DNA from: Ignavibacteriales bacterium CG18_big_fil_WC_8_21_14_2_50_31_20
GTDB taxonomy: Bacteria; Bacteroidota; Ignavibacteria; Ignavibacteriales; Melioribacteraceae
Length of the DNA: 64,000 nucleotides
Reading direction: 5' to 3'
Assembly: GCA_002786785.1 (NCBI GenBank)
Contig: PCUD01000166.1
Span: 7,315 to 71,314 of the forward strand
Notes under the pieces: generated by a model
What the model was told of the DNA's origin: nothing
Databases searched by the model: none
Seen by the model: only the letters and a program-made list of their open reading frames with translations
Program-made: the position numbers and the translations under genes
Shown here: piece by piece, positions 1 to 64,000 of the stretch
Numbering within the stretch: the first letter of the stretch is position 1
Layout of the letters: every line of letters starts with the position of its first letter

Positions 1-340
1 TATTAATTTTGTAAATGCTGAATATCTATTAAATGTTAACAAAGATTATCTTAATCACGATTCTTATACAGATATTATTACATTTAATTATTCGGGCAGC
101 AATACTTTAATTGATGGTGAGTTATTTATTTCAGTTGATGAAGCAATAAAAAATTCATTAAAATTCAAAGTAACTACTGATAGTGAATTGATTAGATTAG
201 TAATTCATGGAATACTTCATTTAATTGGTTTTGATGATGAAACTAAATCTGAGAAAATAAAAATGAAGGCAAAAGAAAATTTACTTACTGAATTATTTGA
301 AAAAGAATATAAGAACTTAATTATAGAATATGACTACTAA
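1..340 (+). CDS. ybeY: Endoribonuclease YbeY, C-terminal part (cut by window start)
   Basis: This is the end of YbeY, the metal-dependent RNase that works in 16S rRNA maturation and ribosome quality control. The reading frame is open from base 2 to the TAA at 338-340. It shows the family blocks TDIITF and GELFISV and the metal site HGILHLIGFDDE near the end. Most YbeY proteins have a third His in that site (HGxLHLxGYDH). Here the position is Asp, which I recall as common in Bacteroidota homologues. The start lies outside the window. The next gene begins 11 nt inside this one, so the two are translationally coupled. Confidence 0.9.
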   Translation, partial: INFVNAEYLLNVNKDYLNHDSYTDIITFNYSGSNTLIDGELFISVDEAIKNSLKFKVTTDSELIRLVIHGILHLIGFDDETKSEKIKMKAKENLLTELFEKEYKNLIIEYDY

Positions 341-788
341 AGTTGTTGAAGTTTTAGCTAAAATTTTGGACGGATTAAATAAAAATATTTCTCTCGAAGA
401 TGTTAATAGCATAATTAATGAAGAGAAAAAATTTGATAAACAAACTATTTCTGCTGCTTTTAGTCTTGTGTATGATAAAATTGCAACTAATAGATTACTA
501 AATGAACTTGAGAATAGGAATGTTAAAAGGGGAGTGCGAATATTTAGTGCGGACGAAATTGAAATAATTGGCATTGAATTTTATAATTACCTAATTTTTC
601 TCCAAAATATTGGACTTATTGAGTACACAGATTTAGAAATATTAATAGAGCAAATATTACTATTCCCTACAGAAAGAATAACTTTGGAAGACATTAACTG
701 GTTAGTTCTTGTTTCGTTGGTTGATTATGATTCTAAAATATTACCAGGCAGTAGAGTAACACTTTTTTCAACAGATACAATTAATTAG
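330..788 (+). CDS. DUF494/Smg-family protein
   Basis: A 152-residue protein that resembles the DUF494 (Smg) family, whose members are about 150-160 residues and of uncertain role. The match is clearest near the C-terminus, in ILIEQILLFPTERITLED followed by INWLVLVSLV, which fits the family pattern of a helix, a short loop with Ile-x-Leu-Glu and a hydrophobic helix. It has no signal peptide or membrane segment and should be cytosolic. The ATG overlaps the end of ybeY, and a xer recombinase follows 32 nt later. In other bacteria smg lies near DNA-processing genes, so the neighbourhood is reasonable. The function is not known. Confidence 0.7.
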   Translation: MTTKVVEVLAKILDGLNKNISLEDVNSIINEEKKFDKQTISAAFSLVYDKIATNRLLNELENRNVKRGVRIFSADEIEIIGIEFYNYLIFLQNIGLIEYTDLEILIEQILLFPTERITLEDINWLVLVSLVDYDSKILPGSRVTLFSTDTIN

Positions 789-820
789 TTTTTATTAAGT
801 AATTATGTAAAGGAATTTTT

Positions 821-1708
821 GTGGAATTTAATACTATTATAAATCAGTATCTAAGTGATTTAAAGGGGGTAAAAAATGCTTCTTATCATACAATTTCTGC
901 TTATAATCGTGATATAAAACAATTTAGTCTCTTTATTAATGAAATAAATATTTTTGATATAGAAAAAATAACAAAAAAGCATATTCGTATGTTTATTGTT
1001 CAACTTAATTCTAATGGAAATTCAACTGCAACAATTGCAAGAAAACTTACAACATTGCGTGGAGTTTTTCGATTCTCAATTCGTAATGGATTTGTTGAAA
1101 ATAATCCTTTAAAAGATATCTCAAACCCTAAAATAAAACGTAATATTCCAGAAACGCTTTCTTTAAATTCATTTGAAAATATAATTAACAAATTATCACA
1201 AAAGGAGGTTAGTGAAAACAACTTACTTTTAATTGCTATTTTTGAATTACTTTATGGCTCAGCCCTTCGTGTATCGGAATTATGTGCATTAAATTATCAA
1301 GATGTTGATTTGATAGGTAAAGTTATAAAAGTAAAAGGGAAAGGTTCGAAAGAAAGGATAGTTCCACTTGGGACCCAATCAATTGAAGCAATTAAAAATT
1401 ATTTAAAATTTTTAGAACCTAAAATTAAATCGGCTCCTTTATTTATTTCTGCTACTGGAAAAAGAATATACCCAAGAATAATCCAAAAATATGTTAATGA
1501 AAACATTCAGTTAGTGAGTGATATTTCAAAAAAATCTCCACATGTTTTGCGCCATAGTGCGGCAACTCATATGTTAGATAATGGTGCAGATTTATTAAGT
1601 GTTAAAGAAATTTTAGGTCACGAAAATTTAAGTACTACACAGATTTATACACATGTTAGTGTTGAAAGGTTAAAAAACACTTACAAATCATCTCATCCAA
1701 AGTCATAG
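821..1708 (+). CDS. xerD: Tyrosine recombinase XerC/XerD
   Basis: A site-specific recombinase that resolves chromosome dimers at dif. At 295 residues it has normal family length. It has an N-terminal SAM-like DNA-binding domain (about 1-95) and a C-terminal catalytic domain. All active-site residues are visible: R150 (SALRVSEL), K174 (VKGKGSKER), H241 and R244 (HVLRHSAATH), H267 (LGHENL) and the nucleophile Y276 (TTQIYTHV). The start is GTG with AGGA seven bases upstream. There is no mobile-element context. XerC and XerD cannot be told apart here, so the symbol is a best guess. Confidence 0.88.
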   Translation: MEFNTIINQYLSDLKGVKNASYHTISAYNRDIKQFSLFINEINIFDIEKITKKHIRMFIVQLNSNGNSTATIARKLTTLRGVFRFSIRNGFVENNPLKDISNPKIKRNIPETLSLNSFENIINKLSQKEVSENNLLLIAIFELLYGSALRVSELCALNYQDVDLIGKVIKVKGKGSKERIVPLGTQSIEAIKNYLKFLEPKIKSAPLFISATGKRIYPRIIQKYVNENIQLVSDISKKSPHVLRHSAATHMLDNGADLLSVKEILGHENLSTTQIYTHVSVERLKNTYKSSHPKS

Positions 1709-1717
1709 GAGGCTCGT

Positions 1718-2014
1718 ATGAACATCAACATTACTTCCAGAAAATTTAAAGCAAAAGATTCTCTTAAAGAATTTGTTAATAATGAGGTTAAAGCATTAGA
1801 GAAATTTTTTGACGGGATTTTAGATATAGATGTTATACTTAGTTATATTCATGAAAAAGACAGCATCAAAACAGCTGAGGTTATAGTTAATATTCCTGGC
1901 AAATCGTTAGCTATTTCTGAAGATTCGGATGGTTTTGAAAAGTCAATTAGCGCATGTGTGGATAAAATGAAAAGAGTGCTCAAAAAAGAAAAATCTAAAA
2001 GAATTTCAAAATAG
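1718..2014 (+). CDS. hpf: Ribosome hibernation-promoting factor, short form
   Basis: A 98-residue RaiA/HPF-family protein that binds the 30S decoding centre and helps inactivate ribosomes in stationary phase. The opening MNINITSRKFKAKDSLKEF is typical of the family, as is the acidic-basic pattern around residues 30-60. The length fits the short HPF form without the C-terminal dimerisation domain of long HPF. An AGGAGG overlaps the end of the xer gene and gives a strong ribosome binding site. A clear terminator follows, so this is the last gene of the ybeY-DUF494-xer-hpf unit. Confidence 0.88.
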   Translation: MNINITSRKFKAKDSLKEFVNNEVKALEKFFDGILDIDVILSYIHEKDSIKTAEVIVNIPGKSLAISEDSDGFEKSISACVDKMKRVLKKEKSKRISK

Positions 2015-2025
2015 TAGTTATTATT

Positions 2026-2060
2026 ATACTCGTCCCTTATAAGGACGAGTATATTTTTTA
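2026..2060 (+). terminator. Rho-independent terminator after hpf
   Basis: A perfect 10-bp stem (ATACTCGTCC paired with GGACGAGTAT, 2026-2035 with 2043-2052) closes a 7-nt loop and is followed by a T tract. It sits 12 nt after the hpf stop codon. Confidence 0.85.
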
Positions 2061-2092
2061 TGAACTTTATCCTGGTTTACAAATAACATAAT

Positions 2093-3103
2093 ATGAAAAT
2101 AGACAAAAAAAATATTTCGCAAAAAGAAAGTATTACGATTAAATATTTTCACAAACATACAAGCAAAAACTTTGGTATAGTTTCTTATACTGGTGAAGTT
2201 GGTTTTGATAGAACCATCAATCAACCAAATTTACATAGACCAGGCTTGGCTTTAGCTGGGTTTGTAAAACTTTTTAGCTATGATAGAATTCAAATATTTG
2301 GTAATACAGAAATAAGTTATTTAAATAGTCTTCCTATTGAAAAAAGAAAAATAATATTTGAAAATATTTTTGAATTTAATATTCCTTGTATTGTAATAAC
2401 CAATGGTGTTATGCCTTTCCCAGAATTAATAGAATTAGCATTAAAAAAAGGAATCCCAATATTTGGATCATCATTAGATACTACTAAAATATCATATTTA
2501 ATTGTTGATTTTCTTGATGATGTTTTTGCAAATAAACTATCCGTTCATGCATCTTTTGTTGATGTTTATGGAATTGGAATGTTATTTGTTGGGAAATCTG
2601 GCATCGGCAAAAGTGAAGTAGCACTTGATCTAGTTGAACGTGGACATAGGCTTGTTGCTGACGATGTTGTTATCCTCACCAAAAAAGGTGAAGGAATTTT
2701 AATGGGAACAGGAACCTCTCTTGGTAGTCATTTTATGGAAATAAGAGGTATAGGAATTATTGATGTTAGAAGTATGTTTGGAGTTCGTGCTATTAGGTTT
2801 CAAAAAAGACTTGAAGTAATTGTTGAACTTGAAGTATGGGATCCTAATCAAGCATATACACGTACTGGCCTTGATATCACAAATATTCAAATTATAAATG
2901 TAGATATACCAATTATTAAGTTACCGATTTTGCCAGGTAAAAATATAACGGTAGTGGCAGAGGTTATTGCTCTTAATTATTTATTGAAACATTATGGATA
3001 TGATGCTGCAAAAGTGCTAAGTGAAAATATTCAAAAAAAAATGGAACGTCCTGAAGATTTTGATATTTCAAACGTCAATTATTTTGAACATGATTTTGAA
3101 TAA
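2093..3103 (+). CDS. hprK: HPr kinase/phosphorylase
   Basis: A 336-residue HprK, which phosphorylates and dephosphorylates a Ser of HPr. The N-terminal domain spans about 1-135. The C-terminal kinase domain has H152 in VHASFVDVYG, the Walker A loop GKSGIGKS (167-174), the acidic pair in RLVADDVV (189-191), and the signature MEIRGIGIIDV near residue 223. These are the expected HprK hallmarks. No HPr, EI or sugar EII gene is in the window, so its partner cannot be named. In Gram-negative lineages HprK often serves a regulatory PTS instead of sugar uptake. No strong ribosome binding site is visible upstream of the ATG. Confidence 0.9.
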   Translation: MKIDKKNISQKESITIKYFHKHTSKNFGIVSYTGEVGFDRTINQPNLHRPGLALAGFVKLFSYDRIQIFGNTEISYLNSLPIEKRKIIFENIFEFNIPCIVITNGVMPFPELIELALKKGIPIFGSSLDTTKISYLIVDFLDDVFANKLSVHASFVDVYGIGMLFVGKSGIGKSEVALDLVERGHRLVADDVVILTKKGEGILMGTGTSLGSHFMEIRGIGIIDVRSMFGVRAIRFQKRLEVIVELEVWDPNQAYTRTGLDITNIQIINVDIPIIKLPILPGKNITVVAEVIALNYLLKHYGYDAAKVLSENIQKKMERPEDFDISNVNYFEHDFE

Positions 3104-3228
3104 AAAAAATGTTATTTTAGTCCTTGATTTAATAAATTCCTTTTCGTAGCTTCGCACAAATTAAAAATAAAATAATTACTTATTTGAATTAAATTAAAAT
3201 ATTCAAAAATGATAATAAATAAAACTTT

Positions 3229-4167
3229 ATGAAAAAATACTATTTCTTTTCAACAACAAAATTGAAATTTATTGAAATTGAAAATTACAGAAGAAAATTC
3301 ATTTCTCTTGTTGCTTTAATTTCAACATTAATTTCTTTCGTTATTTTTGCTGCATATTTTATAATAAATGTAACTGTTAACCCAAATTCTCAACTTAATC
3401 AAGTCGTTTCTGAAAATAAAATATTAAAAAGTAAATTAGTTAGCCTTCAAGATAACTTATTATATTTTTCTGAAAAATTTGATTCGCTTTCATTAATTAA
3501 CAACGAACTCCGTCTTGCAAATAATTTAGAACCTATTACTATTGAAGATAGAAATATTGGAATTGGTGGTTCTGTATTCAATACTTCCAATATTTCAACA
3601 AATAGTGAAGTAAATGAAATGGTTAGCACATTAGACAATTTTGTTCAAATGATTGAAACAAAAATTAAACTAGAGAATGAGAATTATAAAGAAATTGAAA
3701 ATACAATAGCATATAATGATAAATTATATAAATCAATTCCTGCAATTAAGCCTACAATTGGTAGTTATGGTGATAGATTTGGAATGCGATATCATCCAAT
3801 ATTAAAAATTAAAAGAATGCATAATGGAGTTGATTTTCTTGCATATTATAATACTCCTGTTTATGCACCTGGTGGTGGAATTATTGAATTTGCTGACCGA
3901 AAAGGTGGTTTAGGCAAAACTATAATCATAAATCATGGTTTTGGTTATAAAACACTATTTGGTCATTTAAATAAATTCAAAGTAAAAAAAGGTCAAAATG
4001 TTAAAAGAGGTGATTTAATTGGTCTTACTGGGAGCTCTGGTAGTTTATCAACTGGTCCTCATTTACATTATGAGGTTAAACATAATGGAATTGCATTAAA
4101 TCCGCGCAATTTTATTTTTGATGACATTAAAATATTTGATATTGCTCAAAATTTAGATAAGGAATAA
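3229..4167 (+). CDS. Membrane-anchored M23 peptidase (LytM/NlpD type)
   Basis: A 312-residue periplasmic protein. It has a short basic cytoplasmic start, one membrane segment (about 25-50), a coiled-coil stretch (about 55-170, with heptad-like SENKILKSKLVSLQDNL) and a C-terminal M23 domain. The zinc ligands are present: H198 and D202 (MHNGVDF), and the HLH of GPHLHYEV with H280. It is therefore probably an active peptidoglycan endopeptidase and not a degenerate activator. The coiled coil plus LytM layout is like cell-division or shape peptidases. A small DUF2795 gene starts 6 nt after the stop. Confidence 0.85.
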   Translation: MKKYYFFSTTKLKFIEIENYRRKFISLVALISTLISFVIFAAYFIINVTVNPNSQLNQVVSENKILKSKLVSLQDNLLYFSEKFDSLSLINNELRLANNLEPITIEDRNIGIGGSVFNTSNISTNSEVNEMVSTLDNFVQMIETKIKLENENYKEIENTIAYNDKLYKSIPAIKPTIGSYGDRFGMRYHPILKIKRMHNGVDFLAYYNTPVYAPGGGIIEFADRKGGLGKTIIINHGFGYKTLFGHLNKFKVKKGQNVKRGDLIGLTGSSGSLSTGPHLHYEVKHNGIALNPRNFIFDDIKIFDIAQNLDKE

Positions 4168-4173
4168 TACTGT

Positions 4174-4401
4174 ATGATTTGGACTATTGAATTAGCTTCG
4201 TACCTTGATGATGCTCCATGGCCTGCTTCAAAAGAAGAATTGATTGATTATGCTGATAGAATTGGTGCTCCTCGCGAAGTAATATACAATTTAGAAGAAT
4301 TAGAAACTAACGATGATATTTATGAATCTATAGAAGATGTTTGGCCAGACTATCCAACTGATGAAGACTTTTTCTTTTTGGACGACGACGACGAGTATTA
4401 A
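4174..4401 (+). CDS. DUF2795 small acidic protein
   Basis: A 75-residue cytosolic protein that matches the DUF2795 pattern: WPASKEELIDYADRIGAP, then a short helix, then YESIEDVW. Family members are about 60-75 residues and their function is not established. The last 15 residues are almost all acidic or aromatic (DEDFFFLDDDDEY), an unusual tail. It starts 6 nt after the M23 peptidase and is probably co-transcribed with it. Confidence 0.75.
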   Translation: MIWTIELASYLDDAPWPASKEELIDYADRIGAPREVIYNLEELETNDDIYESIEDVWPDYPTDEDFFFLDDDDEY

Positions 4402-4455
4402 TTTTTTTTTAGCCATTTAGCTTACTTTGCTAAATACATTTGGTAATAATTTTTT

Positions 4456-5562
4456 ATGTGTAATTATTTAAGTTCTGTTGTTGGACAAGAGAGGGTAATA
4501 GATGCACTCAAAAAATTTATTGAATCAAAACAAATTCCCCATGCTATACTTTTTACTGGTACAAGAAATGTAGGACAACATTTTGTTGCAAAGCAGTTTT
4601 TAAAAGAATTACTTTCTACCAAAGTAAATGAAAAAGATTTTGTGGGTCATATTGACAAGTTAGAAGAGCCTGTAATTAAATATGTAATTCCATTGCCCAG
4701 GGGTAAATCTGAAAAGCCAGACGATTTGCCGCTTGATAAATTATCTAGTTCAGAATTAGATTCCCTTAAAGATGAAATAAATAAAAAAATTTATAACCAC
4801 TTCTATGAAATTAATGTTGAAAATGCTAATAGCATAAAAATTAGTAGTATTCGTGAAATTATAAAAAACCTGACAATTAATTATGCCGATTTACCTTTTA
4901 GATTAATTTTAATAGAAGATGCACATTTAATGGGTGTGGAGTCTCAAAATGCACTTCTTAAAAGCTTAGAAGAGCCCCCAGATGGTGTTGTTTTTATTCT
5001 AATAACTGATAGTCAGAATTTATTATTACCAACCATTAAATCGCGTTGTTGGGAAGTACCATTTTCGCCATTAAGCGATTCCGATATTGGAACTATTTTA
5101 ATCAATCATTTTAATATTGATGATACTCTTGCCCAAAAACTTATACCATTTGCTGAAGGTTCTATTCACAAAGTATTTGATTTATTAAATTATGGATTTG
5201 ATCAACTGTTGGACACTTCAGTTGATATTTTAAGACATGCTATAGGAAGGAAATATAATACAGCAATTAAATTATTTAATTCAAATATTGAAAAAAATCC
5301 TAAGATACTAATTCAAATTGTACTACAACTTATGATAAATTGGCTAAATGATGCACAGAAAATAAAAATTGGTATAGATGAAATTAACTGTGTTGCGCAT
5401 AAAAGTTCACTTGAAAATTTCAATTTAAAGTTTACTAATGTTAGACTCGATAACTTAATTTTTGAATTAACTCATTTAAGTAAGAATATTGATTTTAATA
5501 TTAACTTGAATCTATTAATGCTGAACATTATATTTAGTTTATCAGCTATAGCAAAAAGGTAA
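4456..5562 (+). CDS. holB: DNA polymerase III delta-prime subunit
   Basis: A 368-residue clamp-loader subunit with the AAA+ layout of delta-prime. It opens with SSVVGQERVIDALKKFIES, and has the Walker B/sensor region EDAHLMGVESQNALLKSLEE followed by PTIKSRC. The P-loop position is degenerate (GTRNVGQH at 35-42, lacking GK[ST]), as expected for a subunit that does not hydrolyse ATP. The four-Cys zinc module found in many DnaX and delta-prime proteins is absent. In its place is a charged insert around 60-115. The next gene, psp1, starts 3 nt after the stop; holB-psp1 is a frequent pair in bacteria. Confidence 0.85.
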   Translation: MCNYLSSVVGQERVIDALKKFIESKQIPHAILFTGTRNVGQHFVAKQFLKELLSTKVNEKDFVGHIDKLEEPVIKYVIPLPRGKSEKPDDLPLDKLSSSELDSLKDEINKKIYNHFYEINVENANSIKISSIREIIKNLTINYADLPFRLILIEDAHLMGVESQNALLKSLEEPPDGVVFILITDSQNLLLPTIKSRCWEVPFSPLSDSDIGTILINHFNIDDTLAQKLIPFAEGSIHKVFDLLNYGFDQLLDTSVDILRHAIGRKYNTAIKLFNSNIEKNPKILIQIVLQLMINWLNDAQKIKIGIDEINCVAHKSSLENFNLKFTNVRLDNLIFELTHLSKNIDFNINLNLLMLNIIFSLSAIAKR

Positions 5563-5565
5563 TTA

Positions 5566-6405
5566 ATGTATAATATAGATTTATCCTTCATAAAAAACAG
5601 TGAATTAAGTTCATCTATTTCGGATTTTGAAATTCAATACAATAATGAATTCAAAGATAAAATAATTGACGATTTAACAAACATGCAATTAAATAAATGC
5701 AATTGTGATGATTTTTGTAGTCTGGATTTAAGTGCTCAAACTTCACTTGATGAAAGAAATATAGTTGAAGCGAATAGCAAGGGTATCATTGGGAAGCATT
5801 TTTGTATTTCTAATTCAAATGATGTTATTTTTCAAAAAAATGATATTATATTAGTCGAAATATCTGAAGGAACAGAAGTAGCAATTGTTACTGAAACAAA
5901 TAATGTAGTGAAATTTAAGCGTCAAAAATTTGGACTATGTGGCGAAGAGCTTCCTAAAATAATTAGAAAATTAACCGAAGAAGATTTGAAGAAATACGAA
6001 ACTAATTTATTAAGTGCAAAAACAGCTAAAAATTTCTTCTTAGAATCAATTAAAGCACATAATTTGGAAATGAAATTAGTTGATGTTCATTATCAATTTG
6101 ATAGAAAAAAACTTTATTTTTATTACACAGCTGATGGAAGAATAGATTTTAGACAATTAGTAAAAGAATTAGCTAATGAATTTAAAACTCGTATAGAATT
6201 ACGGCAGATAGGTGTTAGAGATGAAGCAAAGCTTGTTGGAGGCGTTGGCTCATGTGGACGCGAATATTGTTGCACAAGTTTTATTTATAGCTTTAAAAAA
6301 GTAACAACTCAAATAGCACATGACCAAAATTTAACTTCATTTCTTGCAAAACATAGTGGACCATGTGGAAAGTTAAAGTGCTGTTTGTCTTTTGAAATTG
6401 AATAG
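5566..6405 (+). CDS. ricT: PSP1/RicT-family protein
   Basis: A 279-residue PSP1-domain protein (YaaT/RicT). In Bacillus, RicT acts in a complex with RicA and RicF that influences RNase Y-dependent processing and phosphorelay. The PSP1 domain covers roughly 75-279 and includes IELRQIGVRDEAKLVGGVGS and two Cys clusters, CGREYCC (230-236) and CGKLKCC (267-273), which may hold a metal or Fe-S centre. The N-terminal 70 residues are acidic and also contain Cys residues (KCNCDDFC). RicA and RicF are not in the window. Confidence 0.85.
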   Translation: MYNIDLSFIKNSELSSSISDFEIQYNNEFKDKIIDDLTNMQLNKCNCDDFCSLDLSAQTSLDERNIVEANSKGIIGKHFCISNSNDVIFQKNDIILVEISEGTEVAIVTETNNVVKFKRQKFGLCGEELPKIIRKLTEEDLKKYETNLLSAKTAKNFFLESIKAHNLEMKLVDVHYQFDRKKLYFYYTADGRIDFRQLVKELANEFKTRIELRQIGVRDEAKLVGGVGSCGREYCCTSFIYSFKKVTTQIAHDQNLTSFLAKHSGPCGKLKCCLSFEIE

Positions 6406-6418
6406 CAATTATATTATT

Positions 6419-6460
6419 CATTCAGAAATATTTATTTCAATGTTTCTGAATGCAAATTTT
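6419..6460 (+). terminator. Probable terminator after psp1
   Basis: A 10-bp perfect stem (CATTCAGAAA 6419-6428 with TTTCTGAATG 6443-6452) and a 14-nt loop, followed only by CAAATTTTG. The T tract is poor, so efficiency is doubtful. Confidence 0.4.
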
Positions 6461-6556
6461 GTAATCCAATATTTACAACAGAAAATAAAATACTCTTGTC
6501 ATTCAAGTAATAAAATCATATTTTTTTTGCACTTCAAAATTTAAAGGATTTTTTCT

Positions 6557-7906
6557 ATGAATTATGATAAAAAACTATCAAATGTTAGTATTCTTGGCGC
6601 TGCCGGTAAAATGGGTAGTGGAATTCTACTACTTACCGCAGTAGAAATGGCTGATTTAAGCTATAAGAAAGAGAATAACAATATAACTTTTATATTAAAT
6701 GCAATAGATGTTTCTGACAAAGTTTTATCTGGTCTGCTTGAATATGTTAGAGTTCAAGCAAGAAAAATTGCTGAAAAAAAGATTAATTTTTTGCGTGAAC
6801 TTTACTTCAATAATCAAAATCTCGTTTACAATAACGAAATGATTGACGATTATATTCAAAGAGTTTTATCAATAATAAGACCTTCCACCTTAATTGAATC
6901 AACTTATAACTCAAATATTATTTTTGAAGCTGTTAACGAAAATCCAGATTTAAAAATTAAACTTATAAATCAAATTGAAGTAAATTGCAACATAACTCCA
7001 TGGTATTTTACAAATACTTCGTCTGTTCCAATTAGCTACTTAAATGAAAAATGCAATTTAAATGGAAGAATTATTGGATTTCATTTTTATAATCCACCAG
7101 CAATTCAAAAGTTAGTTGAGCTTATTAATGGAACAGACACAGTATCTGATTTGAATTCATTTGCTTTAGAATATGCAAAAAAACTGCGTAAAACGATTGT
7201 TCATTCAAATGATATTGCTGGATTCATTGGTAATGGGCATTTCATGAGAGATACTCTTTTGGGCATTAAACTATTAAATGAACTTAAAACTGATTTTGGA
7301 TTTCCTGAAACGGTATATATAGTAAATAAAGTTTCGCAAGATTTTATGATTCGTCCAATGGGAATTTTCCAGCTTATAGATTATGTTGGAATTGATGTTT
7401 GTAAATATATTATGGAGGTAATGAATCCCTATTTTGAGGATGAAGATATTCATAGTGATTTATTGGATGCTTTGTTTGAGAGGGGAGTGAAGGGTGGACA
7501 AAATTCCGACGGTTCACAAAAAAATGGTTTCATGAAATATTATAAAGGAAAGATTATAGAAATTTATGATTATAATAGTAATGAATATATGAACTATGAA
7601 ACAATTTCAAAAAAAATGGATCCAATTATTGGCAAACTTCCAAATGATTATATTAGTTGGAAAGAAATAATTAAAATTAAAGATAGAGATGATTTATTAG
7701 CAATGTATTTTGAAAACCTAAAATTAGAAAAAACTCTTGGAGCTAATGTAGCAAAAAAATTCCTAAAAGAAACTCGAACTATTGGATTAAAATTAGTTGA
7801 GCAGAATGTTGCAAAATCAGAAAAAGATGTTAATGATGTGATGTTAACTGGATTTTTTCATAGCTATGGGCCAATAAATGATTTCTTACCTTGGGGGGAA
7901 ATTTAA
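6557..7906 (+). CDS. 3-hydroxyacyl-CoA dehydrogenase
   Basis: A 449-residue NAD-dependent 3-hydroxyacyl-CoA dehydrogenase. The N-terminal Rossmann motif is VSILGAAGKMGSG. The catalytic block is NTSSVPISYL followed by IIGFHFYNPP, where the His is the general base. The C-terminal 3HCDH domain includes RPMGIFQLIDYVGIDV. It is longer than the 280-310 residue stand-alone enzymes, with an extra 130 or so C-terminal residues, as in some FadB/PaaH relatives. AAAGGA lies 9 nt before the ATG. The thiolase begins on its stop codon (TAATG), so the pair should act on the same acyl-CoA in beta-oxidation or its reverse. Confidence 0.85.
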   Translation: MNYDKKLSNVSILGAAGKMGSGILLLTAVEMADLSYKKENNNITFILNAIDVSDKVLSGLLEYVRVQARKIAEKKINFLRELYFNNQNLVYNNEMIDDYIQRVLSIIRPSTLIESTYNSNIIFEAVNENPDLKIKLINQIEVNCNITPWYFTNTSSVPISYLNEKCNLNGRIIGFHFYNPPAIQKLVELINGTDTVSDLNSFALEYAKKLRKTIVHSNDIAGFIGNGHFMRDTLLGIKLLNELKTDFGFPETVYIVNKVSQDFMIRPMGIFQLIDYVGIDVCKYIMEVMNPYFEDEDIHSDLLDALFERGVKGGQNSDGSQKNGFMKYYKGKIIEIYDYNSNEYMNYETISKKMDPIIGKLPNDYISWKEIIKIKDRDDLLAMYFENLKLEKTLGANVAKKFLKETRTIGLKLVEQNVAKSEKDVNDVMLTGFFHSYGPINDFLPWGEI

Positions 7907-9138
7907 TGAAAAATAGAATTTTTATTACTGCCGGATATAATACAATTTCTTTAGGAACTGGGCGAAAAGAGTTTAATCCTAAAAAAGAAAGACCAGGATT
8001 GGAACATTATATTAAAGAAGCCGGAGCAACCACCTTAAAGCTAATTGGTGGAGCACAAAATGTAGATGAAACAATTATTTCTAACTTTAATGCTGCACAA
8101 TATAACCATCAAGGAAATTTACCTGGATATGCTCCGTTTATAGATGAAAATTTACGATATCAACCTTCAACACGAGTTGAAGGAGCATGTGGTTCAGGTG
8201 GACTTGCATTGGTAGCAGGAATAAAATTTTTATTATCTGGTGAAAGTAATGTAATTCTTGCACTTGGTGTGGAAGTTCAAAATACTGTTAAAGCTGTTTA
8301 CGGAGCAGATTATTTAGCTATTGCTGGTTGGTGGAAAGATAGAAAAATTGGACATGCACACTTTTTCCCTGGTCAATTTAGTGATAGAGCTGGTAAATAT
8401 TATGAAAAGTTTGGCAAGGAATATACTAGAAAAGGGATGATACAATGGTATGTAAACGCTATAAATAACGCACGTTTAGATGAAACAGCTCAAGAATATC
8501 ATAATGCTGATATAAATTTAAAATTAACAGCTTCTGTTGAGCCTAATGGGAGAACATTTGTCGATAATTTGTCTGTTTATGATTGCTCTAAAGTTTCTGA
8601 TGCTGCATCTGCATTAGCCTTAATGACTGAGGAAGGATTAAAGAGATGTAATATCAAACTAGAAGATACTATCGAAATTATTAGTTTCGCTCAAGCAGAA
8701 GATGATATAACAACTAGACCCGAAGATGCAACTAGATTACTTACCACTGAAAATGCTGTTAAAAAAGCACTTACAAAAGCATGTATTACAATAGATCAAA
8801 TATGTACTGTAGAAACTCACGATTGTTTTACTATTGCAGGAATTATGGCGTTAGAAGCTATTGGTTTTGCGGAGTATGGCAAAGGACCAGAATTTGTTTC
8901 AAATGGTAATACTGCAAGAAATGGTAAAATTCCTTTTAATTCTACTGGTGGTTTAATTGGCTGGGGTCATCCTGTGGGAGCAACTGGAATTCACCAAGCC
9001 GTTACAATTTTACAACAATTAACTGAAAAAGCTGGCAATGCTCAAATAAAATTAGATGTAAACAAACCTTATGGAATGACAATTAATATGGGTGGAGATG
9101 ATAAAACAGTAACTTGTATTATATATAAAAAGCCTTAA
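7906..9138 (+). CDS. Thiolase-family acetyl-CoA acyltransferase
   Basis: A 410-residue thiolase that catalyses acyl-CoA cleavage or condensation. The acylated Cys is about residue 95 in EGACGSGGLAL, and the His is in GGLIGWGHPVGATG. The C-terminal end reads NMGGDDKTVTC where classical thiolases have a second catalytic Cys in CxGxG, so it looks more like the SCP2-type thiolases. I chose the ATG at 7906, which overlaps the TAA of the dehydrogenase by one base and has GGGGGGAA upstream, over a TTG at 7891. Its partner is the 3-hydroxyacyl-CoA dehydrogenase upstream. Confidence 0.85.
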   Translation: MKNRIFITAGYNTISLGTGRKEFNPKKERPGLEHYIKEAGATTLKLIGGAQNVDETIISNFNAAQYNHQGNLPGYAPFIDENLRYQPSTRVEGACGSGGLALVAGIKFLLSGESNVILALGVEVQNTVKAVYGADYLAIAGWWKDRKIGHAHFFPGQFSDRAGKYYEKFGKEYTRKGMIQWYVNAINNARLDETAQEYHNADINLKLTASVEPNGRTFVDNLSVYDCSKVSDAASALALMTEEGLKRCNIKLEDTIEIISFAQAEDDITTRPEDATRLLTTENAVKKALTKACITIDQICTVETHDCFTIAGIMALEAIGFAEYGKGPEFVSNGNTARNGKIPFNSTGGLIGWGHPVGATGIHQAVTILQQLTEKAGNAQIKLDVNKPYGMTINMGGDDKTVTCIIYKKP

Positions 9139-9231
9139 TTTATCGTAGTTCTGATTTTAATAAAATAGTATTCGCATAATGTATATTATGTAAACAACTA
9201 AATTATTGTTTTTATTATATTACTTTTTGTT

Positions 9232-9435
9232 CTATACCCCATTCAATTTTACGATAAGATAGATAATAACTAAAACAAATACTAAAAGATAAATTGGCAC
9301 TTTATTTATTTTTCTTGTTTTTGAATCTGAGCGGAAGTTTAACTTTTTTTTTCGTTTTTCCATCTTATCATCTTCTGGATTATAAAATCTTGGTATGTAA
9401 TCAAAATTTTTATTATTTATTTTTTTAAAAAACAT
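9232..9435 (-). CDS. Small basic single-pass membrane protein
   Basis: A 67-residue protein with a soluble, strongly basic first half and one membrane helix at the end (about 46-65, VPIYLLVFVLVIIYLIVKL). The first half contains FDYIPRFYNPEDD, a motif I recall from short hypothetical proteins across Bacteroidota, sometimes mislabelled as riboflavin synthase beta. The function is unknown. It lies 7 nt downstream of the lipid kinase gene on the same strand and converges with the thiolase gene. Confidence 0.6.
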   Translation of the reverse strand: MFFKKINNKNFDYIPRFYNPEDDKMEKRKKKLNFRSDSKTRKINKVPIYLLVFVLVIIYLIVKLNGV

Positions 9436-9442
9436 ATAACCT

Positions 9443-10354
9443 CTAAATATGTTTACACATAAAATTTAATTTCATGTCAGCTAAACTAATTTTAATAGAT
9501 TTAGCTTTATTTGTTACTATTTCTCCGTCAATGTGAGCATAAAAAGGAGTTTTTAATTCTAATTCCAATTTATGAAAATTATATTGTTTTAGCTCTTTAA
9601 GATTTGTCAATGAATTAGACATTGCTCTTGGGAGCAAGGCTAACAATTTAATTCGGGACTTAATACTCACGACACTTAAATTAAGTATATTATCGTCAAT
9701 TTTAGCATTAGGCATTAAATATAATCCCCCTCCAATGCTCCGACCATTACCAACGGCACAAAAGAGTGCATTTCCTGAAATATTATTACTATCTAAGTAG
9801 GCAGTAAAATCTATTTTGGTAAATTCAAACAATGATTTCAATATTGCAACAATATATGACAAAGTTCCACTAAATATTTTATTGTTTTGATTGAAATATG
9901 CAACTTTTGCATCAAATCCCACACCAAAACTGTTTATTAGACGTTTTTTATATTCTTTTCCATTTTCTTCAAAAACTTGTACATTCCCAAAATCTATTTT
10001 TCTAATTTTAGGATCTTCGGATAAATAGTAATTAAAAAGTGATATATTATCCATTTTAGACTTATGGAATGACAAAGAAAAATCATTCCCAGACCCAATC
10101 GGGATTAGCCCTAAAATTGGATTAGAATTTAAATTTAAACCATTTATTACTTCGTGTAATGTTCCGTCACCACCACAAATTATAATTCTTTCATAACTTG
10201 AAACTTTTTGAGCTAATTCTGTTGCATGTAAAGGTCTTTCTGTTAAAACAAACTCAATTCGAGGGTCATTTGCATGTAAACTTTTTAACTTTTCGAAAAA
10301 TTTTATTCCATTACCCTTTCCAGATTCTGGATTTACAATTACAGCTATTTTCAT
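9443..10354 (-). CDS. Diacylglycerol/lipid kinase family protein
   Basis: A 303-residue lipid kinase of the DagK/YegS family. The opening MKIAVIVNPESGKGNG and the catalytic loop GGDGTLHEVINGL (61-73) are diagnostic, and LIPIGSGNDFS follows near residue 98. The C-terminal beta-sandwich ends in FYAHIDGEIV. The likely substrate is diacylglycerol or a related lipid, phosphorylated with ATP at the membrane face. The exact lipid cannot be read from sequence. I use the ATG at 10354; a TTG one codon upstream is also possible. Confidence 0.85.
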   Translation of the reverse strand: MKIAVIVNPESGKGNGIKFFEKLKSLHANDPRIEFVLTERPLHATELAQKVSSYERIIICGGDGTLHEVINGLNLNSNPILGLIPIGSGNDFSLSFHKSKMDNISLFNYYLSEDPKIRKIDFGNVQVFEENGKEYKKRLINSFGVGFDAKVAYFNQNNKIFSGTLSYIVAILKSLFEFTKIDFTAYLDSNNISGNALFCAVGNGRSIGGGLYLMPNAKIDDNILNLSVVSIKSRIKLLALLPRAMSNSLTNLKELKQYNFHKLELELKTPFYAHIDGEIVTNKAKSIKISLADMKLNFMCKHI

Positions 10355-10383
10355 CAATATTATCTAATTGTTTAATGTTAAAT

Positions 10384-11178
10384 TTAGAAATCCAATTTTC
10401 TCATACCAATGTGGCATAAAGCAAAATCATACTTTACTGGGTCATTCGAATCTATTTTCTTCAAATTATTTGTAATTTCTTCAGCCATTTTCCATGAAAC
10501 ATTTTTAAGTTTAGTTAATTTTAATTTTTGACTTATTTGAGCAATATGGGTATCTACTGGAATTACTAATTTGTCAGTTGGAATTTCCTTCCAAAGACCA
10601 AAATCAAGCTCATCTTTCCTAATCATCCATCGCAAAAATAGATTTTGCCTTTTGCAAGCACTCCCCTTTAGTGGATCAGGAAACATGAAATTAATTCCAC
10701 TTGAAGATATTTTTGAAGATTTTACAACAATATTTGTTAGATTATTTGAGAAAAATGAAAGTGCTCCTTTTATGTTATCGGCTTTTTCGAAATAGTATAA
10801 AAGAAATAGATAATTTAAGGAACCATAAGTTGTGTAAATTTTGTTTAATCCAGCAAATAATGCAGCAGTATCTTCTCCCGAATAAAATCGATGTTTTATA
10901 TTTGCAAATAAAGTTTTATCCTTATTGTGGTTATAATTAGTTACAAAGTCAAATGGATCATTTCCCATAATTTGAAACACTGATTCCAACGATTTTATAA
11001 TTTGTGCTACGCCTCCATAAGCAAAAACAGAAGCTATAAAAGCAGCAATTTCAATATCTTTATTGTTCGTAAATCTATGAGGAAATTCTAATGGGTCGGG
11101 AGAAATTGTTTTTCTATCAAATGCTTTGTAATGATAGTTGAGTTTATTTTTGATTTTTTCTTTTGTAAGTCTTGGCAT
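10384..11178 (-). CDS. TIGR02757 (DUF2400) family protein
   Basis: A 264-residue protein of the TIGR02757/DUF2400 family, known from Bacteroidota, Chlorobiota and other lineages. Its C-terminal half looks like an HhH-GPD-related helical fold: VIPVDTHIAQISQKLKLT, followed by KYDFALCHIGMRKLDF. The start region DPLEFPHRF and IAAFIASVFAYGGVAQI is characteristic. A nucleic-acid role is suspected from the fold but not shown. The ATG at 11178 is used; the frame also has a TTG four codons upstream. Confidence 0.78.
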   Translation of the reverse strand: MPRLTKEKIKNKLNYHYKAFDRKTISPDPLEFPHRFTNNKDIEIAAFIASVFAYGGVAQIIKSLESVFQIMGNDPFDFVTNYNHNKDKTLFANIKHRFYSGEDTAALFAGLNKIYTTYGSLNYLFLLYYFEKADNIKGALSFFSNNLTNIVVKSSKISSSGINFMFPDPLKGSACKRQNLFLRWMIRKDELDFGLWKEIPTDKLVIPVDTHIAQISQKLKLTKLKNVSWKMAEEITNNLKKIDSNDPVKYDFALCHIGMRKLDF

Positions 11179-11219
11179 AATTTTAATCAATTATTTATAA
11201 TGTTCTGGATACCAAATAT

Positions 11220-11930
11220 TTATTTAATTAAACTTCTCATTTCCAAAATTGCTTTTTCTAAACCGACAAAAATTGAACGTGCAATCACGGCTTGTCCAAT
11301 ACTTACTTCATCAATTCCTTCAACTTCTAAAAAATCTTTAATATTTGCGTAATTTAATCCGTGACCAGCATTTACGCCAAGTCCAAGTTTTTTAGCATGC
11401 TCAACAGCCAATTTAATTCTATCAAGTTCAAGAAACATTTCAACTTCTGTTTTGGAATTAGCATAAGTGCCTGTATGAATTTCTATCATGTCAGCATCAA
11501 TACCATGAGAAGCATCAATTTGTTCTATATCTGGTTCAACAAAAAGTGATACTAAAATATTTTTTTCATGAAGACGAATAATAGCATTTCGAATTTGTTC
11601 AAGATTATCAATTACATTGATTCCACCTTCGGTAGTTAATTCCTGTCTTTTTTCTGGAACCAAAGTAACCAATTCGGGCTGAATATCGCAAGCAATTTCA
11701 ATTATTTCATCAACAGCAGCCATCTCTAGATCAAGTTTTGTTGTAATCATTTCACGTAATAACCGCACATCTCTTTCATTAACATGTCGTCTATCTTCAC
11801 GCAAATGCACTACAATTCCATCAACCCCAAATTGTTCTGCCATAAGTGCGAAAGTTACTGGATCTGGTTGTTGCTCCCCCCTTGCATTTCTTAATGTGGC
11901 AACGTGGTCAACATTCAACGTAAATTTCAT
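11220..11930 (-). CDS. pdxJ: Pyridoxine 5'-phosphate synthase
   Basis: A 236-residue PdxJ, which condenses 1-deoxyxylulose 5-phosphate with aminoacetone 3-phosphate in the DXP-dependent vitamin B6 pathway. The TIM-barrel signatures are all present: LNVDHVATLRNARG, HLREDRRHV, the catalytic Glu region VTLVPE, EIHTGTYA and NAGHGLNY. The length is normal. pdxA and pdxB are not nearby. GAGGATATA precedes the ATG as the ribosome binding site. Confidence 0.92.
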   Translation of the reverse strand: MKFTLNVDHVATLRNARGEQQPDPVTFALMAEQFGVDGIVVHLREDRRHVNERDVRLLREMITTKLDLEMAAVDEIIEIACDIQPELVTLVPEKRQELTTEGGINVIDNLEQIRNAIIRLHEKNILVSLFVEPDIEQIDASHGIDADMIEIHTGTYANSKTEVEMFLELDRIKLAVEHAKKLGLGVNAGHGLNYANIKDFLEVEGIDEVSIGQAVIARSIFVGLEKAILEMRSLIK

Positions 11931-12038
11931 TATATCCTCAAATATTTATTTTCATTGGCTAAATTTAAGATAATGTTTATGAAAATGCTTGGTAAGTTAA
12001 GATAATATATCTTATTCACACAATATAAAATATGTTTC

Positions 12039-12632
12039 CTATAAAAGTTTAATAGATTTAATGGTTGCAATTACCGTAGGAAAAACATCACCATAATAAG
12101 ATTGATTAATTGAAAAGTCAATCTGAATAATTTCTTTATTATGATTCATAAACAAAAACTTAAAGGTCATTAATTTGTTTTTAATAATCTTAAGTTGCTT
12201 TATTTGAATTATCGTATTAATTAAATCAGAAGTCTCAATATTTAATCCATTGTTAAATTTTTTATAAATCGTTATATATTTTTCAATTGATAACGAATCA
12301 TTGGAATCAATATTTTTGAGCTTTATAATTCCAACTTGAAATAATGACTTATTTTTATCATTGTAGAAATATGAATTTGGAACATAAAATATAAACTCAT
12401 CATCACCCTTTTTATTAATTCTTCCGACTAATTTTTCTTTAAGTGATGACGGCATTTTGGTATAATTATGTGGAATATAAAAAGAAATATTTAATGCTTC
12501 ATTTATTTCTTCATTTTCCGAAAGTAATACTTTTTCTTTGTAAATATTACTTTTATCTTCAACTTTCTGATCACAAGCAAAAAGGAAAATGAGAAGTATA
12601 ATAAAGAATGTGTAGTTAAGAATCAATTTCAT
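12039..12632 (-). CDS. Hypothetical lipoprotein
   Basis: A 197-residue protein with a lipoprotein signal: a short basic start, a hydrophobic core (IILLIFLFAC) and Cys at about residue 20 as the acylation site. The mature part is mixed alpha/beta, with no motif I recognise, so it is likely tethered to the periplasmic side of a membrane. It sits alone between pdxJ and cimA with about 85-110 nt gaps on both sides. Confidence 0.6.
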   Translation of the reverse strand: MKLILNYTFFIILLIFLFACDQKVEDKSNIYKEKVLLSENEEINEALNISFYIPHNYTKMPSSLKEKLVGRINKKGDDEFIFYVPNSYFYNDKNKSLFQVGIIKLKNIDSNDSLSIEKYITIYKKFNNGLNIETSDLINTIIQIKQLKIIKNKLMTFKFLFMNHNKEIIQIDFSINQSYYGDVFPTVIATIKSIKLL

Positions 12633-12681
12633 AAATAGCCATATTTTAGTTGAATAATATTATCGAAATGATTTAAGAATA

Positions 12682-12699
12682 TCAAATAATATTATTTGA
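12682..12699 (-). terminator. Palindrome after cimA, possible operon end
   Basis: A perfect 18-bp palindrome (TCAAATAATATTATTTGA) 20 nt after the cimA stop. It could form the end-of-operon hairpin, but no T run follows on the minus strand. It might equally be an operator for the lipoprotein gene downstream. Confidence 0.3.
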
Positions 12700-12718
12700 A
12701 CCTAAATGGATATTAAAA

Positions 12719-14281
12719 CTAATTCTTTTTAAATAGTTTGTAATTTATACTATCTGTAAGTGCTTGTAATGATGCTTGAATAATATTTTCAGAAACTCCA
12801 ACTGTTGACCAAGTATTATTTTTGTCTCCCGATTCAATTAATACACGCACTTTTGCTGCAGTTCCATCGCCTTCACCAAGCACGCGCACTTTGTAATCAA
12901 TCAAATGAACATCATCTAATTTTGAATAAAACCTTCGTAATGCTTTGTGCAAAGCTTTATCAAGTGCATTTACTGGTCCGTGCCCTTCGGCTGCTGTGTG
13001 TTCAATTTCGCCATTTACTTCAACCTTTAAAACTGCTTCTGAATATTCAGAACCCTTGTCGTCGAACATAACATTTACTTTTGCATAAACAACATTAAAG
13101 TAGGTTGGCAGTTGGTTAAGTTCATTGCGCAGTAACAATTCGAAGGAAGCTTCTGCTCCATCAAACTGAAAACCTTTGTATTCAAGATCTTTTAGAAAAT
13201 GGACAAATTTTTTATTGAATTCTTGATCATCTGGTAATTCTATTCCAAGTTTAGCAGCTTTATATCTAATATTACTCTGTCCTGATAAATCAGAAACAAT
13301 AACTCGCTGAATATTTCCAACTGCATTTGGTTCAAGATGCTCATACATTCTGCTATCTTTTAACACCGAACTAACATGAATCCCCCCTTTATGAGCAAAA
13401 GCGGATTTACCGACAAACGGAGCACGAGTATTTGGAGAAACATTCATCATTTCAAAAACAAAATTTGAAAGCGAAGTAAGATTTTTTAAATCCAATTCAA
13501 ATATAGTTTCTCTTTTCATTTTTAGAATTAGATTTGGAATTATTGTACAAAGGTCAGCATTACCACAACGCTCACCTACTCCATTCATTGTACCTTGAAT
13601 GTGAGTTGCACCAGCTTGAACAGCGGCAATTGAATTAGCAACAGCAACTCCGCCATCGTTGTGAGCATGAATTCCAATAGGAATTTCAATTTGCTTAATC
13701 GTATTTTCTGTAATATCAAATACCTCGTGAGGAAGTGAGCCGCCATTTGTATCGCAAAGGACAATTGTATCTGCCCCACCTTTAACAGCGGCCTTACACA
13801 TTTTGATAGCAAAGTTTTCATCATCCTTGTAACCATCGTAAAAATGCTCGGCATCAAAAATAACTCTGCGACCTTTTTCCACAAGAAATTTAACAGATTT
13901 GTAAATCAATTTTTCATTTTGTTCATCTGTTAATCCAAGCGTTTTTTCAGAATGGAAACGCCAAGTTTTTCCAAATATTGTTATAATTGGTGCATTTGAA
14001 ACTACAAGTTTGAGTAAGTTATTATCGCTTTCAATTCTATCAGGATAACGGGCTGTTGAGCCAAACGCACATATTTTTGAATTTTTAAGTTTCAAGTTTT
14101 GAACTTTTTCAAAATATTCTTCGTCTTTTGGATTACTACCTGGCCAACCACCTTCAATAATGTTAATTCCAAATTCATCCAATCTTTTTGTTATTTCTAA
14201 TTTATCATGGATGGAAACATTAACGCCTTCGCCTTGAGTACCATCTCTTAAAGTTGTATCAAATAATTCTAATTTTTTCAT
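12719..14281 (-). CDS. cimA: (R)-citramalate synthase
   Basis: A 520-residue CimA that condenses acetyl-CoA with pyruvate. The product is turned into 2-oxobutyrate by LeuCDB for isoleucine synthesis. The N-terminal HMGL-like barrel starts LFDTTLRDGTQGEGV, and the substrate-region block INIIEGGWPGSNPKDEEYF separates this clade (TIGR00977) from LeuA. HAHNDGGVAVANS holds metal ligands. The C-terminal LeuA-type regulatory domain (about 390-520) may bind isoleucine. It is the last gene of the ilv-leu operon, 119 nt after leuD across a repeat. Confidence 0.88.
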   Translation of the reverse strand: MKKLELFDTTLRDGTQGEGVNVSIHDKLEITKRLDEFGINIIEGGWPGSNPKDEEYFEKVQNLKLKNSKICAFGSTARYPDRIESDNNLLKLVVSNAPIITIFGKTWRFHSEKTLGLTDEQNEKLIYKSVKFLVEKGRRVIFDAEHFYDGYKDDENFAIKMCKAAVKGGADTIVLCDTNGGSLPHEVFDITENTIKQIEIPIGIHAHNDGGVAVANSIAAVQAGATHIQGTMNGVGERCGNADLCTIIPNLILKMKRETIFELDLKNLTSLSNFVFEMMNVSPNTRAPFVGKSAFAHKGGIHVSSVLKDSRMYEHLEPNAVGNIQRVIVSDLSGQSNIRYKAAKLGIELPDDQEFNKKFVHFLKDLEYKGFQFDGAEASFELLLRNELNQLPTYFNVVYAKVNVMFDDKGSEYSEAVLKVEVNGEIEHTAAEGHGPVNALDKALHKALRRFYSKLDDVHLIDYKVRVLGEGDGTAAKVRVLIESGDKNNTWSTVGVSENIIQASLQALTDSINYKLFKKN

Positions 14282-14295
14282 TTTATTTTAGATTT

Positions 14296-14378
14296 GAGAG
14301 ATTAGATATGAGACACAAGAAATTACCAATTGTTATGTCTTAATCTTTCTCTTAATCTTACTCCTAATCTTTTTTCTA
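14296..14378. repeat. Dispersed intergenic repeat, family B copy 1
   Basis: The gap between leuD and cimA reads, on the minus strand, AAGATTAGGAGTAAGATTA, then a variable part, then CTTGTGTCTCATATCT. The gap upstream of the 90-residue gene at 48977 carries a very similar sequence in the same orientation. It has no ORF and no strong hairpin. Confidence 0.6.
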
Positions 14379-14400
14379 AATTCTATTTGAAAACAATAAT

Positions 14401-14961
14401 TTAATCTATCATTCCACTTTTTCGGGCATACTTGAAAAGTCCACCAGCTGAAACTATTGGCAACACATCTCCAAGTGGATTTAAATTAAAAGTCTCTCCA
14501 GTTGTATTATTGACTAAAAGATTATTTTCAATATCAATCTTTAATACATCCCCAGTTTTAACTTTTTCATTCAATTTTTCTTTTGTTTCGTATGGAATAA
14601 CAAAACCGCCATCAACAGAGTTGCGATAAAATATTCTTGCATAAGATTCTGCTATTATTACCTTTGCACCAGCTTTCTTAAGAGCGTATGGAGCATGTTC
14701 ACGCGAAGAGCCGCAGCCAAAATTTGAACCTCCAACAATAATTTGATATTCTGATTCAAATTTATCTTTTTCAACAAAAGGAATGTTACCTTCTGGCAAA
14801 CCAGACTTTTCTTTCGGAACACTCGAAAGAGCAAATTTACCATACATTTTAGCTTCGTTTTCATCATCCATGCTATATACAAGATGTTCAGCAGGAATTA
14901 TTTGATCAGTATCAATATTATTTCCTAATACAAATGCTTTTCCAATTACTATATTTTCCAT
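14401..14961 (-). CDS. leuD: 3-isopropylmalate dehydratase small subunit
   Basis: The 186-residue swivelling subunit of isopropylmalate isomerase. It has the aconitase-swivel signatures NNIDTDQIIPAEHL and GSNFGCGSSREHAPYAL. The complex with LeuC interconverts 2- and 3-isopropylmalate. With CimA in the operon it very likely also isomerises citramalate. The length fits the archaeal/Thermotoga-like LeuD form. It starts 24 nt after leuC. Confidence 0.92.
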   Translation of the reverse strand: MENIVIGKAFVLGNNIDTDQIIPAEHLVYSMDDENEAKMYGKFALSSVPKEKSGLPEGNIPFVEKDKFESEYQIIVGGSNFGCGSSREHAPYALKKAGAKVIIAESYARIFYRNSVDGGFVIPYETKEKLNEKVKTGDVLKIDIENNLLVNNTTGETFNLNPLGDVLPIVSAGGLFKYARKSGMID

Positions 14962-14985
14962 TATAAATCCATATTTACTATTAAA

Positions 14986-16281
14986 TTACATTAAATCACG
15001 TGGGTCTGTTATAACCCCTTTAACTGCTGATGCAGCAACCGTAAGCGGTGAAGCTAAATATACTTCCGCTTGTTTGCTTCCCATTCTACCTGGAAAGTTT
15101 CTATTAGTTGTGGAAATGGTCACATCTTTTCCAACTGTTCTACCAATTGTGTCATCAGGTCCACCAAGACAAGCAGCACAAGATGATTTTGCAATAACCG
15201 CTCCAGCATTTTCAAATATCTGCTTCAGAGATTGACCTTTATACATTTCAGTTTCCAATTGCTTGGCTACTTCTGTACTTGCAGGGACAACAAAAGTTGT
15301 AACTGAAACTTTTCTTCCAAACAATATTTTTGCAGCAAACTGAAAATCTGCTATTTTTCCACCAGTACAAGAACCGATATATGCCTTTGTAATAGGAGTC
15401 CCTTCAACTTCTCTAACTGAGGCTTTGTTGTCAGGACTATGTGGCTTAGCTACTAATGGAACAAGATTTTCGACATTGTATTCATATTTACTATGATAAA
15501 CAGCATCTTCGTCACTGTAAATTTTATCATAAGTTTTATTAGTCCTTTCTTGTAAATAAGCTTCTGTTACTGAATCAACTGGAATTATTCCATTCATTCC
15601 ACCGCCTTCAATAGCCATATTGCAAAGAGTCATTCTTTCATTCATTGATAGCGAAAATACTGCTTCGCCATCAAACTCCATTGCACGATAAGTAGCTCCA
15701 TCGGTAGTAATATCGCCGAGTATTTGCAATATTAAATCCTTGGCAGTTAGGTATTCTGGCATTTTCCCAGTGAAAGTAAATTTCATTGTTTCTGGAACTT
15801 TTTCCCAAATTTTTCCTGTACCCAAAATAAACGCAGCATCTGTATTCCCAACTCCAGTAGAAAACATTCCAAACGCACCGGAAGTACAAGTGTGTGAATC
15901 TGTTCCAATTAATACAGTTCCAGGAATATTAAATCCTTCTTCGGCAAGGGCAATATGACAAACACCTTTATAGCGCGAAGTTCCTACATCATAATAATTA
16001 TCAACCTTATATTCTTCAGCAAAATTGCGAAGTATATCAACATTTCTATTTGCGTGTTTATTTGCAGTAAATATATAATGATCAGGAAAAATAACAAGTT
16101 TATCTTTATCCCATATTTTAGCATCTTTTCCAAATTCATTTTTCCATATTCCAATTGTTGGCGGCCCGCAAACATCGTGTGTCATTAACACATCTACATT
16201 TAGCCAAACATTATCACCAGGTTTAACTGATTCTTTTCCAGCTGATTTAGCAAGAATTTTTTCAGTAATTGTCATTCCCAT
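14986..16281 (-). CDS. leuC: 3-isopropylmalate dehydratase large subunit
   Basis: A 431-residue Fe-S hydro-lyase subunit. It opens MGMTITEKILAKSAG, has GTDSHTCTSGAFG, and carries the cluster ligands in GSCTGG and CAACLGG. At about 430 residues it belongs to the shorter archaeal/HacA-like LeuC form, not the 465-residue enterobacterial one. AAGGAG lies 8 nt upstream of the ATG. It pairs with LeuD next in the operon and serves both leucine and citramalate-dependent isoleucine synthesis. Confidence 0.92.
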   Translation of the reverse strand: MGMTITEKILAKSAGKESVKPGDNVWLNVDVLMTHDVCGPPTIGIWKNEFGKDAKIWDKDKLVIFPDHYIFTANKHANRNVDILRNFAEEYKVDNYYDVGTSRYKGVCHIALAEEGFNIPGTVLIGTDSHTCTSGAFGMFSTGVGNTDAAFILGTGKIWEKVPETMKFTFTGKMPEYLTAKDLILQILGDITTDGATYRAMEFDGEAVFSLSMNERMTLCNMAIEGGGMNGIIPVDSVTEAYLQERTNKTYDKIYSDEDAVYHSKYEYNVENLVPLVAKPHSPDNKASVREVEGTPITKAYIGSCTGGKIADFQFAAKILFGRKVSVTTFVVPASTEVAKQLETEMYKGQSLKQIFENAGAVIAKSSCAACLGGPDDTIGRTVGKDVTISTTNRNFPGRMGSKQAEVYLASPLTVAASAVKGVITDPRDLM

Positions 16282-16293
16282 TAATTTATCTCC

Positions 16294-17874
16294 TTAAATC
16301 TCACCTTTTAATTCTTCTTCATTTTGAAGTTTGTTTTTAATTCTTTCATGGTGTTCTTTTTTATTTATAGCCTGAATATATGCTTTCCCACTTGCTTCAA
16401 TAATATCAGTTGATACACCAACGCCAGTATAAGAGCGATCATCTTTTCTAATTCTAACAGCAACTTCACCAAGAGCTTCTCTGCCTGCAGTTACTGAACG
16501 AACACGATATGATTCAACGGTTGGTTTTTTATCAATTGCTCTATCAATTGCATTAAATAATGCATCGACAGGACCATCACCCGTTGCAGAATCTTCATTT
16601 ACTTTTCCGTCAACTTTTATTCTAACAGTTGCGGTTGGAATTGTTGAAGAACCACCAAAGACATGCATATATTTTAAGTCATAAATTGCTTCATTTCTAT
16701 TTTTGGAGTCGCCCATAAGAATTCTTAAATCGTCATCATAAACTTCCTTCTTTTTATCTGCTAATTTTGTAAAGGATTTATAAATGTTATTCAAATCTTC
16801 TGGAGCAACTTTATATCCAAGTTCATCTAGGCGTGCTTTTAAACCATGCCTTCCAGAGTGTCTTCCTAAAACAATTTTTGTATTTTGCACTCCAACAGTT
16901 TCTGGTGTCATTATCTCGTATGTTTCACGATTCTTCAACATTCCGTCCTGATGAATTCCAGATTCGTGTGCAAAAGCATTTTCACCAACAATAGCTTTGT
17001 TTGGTTGAACAATAATGCCAGTATAACCAGAAACTAATTTTGAAGTGTTCATTATTTCTTTTGTATCTATTTTGCTTTCAATACCTAAAATATCTTTGCG
17101 CACTTTTAATGCCATCACAATTTCTTCAAGTGCTGCATTGCCAGCACGTTCACCAATTCCATTTATTGTGCATTCAACTTGGCGTGCACCATTCTCAATA
17201 CCAGCAATGGAATTAGCAACCGCAAGACCAAGATCATTATGGCAATGCACACTAATAATTGCGTTCTCAATATTTTTAACTTTCTTTTTTAAGTATGCAA
17301 TTTTTTCACCAAACTCTCTTGGGAAAGTATATCCAGTGGTATCGGGAATATTTATTGTTGTTGCACCAGCTTCAATAGCAGCTTCAATAACTTCAACAAG
17401 ATAATTCAAATCGGTACGTCCAGCATCTTCTGCAGAAAATTCAACATCATCAACTAGTGATTTTGCATACTTTACCATATCATAAGACATTTTTATAATA
17501 GTTTCACGCTTTTCAGCCAGAGTTCTACCATATCTATCGTCTCCAAACTTACCAAGAATATGATAATCAGAAGTACTGGAGAATGTATGAATTCTTTTCT
17601 TCTCACCATTTTTAATTGCATCGTAAGCAGATTTGATATCAATTTCTTTTGCGCGCGCAAGTGCTGCAACTGTCACTCCAACTTCATTTGAAATGCGTTC
17701 AACGGCTTCATATTGTTCGGGAGATGAAACTGGAAATCCAGCTTCAATTACATCAACATTTAGCTTTTCAAGTTGCTTTGCAATTTCAACTTTTTCTGAA
17801 ACACTTAAAGATGCTCCAGGTGATTGCTCGCCATCACGCAATGTTGTATCAAATATTATTAATTGATTATTCAT
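16294..17874 (-). CDS. leuA: 2-isopropylmalate synthase
   Basis: A 526-residue LeuA that joins acetyl-CoA and 2-oxoisovalerate in the first step of leucine synthesis. IIFDTTLRDGEQSPGASL at the N-terminus, ISVHCHNDLGLAVANS with metal ligands, and GENAFAHESGIHQDG are the expected blocks. The C-terminal domain (about 390-510, including SATGDGPVDALFNAID) is the leucine-binding regulatory domain, so feedback inhibition is likely. It sits 11 nt after leuB and 12 nt before leuC in one transcription unit. Confidence 0.93.
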   Translation of the reverse strand: MNNQLIIFDTTLRDGEQSPGASLSVSEKVEIAKQLEKLNVDVIEAGFPVSSPEQYEAVERISNEVGVTVAALARAKEIDIKSAYDAIKNGEKKRIHTFSSTSDYHILGKFGDDRYGRTLAEKRETIIKMSYDMVKYAKSLVDDVEFSAEDAGRTDLNYLVEVIEAAIEAGATTINIPDTTGYTFPREFGEKIAYLKKKVKNIENAIISVHCHNDLGLAVANSIAGIENGARQVECTINGIGERAGNAALEEIVMALKVRKDILGIESKIDTKEIMNTSKLVSGYTGIIVQPNKAIVGENAFAHESGIHQDGMLKNRETYEIMTPETVGVQNTKIVLGRHSGRHGLKARLDELGYKVAPEDLNNIYKSFTKLADKKKEVYDDDLRILMGDSKNRNEAIYDLKYMHVFGGSSTIPTATVRIKVDGKVNEDSATGDGPVDALFNAIDRAIDKKPTVESYRVRSVTAGREALGEVAVRIRKDDRSYTGVGVSTDIIEASGKAYIQAINKKEHHERIKNKLQNEEELKGEI

Positions 17875-17885
17875 TTTTCTTCCAA

Positions 17886-18983
17886 TTAAAGTGTAAATAC
17901 ACTCTCTTTATTTTCTTGATAAATTATATCAAAGTTCTTGATTATCATTTCTGTCATTTTATCAGTTGATACAACATTTCCGTTATCGAGATTTATGTCA
18001 ACTGTTCTAAATCCTTGGTCGAGTGTTCTTTCAATTGCTTTTTCTATCAAATCGGCTGTTTCTTTCATTCCAAATGATAAATCGAACATCATTGCAACAG
18101 AGCCAATCATGGCAATTGGATTTGCTTTATTTTGTCCTGCAATATCTGGAGCGCTTCCGTGAACTGGTTCATACAAAGCATATTTATCACCAAGGCTTGC
18201 TGATGGAAGCATACCAAGACTTCCTGTAATCATTCCAGCTATATCACTAATTATATCACCAAATAAATTTGAGGTTACAATTACGTCAAATTGGCGTGGG
18301 TCGCGAACAACTTGCATTGCCGTGTTATCCACGTACATATTATTTAATTTCACATCTGGATATTCTTTGCTAACTTCTTCAACAACTTTTCTCCAGAATT
18401 GAGATACTTCCAAAACGTTTGCTTTATCAACAGATGTTAGTACTTTTTTTCTTTTTTGTGCAACTTTAAATGCTTGATGAGCTATGCGTTCAATTTCATA
18501 TTTTTCATAAACCATTGTATTGAAGCCTTTGTTTTCATCATAACCACGTGGTTCACCAAAATAGATTCCACCAGTCAATTCACGAAAAACGACAAAATCA
18601 GTTCCTAGAATTACACTTTCTTTTAGCGAAGAAGAATTAACAAAAGATGGATAAACCTTTGCTGGACGAATGTTTGTATATAATCCTAACGATTTTCTTA
18701 GCTTCAACAAAGCTGCTTCTGGTTTTAAATGATGTGCAAGATTTTCCCATTTATAGCCACCAACAGCACCTAGCAGAACAGCATCCGATTCATAACAAAG
18801 TTGAATTGTTTCATCAGTCAGTGGTGTTCCATAAGCGTCATAAGAGCATCCGCCCATAAGACTTTCAGTAGTTTCAATTGTTAAATCATATTTTTCAGCA
18901 ACGTGGTGCATAAGTTTAACTGCGGCAGACATAACTTCTGTTCCAATGCCATCACCAGGTAGAAGAGTGACTTTCTTTTTCAT
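17886..18983 (-). CDS. leuB: 3-isopropylmalate dehydrogenase
   Basis: A 365-residue NAD-dependent beta-decarboxylating dehydrogenase. Its blocks are LLPGDGIGTEVM, the substrate loop LLKLRKSLGLYTNIRPAKV, RELTGGIYFG, and the signature NLFGDIISDIAGMITGSLGM. The N-terminal length and ALLKLRKSL helix are those of LeuB and not isocitrate dehydrogenase. It probably also acts on 3-methylmalate for the citramalate route. It begins 3 nt after ilvC. Confidence 0.93.
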   Translation of the reverse strand: MKKKVTLLPGDGIGTEVMSAAVKLMHHVAEKYDLTIETTESLMGGCSYDAYGTPLTDETIQLCYESDAVLLGAVGGYKWENLAHHLKPEAALLKLRKSLGLYTNIRPAKVYPSFVNSSSLKESVILGTDFVVFRELTGGIYFGEPRGYDENKGFNTMVYEKYEIERIAHQAFKVAQKRKKVLTSVDKANVLEVSQFWRKVVEEVSKEYPDVKLNNMYVDNTAMQVVRDPRQFDVIVTSNLFGDIISDIAGMITGSLGMLPSASLGDKYALYEPVHGSAPDIAGQNKANPIAMIGSVAMMFDLSFGMKETADLIEKAIERTLDQGFRTVDINLDNGNVVSTDKMTEMIIKNFDIIYQENKESVFTL

Positions 18984-18986
18984 TAA

Positions 18987-19991
18987 CTAATCCTCATCAT
19001 TTTTGTTTTTAACCCAGCTCATCATTCCACGTAATTTAGCACCAATTTTTTCTATTGGATGTTCACTGTTTTCTTTACGAAGTCTTGTCATATTAGCTTT
19101 GTCACCATTAACTTCTGCAACAAAGTTTTTAGCAAATGTTCCATCTTGAATTTCTAACAAAGCAGCCTTCATTGCTTTTTTAGATTCTGCGTTAATTATT
19201 TTTGGTCCTGTTACATATCCACCATATTCTGCTGTATCACTAACCGAATAATTCATTCTTGATAAACCACCTTCGTAATAAAGGTCAACAATTAATTTCA
19301 TTTCATGCATTACTTCAAAGTAAGCAAGTTCTTCAGGATAACCAGCTTCTGTTAGTACTTCAAATCCAGCTTTAATTAATTCTGCTGAACCTCCGCAAAG
19401 GACAGCTTGTTCGCCAAATAAATCAGTTTCAGTTTCATTTTTAAAATTAGTTTCAATAACACCTGCTCTAGTTCCACCAATTCCTTTTGCCCAAGCTAAA
19501 GCCATTTCTTTTGTATTTCCAGAATAATCATTATGAATAGCTATCAAACAAGGTACACCATTCCCTTCTCTGAAAGTTCTACGTACCAAATGTCCAGGAC
19601 TTTTAGGAGCAATCATCATAACATTAATTGTTTCTGGAGGAACTATTTGTTTGTAATGAATATTAAAACCGTGAGCAAATACAAGAGTATTCCCGTCTTC
19701 CATATTTTGTGCAATTTGTTCATCATAAACTTTCTTTTGATCTTGATCAGGCAAAAGAACCATAACAACATCAGCCCATTTTGAAGACGCATCAATTTCC
19801 ATTACAGTCATACCTAAATCAGTTGCTTTTTTCCAAGAAGTTCCATCTTTTCTGGCACCAACAACCACGTTCATTCCACTTTCTTTTAAGTTTAATGCAT
19901 GCGCATGACCTTGACTTCCGAAGCCCAAAACCGCAATTTTCTTATCCTTAAGTGATTCTAACGATGCGTCACTATCATAATATGCTTTCAT
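18987..19991 (-). CDS. ilvC: Ketol-acid reductoisomerase, class I
   Basis: A 334-residue class I KARI, the second common step of valine and isoleucine synthesis. The Rossmann loop is [20 protein letters not shown]. The following [15 protein letters not shown] holds the residues that set NADPH or NADH preference; the Arg-Lys and Ser there suggest NADPH. Metal ligands are in the knotted C-terminal domain ([16 protein letters not shown] and [19 protein letters not shown]). It is 11 nt from ilvN and 3 nt from leuB. Confidence 0.93.
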
Positions 19992-20002
19992 TTTTTGTTT
20001 CC

Positions 20003-20515
20003 TTATTTTTTATTAATATATTCATTTTGGGGTCTAATTTGCTCACCTCTTTTTAGAGCAACCGTACCAGAACGAGCCATTTCAATAATTCCAAAAGGCA
20101 TTAGAACGTTAATTATTGCATCAATTTTTTCTGGAGGTCCAGTAATTTCAAGCATCATAGTTTTATTGTTTATATCAACTATTTTACCACGAAATATATC
20201 GTTAATGTTTTTAATTTCTTCAATTCCACTTTTTTGCAGACTAACAGTAATAAGAGCTAATTCCCTTTCGGTTCTTGCTTGTCCAGTTAATTCAGTTACT
20301 TTTATTGTATCAATTAATCTATTTAATTGTTTTACAATTTGGTCAATTAATTGTACATCTCCGGATGTAACAATTGTCATTCTGGAAATATCTTTTTGTT
20401 CTGTTTCTCCAATAGAAATACTATGAATATTAAAACCTTTTGCACTAAACATTGTAGCAACTCTATCAAAAGCTCCAAAAGTATTTTCTACTAAAACTGA
20501 TATTGTGTGTCTCAT
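20003..20515 (-). CDS. ilvN: Acetolactate synthase small regulatory subunit
   Basis: A 170-residue ACT-domain subunit. It opens [20 protein letters not shown] and has [19 protein letters not shown], the ACT domain that binds valine or another end product. The C-terminal domain stimulates the catalytic subunit. Length matches the IlvH/IlvN long form. It overlaps the ilvB stop by 4 nt (ATGA), so it is translationally coupled to its catalytic partner. Confidence 0.9.
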
Positions 20516-22233
20516 ATTATCATCCTCTTAGGGTTTAATCTTTTTAAAATCATGTCTGTAATTGTGCCCCCAGATGGAACCATTGGAAATACTAAATCTT
20601 CTTTAGCAACTTTAAATTCAACAAGTGTGGGTCTATCTTTAATTGCAAATACTTTATCAAGAATTCCATCAACTTCTTCTGGGCTATCAGTTGAAAAAGA
20701 TTCAATTCCAAAAGCTTCACCAAGTGCTGTAAAATTAGGATTACTTTCTCGTAAATCTGTAAAACTATATTTCTCTTCATGAAATAATTCTTGCCATTGT
20801 CTAACCATTCCAAGAAAGCCATTATTCATTATAAAAAATTTAATTGGCAGTTTATGGTAAACAGCAGTAGTAAGTTCTTGAATATTCATCTGAAAACCAC
20901 CATCACCGTTTATTGAAACAATTGGTCTATCTTTAATTCCAAAAGCAGCACCAATAGAAGCAGGAACAGAAAAGCCCATTGTACCTAAGCCGCCGCTACA
21001 AACATGTGAGTTTGGATTGTTAAATTTATAATATTGTGCAACCCACATTTGATGTTGCCCAACATCAGAAACAATAATTGCTTCACCTTTAGTCTTTTCT
21101 GAAATTCGTTCAATAACATATTGAGTGCGTAATTTATTATCAGGTCTAACATATTCTAATGGGCAAGCTGTTTTCCATTTGTCTATTTGATCCCACCATT
21201 CATCTTCTCGCGGCTTATCTGAAAGTTCAGCTAATAATTCAGTAAGTATAATTTTAGCATCACCTACTATTGGTAAATCTACAATTACATTTTTATCAAT
21301 TGCTGTTGGGTCAATATCAATATGTATTTTATAAGCGTTACTTGCAAATGTCTCAGTATTTCCGGTAACTCTATCATCAAAACGAGCACCAACGGCAATA
21401 AGAACATCGCAATTATTTACTGCTTGGTTAGCATAATATGTTCCATGCATTCCCAGCATTCCTATAAATAAAGGGTCTATTCCTGGAAATGAACCTAATC
21501 CTAATAGAGTATTGGTAACTGGAATATTATTTTTTCGTGCAAATTCTGTCAACTCCTTTGAAGCATTGGACATCAGCACTCCGCCACCAACATATAGTAA
21601 AGGACGTTTAGCTTTTTTTATAACTTCTACAGCCTTTTTTATTTGATTTATATTTCCATTTAATGTTGGTTTATAACCTCGAATTTCAATGCTTTCTGGA
21701 TATTCATATTCACATTGAGCAGCTATTACATCTTTTGGCAAATCAACAAGCACTGGACCAGGTCTTCCAGTTGAAGCAATGAAAAAAGCTTTCCTAATAA
21801 CCGATGCCAAATCTTTTACATCTCGCACCAAGAAATTATGTTTTGTAATTGGACGAGTAATTCCAACAATATCAGCTTCTTGAAAAGCATCATTTCCAAT
21901 CAACTTTGACGGAACTTGACCAGTGAAAACAACTAAAGGAATTGAGTCCATATATGCATCCGCAATTCCAGTAACGGTGTTTGTAGCTCCAGGTCCAGAT
22001 GTAACAAGCACAACACCAGGTTTTCCTGTTACACGAGCATAGCCTTCTGCAGCGTGAGTTGCACCTTGCTCATGTCGAGTTAAAATATGTTCAAGAAAAT
22101 CAATGTCATATAATTTCTCATATAACTTTATAGTTGCTCCACCAGGATAACCAAATATTTTTTCTACTCCTTCTAATCTAAGGGATTCAAAAAATATATC
22201 TGCTCCAGTCATCATTTGTTTTTTATTATTCAT
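20512..22233 (-). CDS. ilvB: Acetolactate synthase large subunit
   Basis: A 573-residue ThDP enzyme that makes acetolactate or acetohydroxybutyrate. The N-terminal block VEKIFGYPGGATIKLYEKL contains the region before the catalytic Glu in TRHEQGATHAAEGYAR. FAD-domain residues lie in the middle (AVGARFDDRVTG). The ThDP-binding motif is NGDGGFQMNIQEL followed by FIMNN. Length is normal. It is encoded between ilvD (24 nt) and ilvN (overlap). Confidence 0.93.
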   Translation of the reverse strand: MNNKKQMMTGADIFFESLRLEGVEKIFGYPGGATIKLYEKLYDIDFLEHILTRHEQGATHAAEGYARVTGKPGVVLVTSGPGATNTVTGIADAYMDSIPLVVFTGQVPSKLIGNDAFQEADIVGITRPITKHNFLVRDVKDLASVIRKAFFIASTGRPGPVLVDLPKDVIAAQCEYEYPESIEIRGYKPTLNGNINQIKKAVEVIKKAKRPLLYVGGGVLMSNASKELTEFARKNNIPVTNTLLGLGSFPGIDPLFIGMLGMHGTYYANQAVNNCDVLIAVGARFDDRVTGNTETFASNAYKIHIDIDPTAIDKNVIVDLPIVGDAKIILTELLAELSDKPREDEWWDQIDKWKTACPLEYVRPDNKLRTQYVIERISEKTKGEAIIVSDVGQHQMWVAQYYKFNNPNSHVCSGGLGTMGFSVPASIGAAFGIKDRPIVSINGDGGFQMNIQELTTAVYHKLPIKFFIMNNGFLGMVRQWQELFHEEKYSFTDLRESNPNFTALGEAFGIESFSTDSPEEVDGILDKVFAIKDRPTLVEFKVAKEDLVFPMVPSGGTITDMILKRLNPKRMII

Positions 22234-22257
22234 AAAATTACCTTTATTTAATAATTT

Positions 22258-23937
22258 TTATTTTATTCTAAGAACTGCACCTTTACTAGCAGATGTTACC
22301 ATTTTTGAATAACGTGCTAAGTAACCTTTTTTTATTTTTGGTTCAAAATCTGGTATTAATTTTAACCTTTCATTTATTTCATTATCTGTTAATTCAACTT
22401 CTAAAATCTTATTTGGAATGTCTATTGAAATAATATCTCCATTTTTCAATGCTGCTATTGGTCCCTTTTCAGCTGCTTCTGGAGAAATATGTCCAATACA
22501 TGCTCCACGAGTGCCACCTGAAAATCTTCCATCGGTTAATAAAGCTACTTTATCTCCAAGTCCCATTCCCATTATTTCACTAGTTGGGGCAAGCATTTCA
22601 GGCATTCCAGGACCACCTTGCGGACCTTCATATCTAATTACTACAACATCACCAGCTTGAATCTCTTTATTTCTAATTCCAGTAAGTGCCCCATCTTGTG
22701 ATTCATAAATCCTAGCTGGACCTTTATGAACCAACATTTTAGGATTTACAGCCGCTGTTTTAACAATTGAACCTTCAGGTGCAAGGTTGCCAAAGAGAAC
22801 AGCCAGGCCGCCTTTACTTGAATATGGGGATTCAATACTTTTTATTACATTCTTATTTTTAATTTGGCTATTCTTGATGTTTTCACCAAGAGTTTTCCCT
22901 GTTACTGTTAATCTATCAAGTGCTAAAATATTTGGAACTTTTGATAACTCGTTTAATATTGCTGAAATACCCCCAGCTTCATCAACGTCTTCCATGTGAA
23001 CAAATGGCGATGCAGGGCTGACCTTACAGATATAAGGCACTTTATCAGCAAGAACATTTAATTCTTTTAAATCAAAATCAATTCCAGCTTCAATAGCAAT
23101 AGCAATTGTATGAAGTATTGTATTTGTGCTTCCACCCATTGCCATATCAAGGGCAAATGCGTTCATAAACGTTTCGCGTGATAAAATATCGCTTGGCTTA
23201 ATATCATCTTTAACCAAATTCATAATCTGTTTTGCAGCAGATACAGCTAATTCTTTTCTTCTAGGGTCAACTGCTAATATTGAACCATTTCCTGGCAAAG
23301 CCAAACCAAGGGCTTCCATTAAACAATTCATAGAGTTTGCGGTAAACATCCCAGAACAAGAGCCACAAGTTGGGCAGCTTACAGTTTCAAGCTCAAGGAG
23401 AGTTTCTTCATTAATTTCACCTGTTTTAAATTTTCCAACGCCTTCAAATACTGAAACTAAATCTGTTTTATCACCTGCAGCCGTAACGCCGGCTTTCATG
23501 GGGCCTCCGGAAACAAATATAGTTGGAACGTCAATTCTTACAGCTGCCATTAACATTCCAGGCACTATTTTATCACAATTAGTAATACAGATAATTCCAT
23601 CCAAACGATGCGCTTCAACAACAGTTTCAACACTATCGGCAATAAGTTCTCTGCTTGGAAGTGAATAGCGCATTCCAATGTGCCCCATTGCAATTCCATC
23701 ATCAACACCAATTGTATTAAATTCAAAAGGAATTCCACCAGATTCTCGAATTGCATCTTTTATTATTTTCCCATATTCTTGTAAATGAACATGCCCGGGT
23801 ATTAAATCTATATATGAGTTTACAACACCAATAAACGGTTTATTAAAATCTTCGTTATCTTTTATTACACCGGTTGCTCTTAACAAACTTCGATGTGGAG
23901 CTTTTTCGAAACCTTTTTTGATTAAATCTGATCTCAT
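22258..23937 (-). CDS. ilvD: Dihydroxy-acid dehydratase
   Basis: A 559-residue Fe-S dehydratase, the third common step in valine and isoleucine synthesis. Cluster ligands are visible in [11 protein letters not shown] and [19 protein letters not shown], and the C-terminal block is [12 protein letters not shown]. This is the first structural gene of the ilv-leu-cimA operon. AAGGA lies 5 nt before the ATG. The 120 nt upstream hold hairpins and the end of a leader ORF that probably sets how much of the operon is expressed. Confidence 0.93.
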
Positions 23938-23985
23938 AATTTTCCTTAATTTTAATCCAACAAAAATATAACTTACTTGGTTCAG

Positions 23986-24081
23986 GTTAATCCTGAAATC
24001 TTTAAGATGTGAAATTTAAATGAAATGAAATCCGGATTAACTTTATATTATTTAGCCTACGAGTAAAATACTCAGTAGGCT
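23986..24081 (-). promoter_or_regulatory. Hairpins of the ilv leader (putative attenuator)
   Basis: On the minus strand the end of the leader ORF forms a hairpin: AGCCTAC with GTAGGCT (24075-24081 with 24054-24060) plus an inner 4-bp GAGT/ACTC. Downstream, GTTAATCC (24034-24041) can pair with GGATTAAC (23986-23993). The latter can instead fold into a small CAGG/CCTG hairpin (23983-23995). A third site, GGATTAA (23952-23958), lies just before the ilvD ribosome binding site. No T run follows, so control may be translational or Rho-dependent instead of intrinsic termination. Confidence 0.55.
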
Positions 24082-24201
24082 CAGAATAATAATTCCGAGT
24101 AGATTATTAATTATAATTGGTTGGTTACTTAAAACATTATACAAAAATACATTACTGTTTTTTAGTGCTTTATTTTGGCTATATGTACTTTGATTTTGCA
24201 T
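24052..24201 (-). CDS. Leader peptide of the ilv-leu operon (candidate)
   Basis: A 49-residue ORF between the operon promoter and ilvD. Its first 28 residues are polar (MQNQSTYSQNK at the start). The last 21 hold 7 Ile, 7 Leu and 1 Val, including IIINNLLGIIIL. Six of the seven Leu codons in that tail are CTA, CTC or CTG, while this AT-rich genome mostly uses TTA or CTT, as expected if the ribosome is meant to stall when charged tRNA-Leu is scarce. AGGA lies 3 nt before the ATG. The stop codon lies at the foot of a hairpin. This is the layout of a branched-chain amino acid attenuation leader. The function is inferred; the ORF and codon content are seen. Confidence 0.72.
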   Translation of the reverse strand: MQNQSTYSQNKALKNSNVFLYNVLSNQPIIINNLLGIIILSLLSILLVG

Positions 24202-24223
24202 AATTCCTAAATTTGTTTTTTAA

Positions 24224-24252
24224 AATATATATCAAGTATTGTTTTAAGTCAA
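24224..24252 (-). promoter_or_regulatory. Promoter of the ilv leader and operon
   Basis: On the minus strand TTGACT (24247-24252) and TATATT (24224-24229) are 17 bp apart. Transcription would begin about 16 nt before the leader ATG. An inverted repeat, GTTAATA-TATT-TATTAAC (24260-24277), lies 7 bp upstream of the -35 box and could be a regulator site. Confidence 0.65.
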
Positions 24253-24362
24253 ATATATTGTTAATATATTTATTAACGCACCTATATACGTTGGTTTTAT
24301 ACATTTATCATGAATATTTATCCTATAATATTTTACAAGTTTTACACTATAAGATTTAATGC

Positions 24363-24391
24363 TTGACAAGATATCGATTTATCTATATTTT
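24363..24391 (+). promoter_or_regulatory. Promoter of the metYX unit
   Basis: TTGACA (24363-24368), 17 bp, TATTTT (24386-24391). It is 33 nt upstream of the SAM riboswitch. The 110 bp between this and the divergent ilv promoter contain only AT-rich sequence and the inverted repeat at 24260-24277. Confidence 0.6.
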
Positions 24392-24423
24392 AGCACTCAA
24401 GTTTTCAAGTTCTTTTTAGTATT

Positions 24424-25926
<1,503 letters not shown>

Positions 25927-25936
25927 TTTGAGAATA

Positions 25937-26016
25937 GTCATTACAAATCTCGTTCTTTTAGATGAAGTAATCTATTACAGATTACTTCATCCACATAATG
26001 AACATCTCGTAATGAC
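25937..26016. repeat. Palindromic intergenic repeat, family A copy 1
   Basis: An 80-bp element with 8-bp terminal inverted repeats GTCATTAC/GTAATGAC and a perfect 13-bp internal stem (GATGAAGTAATCT 25961-25973 with its complement 25979-25991). It resembles the element at 54969-55051. There is no ORF inside. It lies between metY and metX, so it will be transcribed in the mRNA. Confidence 0.7.
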
Positions 26017-26041
26017 ATAAAAACTGTCTAGAACAAATAAA

Positions 26042-27190
26042 ATGATTTCGAAAACAAAAATAGTTAGTCTTTTTAATTTTAATGATCCGCTTAAATTTGA
26101 GACTGGGGAAATCCTATCCCCAGTTCAAGTGGCTTATCAAACTTATGGTGAACTAAATAGTGAGGGGACAAATGCTATTTTAGTTTGTCATGCGCTAACA
26201 GGAAATGCGCACGCTGCCGGAATAATGAATGAAATTGAAACAGACATAAATAGTAATCCCGATTTATTGAAAAAATATTCAAAAATTAATAAAGGTAAAG
26301 TTGGATGGTGGAATTCGTTAATTGGTGAAAATAAAGTATTAGATACAAATAAATACTTTATAATTTCCTCCAATATTCTTGGAAGTTGTTATGGCACAAC
26401 TGGTCCAGTTTCGATTAAAAATATGTTTAATAGAAAATATGGATTGGACTTCCCCACCGTTACTGTTCGTGATATGGTACGAGTTCAAAGAAAATTGCTT
26501 GAATATTTGGGTGTAAATAAATTAAATACTGCAATTGGCGGTTCGCTTGGCGGAATGCAGGTGCTAGAATGGGCTGCAATGTATCCTGAAATGCTTGAAT
26601 CTATTATTCCAATTGCGACATCAGCGCAACATTCTGCATGGGCAATTGCATTAAATCAAGCTTCACGACAAGCTATTGAGAACGACCCCGAGTGGCATAA
26701 AGGTAATTATAAAGAGCAACCATTGGAAGGACTTTCTTTAGCACGTAAAATTGCAATGATTAGTTACAGAAGTTTCGATTCGTTCAACTCAAAATTTTCT
26801 CGTGAGCGAAAGGATAAAAAAGCTGACAAATTAGATAAAAAGAATATATTCCAAATTGAGAGCTATTTAAATCATCATGGTGTGAAAATTAATGAGCGGT
26901 TTGATGCAAATACTTATTTGTATTTAAGTAACGCTATGGATTTACACGATGTAGCTTTAAATAGAGGTGAACTAAAAAATGTTTTAGGAAGTATTAAAGT
27001 TCCAACTCTTTCAATAGGAATTTCATCTGACATATTATACCCACCACAAGAACAAAAAGATATTGCCGAAATGATTCCAAACTCAACATATGCCGAAATT
27101 AATTCCATTCACGGACACGATGCATTCTTAATTGAATTTGAGCAAATTGAAAAAATTGTAAGCGATTTTTTTATTAAAAACCGAATTTAG
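26042..27190 (+). CDS. metX: Homoserine O-acetyltransferase
   Basis: A 382-residue alpha/beta-hydrolase-fold acyltransferase that activates homoserine with acetyl-CoA. The nucleophile elbow is [13 protein letters not shown], and the catalytic His is in [11 protein letters not shown] near residue 360. [12 protein letters not shown] is the oxyanion region. The MetX fold is confirmed; acetyl versus succinyl preference is taken from the neighbour MetY, which uses acetylhomoserine. The stop codon is part of the terminator stem. Confidence 0.92.
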
Positions 27191-27216
27191 AATTTACTCC
27201 AAATTTGGTTTTATTC
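27177..27216 (+). terminator. Terminator overlapping the metX stop
   Basis: AAAACCGAATTT (27177-27188) pairs with AAATTTGGTTTT (27201-27212), 12 bp with one G-U pair, followed by ATT. The metX TAG lies at the end of the left arm. Confidence 0.65.
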
Positions 27217-27266
27217 TTCAAATTATTATATATTTATTTAATTTTATCATAAAAACAAAGTATTAG

Positions 27267-28082
27267 TTAACCCAAAGCTACATCAAGAAACATCATAACT
27301 GCAAAACCGAGCATTGCTCCAACAGTTGAGAAATCAGTTTCATGTCCCGTTTGAGATTCGGGAATAAGTTCTTCCACAACAACAAAAATCATTGCACCAG
27401 CTGCAAAAGATAACGCATATGGTAAAATAGGTTGAACTGAAATAATTAAATAAGCACCCAAAACTCCAGCAATAGGTTCAACCATTCCAGAAAGTTGACC
27501 ATAATTAAATGCTTTTAATCTTGAAAACCCTTCGCGTCTTAATGGAATTGAAACCGCAGCACCTTCTGGAAAGTTTTGTAATCCAATACCAATTGCCAAA
27601 GCAATTGCCCCTGCTAAAACTGCTGGTTCAGGGTTAAAAGCCAGAGCTCCAAATGCAACTCCAACCGCAAGTCCTTCTGGAATATTGTGGAGAGTTATTG
27701 CTAAAACTAAAAGAACGCTTCTTTGCCAAGGAGTTTTAATTCCCTCAGCTTTATCAACTGCCAAATTCATGTGAACGTGTGGCAAAATTCTATCCACTGT
27801 AAAAAGAAATGCTCCACCAGCTAAAAATCCAACCACTGCAGGAATCCAGCCAGTAGTTCCACTCGCTTCTGACATTTCAATTGCTGGTGCTAATAATGAC
27901 CAAAAACTTGCCGCAATCATAACTCCAGCTGCAAATCCAAGCATTATATTTAAAACTCGTTTGTTAATAGATTTAAAAAAGAAAACCATTGATGAGCCTA
28001 ATGCTGTAACTCCCCAAGTAAAAAGAGTTGCCAAAAGTGCTAGTAATATTGGATTATATTTAAGTAACCACTCAAAATTCAT
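27267..28082 (-). CDS. ZIP-family divalent metal transporter
   Basis: A 271-residue inner-membrane protein with about eight hydrophobic segments. It resembles the GufA/ZupT branch. Metal-site motifs in the two central helices are HNIPEGLAVGVAFGAL and LQNFPEGAAVSIPLRREG. The loop before them carries His residues (RILPHVHMNL) that may gate metal entry. Zinc is the usual substrate, but iron or manganese cannot be excluded. It stands alone after the kor terminator. Confidence 0.85.
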   Translation of the reverse strand: MNFEWLLKYNPILLALLATLFTWGVTALGSSMVFFFKSINKRVLNIMLGFAAGVMIAASFWSLLAPAIEMSEASGTTGWIPAVVGFLAGGAFLFTVDRILPHVHMNLAVDKAEGIKTPWQRSVLLVLAITLHNIPEGLAVGVAFGALAFNPEPAVLAGAIALAIGIGLQNFPEGAAVSIPLRREGFSRLKAFNYGQLSGMVEPIAGVLGAYLIISVQPILPYALSFAAGAMIFVVVEELIPESQTGHETDFSTVGAMLGFAVMMFLDVALG

Positions 28083-28200
28083 ATAAATATTCCTTTAATT
28101 AAATTACATAATTGGAAATATCGAAATTAAGCAATCTTAGTATCAATAATCAAATTTTAGTAAAGTTAAAAATATTAAATATGTATTTAGGGATTTAAAG

Positions 28201-28230
28201 AAAAACCCAATCGCAATGATTGGGTTTTTT
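28201..28230 (-). terminator. Terminator of the kor operon
   Basis: A 12-bp stem, AAAAACCCAATC (28201-28212) with GATTGGGTTTTT (28218-28229), with T runs on both strands. It lies 10 nt after the korC stop and also insulates the ZIP gene promoter. Confidence 0.85.
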
Positions 28231-28239
28231 AATTTTTAA

Positions 28240-28794
28240 CTAATTAGACTTATAAACTTCATCAGCTAATTCCATACCCCTATTTAGAGCATCAGTATTT
28301 AATGGAATTAAATTATGATATCTTTCTGGAAGAACTTCTTTAAGTCCTTTGATAATATTTTCGAACTTGATTATTGGTTTTTTCTTCAAAAAAGCACCAA
28401 GGATAATCATATTCATAATTTTAGTGTTTTTCATTTTAGCGGCTTCAGCACTTGCTGGAATTCCAACAATATTAATATCTGTTCTTGTTGGTGGAATAAT
28501 AATATTTGTGCTTTCATAAATCAATAAACCACCTGGTTTAACCATGCTTTCAAATTTATCAGCAGAAGGTTGATTAAGAGCAATTACAGTATCAAATTTG
28601 GAAACAATTGGAGAACTAATTTTGCTATCACTTACAATAGCAATGCAGTTTGCAGTACCGCCTCTCATTTCTGGTCCATAAGAAGGCATCCAACTAATTT
28701 CTTTTTTTTCCATCATTCCTGAATAACTTAAAATCAAACCCATTGAGAGAACACCTTGTCCACCAAATCCAGCAATTAAAACTTCTTCAGTCAT
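28240..28794 (-). CDS. korC: 2-oxoacid:ferredoxin oxidoreductase, gamma subunit
   Basis: A 184-residue gamma subunit (POR_N gamma/alpha fold). It opens TEEVLIAGFGGQGVLSMG and has SYGPEMRGGTANCIAI, both typical of KorC/VorC. With KorA, KorB and KorD it oxidatively decarboxylates a 2-oxoacid with ferredoxin and CoA, or runs in reverse. The ATG at 28794 is preferred because AGGAGG in the end of korB is 6 nt upstream; an in-frame start at 28812 would lie inside korB. It is the last gene of the operon. Confidence 0.88.
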   Translation of the reverse strand: MTEEVLIAGFGGQGVLSMGLILSYSGMMEKKEISWMPSYGPEMRGGTANCIAIVSDSKISSPIVSKFDTVIALNQPSADKFESMVKPGGLLIYESTNIIIPPTRTDINIVGIPASAEAAKMKNTKIMNMIILGAFLKKKPIIKFENIIKGLKEVLPERYHNLIPLNTDALNRGMELADEVYKSN

Positions 28795-28795
28795 T

Positions 28796-29572
28796 TTAAA
28801 CCTCCTTCTCATTTGGTACTTTTAAATCTCCAAGTGGATAAAAAGGAAGCATATTTTCATCCAGCCATTTATTTGATTCAACCGGAGTCATTTTCCAGTT
28901 TGAAGGACAGTTTGATACAATTTCAATAAAACAAGTTCCTTTATTCAATTTTTGATACTCAAATCCTTTTTGAATTGCTTTTTTGGCTCTACGTACGTTT
29001 AAAGGTTTATGAACTGATTGACGAGTAACATAATATGTACCTGGAAGTTGAGCTACTAAATCAGTTATTTTCAAAGGATATCCCATTGATTTAGTATCTC
29101 TTCCAAAAGGAGATGTTGTTGATTTCATATTAGGAAGAGTTGTAGGAGCCATTTGTCCACCAGTCATTCCATAAATACCATTATTAATAAAAATAATAAG
29201 AATATTTTCGCCTCTGTTACAAGTATGAATAGTTTCACCAGTGCCAATTGCAGCAAGATCTCCATCGCCCTGATAAGAAAATACATATTTTTCTGGAAAC
29301 ACTCTTTTAATTCCTGTTGCAGCTGCTGAAGCTCTGCCATGAGCGGCTTCGGAAAAATCAACACCAATATAATTATAAGCAAATACTGAACAACCAACTG
29401 GAGCAACGCCAATTGTTTCTTCAACTATTCCTAGTTCATCTATTACCTCAGCAATAAGTCTATGTGTAACGCTATGCCCACAACCTGGACAATAGTGCAT
29501 TTCAACATCTAATAATGATTCTGTTTTTTCAAAAACGACAGTTTTAATTGTATCTAATGTTTCTACATTCAT
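28796..29572 (-). CDS. korB: 2-oxoacid:ferredoxin oxidoreductase, beta subunit
   Basis: A 258-residue ThDP-binding subunit. It has EMHYCPGCGHSVTHRLIAE with cluster-type Cys, APVGCSVFAYNY, and the ThDP motif YQGDGDLAAIGTGE followed by FINNGIYGMTGGQMAPTT. It is the catalytic partner of KorA. 2-Oxoglutarate and branched-chain 2-oxoacid enzymes share this layout, so the substrate is not fixed by sequence. It overlaps korA by 4 nt. Confidence 0.88.
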   Translation of the reverse strand: MNVETLDTIKTVVFEKTESLLDVEMHYCPGCGHSVTHRLIAEVIDELGIVEETIGVAPVGCSVFAYNYIGVDFSEAAHGRASAAATGIKRVFPEKYVFSYQGDGDLAAIGTGETIHTCNRGENILIIFINNGIYGMTGGQMAPTTLPNMKSTTSPFGRDTKSMGYPLKITDLVAQLPGTYYVTRQSVHKPLNVRRAKKAIQKGFEYQKLNKGTCFIEIVSNCPSNWKMTPVESNKWLDENMLPFYPLGDLKVPNEKEV

Positions 29573-30633
29573 AATTTTCCTCCTGCAATATAATTTTCAA
29601 GAGCTTCAAGAATTTCATCTGGAGCTGGAACAATTCCACCCATTCTACCATAAAATTCAACTGGTACTTTTCCATTAACACTCAATTTAACATCTTCAAC
29701 CATTTGACCAGCATTCATTTCAACATCAAGAATTCCTTTAATTTTTTTAGAATATGAATCAATTTGCTTAGATGGAAATGGGAATAATGAAATTGGACGA
29801 AAAACGCCAACTTTTATACCTTTTTCACGTGCAAGTTCAGCGGCTTTTGTACAAATGCGGGCAACTAATCCAAAGGCAGTAATAATATAATCAGCATCAT
29901 CACACATTATTTCTTCAAAACGAATTTCATTTTCTTCAATTAATTTGTATTTTTTTTGAAGATGGATATTTATTTCTTCCATTTTATCTGGTTTAATATG
30001 CAACGAAGTAATAACATTATGAGCTCTATTCTTGGGTTTTCCAACAAGAGCCCAATCTAATTTATCAAATTTTCTTTCTTGTTGTTCAAAAAATTCAACC
30101 TTTTCCATCATTTGTCCAAGTGCACCATCGGATAGAATCATAACTGGATTGCGATACTTAAATGCTAATTCAAACGATAATTTTACAAAATCAGACATTT
30201 CTTGAACAGATGCTGGAGCAAGGACAATTAAACGATAATCGCCGTGACCACCACCTTTAACTGATTGAAAGTAATCGCTTTGTGCTGGTTGGATTGTGCC
30301 GAGACCCGGACCACCACGCTGTACGTTAACAATTAAACAAGGTAATTCTGCCGAAGCTATATATGAAATGCCTTCCTGCATTAAACTAATTCCAGGACTT
30401 GATGAAGATGTCCAAACTTTTTTACCGGTTCCAGCAGCTCCATAAACCATGTTTATTGACGCAACTTCACTCTCGGCTTGAAGAACAACCATTCCAGTTC
30501 TTTTTTCCGCTTCACGACTTAGGTATTCAAGAACTTCCGATTGCGGTGTAATCGGATATCCAAAATAAGCATCTGCGCCAGCTCTAATTGCAGCTTCTGC
30601 TAATGCTTCATTCCCTTTCATTAATTTTATCAT
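29569..30633 (-). CDS. korA: 2-oxoacid:ferredoxin oxidoreductase, alpha subunit
   Basis: A 354-residue alpha subunit (pyruvate-flavodoxin oxidoreductase domains I and II). It opens MKGNEALAEAAIRAGADAYF and GYPITPQSEVLEYLS, the substrate-binding Pro-Ile-Thr-Pro motif. NVQRGGPGLGTIQPAQSDYF follows. The C-terminal domain ends in ADYIITAFGLVARIC and GRMGGIVPAPDEI. Unlike the fused KorA of some lineages, gamma is a separate gene here, as in archaeal Vor and Kor. It is coupled to korD by an ATGA overlap. Confidence 0.88.
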   Translation of the reverse strand: MIKLMKGNEALAEAAIRAGADAYFGYPITPQSEVLEYLSREAEKRTGMVVLQAESEVASINMVYGAAGTGKKVWTSSSSPGISLMQEGISYIASAELPCLIVNVQRGGPGLGTIQPAQSDYFQSVKGGGHGDYRLIVLAPASVQEMSDFVKLSFELAFKYRNPVMILSDGALGQMMEKVEFFEQQERKFDKLDWALVGKPKNRAHNVITSLHIKPDKMEEINIHLQKKYKLIEENEIRFEEIMCDDADYIITAFGLVARICTKAAELAREKGIKVGVFRPISLFPFPSKQIDSYSKKIKGILDVEMNAGQMVEDVKLSVNGKVPVEFYGRMGGIVPAPDEILEALENYIAGGKL

Positions 30634-30917
30634 TTGTCCACCGTTACTGTTATGTTTCCAGTTACATTTGTAATTGTTGCTATTTGCTCTTTCTTTTGCT
30701 TTGTTTCTCTAAAAACTGTTATAACAGCGTCTGGACAAACAAGAGCACAATTGGTACAACCTGTACATGAATCAGTTATTTTCACTGCATAAAGATAGCC
30801 CTTTTTGTTAACTACTTTAGACATTGCAATCACGTCTTCTGGACAAGCGTCCATGCAAATTTCACAACCTTTGCATTTTTCGATATTGATTAAAATATCG
30901 CCTTTCGCTTTAGCCAT
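30630..30917 (-). CDS. korD: 2-oxoacid:ferredoxin oxidoreductase, delta (ferredoxin) subunit
   Basis: A 95-residue double-cluster ferredoxin. Two complete [4Fe-4S] motifs are visible, CKGCEICMDACP and CTGCTNCALVCP. It passes electrons from KorB to ferredoxin. It is the first gene of the korDABC operon, with AGGAG 7 nt before the ATG. A terminator hairpin lies 31 nt upstream of the ATG. Confidence 0.88.
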   Translation of the reverse strand: MAKAKGDILINIEKCKGCEICMDACPEDVIAMSKVVNKKGYLYAVKITDSCTGCTNCALVCPDAVITVFRETKQKKEQIATITNVTGNITVTVDK

Positions 30918-30948
30918 ATTAGTCTCCTATAAAATCAGTTTAAACTAA

Positions 30949-30976
30949 AAAAGGTTACTATTTACAGTAACCTTTT
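30949..30976 (-). terminator. Terminator/attenuator in the korD leader
   Basis: On the minus strand AAAAGGTTACT (30966-30976) pairs with AGTAACCTTTT (30949-30959), loop of 6, followed by T residues. It lies 31 nt upstream of the korD ATG, too close for a normal promoter in between, so it probably sits inside the mRNA leader and acts as an attenuator. Confidence 0.7.
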
Positions 30977-31045
30977 ACAATGTACAATTGTATTTTCAAT
31001 AATTGAAATAATATTTGTGAGAATTATGTTGTTTAAATGTTTCAT
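30962..31045 (-). CDS. Possible leader peptide of the kor operon
   Basis: A 27-residue ORF, MKHLNNIILTNII at the start, with seven Ile codons, one Val and four Leu. Its stop codon lies in the loop of the terminator hairpin, so a ribosome that reaches the stop would cover the left arm. That fits control by translation of the leader. The ribosome binding site is weak, and Ile is common in chance ORFs of AT-rich DNA, so this is tentative. The rest of the gap (31046-31246) shows no gene, RNA or clear promoter. Confidence 0.35.
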   Translation of the reverse strand: MKHLNNIILTNIISIIENTIVHCKRLL

Positions 31046-31246
31046 ATCACTTTTTAGTTTGGGTTAAATACTTCACAAACCATAAATAAAATTGCACTAA
31101 AATTTACACCTAAATTAAGCAAAAGTTTGCTTTTAACAAAAAAAGTTGAAATTTCTTTTTATGCATATTTATTCATTTAATTAATAATTTTGGTTGATAA
31201 TAGTAAATCTATTTTTGTAAATCACTTAAAAGACATAATTGTAATG

Positions 31247-31288
31247 TTTATGGATATAATTGCAATATTGTGCAATTATATCCATAAA
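31247..31288 (-). terminator. Long hairpin after lipA
   Basis: An 18-bp perfect stem (31247-31264 with 31271-31288; arm core TGGATATAATTGCA) with a 6-nt loop, 5 nt after the lipA stop. No T run follows on the minus strand, so it may protect the mRNA 3' end or work as a weak terminator. Confidence 0.55.
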
Positions 31289-31293
31289 ATATT

Positions 31294-32202
31294 TTATAAC
31301 AAATTGGCATGTTTTTCTGCATGGTAAGAACTACGAACAAGTGGTGAAGATTCTACTGCTAAGAAACCCAATTTTAATCCAACTTCATTGTAGTAGGCAA
31401 ATTCATCTGGTGTTACAAATCTATCAACAGGAAGATGATCTTTTGTTGGTTGCAAATATTGACCAATTGTCATAATGTCGCAACCATGCATACGAAGGTC
31501 TTTCATTATTCCAATTACTTCATCTTTTGTTTCACCAATTCCAACCATAATTCCGCTTTTTGTTCTGAGTCCTTTATTTTTAAACCATTTTATTAATTCT
31601 AGACTTCTTTTATAATTTGCTTGCGGACGAACAGCATGATAAAGTCTTTCAACTGTTTCTAGATTGTGATTTAATACGGTTGGTGGATGTTCCATTATTA
31701 AATTAAATGAATTTTCATCACCCTTGAAATCAGGTATTAATATTTCAATTGTTGTGAGAGGAAGTTTTTCGTTTAACAATTTAATTGTTTCTGAAAAGAT
31801 TTTAGCACCACCGTCTTTTAAGTCGTCTCTATCAACGGATGTAATTACAACATGCTTAAGTCCCAATTCAACGGATGATTCTGCAACTCTTCTTGGTTCA
31901 TCTAAATCCAATTCATTTGGAACTCCAATTTTAACATTGCAAAAACCACAGCTACGCGTACAAGTATCGCCAAGAATCATAAATGTAGCTGTCCTGCTAT
32001 TCCAACATTCTGATAAATTGGGACATTTTGCTTCTTCACAAACTGTATTTAACGATGATTTTCGCATTAATTGCAAAACCTCATTATAATTATCACCACT
32101 TGGTAAACGCACTTTTAACCAATCTGGTCTTCTGCCTAATTCTGGTTTTGATTTTTCAATTTGCTCTTTGTATTCTTTTTGGTGCTTATTTATTTTTTGC
32201 AT
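31294..32202 (-). CDS. lipA: Lipoyl synthase
   Basis: A 302-residue radical-SAM enzyme that inserts two sulfurs into octanoyl groups on E2 or GcvH. Both clusters are accounted for: the auxiliary motif CEEAKCPNLSEC and the radical-SAM motif CTRSCGFC. GIMVGIGETKDEVI and PSPL-type ending SSPLVRSSYHAEKH are present. It follows the E2 gene by 41 nt and, with lipB upstream, equips the dehydrogenase complex with its cofactor. Confidence 0.93.
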   Translation of the reverse strand: MQKINKHQKEYKEQIEKSKPELGRRPDWLKVRLPSGDNYNEVLQLMRKSSLNTVCEEAKCPNLSECWNSRTATFMILGDTCTRSCGFCNVKIGVPNELDLDEPRRVAESSVELGLKHVVITSVDRDDLKDGGAKIFSETIKLLNEKLPLTTIEILIPDFKGDENSFNLIMEHPPTVLNHNLETVERLYHAVRPQANYKRSLELIKWFKNKGLRTKSGIMVGIGETKDEVIGIMKDLRMHGCDIMTIGQYLQPTKDHLPVDRFVTPDEFAYYNEVGLKLGFLAVESSPLVRSSYHAEKHANLL

Positions 32203-32243
32203 AATTTTTATTTAATGGCTTAATTTTATCTTTCCCAAGAACT

Positions 32244-33488
32244 TTAAATATTTGAGAAATCAAAATTTTCCAATCTTTGTTTTATTGAATTAAGAAATTT
32301 TCCACCGAGCATTCCATCAATTAGTCTGTGATCGTGACTAATTGTAAGATACATCATTGGTTTAATTGCAATTGTGTCCATTCCATCAACATCAACAACT
32401 ACTGTTTTTTTATCAACTGAACCAACACCAAGAATCGCGACTTCTGGTTGATTTATAATTGGAGTTCCAAATTGAACGCCAAATACACCATAATTTGATA
32501 TTGAAAATGTTCCGTTTTTAACATCATCTGGAACTAAACCTTTATTACGAGCTTTATTTCCTAAAGATGCAATTTCTTTTGCCAATCCCCTTGCACTCAA
32601 ATTTTCAGCATTTTTAATATTTGGGACAATCAATCCATTTGGCTCAACTGCAACCGCAATTCCAAGATTTACATTTTTTTTCATTACAATTTTATCACCA
32701 TCAATTTGAGAATTTATTAATGGAAATTCCTTAATTGCATTGATTACTGCATGGGAAATAAATGTTAAATATGTAAATTTTACATTTTCCTCTTCGGCAA
32801 ACCTTTTTTTGTTTGCTTTCAAAAAATTGTAAAGTTTGCTCATATCAACCTCTGTTACTGATGAAACATGAACAGAAGTGTCACGACTTTTAATCATGTG
32901 TTCCATAATCCGTTTGCGAGTTGCATCCATTGGAATTAGTTCATCTTCGGAATTTGCTGTAATGATTGGTGCAGATTTTACTAATTTTTCTTTATTATTT
33001 ACAAATTGTAAAATATCGTTTTTTGTAATTCGTCCATTTAATCCAGTTCCAGCAATTTTTTCAACTTCACTTATTGGAATATTTTCTTTGTTAGCAATGC
33101 TCAAAACTAAAGGCGATAAAAATTTATTGGATTTATCTTTTTCAACTTTTGTTTGTTTTTCTTCAGTTTGAGGCACCTCTTCAATATTTTCATCCTCAAC
33201 TGATTGAGTATTTCCAGCACTTTTTTCATCAGAAATCACAACTTGAGTTGAATCAGTTTCAATTATTGCAACTACTGTATCAACTAAAACCGTCTCCTGT
33301 TCCCCAACTAATATTTCTACCAAAATTCCATCAACTGGACTTGGGATTTCTGTATCCACTTTATCTGTGGTTATTTCGTAAATTATTTCATCTTTTTGAA
33401 CCTTGTCGCCAACAGATTTTAGCCAAGCAATTATAGTTCCTTCCGTTAAACTTTCGCCCATTTTGGGCATTAGTATATCTATTTTCAT
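32244..33488 (-). CDS. 2-oxoacid dehydrogenase E2 (lipoamide acyltransferase)
   Basis: A 414-residue E2. The single lipoyl domain (1-78) has the lipoylation site ITTDKVDTEIPSP, with Lys at 43. An acidic linker (about 85-120), a peripheral-subunit-binding domain (about 122-160, FLSPLVLSIANKENI and GTGLNGRITKNDI) and the acyltransferase core (about 185-414) follow. The catalytic motif SHDHRLIDG is near the end. Substrate could be pyruvate or branched-chain 2-oxoacids; the fused E1 next to it is the same in either annotation. Confidence 0.88.
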   Translation of the reverse strand: MKIDILMPKMGESLTEGTIIAWLKSVGDKVQKDEIIYEITTDKVDTEIPSPVDGILVEILVGEQETVLVDTVVAIIETDSTQVVISDEKSAGNTQSVEDENIEEVPQTEEKQTKVEKDKSNKFLSPLVLSIANKENIPISEVEKIAGTGLNGRITKNDILQFVNNKEKLVKSAPIITANSEDELIPMDATRKRIMEHMIKSRDTSVHVSSVTEVDMSKLYNFLKANKKRFAEEENVKFTYLTFISHAVINAIKEFPLINSQIDGDKIVMKKNVNLGIAVAVEPNGLIVPNIKNAENLSARGLAKEIASLGNKARNKGLVPDDVKNGTFSISNYGVFGVQFGTPIINQPEVAILGVGSVDKKTVVVDVDGMDTIAIKPMMYLTISHDHRLIDGMLGGKFLNSIKQRLENFDFSNI

Positions 33489-33509
33489 AATTTAACTCCA
33501 ATTTTCACT

Positions 33510-35537
33510 TTAATATTTCAACAATTCTTTAAGCGAATTGTAAATTTTTTCTCTATTTGGAAGAATATCATTTTCTAGAATTGGATGATAAGGAACAAAT
33601 GCATCTTTGCCCGCAACACGTTTTACTGGTCCATCCAGATATTCAAAACAGTTTTCAGTTATTCGCGCTACAATTTCAGCACCAAATCCAGCAGTTAAAG
33701 TATCTTCGTGAATTACAATTGCTTTGCCAGTTTTTTTAACTGATTCAAAAATTGTTTTTTCATCAAGTGGATTTATAGTTCTAATATCAACAATTTCAAC
33801 AGAAAATCCCTCTTCACGTAATTTGCGAACTGCAAAATTTGTTTCGTGAACCATTGCTCCATAAGTTATAACGGATAAATCATTACCTTCAGTGACAACA
33901 TTGGCTTTACCAAATGGAAGTAAATAATCAGAATCGGGTTCTGGTGAACTTGCATAACTTTGTCTGTAAAGTCCTTTATGCTCAAGGAAAATAACTGGAT
34001 CATTTAGACGAAGTGCAGTTTTAAGCAAACCTTTTGCATCCGAAGCATTTGAAGGATATGCAATTAAAAGTCCAGGAATATGGGCAAAAAATCCTTCAAT
34101 ATTTTGGCTATGATAAGGTCCGCCATGAATATAGCCTCCAACGGGAACGCGATAAACCATTGGCACGGAAAATTTGTTATTTGAACGATAACGAATTGCA
34201 GCAAGTTCATCACGAATTTGCATAAACGCGGGCCAAATATAATCGCCAAATTGAATTTCAGCCAGAGGTTTCATTCCAGTTAAAGCAAGCCCAATGCCAA
34301 CACCAGCAATTGAAGCTTCGGCAAGCGGCGAATTAAAAACACGCTTTGGTCCAAACTTTGTTGAAAGTCCTTTAGTTGCTGTAAAAACTCCACCTTTATG
34401 ATCTACAACATCTTCACCAAAAAGAATAATTTTTTCGTTTCGTGTCATTTCCTCAACCAGTGCGTGGTTAATTGCGTCAACAAGAACAATAGGATTTCCA
34501 GAGGGACGTGTTTTTTCATATTCCAAACTTTCGCGTAAACCACTCTCGTCTAAAACAAATTTATCGGCATCCTCGCCATTTGGATCTTCCAAAGCTAATG
34601 CAAAATCAGCCGCAGATTCAACTAATTTTTTCATTTCGGCATTTATATTGTCTATTTCTGTTGAGGACAAAATACCATCGGCGATAATTTTTTCGGTAAT
34701 AAGTTTTAATGGATCTTTTTCTTTATCCGCATCAATTGATTCTTTTTCTCTGTATTTACGTTGGTCGTCAGAAGATGAGTGCGATTCTAATCTAACAACA
34801 TGTGCCTCAATAAGAACTGGACCTTTGCCAGAGCGTGCGTATTCAAAAGCTTTTTTTGCTGCATTTGCAGATTCTTCAAAATTAGTTCCATCAATTGATA
34901 AGCGTAAAAGTCTGTCAAATCCAGCCATCATATGCGCAATTGATGAATCTAATCCGCCACTTTGATCATGTACCGGAACAGAAATTGCATATTTATTATT
35001 TTCAATTACAAAAACTACTGGCAATTTTTCTCTACTTGCCCAATTAACTGCTTCGTGAAATTCACCTTGGCTTGTAGTTCCTTCGCCACTGCTTACATAA
35101 GTTACAGCACCAGTATTATTTAATTTTGCCGATAATGCAGTTCCAACAGCTTGTAAAAACTGAGTTCCTGTAGGACTTGATTGCGCTGGAATATTTAATT
35201 CTGTTGATGCCCAATGACATGGTAATTGCCTTCCACCAGACATTGGATCATTTTTTTTTGCCAACATGTGTGAAAAAATGTCATTTAAATTATCATCAAT
35301 GGCAATCATAAATGCCAAATCTCTATAATAAGGAAATGCCCAATCTATTCCTTTTTTCATTTCTAATGCACATGCAACTTGAATAGCCTCATGACCAGCA
35401 GGTGACATGTGGAAAAATGATTTACCCTGCTTCAATAAGTTCATTACTTTTTTGTCAGTAAATCTAGTTTTTGCAATTAACTTTAATGCCTCTATTAAAT
35501 CTAATTTATTTTTTTTATTTGAAGTAGTCACAACCAT
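33510..35537 (-). CDS. 2-oxoacid dehydrogenase E1, fused alpha-beta
   Basis: A 675-residue ThDP enzyme in which the alpha (about 1-330) and beta (about 340-675) chains of E1 are one protein. The alpha part has the ThDP motif SSGEGTTSQGEFHE followed by VIENNKYAIS, and PVLIEAHVVRLESHSSSDDQ, the phosphorylation-loop region of BCKDH-type enzymes. The beta part begins NPIVLVDAINHALVEEM and includes FNSPLAEASIAGVGIG. Such fusions are common in Bacteroidota and usually annotated as branched-chain E1. It starts the E1-E2-lipA unit, after a palindromic repeat. Confidence 0.88.
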   Translation of the reverse strand: MVVTTSNKKNKLDLIEALKLIAKTRFTDKKVMNLLKQGKSFFHMSPAGHEAIQVACALEMKKGIDWAFPYYRDLAFMIAIDDNLNDIFSHMLAKKNDPMSGGRQLPCHWASTELNIPAQSSPTGTQFLQAVGTALSAKLNNTGAVTYVSSGEGTTSQGEFHEAVNWASREKLPVVFVIENNKYAISVPVHDQSGGLDSSIAHMMAGFDRLLRLSIDGTNFEESANAAKKAFEYARSGKGPVLIEAHVVRLESHSSSDDQRKYREKESIDADKEKDPLKLITEKIIADGILSSTEIDNINAEMKKLVESAADFALALEDPNGEDADKFVLDESGLRESLEYEKTRPSGNPIVLVDAINHALVEEMTRNEKIILFGEDVVDHKGGVFTATKGLSTKFGPKRVFNSPLAEASIAGVGIGLALTGMKPLAEIQFGDYIWPAFMQIRDELAAIRYRSNNKFSVPMVYRVPVGGYIHGGPYHSQNIEGFFAHIPGLLIAYPSNASDAKGLLKTALRLNDPVIFLEHKGLYRQSYASSPEPDSDYLLPFGKANVVTEGNDLSVITYGAMVHETNFAVRKLREEGFSVEIVDIRTINPLDEKTIFESVKKTGKAIVIHEDTLTAGFGAEIVARITENCFEYLDGPVKRVAGKDAFVPYHPILENDILPNREKIYNSLKELLKY

Positions 35538-35610
35538 CTCTCTTTCTAAAATAATTTTTTAAATTAACAATTTGCAATCACTCATTTGTAGTGCTGTGTT
35601 ACATTTGTAA

Positions 35611-35718
35611 TGTCATTTCGAATCCCCATGCCGACTTGTCGGGATTGGCGGGGTGAGAAATTTAACCCCGCACATATTGAGATTTCTCAGTCGCGCAAAA
35701 CGCTTCTTCGAAATGACA
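35611..35718. repeat. Palindromic intergenic repeat, family A-like element
   Basis: A 108-bp element bounded by perfect 12-bp inverted repeats, TGTCATTTCGAA and TTCGAAATGACA. The inside contains GAGAAAT and ATTTCTC, and a GC-rich stretch (CCGACTTGTCGGGATTGG) unlike the surrounding DNA. It has no ORF, so it is either a MITE-like remnant or an RNA-level hairpin element. The base composition marks it as foreign to the flanks. Confidence 0.65.
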
Positions 35719-35744
35719 ACCTTAGTATTTACGACATTACTTAA

Positions 35745-36422
35745 TTAACATAACACTATCTTATTATAATTAAAAATTTCACAAAAATTATTAACTATTT
35801 TTTTCTTCACTAAATTCAAGTCGACATTTTTATTTAGCTCAATACTTAAAGAAGTTACCCCTTTATCCATAATTCCACAAGGTATAATTCCATTAAAAAA
35901 ATCCATATTTGTATTTATATTAAATGCAAAACCGTGCATTGTAATCCAACGGCTAACTTTAATACCAATTGCACAAATTTTGTTGTTTCCAACCCAAACT
36001 CCAGTATGGTCATCATTTCGCTCGCCATTAACTCCAAATTCCAATAATGTTTGAATAATTACTTCCTCAAGCGTTCGCAAATATTTGTGAGTATCTTTTT
36101 GCCAAAGCGAAAGATTGATTATTGGATATCCGACAATTTGTCCTGGTCCGTGATATGTTATATCACCACCTCTATCAATATTATAAATAGCAATGTTTTT
36201 TTGCTGCAATTCCACATCAGAAAAAAGAAGATTCGCCTTGTTTGAAGATTTTCCTAAAGTATAAGTATTTGAATGTTCCAACAACAATAAAGTATCGCTT
36301 ACCTCGTTGGATAATCTCTTATTAAAAATCTCGTGTTGTAAATTCCAAGCTTTCTGATAATCAATATGTCCTAAATCAGAATAGGACAGAGTTCTATATG
36401 TGAATTGCTTTTCCATCGGCAT
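35745..36422 (-). CDS. lipB: Octanoyltransferase
   Basis: A 225-residue LipB that moves octanoate from acyl-ACP to the lipoyl domain. Active-site motifs are DRGGDITYHGPGQIVGYP and GVWVGNNKICAIGIKVSRW, and the catalytic Cys lies in IIPCGIMDKGVTSL. It starts 29 nt inside the end of lpdA (or 23 nt at the second ATG), so it is coupled to it. LipA and E2 are encoded downstream in the same direction. Confidence 0.92.
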   Translation of the reverse strand: MPMEKQFTYRTLSYSDLGHIDYQKAWNLQHEIFNKRLSNEVSDTLLLLEHSNTYTLGKSSNKANLLFSDVELQQKNIAIYNIDRGGDITYHGPGQIVGYPIINLSLWQKDTHKYLRTLEEVIIQTLLEFGVNGERNDDHTGVWVGNNKICAIGIKVSRWITMHGFAFNINTNMDFFNGIIPCGIMDKGVTSLSIELNKNVDLNLVKKKIVNNFCEIFNYNKIVLC

Positions 36423-37797
36423 CTTCCGCTGCTTCCATAATTATTTCTGAAAGAGTTGGATGAGCGTGAATAGTATTTCCAATTGATTCATTTGTTGCTT
36501 CAAGTGATTTAGCAATTCCAAGTTCGGCAATCATTTCTGTAGCTTCTGGTCCAATAATGTGAGCACCAAGAAGTTCGCCATATTTTTTATCAAATATAAG
36601 TTTTGCAAAACCTTCTCTTTCACCAATTGCTGCAGCTTTTCCACTTGCAGATAAAGGGAATTTACCAATTTTAATTTTAAGTCCTAAAGCAATAGCTTTT
36701 TCTTCAGTAAAACCAATACTAGCAACTTGAGGCTGTGAATAAGTGCAACCAGGAACATTTGAGTAATCAATGTCTGGAATATTTTTTCCGTGAATTTTTT
36801 CAATACAATGAATTCCTTCGGCTGAAGCAACGTGAGCTAAACAAGGCTGACCAATTACATCGCCAATTGCAAAAATTCCACTAACATTTGTCTGGTAATT
36901 CGATTTATCAACCACAATATTTCCGCGTTCAGTTTCAATTCCAAGTTCTTCAAGACCAATATTTTCAGAATTTGGGGAAACTCCAATTGCGTTTAATGCT
37001 TTCTCGGCTGTTAATTCAATTTTTTCACCATCTTTATCAATTGATACTAAAACTTTTCCATCCACAACTTTTACACTTTCAACTTTTGTGGATAAATAGA
37101 ACTTAACTCCACGTTTTGTTAAACTCGTTTGCAACAATGATGAAACTTCTTTATCCTCAAGCGGAAGAACAGAATCTAACATTTCAATAACTGTTACTTT
37201 TGTTCCAATTGTGGAATAAAAATATGCGAATTCAATTCCAATAACACCAGCTCCAATAATTATAAGTTCCTTTGGCTGCTCGGCTAAAGACATTGCTTCA
37301 CTACTTGTAATAATAAATTCGCGATCAACATGAATTGTAGGAATTGATTTTGGTCTTGCACCAGTTGCAATTATAATTTTATCGGTAATTACAGTTTCAA
37401 CTATTTTGCCTTCAGAATCGATTATATCAATTCCCTTTTCAGAATTTAGCTTTCCAAAACCTTTAACTCTACCAATATTATTTTTTTTGAAAAGATACTC
37501 AACGCCTTTAACAATTTTCTTGGAAACATTTCTGCTTCGTTTTATTGTTTTTGGAAAATCGAAACTTACATTTTCGACATTAATTCCAAAATCTTTTGAC
37601 GAATTTGCAACTAAATCATAAACTTCTGCACTTTTTAATAATGCTTTTGTAGGAATACAACCCCAATTTAGACAAACTCCACCAAGATTTTCCTTTTCAA
37701 TAACTACAGTCTTATAACCCAACTGTGATGCTTTTATTGCTGCAACATATCCTCCAGGACCGCCACCAAGAATTGCAATATCGTATTTGTTTGACAT
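36394..37797 (-). CDS. lpdA: Dihydrolipoyl dehydrogenase (E3)
   Basis: A 467-residue FAD-disulfide oxidoreductase that reoxidises the lipoamide of E2. It has the FAD motif AILGGGPGGYVAA, the redox pair C42/C47 (GGVCLNWGCIPTKALL), the NAD motif IIGAGVIGIEFAYFYS near 185, and the dimer-interface catalytic His in HAHPTLSE. Length is normal. It is the first gene of the lpdA-lipB set. Confidence 0.93.
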   Translation of the reverse strand: MSNKYDIAILGGGPGGYVAAIKASQLGYKTVVIEKENLGGVCLNWGCIPTKALLKSAEVYDLVANSSKDFGINVENVSFDFPKTIKRSRNVSKKIVKGVEYLFKKNNIGRVKGFGKLNSEKGIDIIDSEGKIVETVITDKIIIATGARPKSIPTIHVDREFIITSSEAMSLAEQPKELIIIGAGVIGIEFAYFYSTIGTKVTVIEMLDSVLPLEDKEVSSLLQTSLTKRGVKFYLSTKVESVKVVDGKVLVSIDKDGEKIELTAEKALNAIGVSPNSENIGLEELGIETERGNIVVDKSNYQTNVSGIFAIGDVIGQPCLAHVASAEGIHCIEKIHGKNIPDIDYSNVPGCTYSQPQVASIGFTEEKAIALGLKIKIGKFPLSASGKAAAIGEREGFAKLIFDKKYGELLGAHIIGPEATEMIAELGIAKSLEATNESIGNTIHAHPTLSEIIMEAAEDADGKAIHI

Positions 37798-37878
37798 AAA
37801 TATTTCCTATTCTAATTATACAAATATACTTAATCTACTCGTTAAAATAAAACCTTTTGTCCTAGTTTGCACTTTGTA

Positions 37879-37960
37879 GCATAGATTAGTAATCTGTGCA
37901 AAAATATTTTTAATTGGAAGTCGTTAGTTCATACTATCTCACGATTCACGACTAACGACT
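37879..37960. repeat. Short palindromes after mnmA
   Basis: Two inverted repeats. GCATAGATTA-G-TAATCTGTGC (37879-37899) is closely related to the palindrome at 39170-39188. AGTCGTTAGT/ACTAACGACT (37919-37928 with 37951-37960) lies 6 nt after the mnmA stop and could be its terminator hairpin, though no T run follows. Confidence 0.5.
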
Positions 37961-37966
37961 CTCGTT

Positions 37967-39070
37967 TTAAGAATTAATTCTATCTATTATTCCACCAGCT
38001 AACACATATCCGCTATTATCATAAATAACTAACGATTGTCCAGGAGTAATTGCACTTTTGGGCAAAATGAATTTAAGCTGTATTTCATTTTCCGTTGATT
38101 TGACAATTTCAGCTTCTGAGCCTTTATCGGAATATCTAATTTTTGCAATTACTTGCATTCCTTCTTCCAAAATTGATTTGCTCACATAGTTAATTTGATT
38201 AGCAAAAACATTAAATTCCAGAAGCTCATCTTTATCAGCTAATTCAATTATATTGTTTTTTACATCAATGTTTTTGACATAAACTGGAGTTCCGAGAGCA
38301 ATTCCAAGTCCTTTTCTTTGTCCAACAGTATAAAAAGGAATTCCGTGATGCTTTCCAACAACTTTTCCGTGATAAACTAAATCACCTTCTGGAACTTCCG
38401 CAATTTTTTCTGGAACTCTCTCGCGTAAAAATCGCTCATAATTATTATCCGCGACAAAGCATATTTCCATGCTATCAGGTTTATTTGCTGTTTTCAATTT
38501 AAATTCCTCGGCAAGTTCTCTAATTTCGACTTTTGTGTATTTCCCAAGTGGAAGCAAAGTGCGACTAAGTGATTCCTGAGTTAATCCCCAAAGTGCATAC
38601 GTCTGATCTTTATGCGAATCCGCTGAATTAATAAGACAATAACGATTATTTTCTTTATCAAAATCGACTTTTGCATAATGACCAGTTGCAACATAATAAG
38701 CATCTAGTTGATTTGCTTTTTCTAACAATTCTTCCCATTTTATTGCACGATTACAAATTACACAAGGATTTGGAGTCCGACCAGCAAAATATTCATCCAC
38801 AAAATTATTAATAACTGCTTTTTCAAATGATTTTGTGAAATCGACTGTGTAATGCGGAAAATCGAATTGTGTTGCCACATTTTTGGCATCAAAAATAGCA
38901 TCCAATGAACAACATCCTGATTCATGTTTTGGAGCGCCACCAACTTCCATAAATCCCCAAGTTTTCATCGTAATTCCAATAACTTCGTAACCTTCTCTAT
39001 GTAAAAGCGCAGCCGCAACGGATGAATCAACTCCACCACTCATTGCAACAATTACTCTATTTTTATTCAT
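37967..39070 (-). CDS. mnmA: tRNA-specific 2-thiouridylase MnmA
   Basis: A 367-residue enzyme that thiolates U34 of Lys, Glu and Gln tRNAs. It has the PP-loop ATP site MSGGVDSSVAAALL (8-21), the catalytic Cys in NPCVICNRAIKW, and the second catalytic Cys in DSMEICFVADNNY. The insert GGAPKHESGCCSLDAI is typical of this branch. It stands alone, with repeats on either side. Confidence 0.93.
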   Translation of the reverse strand: MNKNRVIVAMSGGVDSSVAAALLHREGYEVIGITMKTWGFMEVGGAPKHESGCCSLDAIFDAKNVATQFDFPHYTVDFTKSFEKAVINNFVDEYFAGRTPNPCVICNRAIKWEELLEKANQLDAYYVATGHYAKVDFDKENNRYCLINSADSHKDQTYALWGLTQESLSRTLLPLGKYTKVEIRELAEEFKLKTANKPDSMEICFVADNNYERFLRERVPEKIAEVPEGDLVYHGKVVGKHHGIPFYTVGQRKGLGIALGTPVYVKNIDVKNNIIELADKDELLEFNVFANQINYVSKSILEEGMQVIAKIRYSDKGSEAEIVKSTENEIQLKFILPKSAITPGQSLVIYDNSGYVLAGGIIDRINS

Positions 39071-39134
39071 ACTTTCTTTCTGTTTTTTGAGTTTTAAATA
39101 TAAGAAAATTTAGGTTTAATTGATTGTGTCAGGT

Positions 39135-39239
39135 TTTCTTCACGACTTATGCGATAATAATATATGTAACACAGATTATTAATCTGTGCTACACAAAATT
39201 TATTGAAAAATATTTTTTCCCGGGCTTTGGGTGAAGAAA
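39135..39239. repeat. Intergenic element with inverted ends, family C
   Basis: A 105-bp stretch with 9-bp terminal inverted repeats TTTCTTCAC/GTGAAGAAA. It contains a strong palindrome CACAGATTA-T-TAATCTGTG (39170-39188) flanked by GTA/TAC. A related palindrome is at 37879-37899. No ORF is present. Confidence 0.5.
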
Positions 39240-39300
39240 CTATTTGTACTCATCTTAATATTTGTTTTGTATCTAAAACATCTTTCTTTAAAACTTAATC

Positions 39301-39669
39301 TTAATTCTTAAACATAAAATAGACAGCTAAAATTAAAAAGACAAACCCAATGAAATGATTTACCCGAAATGTTTCTGTTTTAAACATTATCAATGAAAAT
39401 AAAACAAATACAACTAAGGTTATTACTTCTTGAATTACTTTTAGTTGCACCAAAGAGAAAGGACCTCCATTTCCTTTAAATCCAATTCTGTTAGCTGGAA
39501 CTTGAAAAATATATTCAAATAAGGCTATTCCCCAACTAATAAATATTATTGAGATAAATCCAAGTTTATTAAACCATTTCCATTCAGAAAATTTTAAATG
39601 ACCGTACCACGCCAATGTCATAAAAGTGTTTGAAACTATAAGCAAGCTGATTGTTATAATTGATTTCAT
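39301..39669 (-). CDS. DUF486 (DMT-like) membrane protein
   Basis: A 122-residue inner-membrane protein with four predicted helices, matching the DUF486 family. The block SWGIALFEYIFQVPANRIGF is diagnostic, and FSLVQLKVIQEVITLVVFV follows. It is a half-size relative of drug/metabolite transporters; no substrate is known. It follows the sulfatase gene on the same strand, 15 nt after it. Confidence 0.8.
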   Translation of the reverse strand: MKSIITISLLIVSNTFMTLAWYGHLKFSEWKWFNKLGFISIIFISWGIALFEYIFQVPANRIGFKGNGGPFSLVQLKVIQEVITLVVFVLFSLIMFKTETFRVNHFIGFVFLILAVYFMFKN

Positions 39670-39684
39670 TTCTTATCCATTTAC

Positions 39685-41628
39685 TTAATTTTTTATGAAT
39701 GTTTGATTTCGAGTCATCAAATCCAAATATACTTGCATATTTGATTTTGCGTATTCTTCCATTTCTTTTGCTTTATCAATATTTTCGTCATAACAATTAC
39801 TCATATCATGAATTTTATATTTATGCAGCTGCATTTTTTCATTTTTCCTTATAATCAACAAATATTCATTGTCAAGAACCCCTATTTTATTATCACCGTT
39901 GATAATTGTATATTTACGGCTATCGTTTAATAAGTCAATTCCTAAAGTATTGTTAATATATGGCAACTTTAATAATCCCATTATTGTTGGAAATACGTCA
40001 ATTTGTGACGCAATACAACTTTTTTGAGTGGACATATTTAAATTGCCTGGAGCATAAATTATTAATGGAGAATGGTGATAATCCAACGACATAGCATATT
40101 CGGCTTTCATTGGCACACCATGGTCGGCTAGAAAAACAAATATTGTATTATTAAACCATTTTTGCTTTGAAGTCTCTTTCATAAATTGCTTAATTGACCA
40201 ATCAGCGTATTGAACAATTTGTTGTTTTTCATCATCAGCCGTTGGATTGAAATATTCGGGAATATAGTATGGAATATGATCACTAACAGTCATAAATACA
40301 GAAAGAAATGGTTTTGAATTAGATTCCAGTTTATTTAGAAATGGTATAGAAAACCGAAATAAATAGTCATCAGTAACACCAAAAGCTGTTTTTAATTCGC
40401 TAAATGGAAAATCTTTTTGACTTACTACCCTATCAAAATCATTATCTAATAAAAAAGCTTCAACATTATCAAACTGTCCATCGTGAGTTGTAAAATAAAT
40501 AGTTTGATAATCATATTTTTTTAATGCAGAAGAAATACCATTATATTTTCTTAATCGCTTCATAGTGTGTTCACTATAAATTGCCGGGAAAGAAAATAAT
40601 GTGCTAAAAATACCATTAAAAGTATGTCTTCCGGAAGTATAAAAATTATCAAAATAAATTGAATTATATGACAAGCTATCTAAAAACGGAGTTAAATTAT
40701 TTAGATTTCCGCCACGTTTCATTTTTGCCGCACTCATACTTTCCATTAAAATAATTACAACATTTGGCTTTTGTAATGAATTAGAATCTGGTTTAATTAG
40801 CCTCGCAATTGGCGAACTTAAATTTTGGTTACTAATTTTAAGATACTCCTGAACATTTTTCTCCGCTAAATCAGAATTCATAATATTTATAGTCGACTTT
40901 TTGCTTTCAAGATAACTTGTCATTAAAGTAAAAACTGGATTAAGTCCCAATTGATTTAGAAATGCATTATTGCAAAAATATGCTGTTCCAACTCTAATTG
41001 GCGATTTCACCCCAATTCTTCCTCTAATACCCAAAAACATTACCAACAAAAGGAGTAAATATAAAGGAATTTTCAAAGAGGTTTTAATTTTGGAAATACT
41101 TCTATTTTTTAGGATATTTTTCGAAAATTTATAATAAACATAAATTAAAATTATTGTTAGAATGAGAAAAATGAAATGCTTTGATTCTTGCAAAATCATT
41201 TTAAAGACAATAAGTGGACTATCAATCCATTGAAAAGCATCGATAGTAATGCGTGAAAAGAATTGATTAAAATATGGAATATCCGCTGCTGCAATTATAA
41301 ATGAAAGACTAAATAGTGTGAAAATAAAACCAAATATGCTTAATGACGTAATTTTGCTTTTGTAATTAAAAATATCAAACACAAAAATGAATAACATTGG
41401 AAGTAAAAGTATATAACCAGAAATTACAATATCGAAACGAAGTCCAAAAACAAAAGCCGAAATAATATCGGAGAGTTCATCAACTGCAAAGTCTATTCTG
41501 TCTAATTCAGTGAAAAATAAAACAGCTCTAAAAATAAAAAAAATTGATAACGATAGAATGTATAATTTAACAACAATTGCTATTGGGTTATTTTTCCAAT
41601 TTTTAACTTCACTAACTCTTTTTTGCAT
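39685..41628 (-). CDS. LTA synthase-like sulfatase-family membrane enzyme
   Basis: A 647-residue protein with five N-terminal membrane helices (about 15-210) and a periplasmic alkaline-phosphatase-fold domain (about 290-600). Metal and catalytic motifs are VVIILMESMSAA, SGRHTFNGIFSTL with the nucleophile Thr, FLADHGVPM and YHHSPLIIYAPG. The family includes lipoteichoic acid synthases and phosphoglycerol or phosphoethanolamine transferases. In a Gram-negative it more likely decorates an envelope glycan or lipid. DUF486 lies downstream. Confidence 0.8.
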   Translation of the reverse strand: MQKRVSEVKNWKNNPIAIVVKLYILSLSIFFIFRAVLFFTELDRIDFAVDELSDIISAFVFGLRFDIVISGYILLLPMLFIFVFDIFNYKSKITSLSIFGFIFTLFSLSFIIAAADIPYFNQFFSRITIDAFQWIDSPLIVFKMILQESKHFIFLILTIILIYVYYKFSKNILKNRSISKIKTSLKIPLYLLLLLVMFLGIRGRIGVKSPIRVGTAYFCNNAFLNQLGLNPVFTLMTSYLESKKSTINIMNSDLAEKNVQEYLKISNQNLSSPIARLIKPDSNSLQKPNVVIILMESMSAAKMKRGGNLNNLTPFLDSLSYNSIYFDNFYTSGRHTFNGIFSTLFSFPAIYSEHTMKRLRKYNGISSALKKYDYQTIYFTTHDGQFDNVEAFLLDNDFDRVVSQKDFPFSELKTAFGVTDDYLFRFSIPFLNKLESNSKPFLSVFMTVSDHIPYYIPEYFNPTADDEKQQIVQYADWSIKQFMKETSKQKWFNNTIFVFLADHGVPMKAEYAMSLDYHHSPLIIYAPGNLNMSTQKSCIASQIDVFPTIMGLLKLPYINNTLGIDLLNDSRKYTIINGDNKIGVLDNEYLLIIRKNEKMQLHKYKIHDMSNCYDENIDKAKEMEEYAKSNMQVYLDLMTRNQTFIKN

Positions 41629-41842
41629 AAGTCTCTTATCAATTCCAAAATATTACTTTATTTTTGATGATTTACAGTATTTTAATTTTGAACCGTCAAA
41701 TATAATTCATTTTTTAACAAGACTAACATCGAAAATACCATTCGAAATCAATTTGTAATGTAGGTTTTCCAAAAGAATGGAACAAAATGCAGATTTACAT
41801 CATTGCTAAGCAAAATCCATAAATTTTATCAATTGATTTTCC

Positions 41843-42790
41843 TTAATAACCAGTTTTTTTATTACTATTTTCTTGCATGTTTTTGAATTGAGATTCCAAA
41901 ATTTCCATATTTGGTTCATTTTTCATCGATGAAGAAATTTCTTTTTGCGAATTCATCCAACGATAAAGCCAACTAATTCCCCATTTTTTGTAATATTTAT
42001 CATTTTGATGATAAACAGAATCCGTTAAAGCATCTTGTAATGAAATAAAAGTGTAATTCTGTTTGGCAAAATAATCGACAAGGAGTGGCAGATAATCTGC
42101 ATTTATTGAATTATCGTGACACAAATAAATATGCTTAATTTTACGATTATAAATTTGGGTTGAAATTGAATCATAAAACTCAAAATACTCAATTGTTTTG
42201 TCGATGTAATTTCTTCCAATTTTTGCTGCTTTATCAAATTCTTTGTTAGCAAGATAATTTTCGTAAACCGTATTGTACATCCAATCAGAACTTTCAATCG
42301 TAAAAGGAGTTGAAATATACCCTTTTGAGACTAAATAAGAGTCAATTTTTGAATGTTCAATACTATCTTTTCCCAAATCGTTATATGGAAATCGGAAATA
42401 TTCCAACTTTTTTGAGTATTTATCAACTAAAACTTTTGACAACATTTCACCTTTTTCAATATCCGAGACAAATAAATCATAACCAACATCAGAATATCGC
42501 GAGTGACCAAAAGTATGATTTCCGATTGTAACATAATCCCGTTTTTCCCATTTTTCTAATAATTCGTGGTTTTTGTCAAAACTCGCACCTTTATTAAGCA
42601 AACTTTCATTAACAAAAACAGTCACTGGAATTTTTAATGTATCTAATCTATTCATCAATTTTGATTCAAAATTATCCTTTTGATATTTGATAGTATTTGG
42701 AACATCATCAATTGTTATAGAAACAAACGATTGCCCAAACATTATGTTGGATGCTAAAAGGAGGGATAATAGTGTTATGTGATGGTTCAT
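41843..42790 (-). CDS. Secreted polysaccharide deacetylase
   Basis: A 315-residue protein with a signal peptide (about 1-20, ending ASNIMFGQS). The NodB-like domain has SITIDDVPNT, which supplies the catalytic and metal Asp pair, GNHTFGHSRYSD with the HxxxH metal ligands, and FRFPYNDLGKD. It should deacetylate an N-acetylated glycan in the periplasm or outside the cell. The C-terminal 60 residues are polar and not recognised. It is next to the accessory island on its other side. Confidence 0.8.
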   Translation of the reverse strand: MNHHITLLSLLLASNIMFGQSFVSITIDDVPNTIKYQKDNFESKLMNRLDTLKIPVTVFVNESLLNKGASFDKNHELLEKWEKRDYVTIGNHTFGHSRYSDVGYDLFVSDIEKGEMLSKVLVDKYSKKLEYFRFPYNDLGKDSIEHSKIDSYLVSKGYISTPFTIESSDWMYNTVYENYLANKEFDKAAKIGRNYIDKTIEYFEFYDSISTQIYNRKIKHIYLCHDNSINADYLPLLVDYFAKQNYTFISLQDALTDSVYHQNDKYYKKWGISWLYRWMNSQKEISSSMKNEPNMEILESQFKNMQENSNKKTGY

Positions 42791-42915
42791 AGATTTTTAT
42801 ATTTATATTTTTATAATTGAACTGTTAAATATAATGACTATAACCTTTTCTGTATTATATTAAAACTTATATTCACTTTTTAGCCGCTATTGCTTATAGT
42901 TTAGCTATGTGATTT

Positions 42916-43587
42916 CTAGGATGCTTTAGTATTTAAAAGGTCACTAGCATTAATAATAGAGTCGTTTTTAATGGTTTCTTCAAATAGCTGAGCAAGACGT
43001 TCCTTCTCTTTATTTCTTTTATCCTTATCAGGGCACAATTGATATCGTAAATGAAAAAGAAAAACAAATGGATTATCAATTCCTCCACCTATTCTCATTT
43101 CATGTTCATCTATAGGAGAATCAATATGTTGATGAACAGCAGGATGGAAAAGCAAACCATCTGAAACATTTTTAATTATCTTTGTTCGAACTATAGGTGC
43201 GAAATTTTTAAATTCTTTTTTTGCTTGTTGAAGTTTTTTAAATTTATTCAGAATGGATTCTTTTGGGAAAAGAAAATACGTAGTATCTACATCATGTTTC
43301 CAAATTAATTCTTGTTTACTAGGTATGTACAAAAATTTGACAGTATACTTTGATAAATTAGAAATTGAATAATCAATCAACATATTTATTTTAGTCGATG
43401 AAGTTAGTGAAGCAGCAAATGTGCTGTTCTTTGTTGGTGTTGGTGGATATTCTTCAATTTCCCAAAAATCTTTTAAACTCCTACCAAATTGAAATAACCA
43501 ATTTTTCCTATCTCTTTCACTTGAAGGAGAAAAACCCAATCGGATAACTTCCTGCCAGAGGTATGCTTTAATAATTTCATTATCCAT
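42916..43587 (-). CDS. Unrecognised protein, fourth gene of the SIR2-HerA operon
   Basis: A 223-residue cytosolic protein that I do not recognise. It has no signal peptide or membrane helix. Features are an early SSERDRKNWLFQFGRSLKDF, then a beta-rich middle and a conserved-looking DEHEMRIGGGIDNPFVFLFH near 165, followed by a charged helical tail. It starts 8 nt before the stop of the ATPase gene (ATG with GAGGA 7 nt upstream), so it is translationally coupled and belongs to the system. It might be an effector, an adaptor or an immunity factor; sequence alone does not say. Confidence 0.6.
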   Translation of the reverse strand: MDNEIIKAYLWQEVIRLGFSPSSERDRKNWLFQFGRSLKDFWEIEEYPPTPTKNSTFAASLTSSTKINMLIDYSISNLSKYTVKFLYIPSKQELIWKHDVDTTYFLFPKESILNKFKKLQQAKKEFKNFAPIVRTKIIKNVSDGLLFHPAVHQHIDSPIDEHEMRIGGGIDNPFVFLFHLRYQLCPDKDKRNKEKERLAQLFEETIKNDSIINASDLLNTKAS

Positions 43588-45475
43588 TTTCACATCCTCT
43601 TTTTTCTTTTAAATACTGAAGCACAATTTTAAGATTCTTTACCAACTCTGATTCTGCACTTTCAGTAGTTTCCACTAAATTTTCAAAAAATATTAAATCC
43701 GATTCAATATCTTCAATCGACAAACTTCCTAATAACTCATCTTCAAGTATGAAAAACTCAAATAATTCTCTTAACTGAACCCAATGAGGTAAATACTTTT
43801 GCAAATTCTCCAATGGTATCCACCAAATCATTTGATAACTAATAAAGTTATCTCTATGATTATTAAGAGCTTCCAATTGTTGTTCTGTCCATTCACCTTC
43901 GAATTCAAAAGAAAAAATGTCAAAATTTGATGAAAGGTTTTCTTCTAAAGATTTAATGGGATTTTCTGTTTTACCACCATTTAGGAGCATGTGATTATAT
44001 TTTTGGTACTCATAAGTATTTGCTTTTGCAAAAATATAAGCACGCGCTGCATTAAGTAGATCTCTATCTTTAAAACCAACCATAATTCTGTCTTTTCTGT
44101 CTTTTGATAATAAAGCAGCATTTATTAAATCCAATATTTCAATAAGTTTTAGTGGCAATGGATTTTCTATTTCAGCAGAAAGATACTCGTGTAAAATTTT
44201 ATCTACACTTTTGGAAGAACCGTCATCTTCAAGAATGTTAAAATCAAGTCCTATTGAACTTGTGCCATAAGTCTCGGCATACTGCAATAACAATGCTTGT
44301 TCTGGTTCCAATAATACCTTATTTTCATTTTCAAAAAAAGGTTTTACTAACGGATTAATACTAGCCGGCCAGGCGCCGTTTATTGAATCTTGTAAAATAA
44401 ATATCCAATTACCAAAAAGTGCTTCTTGAACAGTTTCTTTATCACCAGGCAAATATATGAGAGATGTTTCAACCTTTTTATCTTTCTCAATAGTTTTAAT
44501 TAGATTAGAAGAGGGTTTCCTGGCATAAGCAAAAAAATCATCGGTTGTCTTTTTAATTGCACGTAATAATTTTGTTGTTCTATCAATTGAGGTATTTTTA
44601 ATCATAGACTGAAAATGTGTTAGTATACGAATTCCTTGTCGTGGGTTACCACCAGACCACTTAGCAATAAGTTCTAATTCGTTTTCAATTGGTTGTGAAT
44701 ATACTCCCATTCTTTTCACAAGTATCTCAAGTACATTTTTTACATTAAGTGAAGAAATAAATATTTTTTGGGGATGATGTAGAAATGGTGTATTTATATC
44801 AGGTAAAAAAAGATGTAGTGCATTTACTTCAAACATTGTTTTAAAATTTGATAAAATTTCTAATGTGCTTTTTATAGAAATAAACGAAGAACTTTTAGTA
44901 TCAAACTTGTCAATTCCAGAAGCAAAGAAGTAAATAGCATTTTTTGAATTGTCCTTTATTAAATATCCAATATCTAATATGACTTTAATAATGTATTTGC
45001 TATTTTCTGTTACTTTTTTACGAGCAGTTACTTTGTTTTCAAAATTGGCTAATGAAAATTCTTTGGGAGATAATAAATTTACAACTTCTTTCCAATCATT
45101 AATCTCAAGTCCAAACAATTCTTTAGGTAGTTTTGAAAACGATAAATCCAATTCCAATTCAATTGCTTTATCAATGAATCCAGTTAGAAGAATACTAAGA
45201 AAATCACCCTCATCAAGATTTAAACTTTCTTGATCAAATTGGAATTTAATATCAGGTTTAAGATTATTATCAGAAAATATTTTTGTAAGCAGAGTACTTT
45301 TACCCGATCCGATTTGACCACCTAATAAAATTGATTCTTCTGTTGAATCATCTTCTATCCATTCTTTAATCTTTTCTGCGTAAGATTGAAAGCAAGGGAC
45401 ATACAATTTATCAAGTGCTTCTTCAGAAAGAGGTAATCCTTCATCCAAATTTATTCCAAAACGATTGAATTTCAT
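43580..45475 (-). CDS. Large P-loop ATPase of the SIR2-HerA operon
   Basis: A 631-residue protein with an ORC/STAND-like ATPase domain. The Walker A loop is LLGGQIGSGKSTLL (about 51-64). A probable Walker B is NAIYFFASGIDKFD. WSGGNPRQGIRILTHF looks like the sensor-2/winged-helix region of ORC-type AAA+ proteins. The C-terminal third is helical and acidic with no motif I know. The ATG at 45475 lies 4 nt after the herA stop with AGAAGGA upstream; a longer frame to 45523 would overlap herA. It may sense infection or load HerA. Confidence 0.72.
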   Translation of the reverse strand: MKFNRFGINLDEGLPLSEEALDKLYVPCFQSYAEKIKEWIEDDSTEESILLGGQIGSGKSTLLTKIFSDNNLKPDIKFQFDQESLNLDEGDFLSILLTGFIDKAIELELDLSFSKLPKELFGLEINDWKEVVNLLSPKEFSLANFENKVTARKKVTENSKYIIKVILDIGYLIKDNSKNAIYFFASGIDKFDTKSSSFISIKSTLEILSNFKTMFEVNALHLFLPDINTPFLHHPQKIFISSLNVKNVLEILVKRMGVYSQPIENELELIAKWSGGNPRQGIRILTHFQSMIKNTSIDRTTKLLRAIKKTTDDFFAYARKPSSNLIKTIEKDKKVETSLIYLPGDKETVQEALFGNWIFILQDSINGAWPASINPLVKPFFENENKVLLEPEQALLLQYAETYGTSSIGLDFNILEDDGSSKSVDKILHEYLSAEIENPLPLKLIEILDLINAALLSKDRKDRIMVGFKDRDLLNAARAYIFAKANTYEYQKYNHMLLNGGKTENPIKSLEENLSSNFDIFSFEFEGEWTEQQLEALNNHRDNFISYQMIWWIPLENLQKYLPHWVQLRELFEFFILEDELLGSLSIEDIESDLIFFENLVETTESAESELVKNLKIVLQYLKEKRGCENG

Positions 45476-45479
45476 TTTA

Positions 45480-47213
45480 CTATTTCCTTCTCTGCTTCCG
45501 CATATTTTCAATGGACTTTTCAAAATTTGGATCTTCTGCTTCTTTCATCCATTCTGTCCAAAAATCAATCGTTGCACTCAACGGTTCTTCTTTTGGTTTA
45601 TTAATTCTTATTCTACTAGGCAACAATACTGCATCTCCAACGACAAGCCCTTCTCCGACATCCATAATTGGTAATACTTCCAAAAGACTTTCTAGACTTT
45701 CTGGCATTAATTTACTGACAGTACTTCGGTCAGCACCATTTGTTAAGCGAAGTGAAATAACATTATTGCATTGGCTTAAAATGGTTGTGCTTACATCCGA
45801 TGGTCTTTGACTAACAATTACTAATGAAACCCCATATTTACGCCCTTCTTTTGCAATTCTTTCAAAAGCTTCAATTGCACGAGTTTCAATTGGGTTTTTG
45901 CCGAATTTTTCAGGCAGATATAGATGTGCTTCATCACAAATAAGGGCGAGTGGACGCCGTTTTTCGTGATCGGTCCAAAATTGAACTTGATAAATAATAC
46001 GAGCAACAAGACCCACAATTATTGGTAAAATATCAGAAGGTACTTCAGAAAAATCAATAACTTTTATTTGAGCATTTTCTGTTGAATAATCCATCAACTT
46101 AGTTACTGTACGCGCCATAGCATTGTAATCATGTTCCGCCTTGGGAGCGCTAAATAAAAAACCATACCTTTTATCACTCAATCTACTTTTTAAACGAGTT
46201 AATAACCGGCTGAATTGGCCGAAGAATTGTCCTTGCTTTATCCCTCGTGTACCTTGAATCATTTCTTCATTCATATCATTTAAAGTCTGAATTACCTTAT
46301 CTAAGTCAAAAGGGACAGGGCTATCAAGCGTAAAAGCATTAAGTACATCTTTCTTTCCAAGTATTTTAAGAGTATTTTTTTTCTGATCAATAACAGCGTC
46401 CTGAAATGCCATAACTTGATTATGAGCACTAAATTCTGAACGATCTATAAACATGGATTGCATTTCTTCAGCATTTAAATACCAATAAGGTAAATACAAT
46501 AATTCATCTGAAGAAGTATCAAGTTCATCTGGGCCAGGAATCCTAAGGCGACGCGTGTATGAAAGATTACTATATTCGCCATGTAAATCAAATACAATTA
46601 GATTCGAGGTGGGAAGTTTTGCTGCTTGTTCTAGGATAGAAGCTACAGTCCATGACTTTCCAGAGCCTGTACTGCCAAGAATAGCTGCATGACGTTGAAA
46701 AAATTTGTTTCCATCAAGAAATGCTTTTGCAGTTTCATCTATTATATAATTACCAAGCTCTAAAGAATGCTCACCTTTTTTACCTGTTGCTGACAAAACT
46801 GACATAAAAGTTTCGAGTTGCTTTCCTAATAAAACAAAGCAATTATCTGTAATACCTGGAACTTGTGAAATGGAACGTGTGAAAGTTATTTTGCCTTTTT
46901 CAGCAACCCAACCAAAAGTCCCAACAAGTGTAAGTCTTACATTGTTTATTACTGGCTCACTTAAAACATCACTATCAGATTTATCATCATTGTTTTTATT
47001 TTCAATATCATGCTGACCAACAAACCTTATAACTTTTTCAATAATAGAAATAAGCCATATTTCAGATGCACCGGAAAGCTCAATTGCTACAAGTTGACCA
47101 ACACGCGCTTTTTTAAGGTCTTCATCATTTTCTACAAGTACGGAAACTTTTCTAGTATCTACTTCTCTAACCGTTCCTAGTTTTGATGATATATCAAAAT
47201 CCAAAATTGCCAT
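45480..47213 (-). CDS. herA: HerA-type hexameric ATPase
   Basis: A 577-residue HerA/FtsK-superfamily ATPase. The N-terminal HAS-barrel (about 1-90, GTVREVDTRKVSVLVEND) precedes the P-loop domain: Walker A AAILGSTGSGKSWTV, Walker B LALICDEAHLYLPE, the Gln sensor VIVSQRPSDVS, and RLTNGADRSTV with an Arg that may be the finger. It is encoded next to a SIR2-like protein, the pairing known from SIR2-HerA (Nezha-like) anti-phage systems, where HerA hexamers form a scaffold with SIR2. No NurA nuclease is nearby, so a repair role is less likely. Confidence 0.85.
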   Translation of the reverse strand: MAILDFDISSKLGTVREVDTRKVSVLVENDEDLKKARVGQLVAIELSGASEIWLISIIEKVIRFVGQHDIENKNNDDKSDSDVLSEPVINNVRLTLVGTFGWVAEKGKITFTRSISQVPGITDNCFVLLGKQLETFMSVLSATGKKGEHSLELGNYIIDETAKAFLDGNKFFQRHAAILGSTGSGKSWTVASILEQAAKLPTSNLIVFDLHGEYSNLSYTRRLRIPGPDELDTSSDELLYLPYWYLNAEEMQSMFIDRSEFSAHNQVMAFQDAVIDQKKNTLKILGKKDVLNAFTLDSPVPFDLDKVIQTLNDMNEEMIQGTRGIKQGQFFGQFSRLLTRLKSRLSDKRYGFLFSAPKAEHDYNAMARTVTKLMDYSTENAQIKVIDFSEVPSDILPIIVGLVARIIYQVQFWTDHEKRRPLALICDEAHLYLPEKFGKNPIETRAIEAFERIAKEGRKYGVSLVIVSQRPSDVSTTILSQCNNVISLRLTNGADRSTVSKLMPESLESLLEVLPIMDVGEGLVVGDAVLLPSRIRINKPKEEPLSATIDFWTEWMKEAEDPNFEKSIENMRKQRRK

Positions 47214-47215
47214 AT

Positions 47216-48304
47216 CTAATCTCCTAAAATTGTACTTACAAATATATCAACTTTCCAAAGCTCCTTATCATTTATTATTAAGGGCTCTGAATATTTCTTA
47301 TTTTTGATTATTGTTCCTATTTTATCATTGCTACAAATATGCCATAAATTTTCTGAACTTTGTAGTATCTTTTCAATTCTTTCGTTTGAATATTTAGTAA
47401 TAACTAGACCATTTGAGTTTTGATTTTGTAGCTTATTAATAATTGTATGGTTATTTAATTGGGTATCATTAAATCCAAACCCAAGAAATAAGAAAAAATT
47501 ATGTCTTTCAATTACGCTATCATATTTTCCCAATAATTCATTCCTAAATAGATGCAATTTTTCATACTTAGAAATACCTGGAGTGATAATAATTCTCTCA
47601 ATATTTTCAGGTTTCGTATATAACCAAGCATTGTTCTCAATCAGATGATCATTAATTAAAAATAGATTTAGTGATCCATGAACTTTATAAAGTGCAATGT
47701 GTTTTTCTTTTCTTAAAACTCTTTCAATTTTTTTCCCATGTGGAACATTTTCTATATATGTAATATTTCGTTTGCTCTTTTCCCAATTCAGCTTTCTATT
47801 GATACTCCCATAAAAACCATTAATATATGGAATACCATATTTTTCAAAAGCATATTCAGCCAACAAATCATAATTTGGAGTAGCTACATGCAATTCATGG
47901 TCTGTTCCATATAAGCCGTTAACAATTTTTTTGAATAAAGTTGAAGCTGGCCAATTTATTTCATTATTTAATATTTTTTGGGAATACTCAAAATCAAGTG
48001 TTCCAATAAAATTCCCAGTAATCTCTACAATGATTTTTATTAGTGAAATATCTTTTATACTATTCATTGCTGTTTCAAAATCAGCACCATCGTTTAAAGA
48101 TTCGAGGACACTATCCCATTCAATATTTTGCGAATTTGATAAATTTTCTCTTTTAATACATTCAATGAGGTGTTCCTTAAGATAATCCATACCAAATCGT
48201 TCATCAACAGCACAAGACATACCTGTTCCAAACAACACAAAAGGAGTGTCTTGAAAAAACTTTTGTAATTCTTTATAAGCTATTTCTTTTGTTAATACTT
48301 GCAA
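47216..48304 (-). CDS. SIR2-like NAD-binding protein
   Basis: A 362-residue SIR2-like protein, probably an NADase effector. Motifs are FVLFGTGMSCAVDERFG (Gly-rich NAD loop), TPNYDLLAEYAFEKYG (with the conserved Asn-Tyr-Asp), KVHGSLNLFL (catalytic-type His) and FLFLGFGFNDTQL. It has no zinc-finger Cys set, unlike deacylase sirtuins. In known SIR2-HerA defence the protein depletes NAD upon infection. It begins at TTG 48304; a TAA lies directly before it in frame, so no longer version exists. It is the first gene of the four-gene operon and its end provides the herA ribosome binding site. Confidence 0.8.
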   Translation of the reverse strand: MQVLTKEIAYKELQKFFQDTPFVLFGTGMSCAVDERFGMDYLKEHLIECIKRENLSNSQNIEWDSVLESLNDGADFETAMNSIKDISLIKIIVEITGNFIGTLDFEYSQKILNNEINWPASTLFKKIVNGLYGTDHELHVATPNYDLLAEYAFEKYGIPYINGFYGSINRKLNWEKSKRNITYIENVPHGKKIERVLRKEKHIALYKVHGSLNLFLINDHLIENNAWLYTKPENIERIIITPGISKYEKLHLFRNELLGKYDSVIERHNFFLFLGFGFNDTQLNNHTIINKLQNQNSNGLVITKYSNERIEKILQSSENLWHICSNDKIGTIIKNKKYSEPLIINDKELWKVDIFVSTILGD

Positions 48305-48353
48305 TTATTTTCCAAACATTTCATATAACATCTCAATAAACCAACCATATAAT

Positions 48354-48371
48354 AACTGAAATATTTCGGTT
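48354..48371. promoter_or_regulatory. Palindrome upstream of the SIR2 operon
   Basis: An 18-bp near-perfect palindrome, AACTGAAATATTTCGGTT, 50 bp upstream of the SIR2 start. TTATTATATGG on the minus strand just downstream is a plausible -10 region. The site could be the operator of an unlinked repressor, as no regulator gene is in the operon. Confidence 0.4.
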
Positions 48372-48457
48372 AAACCACATTTCCTTTATCAGACATTTAA
48401 ATTATATATTATTTTTTTCCACTTCATAAAACATTGCCTCTTACATCTTCAACCATT

Positions 48458-48886
48458 TTACTTGCCTAAAATCTTCTTCACCAAATAAACCGCAGCTAAA
48501 TAGCCATTTTCTTTAAATCCAGAAATATATCCATCCGTTTTGGGAGCGGTAATTGAACGATGTCTAAAATCTTCGCGTGCAGAAATATTGGATAAATGAA
48601 CTTCCACTTTTGGTAATTTTGCAATTTCCAAAGCATCGCGTATTGCCACTGATGTGTGCGAATATCCACCAGGATTAATAATTAAGGCATCATAATTTTC
48701 TGTGGCATTTTGAATTTCATCAATTATTTCACCTTCGTGATTGCTCTGGAAAAATGTAAATTCGTCATTTGGATATTCACTTTTCAACAATTCTTCAATT
48801 TTTTCAAGCGTCAATTCACCGTAGTTTGATTTTTCACGCTGCCCAAGTAGGTTTAGGTTTGGTCCGTTAATTACTAAAATATTCAT
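48458..48886 (-). CDS. aroQ: 3-dehydroquinate dehydratase, type II
   Basis: A 142-residue type II dehydroquinase of the shikimate pathway. It opens MNILVINGPNLNLLGQRE and has the active-site Tyr in SNYGELTL, NPGGYSHTSVAIRDAL with the catalytic His region, and EVHLSNISAREDFRH. Length is normal. It lies just outside the accessory island and marks the return to core genes. Confidence 0.93.
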   Translation of the reverse strand: MNILVINGPNLNLLGQREKSNYGELTLEKIEELLKSEYPNDEFTFFQSNHEGEIIDEIQNATENYDALIINPGGYSHTSVAIRDALEIAKLPKVEVHLSNISAREDFRHRSITAPKTDGYISGFKENGYLAAVYLVKKILGK

Positions 48887-48890
48887 ATTT

Positions 48891-48972
48891 TAATTAGATA
48901 CAAGATATAAGACACAAGAAGTTAGACTTAATTCTTGCTCTTAATCTTAATCTTACTCCTATTCTTTTTTTT
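48891..48972. repeat. Dispersed intergenic repeat, family B copy 2
   Basis: The gap between aroQ and the 90-residue gene reads, on the minus strand, AATAGGAGTAAGATTAAGA, then a variable part, then CTTGTGTCTTATATCT. It matches the element at 14296-14378 in order and orientation. No ORF. Confidence 0.6.
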
Positions 48973-48976
48973 TAAT

Positions 48977-49249
48977 TTATTTTGATTCATCCATTTCATC
49001 AATTATTTCACGTATTCTTGGAGGAATATATATATTTTCAGCACCAAGTTGAGTTAAAGCGGATGAAAGAATTGCAACTTTTTTTTGCAACGAAGACAGT
49101 TTATTAATTACTATCACTTTGCTTTCCAGAAGCAAGCAATATCCACCTTTAAAATCACCACGCTCAAATCTTACCTTTGCACCCATTTCTGTTGCAATTG
49201 ATTTGAGATCTTGTAAAATGGTTTCAAACTCTTTTTCTTTAATTTTCAT
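48977..49249 (-). CDS. Conserved small protein of unknown function
   Basis: A 90-residue cytosolic protein. Its sequence pattern (RFERGDFKGGYCLLLESK, then KVAILSSALTQLG and IYIPPRIREII) looks conserved and folded, alpha/beta with a closing helix. I recall similar short hypotheticals in Bacteroidota-Chlorobiota genomes but know no name or function. It lies between aroQ and the divergent ppx/gppA gene. Confidence 0.55.
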   Translation of the reverse strand: MKIKEKEFETILQDLKSIATEMGAKVRFERGDFKGGYCLLLESKVIVINKLSSLQKKVAILSSALTQLGAENIYIPPRIREIIDEMDESK

Positions 49250-49330
49250 AAGAAATTTTTATTGATAATGTTAAAATTCATTATTATTGCATCAAAATTA
49301 AATTATTTTATCTATAAATGAAAGAAGAAT

Positions 49331-50230
49331 ATGAAAATTGCATCTATTGATATTGGATCAAATACAGTTTTGTTGCTTATTGCCGAAGTAAAAGGCTCGG
49401 AAATAATACCAATTGTAAATGAATATAGAATTCCAAGAATAAGTAGTTGTTTATCCAAAACTGGAATTATTTCGGAGGAATCAATAACAAAGTTGTTTAA
49501 AGTGTTAACCGAGTATAAATCAATTATTGATGAACACAACTGTGAAAAAATCATCGTTAATGGTACTCAAGCGTTGAGAGTTGCTGACAATTCGAAACAG
49601 ATTCTTGATGATATAAAATCACAATTTAATTTTGATCTTAACATTATTTCAGGTGAAACGGAAGCACTTTATTCATTCAAAGGAGCACTTTCATCATTTA
49701 CAGATAACAATAATTATGTAATGATTGATATTGGTGGAGCAAGCACAGAAATTGTTTTCGGAAATAGAAGTGATATATTTTTCAAAAAATCATTTCCTAT
49801 TGGAGTTGTTGTAAGTAAGGAAAAATATCTTTTAACAAACCCACCAACTGACGAAGAAATAATAATTTTTAATGAGAAGCTTAACAAAATATTTAATGAG
49901 TTAGCGGCAATAGATTTTCAAAATTCACAAATAATTGCTGTTGCAGGAACTCCGACAACTCTTTCAGCATTAAAATTAGGAATGGAAGAATACTCAGAAT
50001 CCAAAATTGAACAATCGATTATAACAGACACGGATTTAGATTATTTTAAAAATAAATTTATGAAGTTATCATACTTGGATATTAAATATCACTATTCCCC
50101 TATTATTGTTGGTCGCGAAGATGTAATTCTTGCTGGAACTATAATATTAGAACATTTAATGAATTTATTTAAAACGGATAAACTGTTTGTCAGTGGACGT
50201 GGGTTAAGGTATGGTGCAATAATAGAATGA
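49331..50230 (+). CDS. Ppx/GppA-family exopolyphosphatase
   Basis: A 299-residue member of the actin-like ASKHA family that hydrolyses polyphosphate or pppGpp. The phosphate-1 loop is SIDIGSNTVLLLIAEV, and the phosphate-2 region is YVMIDIGGASTEIVFG. AVAGTPTTLSALKLG near 215 is the adenosine-type motif. At 299 residues it is the short two-domain form without the HD-like C-terminal domain. Ppx versus GppA cannot be decided. It is the only plus-strand gene in this region. Confidence 0.87.
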   Translation: MKIASIDIGSNTVLLLIAEVKGSEIIPIVNEYRIPRISSCLSKTGIISEESITKLFKVLTEYKSIIDEHNCEKIIVNGTQALRVADNSKQILDDIKSQFNFDLNIISGETEALYSFKGALSSFTDNNNYVMIDIGGASTEIVFGNRSDIFFKKSFPIGVVVSKEKYLLTNPPTDEEIIIFNEKLNKIFNELAAIDFQNSQIIAVAGTPTTLSALKLGMEEYSESKIEQSIITDTDLDYFKNKFMKLSYLDIKYHYSPIIVGREDVILAGTIILEHLMNLFKTDKLFVSGRGLRYGAIIE

Positions 50231-50240
50231 AATATGAAAT

Positions 50241-50600
50241 TTATAAATAATTTAAATTCATTTCTTCTGCAATTTTAAGTAACCTTTTATCAAGAGTCCA
50301 GATTTTAACATTTGCCATTTTGGTTGCAGCCAATAAATGAATATTAACAAATCCAACTCCACGTCCATACAATGAATATTTATTAACAAAAAACATAAAT
50401 TCATCATGGCTAAGTTTTTTTAACTTTGGAACACTTTCAAGCAAATCCAAAATGGGTTTTCTATTTTTGAAATTGCCAATAGCTAATTCACCAATAATAA
50501 ACTCGTGCATTTGGACAGTACCTCTATACAACAACGAATCTAAATTTTCATTTTTCTGTCTAAAATGGTCAATCCAAACAGAAGTATCAACTAATATCAT
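50241..50600 (-). CDS. vapC: VapC-like PIN toxin with altered active site
   Basis: A 119-residue PIN-domain RNase. VDTSVWIDHF carries the first acidic residue, HEFIIGELAIGN the second (Glu), and WTLDKRL the last. Where this branch usually reads WVDAHLLA, this protein has FVNIHLLA, so the third catalytic acid is Asn (codon AAT, one transition from GAT). Activity could be reduced or lost. It overlaps the antitoxin gene by 14 nt, as in intact VapBC pairs. Confidence 0.82.
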   Translation of the reverse strand: MILVDTSVWIDHFRQKNENLDSLLYRGTVQMHEFIIGELAIGNFKNRKPILDLLESVPKLKKLSHDEFMFFVNKYSLYGRGVGFVNIHLLAATKMANVKIWTLDKRLLKIAEEMNLNYL

Positions 50601-50790
50601 CAGTTTCTCTTCGTCTTGGAATATCTTCTAAATCCTTTTCTGTTCCGCCAAGTTGAGCTAATCTTTTATAGTTTTCTAAAAGGACTAATGCTTCCAATCC
50701 TTCTTTTACTAATATTGTTTTTTCTTTAATTCCGGTAAGATAAGACGCTTTTTTTAACAATTCATCGTCAATATTTAATGTTGTTCTCAT
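50587..50790 (-). CDS. vapB: VapB-like antitoxin
   Basis: A 67-residue antitoxin with an N-terminal ribbon-helix-helix-like DNA-binding part (MRTTLNIDDELLKKASYLTG). It is of the DUF2191 kind. The C-terminal acidic stretch EKDLEDIPRRRETDDIS should wrap the PIN toxin. It is the first gene of the pair, behind a good promoter with an inverted repeat between the -35 and -10 boxes. Confidence 0.82.
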   Translation of the reverse strand: MRTTLNIDDELLKKASYLTGIKEKTILVKEGLEALVLLENYKRLAQLGGTEKDLEDIPRRRETDDIS

Positions 50791-50821
50791 TATTTACTCC
50801 TTGCACATAATTAGATGCCTT

Positions 50822-50850
50822 AATATGCACAATGCAAGCATCATTGTCAA
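50822..50850 (-). promoter_or_regulatory. Promoter and operator of vapBC
   Basis: On the minus strand TTGACA (50845-50850) and CATATT (50822-50827) are 17 bp apart. ACAATG/CATTGT (50829-50834 with 50842-50847) is an inverted repeat inside the promoter, a likely autoregulatory VapB site. Confidence 0.6.
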
Positions 50851-50861
50851 GGCTAAATTAT

Positions 50862-51311
50862 TTATTTTGATTCAACCATAATTGTTACTGGACCGTCATT
50901 TATTATTGTAACTTCCATCATGGCTTGAAAAATGCCAGTTTTTACTTTTTCATTACCAATATTTTCTTTAACACGTTCAATAAACTTTTCGTATAAATTA
51001 TTTGCTAATTCAGGATTTTCAGATTCAGTAAAACTGGGTCTATTCCCTTTTCTAGCATCGCCATAAAGTGTGAACTGTGAGATTATCAACATCTCGCCAT
51101 TTATATCTTTTAATGAAAGATTCATTTTATCATTTTCATCGCTGAAAATTCTGAGATTAGAGCATTTATCAGCAACAAAGTTAACATCTTCAATTGTATC
51201 GCCTTCTTTAACGCCGAGTAAAAGGACTATTCCATGTCCAATATTCTTTTCATAATTTTCGGAAGTAATTTTTACTCCACCACTTTTAACTCGCTGTACT
51301 AAAGCTCTCAT
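50862..51311 (-). CDS. dtd: D-aminoacyl-tRNA deacylase
   Basis: A 149-residue DTD that frees tRNA from mischarged D-amino acids and Gly-tRNA-Ala. Both signature motifs are visible: ISQFTLYGDARKGNRPSF (the SQxTL motif) and INDGPVTIMVES (the NxGP motif as NDGP). It lies between the two toxin-antitoxin pairs and is unlikely to be part of either. Confidence 0.92.
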   Translation of the reverse strand: MRALVQRVKSGGVKITSENYEKNIGHGIVLLLGVKEGDTIEDVNFVADKCSNLRIFSDENDKMNLSLKDINGEMLIISQFTLYGDARKGNRPSFTESENPELANNLYEKFIERVKENIGNEKVKTGIFQAMMEVTIINDGPVTIMVESK

Positions 51312-51314
51312 AAT

Positions 51315-51686
51315 TTATTTTTTAATGAAATTTACATTTGGCAAATTAATGAAATCGTAATCTTGCGTCCAGATTATTGCATTATTTAGCATGCCCGTCA
51401 CATAAATAATGCTATCAGCCATCGGCAATTTGTATTTAATATTAAATCTTGCTGCCTCAATTGAAACTTGGGGTGTAACATTTAATACTTTAGCTTGTTG
51501 CATTAATGCAATTGCACTTAATGCATAATTTTCATCTGTTTTTTGCAGAATTTTTTTATAAACTTCATAAATATTAATTACTGAGACAATAAGATTTTCA
51601 GTATTCTCAATTATTGGAGTATAATGTTTTGCGTTTGTGTCATCTATAAAATATTCTATCCACCCTGAGGAATCAACTAAATTCAT
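51315..51686 (-). CDS. VapC-like PIN toxin
   Basis: A 123-residue PIN-domain RNase toxin. The four acidic positions are present: VDSSGWIEYF (Asp), NIYEVYKK (Glu), LPMADSIIYVTG (Asp) and TQDYDFINL (Asp). The family cleaves tRNA or rRNA when released from its antitoxin. It overlaps the AbrB-like antitoxin gene by 4 nt and ends 3 nt before dtd. Confidence 0.87.
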   Translation of the reverse strand: MNLVDSSGWIEYFIDDTNAKHYTPIIENTENLIVSVINIYEVYKKILQKTDENYALSAIALMQQAKVLNVTPQVSIEAARFNIKYKLPMADSIIYVTGMLNNAIIWTQDYDFINLPNVNFIKK

Positions 51687-51895
51687 ATCCTGTCTTCCTC
51701 TCTCTCAATATTGCTGTCTATTCCTTTTCCCTTCAAAAATCCTCTAGCATCTTTAATTTTCATTATTGGAACGAGTTCTAACCTATTCCCAATTTGAAAT
51801 ATTTGAAACTTTTGACCTGGTGTTATATCAATAGAATTACGAATTTCCTTTGGTATTACTATTTGATACTTTGGTGATAATGTTACAGTAGTCAT
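51683..51895 (-). CDS. AbrB/MazE-type antitoxin
   Basis: A 70-residue SpoVT/AbrB-fold antitoxin. The DNA-binding swapped-hairpin domain is MTTVTLSPKYQIVIPKEIR, then ITPGQKFQIFQIGNRLEL. The C-terminal part (KGKGIDSNIEREEDRI) is for toxin binding. The promoter upstream carries two TATATCGATA repeats, which are probably the autorepression sites. Confidence 0.87.
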   Translation of the reverse strand: MTTVTLSPKYQIVIPKEIRNSIDITPGQKFQIFQIGNRLELVPIMKIKDARGFLKGKGIDSNIEREEDRI

Positions 51896-51924
51896 TATAA
51901 TCCTTTGATATTTTGAATACTTTA

Positions 51925-51966
51925 AATATATCGATATAATAATAGTATGTCAAGAGTATATCGATA
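51925..51966 (-). promoter_or_regulatory. Promoter and paired operator of the AbrB-PIN module
   Basis: On the minus strand TTGACA (51948-51953) and TATATT (51925-51930) are 17 bp apart. The 12-bp palindrome TATATCGATATA (51927-51938) overlaps the -10 box, and a second copy, TATATCGATA (51957-51966), lies just upstream of the -35 box, 30 bp away. The two sites fit a dimer-of-dimers AbrB repressor. Confidence 0.72.
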
Positions 51967-51968
51967 GA

Positions 51969-52826
51969 TTATTTGTTAGTTCCAACTACAACTCTTTCAA
52001 TTCTATCCAAATCTTTTATTATTTCTATATTTTTGAAGCCATTTTTCATCATTATTGATTGAACATCTTCTGCTTGACCTTGACCAACTTCAAAGAATAA
52101 CATTCCATTTTCTTTTAATAGGCTTTTACTTTTTTCAGAAATAACTTTATAAAATGTCAATCCGTCACTAAAATCTGTTACAGCAATTTCTGGTTCAAAA
52201 TTTAATATTTCTTTTTGCAAAGTTGAAAATTCATCTTTATTTACATAAGGTGGATTTGAAACAATAATATCAAGTGTGTTATTATATTTTTCCAAATTAT
52301 TGATTAAAATATCAGCTTTTATAAATCCAATTCGTGATTTTAAGTCGTGCAATTCTCTATTCTTTTCAGCAACAGAAATTGCTTCAGCGGAAATATCAAT
52401 TGAAATTACTTTTGACAACGGCAAATTTACCGCTAACGATATTGGAATATTTCCACTTCCGGAACCAATATCCAATATTTTTAATTCATTTGTCTTTGAA
52501 GTATTCTCAAGAATTGTTTCAATCAATATTTCTGTTTCTTGTCGGGGAATTAACACGTTTTTATCAACAAAGAATTTCAAACCATAAAACTCAACTTCTC
52601 CAACTATGTATTGAAATGGTTCAAAATTACCACGACGAGAAATATACTCACGATAAATATTTGTTTCATTGGGTTTTAATGGTTGATCAAATCGAAGATA
52701 CAAATCCAAGCGTTTGCACTCTAGAATATGAGAAAGTAGAAGTTCTGCATTCATCCGCGCAGATTCTATTCCTTTATTTTCAAGGAAAGTAGTTGATAAT
52801 TTTAGAGATTCGAGAACAGTAAGCAT
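51969..52826 (-). CDS. prmC: Release factor glutamine methyltransferase
   Basis: A 285-residue PrmC that methylates the GGQ Gln of RF1 and RF2. The SAM-binding motif is ILDIGSGSGNIPISLAVN and the substrate motif is VSNPPYVNKDEF. The N-terminal helical domain (about 1-85) and EPFQYIVGEVEFYGL are also typical. No prfA is adjacent. Length is normal. Confidence 0.92.
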   Translation of the reverse strand: MLTVLESLKLSTTFLENKGIESARMNAELLLSHILECKRLDLYLRFDQPLKPNETNIYREYISRRGNFEPFQYIVGEVEFYGLKFFVDKNVLIPRQETEILIETILENTSKTNELKILDIGSGSGNIPISLAVNLPLSKVISIDISAEAISVAEKNRELHDLKSRIGFIKADILINNLEKYNNTLDIIVSNPPYVNKDEFSTLQKEILNFEPEIAVTDFSDGLTFYKVISEKSKSLLKENGMLFFEVGQGQAEDVQSIMMKNGFKNIEIIKDLDRIERVVVGTNK

Positions 52827-52889
52827 TTAGTTTTAGTTTAATTTTGAAAGGTCAAATATAGCTAAATTTAAAAATGATTATATAAAGAT

Positions 52890-52918
52890 TTGAAAGAAGG
52901 CATATTGCTTTCTTTCAA
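52890..52918 (-). terminator. Terminator of the respiratory operon
   Basis: TTGAAAGAA (52890-52898) pairs with TTCTTTCAA (52910-52918), with extra GC pairs inside. It lies 17 nt after the last gene of the Act/cytochrome operon, with only a short T run after it. Confidence 0.6.
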
Positions 52919-52935
52919 TAATAGGAAAATTATAT

Positions 52936-54030
52936 TTATTTAATTCCAAGTTGTTCTGTGGTTATAACCATTTTTGCATTATAAACGCTAATAATTTCTT
53001 TAACTTGAAGTTGTGCAGAAGTATTAAATGCAACTTGAACTTTTATTGATAATAGTGCAAATAATCCAATAAATAAGAACAGAATTACACCTCTATATTT
53101 TATATGATTATTTTTCATCATTTGGTACAAAAGGGTTACAATTAACAACAAAACAATCATTACCAAAATAGAGATTCCAAAAAGTGAATTAGAAAGCGCA
53201 ACTTTTGGTACCGACATTAAATCAACTGTGTAAAGAATTGGTTGAACTAAAAGGAAAATCATTGCAGTATTTTGGAAGAATTTTGTAATCATATTTTGGT
53301 ATTTAATATTACTTTCATCGCTATTTGAATTTGGCTTAAAATACAAATAAAGCGCCAAAATTGAAGTTAAAGCGAATGAAGTTGAAAGAAAATATAAAAA
53401 CGAGATTAAAGTAGCTTCATTAAAAAGCATTGATGAAATGGAATTTGAAGTTGCCCATCTGCTTGAATCGCTAATTAAAGTTATTGCCGCAATTAAAATA
53501 TAGCTTGATGCAAAAAGTAAATAAAATGCAAGTCGTGATGAATTTGTTAATAATTTGATTGACTTAAATTTATAGATATTAAATTCTTCTTTTTTACTTT
53601 CAGTTTCGTTTGTTTTGTTTACTAATCTTGAAATATCAGCTAATTCAAAACTATCTTTATAAGTATAAATAAGTAAAACCGCAGGTACAATTAAAAATAT
53701 TATGAAAAACAAATTATCAAAAACTAGTTGAGAGGAAGCTTGAACAATTTGTGCATAAACAAACATTATTGAAAGTAATGGCAATAAGACAATTCCTAAA
53801 GAAGCAAAAAGATTAAATGTAGGTATAGAAATTAAATCCTTCGATAATTTTATATAATGAGAATTTATATATTTTTTGCCTTTTCTGTTAAACATACAAG
53901 AAAGTAATGTTGAACTTAATAATAATCCAAGATAAGAAAGCAAAATCATATAAGAAATAGTGGCTAAATATGACAATAGCTCAATTCTTTGAAGCGATTG
54001 TGGATGTATTATACTTTCTAAAATTTCCAT
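52936..54030 (-). CDS. Unrecognised polytopic membrane protein
   Basis: A 364-residue inner-membrane protein with about nine hydrophobic segments. The N-terminal block IIHPQSLQRIELLSYLATIS and the following pair of helices faintly recall cytochrome bd subunit I-like membrane cytochromes, but I cannot assign it. His residues near the membrane (IIHPQ, NSHYIKL) could be haem ligands. The C-terminus stops after VITTEQLGIK with no CXXCH motif. It ends the ACIII-oxidase operon, 12 nt after the oxidase subunit IV gene, so a role in respiration is likely. Confidence 0.5.
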   Translation of the reverse strand: MEILESIIHPQSLQRIELLSYLATISYMILLSYLGLLLSSTLLSCMFNRKGKKYINSHYIKLSKDLISIPTFNLFASLGIVLLPLLSIMFVYAQIVQASSQLVFDNLFFIIFLIVPAVLLIYTYKDSFELADISRLVNKTNETESKKEEFNIYKFKSIKLLTNSSRLAFYLLFASSYILIAAITLISDSSRWATSNSISSMLFNEATLISFLYFLSTSFALTSILALYLYFKPNSNSDESNIKYQNMITKFFQNTAMIFLLVQPILYTVDLMSVPKVALSNSLFGISILVMIVLLLIVTLLYQMMKNNHIKYRGVILFLFIGLFALLSIKVQVAFNTSAQLQVKEIISVYNAKMVITTEQLGIK

Positions 54031-54042
54031 TCTACAAAATCC

Positions 54043-54315
54043 TTAATTTATAAAATCATAGAAAATTACAAATAGTAATTCTAATAAAATTATTCCTTTG
54101 AAAATATTTGATATAAGTTTATTTGACTTATCTGTCATATAAAGAGCAATTATTACAAATGCACTTATTGAAGCCAATAGCAGTATGTAAAATTGAGAAT
54201 TACTACCAAGTGAAATTCCACTAATCACAACTTGTAGAATTGCACTTAAAATAAGTACAACCCAAGCAATTATATATTTCCCGTAATTCATATTATTTTG
54301 ATTTTCATTAACCAT
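54043..54315 (-). CDS. Heme-copper oxidase subunit IV-like protein
   Basis: A 90-residue membrane protein with three helices that matches the small subunit IV family of caa3-type oxidases. It starts IIAWVVLILSAILQVVISG, with a further helix pair to the end. GAGG lies 6 nt before the ATG. It follows subunit III by 10 nt. Confidence 0.7.
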   Translation of the reverse strand: MVNENQNNMNYGKYIIAWVVLILSAILQVVISGISLGSNSQFYILLLASISAFVIIALYMTDKSNKLISNIFKGIILLELLFVIFYDFIN

Positions 54316-54325
54316 TGAGACCTCG

Positions 54326-54943
54326 TTAAATTAAGAAAAGAATTGGAAAAATAAATGCCCAAATCATGCTTAAATAACTCCAATAAACAACCGTAAAATT
54401 CAATTTAATGTATTTTAATTTTTCATCAACATCTTTTATTAAATTCAGCAATAGTATTACTAAGAAAACAATTCCAGCAAATAAATGTATCATAAAAATG
54501 AAATAAATAAGAAAATAAGTAGTGAAAAATGATGAAAGTCCAACACTTAAATTTGAAAAAGCATCACTACCAAACATATATCCATTATTTAGGAGATAAG
54601 TGCAATCAATTGCTCTATTTGCAATAAATATCATAGCAAACATAAAAGTAACAAAGACAAAAACAGTAGATAGAAAATTATTCTTATTGAACAATGCAAC
54701 TTTTGAAAGTCCAATTGTTAATCCACTTGTTAATAGAATAATTGTATTAAAAAAGCCAAATGAGAAAAGTAATTGCGATTTTGCAAAAACAAACTCATTT
54801 TTATATTCAAATCCGTTGGATAAATGATAAGCCAATAATCCTATAAAAACAAGGAAATCGATGAAAATGAAAATCCAAAGTCCTTTATTAACTTTAAAAA
54901 GATTTTTAAAATCATCATTAACTATTTGTTCATTTGATACCAT
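54326..54943 (-). CDS. Heme-copper oxidase subunit III
   Basis: A 205-residue membrane protein with five helices, like the shorter subunit III of caa3/cbb3-related oxidases. Typical blocks are GLWIFIFIDFLVFIGLLAYH, LTSGLTIGLSKVALF and YFIFMIHLFAGIVFLVILLL with the conserved His. GGAG lies 7 nt before the ATG at 54943, so I use that instead of a longer frame that runs into a repeat. No subunit I or II gene is in the operon. Confidence 0.75.
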   Translation of the reverse strand: MVSNEQIVNDDFKNLFKVNKGLWIFIFIDFLVFIGLLAYHLSNGFEYKNEFVFAKSQLLFSFGFFNTIILLTSGLTIGLSKVALFNKNNFLSTVFVFVTFMFAMIFIANRAIDCTYLLNNGYMFGSDAFSNLSVGLSSFFTTYFLIYFIFMIHLFAGIVFLVILLLNLIKDVDEKLKYIKLNFTVVYWSYLSMIWAFIFPILFLI

Positions 54944-54968
54944 TAAATTCTCCAATTTGTTTATTACT

Positions 54969-55051
54969 GTCATTACGAAGAAAAGAATGTGACTGAAGTA
55001 ATCTGTTACAGATTGCCACGTCGTCCAAAAGAATAAACTCCTCGCAATGAC
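54969..55051. repeat. Palindromic intergenic repeat, family A copy 2
   Basis: An 83-bp element between the membrane cytochrome c and oxidase subunit III genes. It has near-perfect inverted ends (GTCATTACG and CGCAATGAC) and a core, GAAGTAATCTGTTACAGATT, that matches the copy at 25937-26016. No ORF. It lies within the operon. Confidence 0.65.
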
Positions 55052-55059
55052 TAGTATTT

Positions 55060-55989
55060 TTATCCACTAATCTGTTTTAAGTACAAATAAATTGATTGTA
55101 AATCTTTATCCAATAAATTTATAACAGATGCTCTATAACCAAGCGCAACAGGATCAGTGACAATAGTTTGTGCAAAACTATCGTAATCAATTTTATTTAA
55201 TTTTGTTAAATACACATAAACTGCTTTTTCAATATTTTGAACATTATTCTTAAAGAGAATTGCATTATCACCACTATCAGCTTCAATTTTTTGTGAAATT
55301 GAAACAGCTAAATCGATAGATTTTTGATTTTCGTCACTAATAAGTGTAATTGCTTTTTGAATTGGAATATTATTTGGGTCAACAACACCTGCGGATAATT
55401 TATAAGTTGCATCCAATTTGTCTTTAACTTCGCCTTCAGTTACTGTTGGATAATCGGCAAAGGTTCTCAAATAGTGAATAATAGCAACTCTTTCTTCGGG
55501 TGGAAGAAATTCATAAGCAGCCATTCCAGTTCCAGGAACTCCATTATTTAAAGTTGTATATAAATCATAAAATGAACGACCATTTGTCCAGCCTTGAACA
55601 TCGTGAAAATTTCGTGGTTTTGGATTTAAAGCAACAGCAGCAACGCCATCACCTTTTCCATCATTTCCGTGACAAGAGGCACAAACTGCTTCATACTGTT
55701 TTTTCCCAGAAGCTATTAAATTAGCTGTTGGATTAGTTATTAAACCTAAATCCATTGCTGGCTTAATTCCACCAACTTTTGTATTAACTTCTCTAATAAT
55801 ATTTAGTGTGTCAAGTGACGTGCCTGGAACTGTATTAAACGATGACGTATCCATCACATTCAAATAATATAATCCAATTGCTAATGCAACTACAAAAAAG
55901 TAGATATAAACTAATCCAAATAATCTTATAGGCTTTTTAATTAAAGCTTTATAATTAATTTCACTTTCAATTTTTTTCTTATTTTCCAT
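55060..55989 (-). CDS. Membrane-anchored monohaem cytochrome c
   Basis: A 309-residue periplasmic protein with one N-terminal membrane helix (about 21-42) and a haem site CASCH (103-107) in a class I cytochrome c domain (about 90-180). VPGTGMAAYEF likely provides the Met ligand. The C-terminal 120 residues are helical, with no motif I know. It sits between actF and the oxidase subunits and probably carries electrons from ACIII to the oxidase. Confidence 0.78.
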   Translation of the reverse strand: MENKKKIESEINYKALIKKPIRLFGLVYIYFFVVALAIGLYYLNVMDTSSFNTVPGTSLDTLNIIREVNTKVGGIKPAMDLGLITNPTANLIASGKKQYEAVCASCHGNDGKGDGVAAVALNPKPRNFHDVQGWTNGRSFYDLYTTLNNGVPGTGMAAYEFLPPEERVAIIHYLRTFADYPTVTEGEVKDKLDATYKLSAGVVDPNNIPIQKAITLISDENQKSIDLAVSISQKIEADSGDNAILFKNNVQNIEKAVYVYLTKLNKIDYDSFAQTIVTDPVALGYRASVINLLDKDLQSIYLYLKQISG

Positions 55990-56010
55990 ATAAAATCCTA
56001 ATAGATTAGA

Positions 56011-57201
56011 TTATAATCTAAAATCAAGTCCTCGTTTTAATCTCGGATCACCAATTGCTACCAAATTTTGATTTTTCGCTTTTAAATTAAAAACAACAAT
56101 AACTATTCCTAATCCAAGAAGTAAAAATCCAATTTCAATCCAACCAAATACAAATCCTTCTCTGCTAAACGTTGGCATTACAATCCAGTACAAATCAAAA
56201 AAATGAGCTAAAATTATCCAGACCGACATAAATTTTAATGTTTTTGGATTCATCTTTGATGGTTGCGAAAGTAGAGCAAAATATGGGACTAAAAAATGTA
56301 TGACTACAAAAAATATAGAAAAATACATCCAAGAACCATTCCATCTTTGAAGAAACCATACTGTTTCTTCTGGTAGGTTTGCGTACCAAATTAGTAAATA
56401 CTGGCTAAATGCAATGTAAGCCCAAAAATTTATAAATCCGAAAAGAAGCGCACCTAATGAATAATAATGGTCTTTTCCAATGCCTTTAACTAAAAGTCCC
56501 TTTTCATTTAGCCAAATTACAAGATAAGTTCCAGCAGCAATTGCGGCTAGGAATGTGCCAGCAAAATAATAAACTCCAAAAATTGTTGAAAACCAGTGTG
56601 GCTCAAGCGACATTAACCAATCAATTGATGAAAATGTTAAAGTAATTGCAAACAATGGTAAAAATATTGCGGAAAGTTTTGTGTTAAGTTTTGTTAGCTT
56701 AATATCTTTAGTAACATCTTGCTTTTTAGAATTATGAGTAATTAGCAGATGAAATAAAATCCAAATTACGAAATATGCAATAATTCTAATTGTAAAGAAT
56801 GTCATATTTAAATATGGCGACTTTTCATTCAAAATTGGGTCAGATGCAACAACTTCGAGGTGAGTCCAATGGAAAATATCGTGAGCATGCAAATAAACTG
56901 GAATTGCTACAAGTGGAAGAATTAGCAAAACACTTGAAAGAATTTCAAAAACACGACGAAACGGAGTGCTCCAAACAGCACCAACTACATATTCTAAAGC
57001 AATTAAAAATAATGAGCCAATTCCAATACTTGAAAGAAATTCTAACAAAATTACATTATTATAAGCACTTCTAACTGGTTCTATTAAATACGCTAAAATT
57101 GACAATCCAAGCCCAATTCCAAACAAACCAAATCCAAATATGCCAAATATTGGAGGTAATCCTTTTTTGTTATAATCAATTATGTTTTCAGTTGAACTCA
57201 T
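56011..57201 (-). CDS. actF: Alternative complex III subunit ActF
   Basis: A 396-residue NrfD-like quinol-binding membrane subunit of ACIII with ten predicted helices. [20 protein letters not shown] and [20 protein letters not shown] type blocks are typical of ActF. It is the second quinone-type subunit, next to ActC in the complex. It overlaps the ActDE stop by 4 nt. Confidence 0.87.
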   Translation of the reverse strand: [396 protein letters not shown]

Positions 57202-58331
57202 TTTAAGTCAGACTCCTTAGCATTTAAAGATCTTTGTAACGCACGGACATATAAAATAACAGCCCATCTTTCATTTCTTGTTAATTGATAAGCATAAGAT
57301 GGCATAACATTTTGACCATCTGTAAGAACATTAAAAATTCTGCCATCACTCCAATTTCTCACTTTTTCTGAATGCAAACTTGGTGGATTTGGGAATTGTC
57401 CACGCATACGGCTATCGCCTTCTGCAAAATATCCGTGACAAGGACTGCAATAAATATCATATTTCTTTTTGCCTAAATCCAGATTTGGTTTCGTGACTTC
57501 TAATGGATTTATAAGTGCCGCAGATTCTTCTGGTTTTTTTGTAAATTTATATGGCAATAATCCTCGTTGAACTGTTCCAGCAACTGGATTTCTCATTGCA
57601 AATTCATCACTAAAAAAGGTCGATTTTTCTTGAGGAATATATTTTGCTTGTTCACGCATCCAATTAAATGGTGCCATAAACATCAATTTATTGAGCGTAA
57701 AATATGTAGCTCCAGAAACACCAATTACTAAAACTAACAATAAAGCTAAAAATTTTGGTTGAAGAACAGAATTTTTGAAATTAACTTCATCATTATCCCA
57801 ATAAATTGCGGTTACATTATTAGCACCAATTGATTGAAGAAATAACTTTGCCTCTTCAACATTTTCATCATCTGTTACATCAATGCTAATTCCATATTTA
57901 TCAGAAGTTACAGATTTCATAAAATCAGTATCGTGCAACGGATGACTAATATTTGGAAATTTGAAAAATATAGCAATCATGGCAACAACTGTAGCAATTG
58001 AAGCTGAAAGCACCGTAATTTCAAAAAGTACTGGAACCCAAGCTGGAAAAGAGAAAAACGGCTTACCACCAACAATAACTGGGTAATCAACAGTTGAAAT
58101 CCAATACATAAATCCCAACATTCCAAACATTGCAGATAAACCAACAACTAAAGCAACATAAGGCAATCGCGAAGGTTTTAATTTCATTGCATCATCCATA
58201 CCATGAACTGGATATGGTGTGTGAACATCATATTTTTTAAACTTAGATTCCGCAGTTTTGTTAGCAGCTTCTATTATTTCATCAGGAGTATCGAATAATC
58301 CAGAATAACCGTATAGAATTTTTTCATCCAT
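57198..58331 (-). CDS. ActD-ActE fusion (DUF3341 plus cytochrome c)
   Basis: A 377-residue fusion of two ACIII subunits. Residues 1-170 are ActD (DUF3341: GYSGLFDTPDEIIEAAN, two helices around 57-80 and 100-122, and FKFPNISHPLHD). A third helix (about 195-213) leads to a C-terminal monohaem domain with CSPCH (295-299), the ActE part. In Rhodothermus and many others these are two genes. Co-translation would fix them at 1:1. AAGGA precedes the ATG. Confidence 0.85.
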   Translation of the reverse strand: MDEKILYGYSGLFDTPDEIIEAANKTAESKFKKYDVHTPYPVHGMDDAMKLKPSRLPYVALVVGLSAMFGMLGFMYWISTVDYPVIVGGKPFFSFPAWVPVLFEITVLSASIATVVAMIAIFFKFPNISHPLHDTDFMKSVTSDKYGISIDVTDDENVEEAKLFLQSIGANNVTAIYWDNDEVNFKNSVLQPKFLALLLVLVIGVSGATYFTLNKLMFMAPFNWMREQAKYIPQEKSTFFSDEFAMRNPVAGTVQRGLLPYKFTKKPEESAALINPLEVTKPNLDLGKKKYDIYCSPCHGYFAEGDSRMRGQFPNPPSLHSEKVRNWSDGRIFNVLTDGQNVMPSYAYQLTRNERWAVILYVRALQRSLNAKESDLK

Positions 58332-58333
58332 TA

Positions 58334-59707
58334 TTAATGATCCTTGTGAGTTGGTTGCGCACCATAAGTCACAGCTTTAACTTCAGCCATAGAAACAACA
58401 GGCAATGTTTTAGTAAACAACAATAAGAAAGTGAAAAAGAATCCAAAACTTCCTATTAAAATTGCAAAGTCAGTAATTGTTGGTGTATAATAAGCCCAAC
58501 TTGATGGCAAATAATCACGTGAAAGTGATGTAACTGTAATTACAAATCTTTCAAACCACATACCAACATTTACAAAAACTCCTATTACAAACATCAATGG
58601 AATTGTTCTTCTAATTTTTTTGAACCAAAATAGTTGCGGAAATATTACATTACACGAAACCATAATCCAATAAGCCCAAGCATATGGTCCAAAAGCTCTA
58701 TTTACAAATGTAAATTGTTCAACTTGAACTCCACTATACCAAGCCATGAAAAATTCCATTCCATAAGCATAACCAACAAGCATTCCAGTAAGCAAAATTA
58801 CTTTGTTCATTTTTTCAAGTGTATCAAGAGTAATTATATGTTCAAAGTTGAATATTTTTCTAATAAATATTAAAACATTTTGTACCATTGCAAAACCAGA
58901 AAATACTGCTCCAGCAACAAAATACGGCGGAAATATTGTTGTGTGCCAACCAGGCAAAATTGAAACCGCAAAGTCAAAACTTACAATTGTGTGAACAGAA
59001 AGCACAAGAGGAGTAGCAAACCCAGCAAGGACAAGATAAACCATTTCGTAATGTTGCCAATGCCTGTTTGAGCCTCTCCAACCAAGTGATGTAATTGAAT
59101 AAATAGTTTTTTTAATTTTATTTTTTGTTCTATCTCTCAAAATTGCAAAGTCGGGTATTAAACCCACATACCAGAATATAAATGAAACTGTAAAATATGT
59201 TGAAACCGCAAAAACATCCCAAAGTAATGGTGAGTTAAAGTTTACCCAAAGTCCGTGTTGGTTTGGATAAGGGAAAAGATATCCATCCAACCAAGGACGA
59301 CCAGTATGAATTGCAGGAAAAATACCAGCAGTCATAACCGCAAATATTGTCATTCCTTCTGCAAAACGAGCAATACCATTTCTCCATTTTTGTCTAAGTA
59401 GGAATAAAATAGCGGAAATTAAAGTACCAGCGTGACCAATTCCAACCCAAAACACAAAGTTTACAATTGGTAATCCCCAACCAACTGGATTGTTGTTTCC
59501 CCACATACCAGTTCCATAATAAAGCGAAAATATTAATGCAATGCCACCAATTCCCATCATAGAAAGTGTTATGGCAAGTGCAATATAATATTTCGTATCT
59601 GGCTTTGTGTCAAGCGGTTTTGAAATGACATCATCGATTGATCTAAGCGAAGGTCTTCCTTCAATAACAGAAATGTCTTCTAAATATTTAAGAGAATCAC
59701 TACTCAC
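58334..59707 (-). CDS. actC: Alternative complex III subunit ActC (NrfD-like)
   Basis: A 457-residue NrfD/PsrC-like integral membrane subunit with ten helices. It binds quinol and passes electrons to the ActB Fe-S centres. Landmarks are [40 protein letters not shown] and [16 protein letters not shown]. It begins at GTG 59707, which overlaps the ActB stop by one base. Length is normal for ActC. Confidence 0.9.
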
Positions 59708-62700
59708 TATATGTCCTCCGAATGAGTGTTTCTTAATTTTGCTAAATATGTTACGTTTGGTTTAACATTCAAAGTTTGTAGAACTCCATAACCCAATTCG
59801 TGTTTTCTATATTGAGATATTTTTGATTCTGGATCATTTGCATCTCCAAAAACAATTGCATCTGCTGGACAGCTTTGCTGACATGCTGGAACTACGTTGT
59901 CACCTTTTATTTGTCGCCCTTCTCTAATTGCGTCTTCCCTTTCTTCGGATATTTTTTGAACACAGAAAGTACATTTTTCCATAACTCCACGTGAACGAAC
60001 TGTTACTTCTGGATTATGAACTAACGGTGATACTTCATTTAAATAAAATCCATCTTCAAAATGATCTCTAAAATTGAAGAAATTGAAACGCCTAACTTTA
60101 TAAGGACAGTTGTTTCCACAATAACGAGTTCCAACACAGCGGTTGTAAACCATTTGGTTTAATCCATCGGGACTATGATTTGTAGCATTAACTGGACAAA
60201 CATTTTCGCAAGGTGCGTTATCGCAGTGTTGGCATAGCATTGGCTGGTTACTTACAATTGGGTCTTCGGATGAACCCGAATAATATCGGTCAATCCTCAT
60301 CCAGTGCATTTCACGTCCAACAGCTACTTGGTCTTTACCAACAACTGGAATATTATTTTCGACATTACAAGAAGCAACACAAACTGAACAGCTTGTACAT
60401 TTATTCATGTCAATAGACATTGCCCATTTAGGACCAACTTGTCCGTGTTCTGAAGTAATGCTTACTAATTCAATATCTTCTTCAGTTGCAAACTTTGGAT
60501 TTTTTGCATATTTATCTAAATTGGCTTCGCGGATAATGCCACGTTTTAGGTGCAAATCTTTTACAAATTCTTCATCAAGTGAGTGATGTTCTTGAGTTGA
60601 AACTAATTTATAATTTTCACCAGTATTTTCAACAGAGGCGTTGGAGCATATCCATCTTGAATTAAGATTTTTAATATTCAATAAATTATTTGCATTTTTC
60701 CCAACTTCTTTACCCACATCACTAATAACAGTTCTGCCATAACCAAGCTCAATAACCAAAGTGTTTTGCGCAACTCCAGGCTGCAATAAAACTGGAATTT
60801 TAACAGAATTATCGCCAACTGTAACATTAACAATGTCACCATTTTTTAAGTTCATTTCGCTTGCACTACTTGGAGCTATAGCAGCATAATTATCCCAAGC
60901 TACTTTAGAAATTGGATGAGGGATTTCTTGTAACCAACCATTATTGGCAAAACGACCATCGCCAATAAAATAATCTTTAGCTAAAAGAACTGAAAATCCA
61001 GAATTTTCCTTTGGGGAATCAGCTATTTTAATTTCTGAAATGTTAAACGGTTTTCTTGAATTTCCATCACTTTCAATATTTACAAATCCATCGTGTAAAG
61101 CAGAATTCCAGAAAGATATAAAATCAACACTTAGTTTCTTTTTGGAATAAATAGTTTCTCGGCAACTTTCCATCAAATAATCGTGATACAAACTTTCGTT
61201 ATAAACTTTAGGACTTCCGAGAATCCAAGTTAATAAAATTGCTTCCCTTTGGCGAGTGTTAAATAATGGAGCAATTACTGGTTGTCGTAAACTATAAACA
61301 TTTTTTCGAGAATGAGCATCACCCCAAGATTCAAAATTATGATTTATTGGAAGAGTATAATTATCATTTACTGTCGATTCGTTTGGTGAATCAACAAGTG
61401 AAATGACAAATCCAACTTTCTTTAATGCTTCATTATATTTTAATGATTTTGGAAAATGAAAACTTGGATTTACATCATAATGAATAACTGCGCCAACTTC
61501 ACCATTATTGAATGATTTAATTAATTCTTCAATTTGAGGGAAATGTAATTGCTTTCCAGTATTTACATATGCTGATTCATAATTGTACAAATCAGTATTT
61601 CCAAGAACTTCATTTAGCAAATTAACCGCAATTTGAACATCACCAGAAAGTGAATCGCTAGCATAGACAATTGATTTACCTTTATTATTTATTAAATCTT
61701 CTACTAAATAATTAACTTTTATGGAATCTAAACCGTTGGATTTGGCAATTTTATCTAATGAAAATTTACTTAATTTATTTTTTACCATAGAATCAATAAC
61801 AATATTTGAAGCACCCTTACTAATTACTTCGTTTAGTAGAGCCATTACAAAATCATATTGTGCTTCTGGTTTTAGCCGCATTCTGTAATCAGAATTTGAA
61901 CCTGTTAAACTTAATCCAGCTTCAACAACATATAAACGGTTAAAATTCTTCACATTCGAAAAATCCCTTTTGGAACTAAATAGTCTAGTATTTTCAATAA
62001 AGTTACCTTCCTTACCAAGGAAATCGCCTTCCAGAGAAAGAATTACATTTGCCTTATCCCATTTTATTGAAGGAACGTCCGCATTTCCATAACTTTTGAA
62101 CCAACCGAATTTTTTGTTACAATTGTTAAATAAATCAAACGCGTGAACTTCCGTGGTTGCAAATCTTTGCTTAAATTCATCCAACATTTTGCGTTCAGTT
62201 GGTGAATTTATTGAATTTGTAAGTACGACAATTTTCTTGCCCAATTTACTAACAGAATCTAATTTGGCAATAATTTCGGAATCAGCTGTTGCCCAATTTG
62301 TTTTACTTGTTCCCTTTAACGGATTTTGTAATCTCGAAGGGTCATATAAATTATAAATTGATGATTGTCCAGTTGCACAAATTTTTCCTTTATTTATTGG
62401 ATGTTCATCATTTCCATCAACTTTTATTGGACGACCTTCACGAGTTTTAATTAAAATTCCACAAGCTTCTTGACAACCATTGCAAGTTGACGCATAATAA
62501 TTTGGCTTGCCAGGTAACACGCCTTCTGGTCTATTAGTATAAGGAATTATTTCTTTTTGGTCGTGATAATCAGAACAAGCAGTTGCAGCAATTGCAGTAG
62601 ATACTGAAAGTAATCCAAGAAATTTTCTGCGGGATAAACCATTTATGCTCTCAACATTAAATCCATCAGTAACACTATCTGGAAATTCTTTGTGATTCTT

Positions 62701-62769
62701 TCCAGGTAAGTCAGTTGAGTTGTTTAATCCATCTAAACTTTTCCAATATTTTTTGTTTTCTTCTGACAT
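59707..62769 (-). CDS. actB: Alternative complex III subunit ActB
   Basis: A 1020-residue fused subunit. Residues 47-52 (RRKFLG) give a Tat-type signal, with ACSDY at C65 as a possible lipobox. A molybdopterin-like domain (about 85-740) lacks most usual cofactor residues, as known for ActB. The C-terminal ferredoxin domain (about 770-970) has four cluster motifs, including [25 protein letters not shown] and [12 protein letters not shown], for three [4Fe-4S] and one [3Fe-4S]. The ATG at 62769 is used; a TTG three codons earlier is less likely. Confidence 0.9.
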
Positions 62770-62787
62770 AATATTCAATTCTAATAA

Positions 62788-62955
62788 TTATTTAACACGT
62801 TTAACGGCTTGATTATGAATAACAACTTTTTTTAATTTTTTATATTTATTACTTGTAGCAAAAAGTTTTATAGGCAAAGAAGAAAGTAAAATTGCTCCTA
62901 ATGCACCTTTTCCCAAAAACAAAAAAAAACTTCTTCTATCTTTATTATTTTTCAT
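62788..62955 (-). CDS. Small Tat-type protein between actA and actB
   Basis: A 55-residue protein with NNKDRRSFFLFLGKGALG, a twin-Arg motif followed by a hydrophobic helix that ends LPIKLFATS. The remaining 20 residues are strongly basic. AAGGAG lies upstream of the ATG, 17 nt past the actA stop. I do not know a family name. It may be a small extra ACIII subunit or a remnant of a Tat substrate. Confidence 0.55.
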   Translation of the reverse strand: MKNNKDRRSFFLFLGKGALGAILLSSLPIKLFATSNKYKKLKKVVIHNQAVKRVK

Positions 62956-62972
62956 TAAATATTTTTCTCCTT

Positions 62973-63542
62973 TTACCTGTGACATGCTGCGCAATGTAAT
63001 GGACCTTGTTTTATATTTTCAACATAAGGTACAAAATCTTTTGTATTTTTATGACAAGCAATACAAGCAGACATATTAAAAGCTTTAACTTGCTTAATTT
63101 CTTCCATTTCTCTAACATTTCCGTGACATGATTCACAATCGATACCAACATTAACATGCACGCTATGATTAAAATATGCATATTCTGGAACCTTGTGCAC
63201 TCTTTTCCAAGGCAAAGCTTTACTGCTATCGTAATACTCTTTAAGTTTAATTATTTCGGGTCTATCTTTTCTTGCAACTGTATGGCAATTCATACAAATA
63301 TTAACAGAAGGCACCAATGCTTGCCGTCCTTTTGTAACTCCAACATGACAATATTGGCAATCAATACCCATAGTGCCAGCGTGTAATTTGTGTGAATATT
63401 TAATTGGTTGAACTGGTTGATTACCAACTCCATCCCTCTCTTGACGAGATACAAAATAGGTAGTCATAAAAGAAGCAATTATAACAAAAACAATTAACGG
63501 AATACGTACTTTAAGAGTATAATCAAGTATAGTTTTCTTCAT
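62973..63542 (-). CDS. actA: Alternative complex III subunit ActA (pentahaem cytochrome c)
   Basis: A 189-residue periplasmic multihaem cytochrome with one N-terminal helix (about 13-31). Five CXXCH motifs are present: CQYCH (62), CMNCH (83), CESCH (136), CIACH (160) and CAACH (184), with extra His residues (YSHKLH, FNHSVH) for bis-His ligation. It starts the operon. AGGAG precedes the ATG, and an inverted repeat (TTAACTTT/AAAGTTAA, 63589-63613) lies 50-70 bp upstream. Confidence 0.9.
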   Translation of the reverse strand: MKKTILDYTLKVRIPLIVFVIIASFMTTYFVSRQERDGVGNQPVQPIKYSHKLHAGTMGIDCQYCHVGVTKGRQALVPSVNICMNCHTVARKDRPEIIKLKEYYDSSKALPWKRVHKVPEYAYFNHSVHVNVGIDCESCHGNVREMEEIKQVKAFNMSACIACHKNTKDFVPYVENIKQGPLHCAACHR

Positions 63543-63670
63543 TTCTCTCCTATAAACAGAACCTTAAAGAAATTTAAATGTTTTATACTTAACTTTCATT
63601 TTATAAAAGTTAAATGAATAAAAGACTAGATATATTATTTAATAACAATGTTGCTAAGTTAACAATTTAA

Positions 63671-63695
63671 AAAATAAAAAGTAAAATATTTTACT
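63671..63695 (-). terminator. Terminator of the gene at the window end
   Basis: A perfect 16-bp palindrome AGTAAAATATTTTACT (63680-63695), followed on the minus strand by TTTTTATTTTTT. It lies 33 nt after the stop of the truncated gene. Confidence 0.55.
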
Positions 63696-63728
63696 ACTCT
63701 TATTTAATATTTTATAAAAACAAAAATA

Positions 63729-64000
63729 TTAATTACCTAAAAGTGAGTTTAGATATCCATTAAATTCGGTAATAAAGTTTTTTCTTAGTGATTCATTTGC
63801 TGAATATTTTGTGCGTGCAAAAACTGCAGATTCACTTATACCACCTTCTCTTCCACTTTTTTCAAAATTAAAAACTGTTTCATTTTGGGCATTTGTTAAT
63901 GCAATATTAATAAACCAGTTGTAAAAGGTCTCTTTTCTGCCTAAATCGACTTTTTCAAATTTCATTGTGGAAGTAATTAAAAAATCACCAATGTCTGCAA
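63729..64000 (-). CDS. C-terminal part of an unrecognised protein (cut by window end)
   Basis: The frame is open to the edge of the window, so this is the end of a longer protein (at least 89 residues). An ATG at 63965 is not needed as a start, because coding-like sequence (ADIGDFLITSTMKFEKVDLG) continues through it. The rest is alpha/beta, with FEKSGREGGISESAVFART and a closing helix ITEFNGYLNSLL. It might be a periplasmic LptE- or CsgG-like domain, but I cannot support a family. It lies upstream of actA with a terminator between. Confidence 0.5.
   Translation of the reverse strand, partial: ADIGDFLITSTMKFEKVDLGRKETFYNWFINIALTNAQNETVFNFEKSGREGGISESAVFARTKYSANESLRKNFITEFNGYLNSLLGN

Follow-up and report, generated by a model that had tools for sequence, protein, structure and literature searches.

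The nine-gene operon ilvD-ilvB-ilvN-ilvC-leuB-leuA-leuC-leuD-cimA in the window (the whole stretch of 64,000 nucleotides analysed here) is in all likelihood controlled by a ribosome-mediated attenuator, an arrangement that very probably turns the operon on when isoleucine, leucine and valine (I/L/V) run low. Eight of the nine genes were identified by NCBIfam models and leuD by context only. Leader-peptide attenuation of this ilv-leu-cimA operon had been put forward in the original prediction, and it was strongly supported by the leaders and compensatory changes found in relatives. A fuller reading, to which we give about even chances, is that of a clade-wide, uncatalogued branched-chain attenuator without an intrinsic terminator, which would act via Rho-dependent termination or translation control and which acquired, in one genus, a tandem second leader from the remains of ilvD.

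Table 1. Features of the leader region and the operon, in window coordinates.
Feature	Position	Strand	Basis
Promoter-like site TTGACT-17-TATATT	24224..24252	-	10/12 consensus positions; consensus match only
AGGA, putative Shine-Dalgarno of leader ORF	24205..24208	-	Sequence
Leader peptide ORF, 49 codons	24052..24201	-	28/28 orthologs have an I/L/V-rich ORF here
Arm 1, CTCGGAATT (Leu-Gly-Ile codons), in leader	24091..24099	-	Aligned in 46 species
Hairpin GCCTACTGAGTATTTTACTCGTAGGC across final leader codons	24055..24080	-	In MFE fold
Arm 2, GTTAATCCGGATT (consensus GGTCAATCCCNAA)	24028..24042	-	Alignment A1
Arm 3, GATTTCAGGATTAACC (consensus TTCGGGATTGACC)	23985..24000	-	Pairs with arm 2
3:4 hairpin TTCAGG-ATTAA-CCTGAA	23981..23997	-	Mutually exclusive with 2:3 helix
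AAGGA, putative ilvD Shine-Dalgarno	23943..23947	-	Sequence
ilvD, first operon gene	22258..23937	-	TIGR00110, 805 bits
ilvB	20512..22233	-	TIGR00118, 814 bits
ilvN	20003..20515	-	NF008864, 205 bits
ilvC	18987..19991	-	TIGR00465, 426 bits
leuB	17886..18983	-	TIGR00169, 496 bits
leuA	16294..17874	-	NF002086, 779 bits
leuC-type isopropylmalate dehydratase large subunit	14986..16281	-	NF001614, 490 bits, family level
leuD	14401..14961	-	By position and length; no NCBIfam match at 1e-60
cimA (citramalate synthase)	12719..14281	-	TIGR00977, 675 bits

The leader ORF is encoded on the minus strand, in the gap between a divergent O-acetylhomoserine sulfhydrylase (met) gene and ilvD, 114 nt from the latter. 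It translates as MQNQSTYSQNKALKNSNVFLYNVLSNQPIIINNLLGIIILSLLSILLVG followed by a stop, with IIINNLLGIIILSLLSILLVG as its C-terminal sequence. The ORF with its upstream AGGA was recovered as predicted, and the predicted promoter corresponds to a promoter-like site by consensus match. The earlier count of 15 I/L/V among the final 21 residues was the same on recheck; when the intergenic strand was shuffled 5000 times with its dinucleotides preserved, at least 15 such residues in the last 21 of any same-strand ORF occurred once. An equal value was found in two of the 672 window ORFs of 21-90 amino acids, so that composition alone is not decisive and conservation is. The bias towards rare CTN leucine codons held for CTA, CTC and CTG, which make up 12.7% of the leucine codons in 27 window genes vs. 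7 of 10 leader leucine codons (P = 4.5e-5); it did not extend to CTT, which is common. As had been noted, the leader stop codon stands at the foot of a hairpin, immediately 3' of GCCTAC..GTAGGC; the 6-bp version of this hairpin was present in only 14 of 46 species and the hairpin is thus lineage-limited. The predicted fold of 24130-23938 had a z value of -3.2.

Retention of the ORF and its branched-chain enrichment in relatives, on which the original prediction had staked itself, was seen in all 28 ilvD orthologs from the sampled relatives of the order Ignavibacteriales. The ortholog leaders stop 109-141 nt before ilvD and carry 13-17 I/L/V among their last 21 residues. Over the final 20 codons, pS was 0.24 vs. 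a pN of 0.11 in five near relatives, and the substitutions were mainly from one of I/L/V to another. Judged by these sequence comparisons, which support both the peptide and its bias, the leader ORF is confirmed as a genuine short gene. Its hydrophobic C-terminus would by composition be compatible with a membrane helix, and the ORF might then encode a functional small membrane peptide to which the downstream RNA structure is unrelated. This is highly improbable: the N-terminal half is unconserved and the C-terminus varies within I/L/V, rare leucine codons are enriched, and in the RNA beyond the ORF the distance from the stop to the next arm is kept and the 2:3 helix covaries.

Among named relatives, the nearest are metagenome-assembled genomes (MAGs) of Melioribacteraceae and Ignavibacteriales, and an I/L/V-rich leader end is present at most named MAG loci in the analysis. 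MAGs titled Calditrichia, KSB1, Marinimicrobia and Chloroflexi have similar leaders before ilvD; in the Marinimicrobia leaders the RNA differs from the Ignavibacteriales core. Many of the Chloroflexi MAG loci (L085-L107) have short ORFs such as MNTIFTLSLIVVLLAVLIIKDLFLVRMATVRVQK upstream of ilvD, and three of them (L087, L097 and L101) gave no match when compared with Rfam.

Downstream of the leader, arm 2 (GGTCAATCCC) starts at a distance of 6-13 nt in 46 species, counted from the stop codon's first base, and arm 3 (GGGATTGACC) follows approximately 40-60 nt beyond it, across an A-rich linker with 6% G. In alignment A1 (32 sequences) the 2:3 helix was 86.1% paired, compared to 81.1 ± 0.8 in shuffled alignments, and its covariation score (0.210 vs. 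0.146 ± 0.010) was reached in 0 of 500 shuffles and exceeded that of all slid versions. The helix was then scored in a held-out set of 20 distinct further model matches, four that the first set already contained having been excluded. It was 85.8% paired in this set vs. 80.2 ± 0.9 (0 of 5000 species-swapped controls), a percentage that is biased towards 2:3, as the matches were found by a model containing this helix and the swapped control shares the bias only partly; slid versions of the helix were at chance level. The compensatory stem changes expected in relatives were therefore found in both sets, and by this comparison they support the proposed 2:3 helix. The original prediction had drawn three GGATTAA/TTAATCC pairings. 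The one between 24040-24034 and 23992-23986 stood and is order-wide, but no counterpart of the GGATTAA at 23958-23952, by the ilvD ribosome binding site, turned up in the relatives compared.

The 3:4 hairpin, a small one in which arm 3 pairs with arm 4 instead, approximately 30-60 nt from the ilvD start codon, was 74.5% paired vs. 70.8 ± 1.3 in shuffled alignments (4 of 500). In the held-out set it gave 60 of 5000 in this register, and the other registers tried there had no support; the hairpin apparently takes up more than one register. It is less firmly shown than the 2:3 helix, to which it would be an alternative. The complementarity between arms 1 and 2 was missing from the pairings first proposed. 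Arm 1 often reads CTAGGGATT in relatives, with GGGATT codons inside the leader, and was complementary to arm 2 in 83-87% of cells, more weakly in the window than in other genera. Its covariation with arm 2 was marginal (2 of 5000) and then absent in held-out sequences (1958 of 5000), and it is therefore on complementarity that we infer a 1:2 protector pairing.

Enterobacterial ilv and leu leaders combine an I/L/V-rich peptide and rare leucine codons with alternative 1:2, 2:3 and 3:4 pairings. In general design the Ignavibacteriales leaders resemble them in these features, with the 1:2 pairing judged by complementarity, and in the branched-chain operon that follows; they differ in that nearly all are without a U-tract terminator. 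Under a shortage of charged Ile-, Leu- or Val-tRNA, the ribosome would stall in the I/L/V run and cover arm 1, leaving arm 2 free to form the 2:3 helix; this would block the 3:4 hairpin, and expression would continue. When the three amino acids are plentiful, the ribosome would arrive at the stop codon, which precedes arm 2 by 6-13 nt, and either mask arm 2 there or, after release, let arm 1 pair with it. With arm 2 occupied, arm 3 would be free to enter the 3:4 hairpin and expression would drop.

In 43 of the 46 species no hairpin with a U tract behind it was present, with weak candidates in the other three, and no U tract directly follows the 3:4 hairpin. The earlier statement that no U-tract terminator is visible is thus correct for the window and holds for nearly the whole clade; a terminator hidden in relatives was considered and rejected, given only three weak sites in 46 species. 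The divergent met gene is preceded by a SAM riboswitch (RF00162, 88 bits; 24424-24527, plus strand), which shares the intergenic region back to back with the ilv leader and has a U-tract terminator after it (24543-24573), so the organism appears able to use such terminators. There was no support for the proposed outcome that stalling alters access to the ilvD ribosome binding site: the mean predicted accessibility was 0.36 vs. 0.37 on folding with and without arm 2, and the third pairing was not seen in relatives. A Shine-Dalgarno switch was rejected on the same mean accessibilities.

The main rival is translational attenuation, in which the same leader and arms would gate the ilvD start instead of transcription, as in erm leaders. 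The missing U-tract terminator speaks for it, as do a hairpin abutting the ilvD Shine-Dalgarno in some lineages (CTGAAGATTA..TAATCTTTCAG-AGG; segment pair z = 3.5) and, again in some lineages, a segment before arm 3 that is complementary to ilvD codons 2-6 (z = 3.7). However, a scan of leader segments for pairing with the ilvD start yielded lineage-limited leads only, kinship can inflate the z values, the 3:4 hairpin lies approximately 30-60 nt from the start codon, and the mean Shine-Dalgarno accessibility does not differ between the two states. We consider translational attenuation rather unlikely. With a U-tract hairpin missing in nearly all species, the same ilvD site accessibility in both states and a rho gene present in the organism's genome, premature termination of transcription is favoured over blocked ilvD translation and is our best guess for the output step. 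It would need no U tract and may depend on Rho, which the original prediction had named as an alternative.

Covariance model R1 of the RNA core gave one significant match in the window's own genome and matched in 78 of 164 genomes of Ignavibacteriales. Among 396 sampled genomes of the phylum, 20 had matches, all of them Ignavibacteriales. The best 30 matches were all upstream of ilvD or ilvB, an association with branched-chain genes that holds by comparison; further matches lie in front of leuB, of an ilvD remnant or of a gltB-like gene, and a few weak ones are without a clear partner gene. The core matched no family among the Rfam release 15 covariance models at E up to 5, and the loci of 18 relatives gave no hit to Rfam at the gathering score except a SAM riboswitch. 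Order-wide conservation of the core would also be expected of a riboswitch or protein-bound RNA that senses an amino acid directly, with the ORF incidental. The core consists merely of alternative helices round an A-rich linker, it has no Rfam counterpart, and the ORF with its I/L/V bias is retained in every ortholog; direct sensing is accordingly even less probable than a membrane peptide.

Other leaders of this general kind have been described. The ilvB-II motif (Corynebacterium), the ilvB-OMG motif (several phyla) and the Leptospira ilvB motif bear uORFs before ilvB, and attenuation has been proposed for them from a branched-chain-rich uORF and conserved RNA structure before an ilv gene (PMC10272879). 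Neither the window nor the loci of the 18 relatives matched any of these families in Rfam, and in Ignavibacteriales ilvD is usually the first gene and two long arms flank the A-rich linker. The leucine-rich attenuator peptide of Staphylococcus aureus is likewise a branched-chain leader controlling branched-chain synthesis, but it belongs to Firmicutes and works beside CodY (PMC5794164). In the wider Bacteroidota, leaders before amino-acid operons have been suggested for Flavobacterium psychrophilum, in an account whose relevant portion names no ilv leader and describes no family (PMC9723704). The view that leaders of this sort have rarely been described beyond Proteobacteria and Actinobacteria was thus too strong, as they are reported for Firmicutes (PMC2965389, PMC5794164) and suggested for Flavobacterium (PMC9723704). 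In a literature search on attenuation in Ignavibacter or Melioribacter, the ten titles listed included none on this clade. A 2004 survey by Vitreschak and co-workers reportedly also listed attenuators in Bacteroidetes/Chlorobi. The present comparison extends amino-acid leader attenuation of the ilv operon across Ignavibacteriales, provides an RNA model for searches that Rfam lacks, and raises the question of how classical alternative pairings stop expression when no U-tract terminator follows them.

Copies of the attenuator core were also seen beside an ilvD remnant (loci L148 and L157) and at two loci with no branched-chain gene within the stretch fetched (L146 and L147). At L151 (996-1061) the core lies approximately 100 nt upstream of a glutamate synthase-like gene, named by eye, and the leader ORF has few I/L/V. 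At loci L153, L154, L168-L174 and L183, ilvB lies 261-410 nt downstream of the attenuator and ilvD is missing. At these loci a second short ORF begins at the former ilvD start codon; in L153, L154, L172 and L174 it is again rich in isoleucine and leucine at its end (for example VQNINIIIILSIIILSI), apparently giving two leaders in tandem. As the ilvD start codon still opens a second leader in this ilvD-less genus, the locus is neutral between transcription and translation control.

Follow-up and report, generated by a model that had tools for sequence, protein, structure and literature searches.

The locus studied here raises the question of whether two genes behind a SIR2–HerA pair are parts of the same system and, if so, what they contribute. 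It lies in a 64,000-nt stretch of Ignavibacteriales DNA, the whole of which was analyzed and is called the window hereafter, and consists of four genes on one strand (Table 1). For the HerA-associated sirtuin system as such, the literature cites Iyer et al. 2004. The locus is probably a four-component, NAD-depleting anti-invader operon, in which SIR2–HerA would be the effector and the ATPase and the small protein a dedicated input module.

Table 1 Genes of the four-gene operon in the window.
Product	Position	Strand	Start and length	Basis
SIR2-like protein, predicted NADase effector	47216..48304	minus	TTG, 362 aa	PADLOC, Pfam SIR2_2, alignment to 8j4u chain A
HerA hexameric DNA translocase/ATPase	45480..47213	minus	ATG, 577 aa	PADLOC, Pfam DUF87/HerA_C
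ORC/STAND-type P-loop ATPase, new family	43580..45475	minus	ATG, 631 aa	AF2 model, Foldseek, motifs
Small protein, new family, HPxxHxH at 148-154	42916..43587	minus	ATG, 223 aa	Directly after ATPase, also in relatives

Inspection of the sequence confirmed all four ORFs and their junctions as the initial annotation had described them, that is, as same-strand genes with touching or overlapping ends. The SIR2 stop (47216) and the HerA ATG (47213) are 2 nt apart, and the A/G-rich stretch that ends the SIR2 gene (TTAGGAGATTAG) is a possible ribosome-binding site for HerA, in keeping with the claim that such a site lies inside the SIR2 end. The spacings given for the other two junctions also match, with 4 nt between the HerA stop (ending at 45480) and the ATPase ATG (45475), and an 8-nt overlap between the ATPase gene end (43580) and the small-gene start (43587). 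The ORF list holds an upstream TTG for the ATPase (45523), but the ATG at 45475 is backed by relatives (MKxNxxGIN) that begin at the same residue, as do relatives of the small protein at ATG 43587. Because gene order and similarly tight junctions recur in 15 other loci, the four-gene arrangement is not due to chance. In the window, the operon sits among housekeeping genes rather than in a defense island, with a polysaccharide deacetylase and a sulfatase downstream and a dehydroquinase II upstream (Pfam), and its G+C content is like that of its surroundings. Several four-gene loci elsewhere are flanked by defense-type genes.

By its two core genes, the operon is a SIR2–HerA system. SIR2 matched the PADLOC SIR2 model PDLC04086 (468 bits) and Pfam SIR2_2, and HerA matched the PADLOC HerA model PDLC04105 (755 bits) and Pfam DUF87/HerA_C; given the strength of the PADLOC matches, both belong to subfamilies that are already modeled, and the assignment to a known, NAD-destroying anti-phage pair stands. 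The best PDB sequence matches of HerA were 9c1m, 8ziq and 8xau, with chains named ‘ATP-binding protein’ or HerA. In alignments, HerA retains Walker A (GSTGSGKS, 180-187) and the Walker B region (CDEAH, 426-430), and SIR2 retains the catalytic residues of the NADase pocket on which the initial reading depended: N144 (TPNYD) aligns with N168 and H209 (VHGS) with H227 of the solved SIR2 8j4u chain A. These two residues were located in Vibrio cholerae SIR2 by alignment to Escherichia coli SIR2, and mutation of N168 or H227, or deletion of herA, abolishes or weakens immunity (PMC11559045). The operon thus resembles the two-gene anti-phage system (Nezha/GAO_19; PADLOC SIR2-HerA; PMC11559045, PMC11514479) in its SIR2-then-HerA order, NADase residues and PADLOC matches, but adds two conserved, co-evolving genes. 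Those two matched nothing in PADLOC, so that the comparison with its models, proposed at the outset, recovered half of the operon.

For the ATPase, searches of Pfam (over cut-off), PADLOC and NCBIfam yielded no family, weak P-loop matches alone and no solved relative. Its AF2 model (pLDDT 77.6, 15 aligned sequences) shows an N-terminal AAA+-like part to residue ~315, a segment at ~323-373 called wHTH-like from the order of its helices and strands only, and a C-terminal alpha/beta domain at ~424-576. Foldseek returned many AAA+ matches, including Orc1/Cdc6 2qby_A (E 8.4e-6, TMt 0.48), in agreement with the ORC-like label of the initial annotation; with low whole-chain TM-scores, this is class-level evidence for a putative ORC/Cdc6-clade AAA+ protein. 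STAND NTPases combine a P-loop domain bearing a GxP-like lid motif with a C-terminal superstructure of repeats; here, Walker A (GQIGxGK) and SGGNPRQ are conserved, the modeled C terminus is an alpha/beta domain and not repeats, and no STAND family in Pfam matched the window protein over cut-off. All 16 sequences share an N-terminal GxNxDxG, the Walker A motif, GhDK at the expected Walker B and a sensor-1 Asn (ExN), and SGGxxRQ is nearly invariant among them (AGG in L039). Most of the 16 have another residue (S/A/T/F; E in four) before GhDK, where the acidic Walker B residue is expected; this degenerate position suggests a weakened hydrolysis site, so the ATPase probably acts not as a motor but as a switch that holds its nucleotide and turns over slowly. 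Homology to DUF499 proteins (hhalign), to the BrxC-like protein of one BREX locus (L042) or to HerA was rejected, with no profile similarity beyond the P-loop.

The small protein is a member of a new family and a dedicated partner of the ATPase. It had no credible match in Pfam, NCBIfam, PADLOC, PHROGs, PDB sequences, PDB folds or BFVD folds, and its structure model is moderately confident (pLDDT 77.6). An HPxxHxH motif (H148-P149-x-x-H152-x-H154) is invariant in all complete homologues. The 170-aa protein of DUF499 systems, considered as a homologue, was rejected on comparison.

We aligned the window HerA with a relative from a Klebsiella plasmid and scanned 84,980 species genomes with this pair, which gave 57 loci. 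The ATPase lies directly behind HerA in 15 of these; seeding with HerA means that this co-occurrence is partly ascertained, and profile searches with the ATPase or the small protein alone still gave known loci only. The small gene follows the ATPase wherever the sequence reaches (10 of 10 loci, one of which is split over two contigs of its genome), and SIR2 lies upstream of HerA–ATPase in all 15 further loci except L035, being broken in L062. The conserved co-occurrence that the initial annotation had proposed to look for was therefore found: the ATPase and the small protein accompany HerA, nearly always with SIR2, in 16 known loci. By record titles and NCBI ranks, these loci span about seven phyla (Omnitrophota, Thermodesulfobacteriota, Pseudomonadota, Calditrichota, Acidobacteriota with Aminicenantes, Ignavibacteriota and Verrucomicrobiota). 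Most come from metagenome assemblies, where the phylum given for a contig can be wrong, and several contigs end within the ATPase gene.

The four genes are also inherited together. HerA and ATPase trees agree at well supported forks, and when pairwise distances were compared between the four proteins, the correlations were r = 0.84-0.94, a level reached in 0 of 2,000 permutations. Profile searches with the ATPase, covering ~1,270 genomes from six phyla as well as the 15 genomes themselves, found nothing beyond known loci, fragments of these and a few P-loop matches that were weak (E above 1e-5); one fragment (L099), at a contig edge in the genome of L032, has no small gene beside it. For the small protein, a search of 146 genomes of the window’s order returned two known loci only, one of them the Ignavibacteriaceae locus L062. 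Profile scans of viral contigs with either protein found none, and the ATPase as a single query retrieved nothing from plasmids, phages, viral contigs or genome contigs, probably because the peptide patterns chosen for the query were not conserved. Homologues of the two proteins living mostly without SIR2–HerA, which would have spoken against the initial reading, were thus sought by profile searches and not found. Given the matching trees and distances and this restriction to HerA loci, the ATPase and the small protein are dedicated partners of SIR2–HerA, and the co-occurrence and co-evolution of the four genes across about seven phyla support a conserved, larger system. The same data make it very improbable that a plain SIR2–HerA pair and an unrelated ATPase–small protein pair are independent neighbors sharing a transcript: SIR2–HerA pairs do function alone, and 36 related loci lack both extra genes, but besides the L099 fragment neither extra protein occurred away from HerA in the genomes searched, and the proteins co-evolve across phyla. 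The small protein is absent from four genomes of the window’s own genus, and on the HerA tree the window HerA is closest to those of Calditrichota, Omnitrophota and Desulfobacteraceae, which together fit horizontal spread.

The dependence is one-sided. Of the 57 HerA loci, 36 with at least 2 kb of sequence after HerA carry neither the ATPase nor the small gene, and six more end too early to tell. The description of the extra genes as obligate partners consequently holds in that both are tied to HerA, but fails in the other direction, given these 36 same-family loci, L035 without SIR2 and L062 with a broken one. Mapped on the HerA tree, presence of the ATPase requires 4 changes versus 14.5 with shuffled labels, a result silent on gains versus losses. 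Members of the same SIR2–HerA clade lie within type I restriction-modification operons of the order HsdM-HsdS-SIR2-HerA-HsdR-YgjP (L051-L053, L055 and L066; incomplete or rearranged in L050, L054, L057 and L080), in BREX loci with PglX, BrxH and PglZ (L040, L042, L046, L047 and L082, some incomplete) and in operons with DUF499, DUF1156, SNF2 and a protein that our own reading of the sequence labels PglZ-like (L068, L069, L075, L076, L081, L085, L086 and the plasmid locus L027). The remaining ATPase-less pairs stand alone, and more distant relatives in the window’s phylum and on plasmids form two-gene pairs or lie inside other large operons. Compared with relatives in other contexts, the window proteins are 24-27% (SIR2) and 44-49% (HerA) identical.

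The presence of clade members in type I restriction-modification, BREX and DUF499-DUF1156 systems, all of which scan DNA, suggests that SIR2–HerA serves as an effector to which different sensors can be coupled. By analogy with these three settings, two of which are based on ORC/Cdc6-type ATPases, namely BrxC and DUF499 (PMC12839542), an input role is most likely for the ATPase and the small protein. BREX and the DUF499-centered BREX-related systems described there thus share with the window operon both closely related SIR2–HerA pairs and a core ATPase type, whereas no methylase, PglZ or helicase is present in the operon or its direct neighbors. For the four-component operon, we infer a defense role and a complex that would work as follows. 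SIR2 NADase subunits would be mounted on a HerA hexamer, an arrangement known from solved two-gene systems. On recognizing invading DNA or a phage-made product or structure, the ATPase and the small protein would load the HerA ring or unlock it, and this would switch on SIR2; NAD+ would fall and the infected cell would stop. HerA-DUF4297 (PMC12198126) likewise uses a HerA hexamer as effector platform, but comprises two genes only and has a nuclease, not SIR2, as effector.

The additional pair need not be a sensor, since two-gene SIR2–HerA systems function with no further components. It might instead restrain SIR2–HerA in uninfected cells, in the manner of an antitoxin or immunity protein, as dedicated partners encoded in the same operon after a toxic effector could do. 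We consider this improbable: neither the two-gene systems nor the many same-clade pairs lacking the ATPase and the small protein need such restraint, and both genes are kept after SIR2 loss (L035 and L062), which is unexpected of a pure antitoxin.

Of the four genes, SIR2 suffers damage most often. One locus (L035) has HerA, ATPase and small gene without SIR2 in front, and no member of that SIR2 family occurs elsewhere in its genome; in another (L062), SIR2 is broken by frameshifts and stops while the other three ORFs are open; and in a third (L039), Gln replaces the catalytic His. All three are metagenome assemblies, in which errors are possible. With SIR2 absent, broken or altered in these loci, it may not be the sole effector. 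A toxic effector would be expected to suffer such damage, which also allows for a function of the other three proteins that does not depend on SIR2. In one version of such a function, which we regard as unlikely, HerA, ATPase and small protein would form a primary DNA-directed capture machine that pumps or processes invader DNA, with SIR2 as a losable backup suicide effector and the small protein perhaps a metal-dependent enzyme acting through HPxxHxH. The intact trio in the three loci, the invariance of that motif and the published anti-invader theme of HerA/FtsK with Orc/Cdc6 ATPases (PMC10853773) fit this proposal, but SIR2 with its catalytic motifs is present in most loci, the small protein matches no nuclease or other known fold, and a toxic effector gene would be expected to decay first.

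The published theme itself, the HerA/FtsK-Orc/Cdc6 ‘capture’ systems of Rakesh, Aravind and Krishnan (2024, PMC10853773), shares with the window operon a HerA-type translocase, an adjacent ORC/Cdc6-clade ATPase with a wHTH-like segment and a fast-evolving small protein. Capture systems have an inactive REase between AAA+ core and wHTH and, in addition, an active REase (PMC10853773), whereas in the model of the window ATPase the AAA+ part appears to run straight into the wHTH-like segment, with the alpha/beta domain after it. No REase or other nuclease family was detected in the four window proteins by Pfam, PADLOC and further family searches, SIR2 occupying the effector place, and the word SIR2 is absent from the main text of the capture-system paper. 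Lacking both the inserted inactive REase and an active one, the operon lies outside the capture systems, though alike in logic. A broader and more speculative possibility, which we put forward tentatively, is that HerA, ATPase and the HPxxHxH protein constitute a stand-alone invader-DNA sensor of a new kind with SIR2 as a detachable NADase output; SIR2–HerA would then be an interchangeable ‘kill switch’ passed among this sensor, type I restriction enzymes and BREX, and the small protein would represent a new enzyme or recognition fold.

The four-gene operon extends a known core: SIR2–HerA itself is established, whereas the databases and open-access literature searched yielded no description of the two partner families or of a SIR2–HerA system that contains them. 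Defense-finding tools limited to catalogued families would report just the SIR2–HerA pair here. For the question of what triggers SIR2–HerA systems, two dedicated extra subunits provide a concrete handle, as trigger sensing may reside in genes of its own that can be gained, lost or exchanged. With one SIR2–HerA clade occurring in four settings, with the ATPase and the small protein, type I restriction-modification, BREX and DUF499-DUF1156, it becomes possible to test whether SIR2–HerA is a portable effector module that depletes NAD.

SIR2–HerA pairs also occur in operons of other types. In five type I restriction–modification operons (loci L051–L053, L055 and L066), the pair sits between hsdS and hsdR, while the arrangement is incomplete or rearranged in L050, L054, L057 and L080. 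A YgjP-like metallopeptidase gene lies 3′ of hsdR in the type I operons bearing the pair, and hosts of these loci are for the most part gammaproteobacterial genera. Plasmids of Klebsiella and other Enterobacteriaceae (L027 and L031) carry SIR2–HerA within a DUF499/PglZ-like/DUF1156/SNF2 operon, the PglZ-like label being ours, from sequence; plasmids with this operon type came from Klebsiella, Citrobacter and Enterobacter, many of clinical origin. The Neiella marina contig L059 contains two pairs with clearly different sequences, separated by ~5 kb, the second adjoined by an hsdR-like gene.

Among loci sharing the HerA–ATPase order of the window, SIR2 is absent from L035, frameshifted in L062 and has Gln in place of the catalytic His in L039; the HerA, ATPase and small-protein genes are open in all three. 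Around the four-gene operon of L065, at least four dispersed ORFs, the majority short or truncated, share a repeated TIR-like start (YDVFLSHSAKDKAVVRPLAERL).

Within the window, a D-aminoacyl-tRNA deacylase-like gene is flanked on both sides by PIN-domain genes. The same genome encodes a second SIR2-like protein, without HerA, whose gene (in L026) is followed by that for a 1,120-aa protein with a weak C-terminal PADLOC match (PDC-M43B).

Coordinates of additional features
Feature	Location	Coordinates	Strand
SIR2-like protein, 373 aa	L026, contig C148, genome of the window	9161–10282	
First SIR2–HerA pair	L059	8899–11740	
Second SIR2–HerA pair	L059	17085–19821	
PIN-domain (VapC-like) protein	Window	50241–50600	minus
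D-aminoacyl-tRNA deacylase-like gene	Window	50862–51311	
PIN-domain (VapC-like) protein	Window	51315–51686	minus
ORFs with TIR-like start	L065	8484–8732, 14189–14515, 16452–16670, 18668–19174	

A gene of Blautia phage Montmirail (ON453898.1, 8860–10116) shows 34% identity to the window HerA across 78% of its length. Annotated as 'terminase large subunit', its product may be a HerA-type ATPase.
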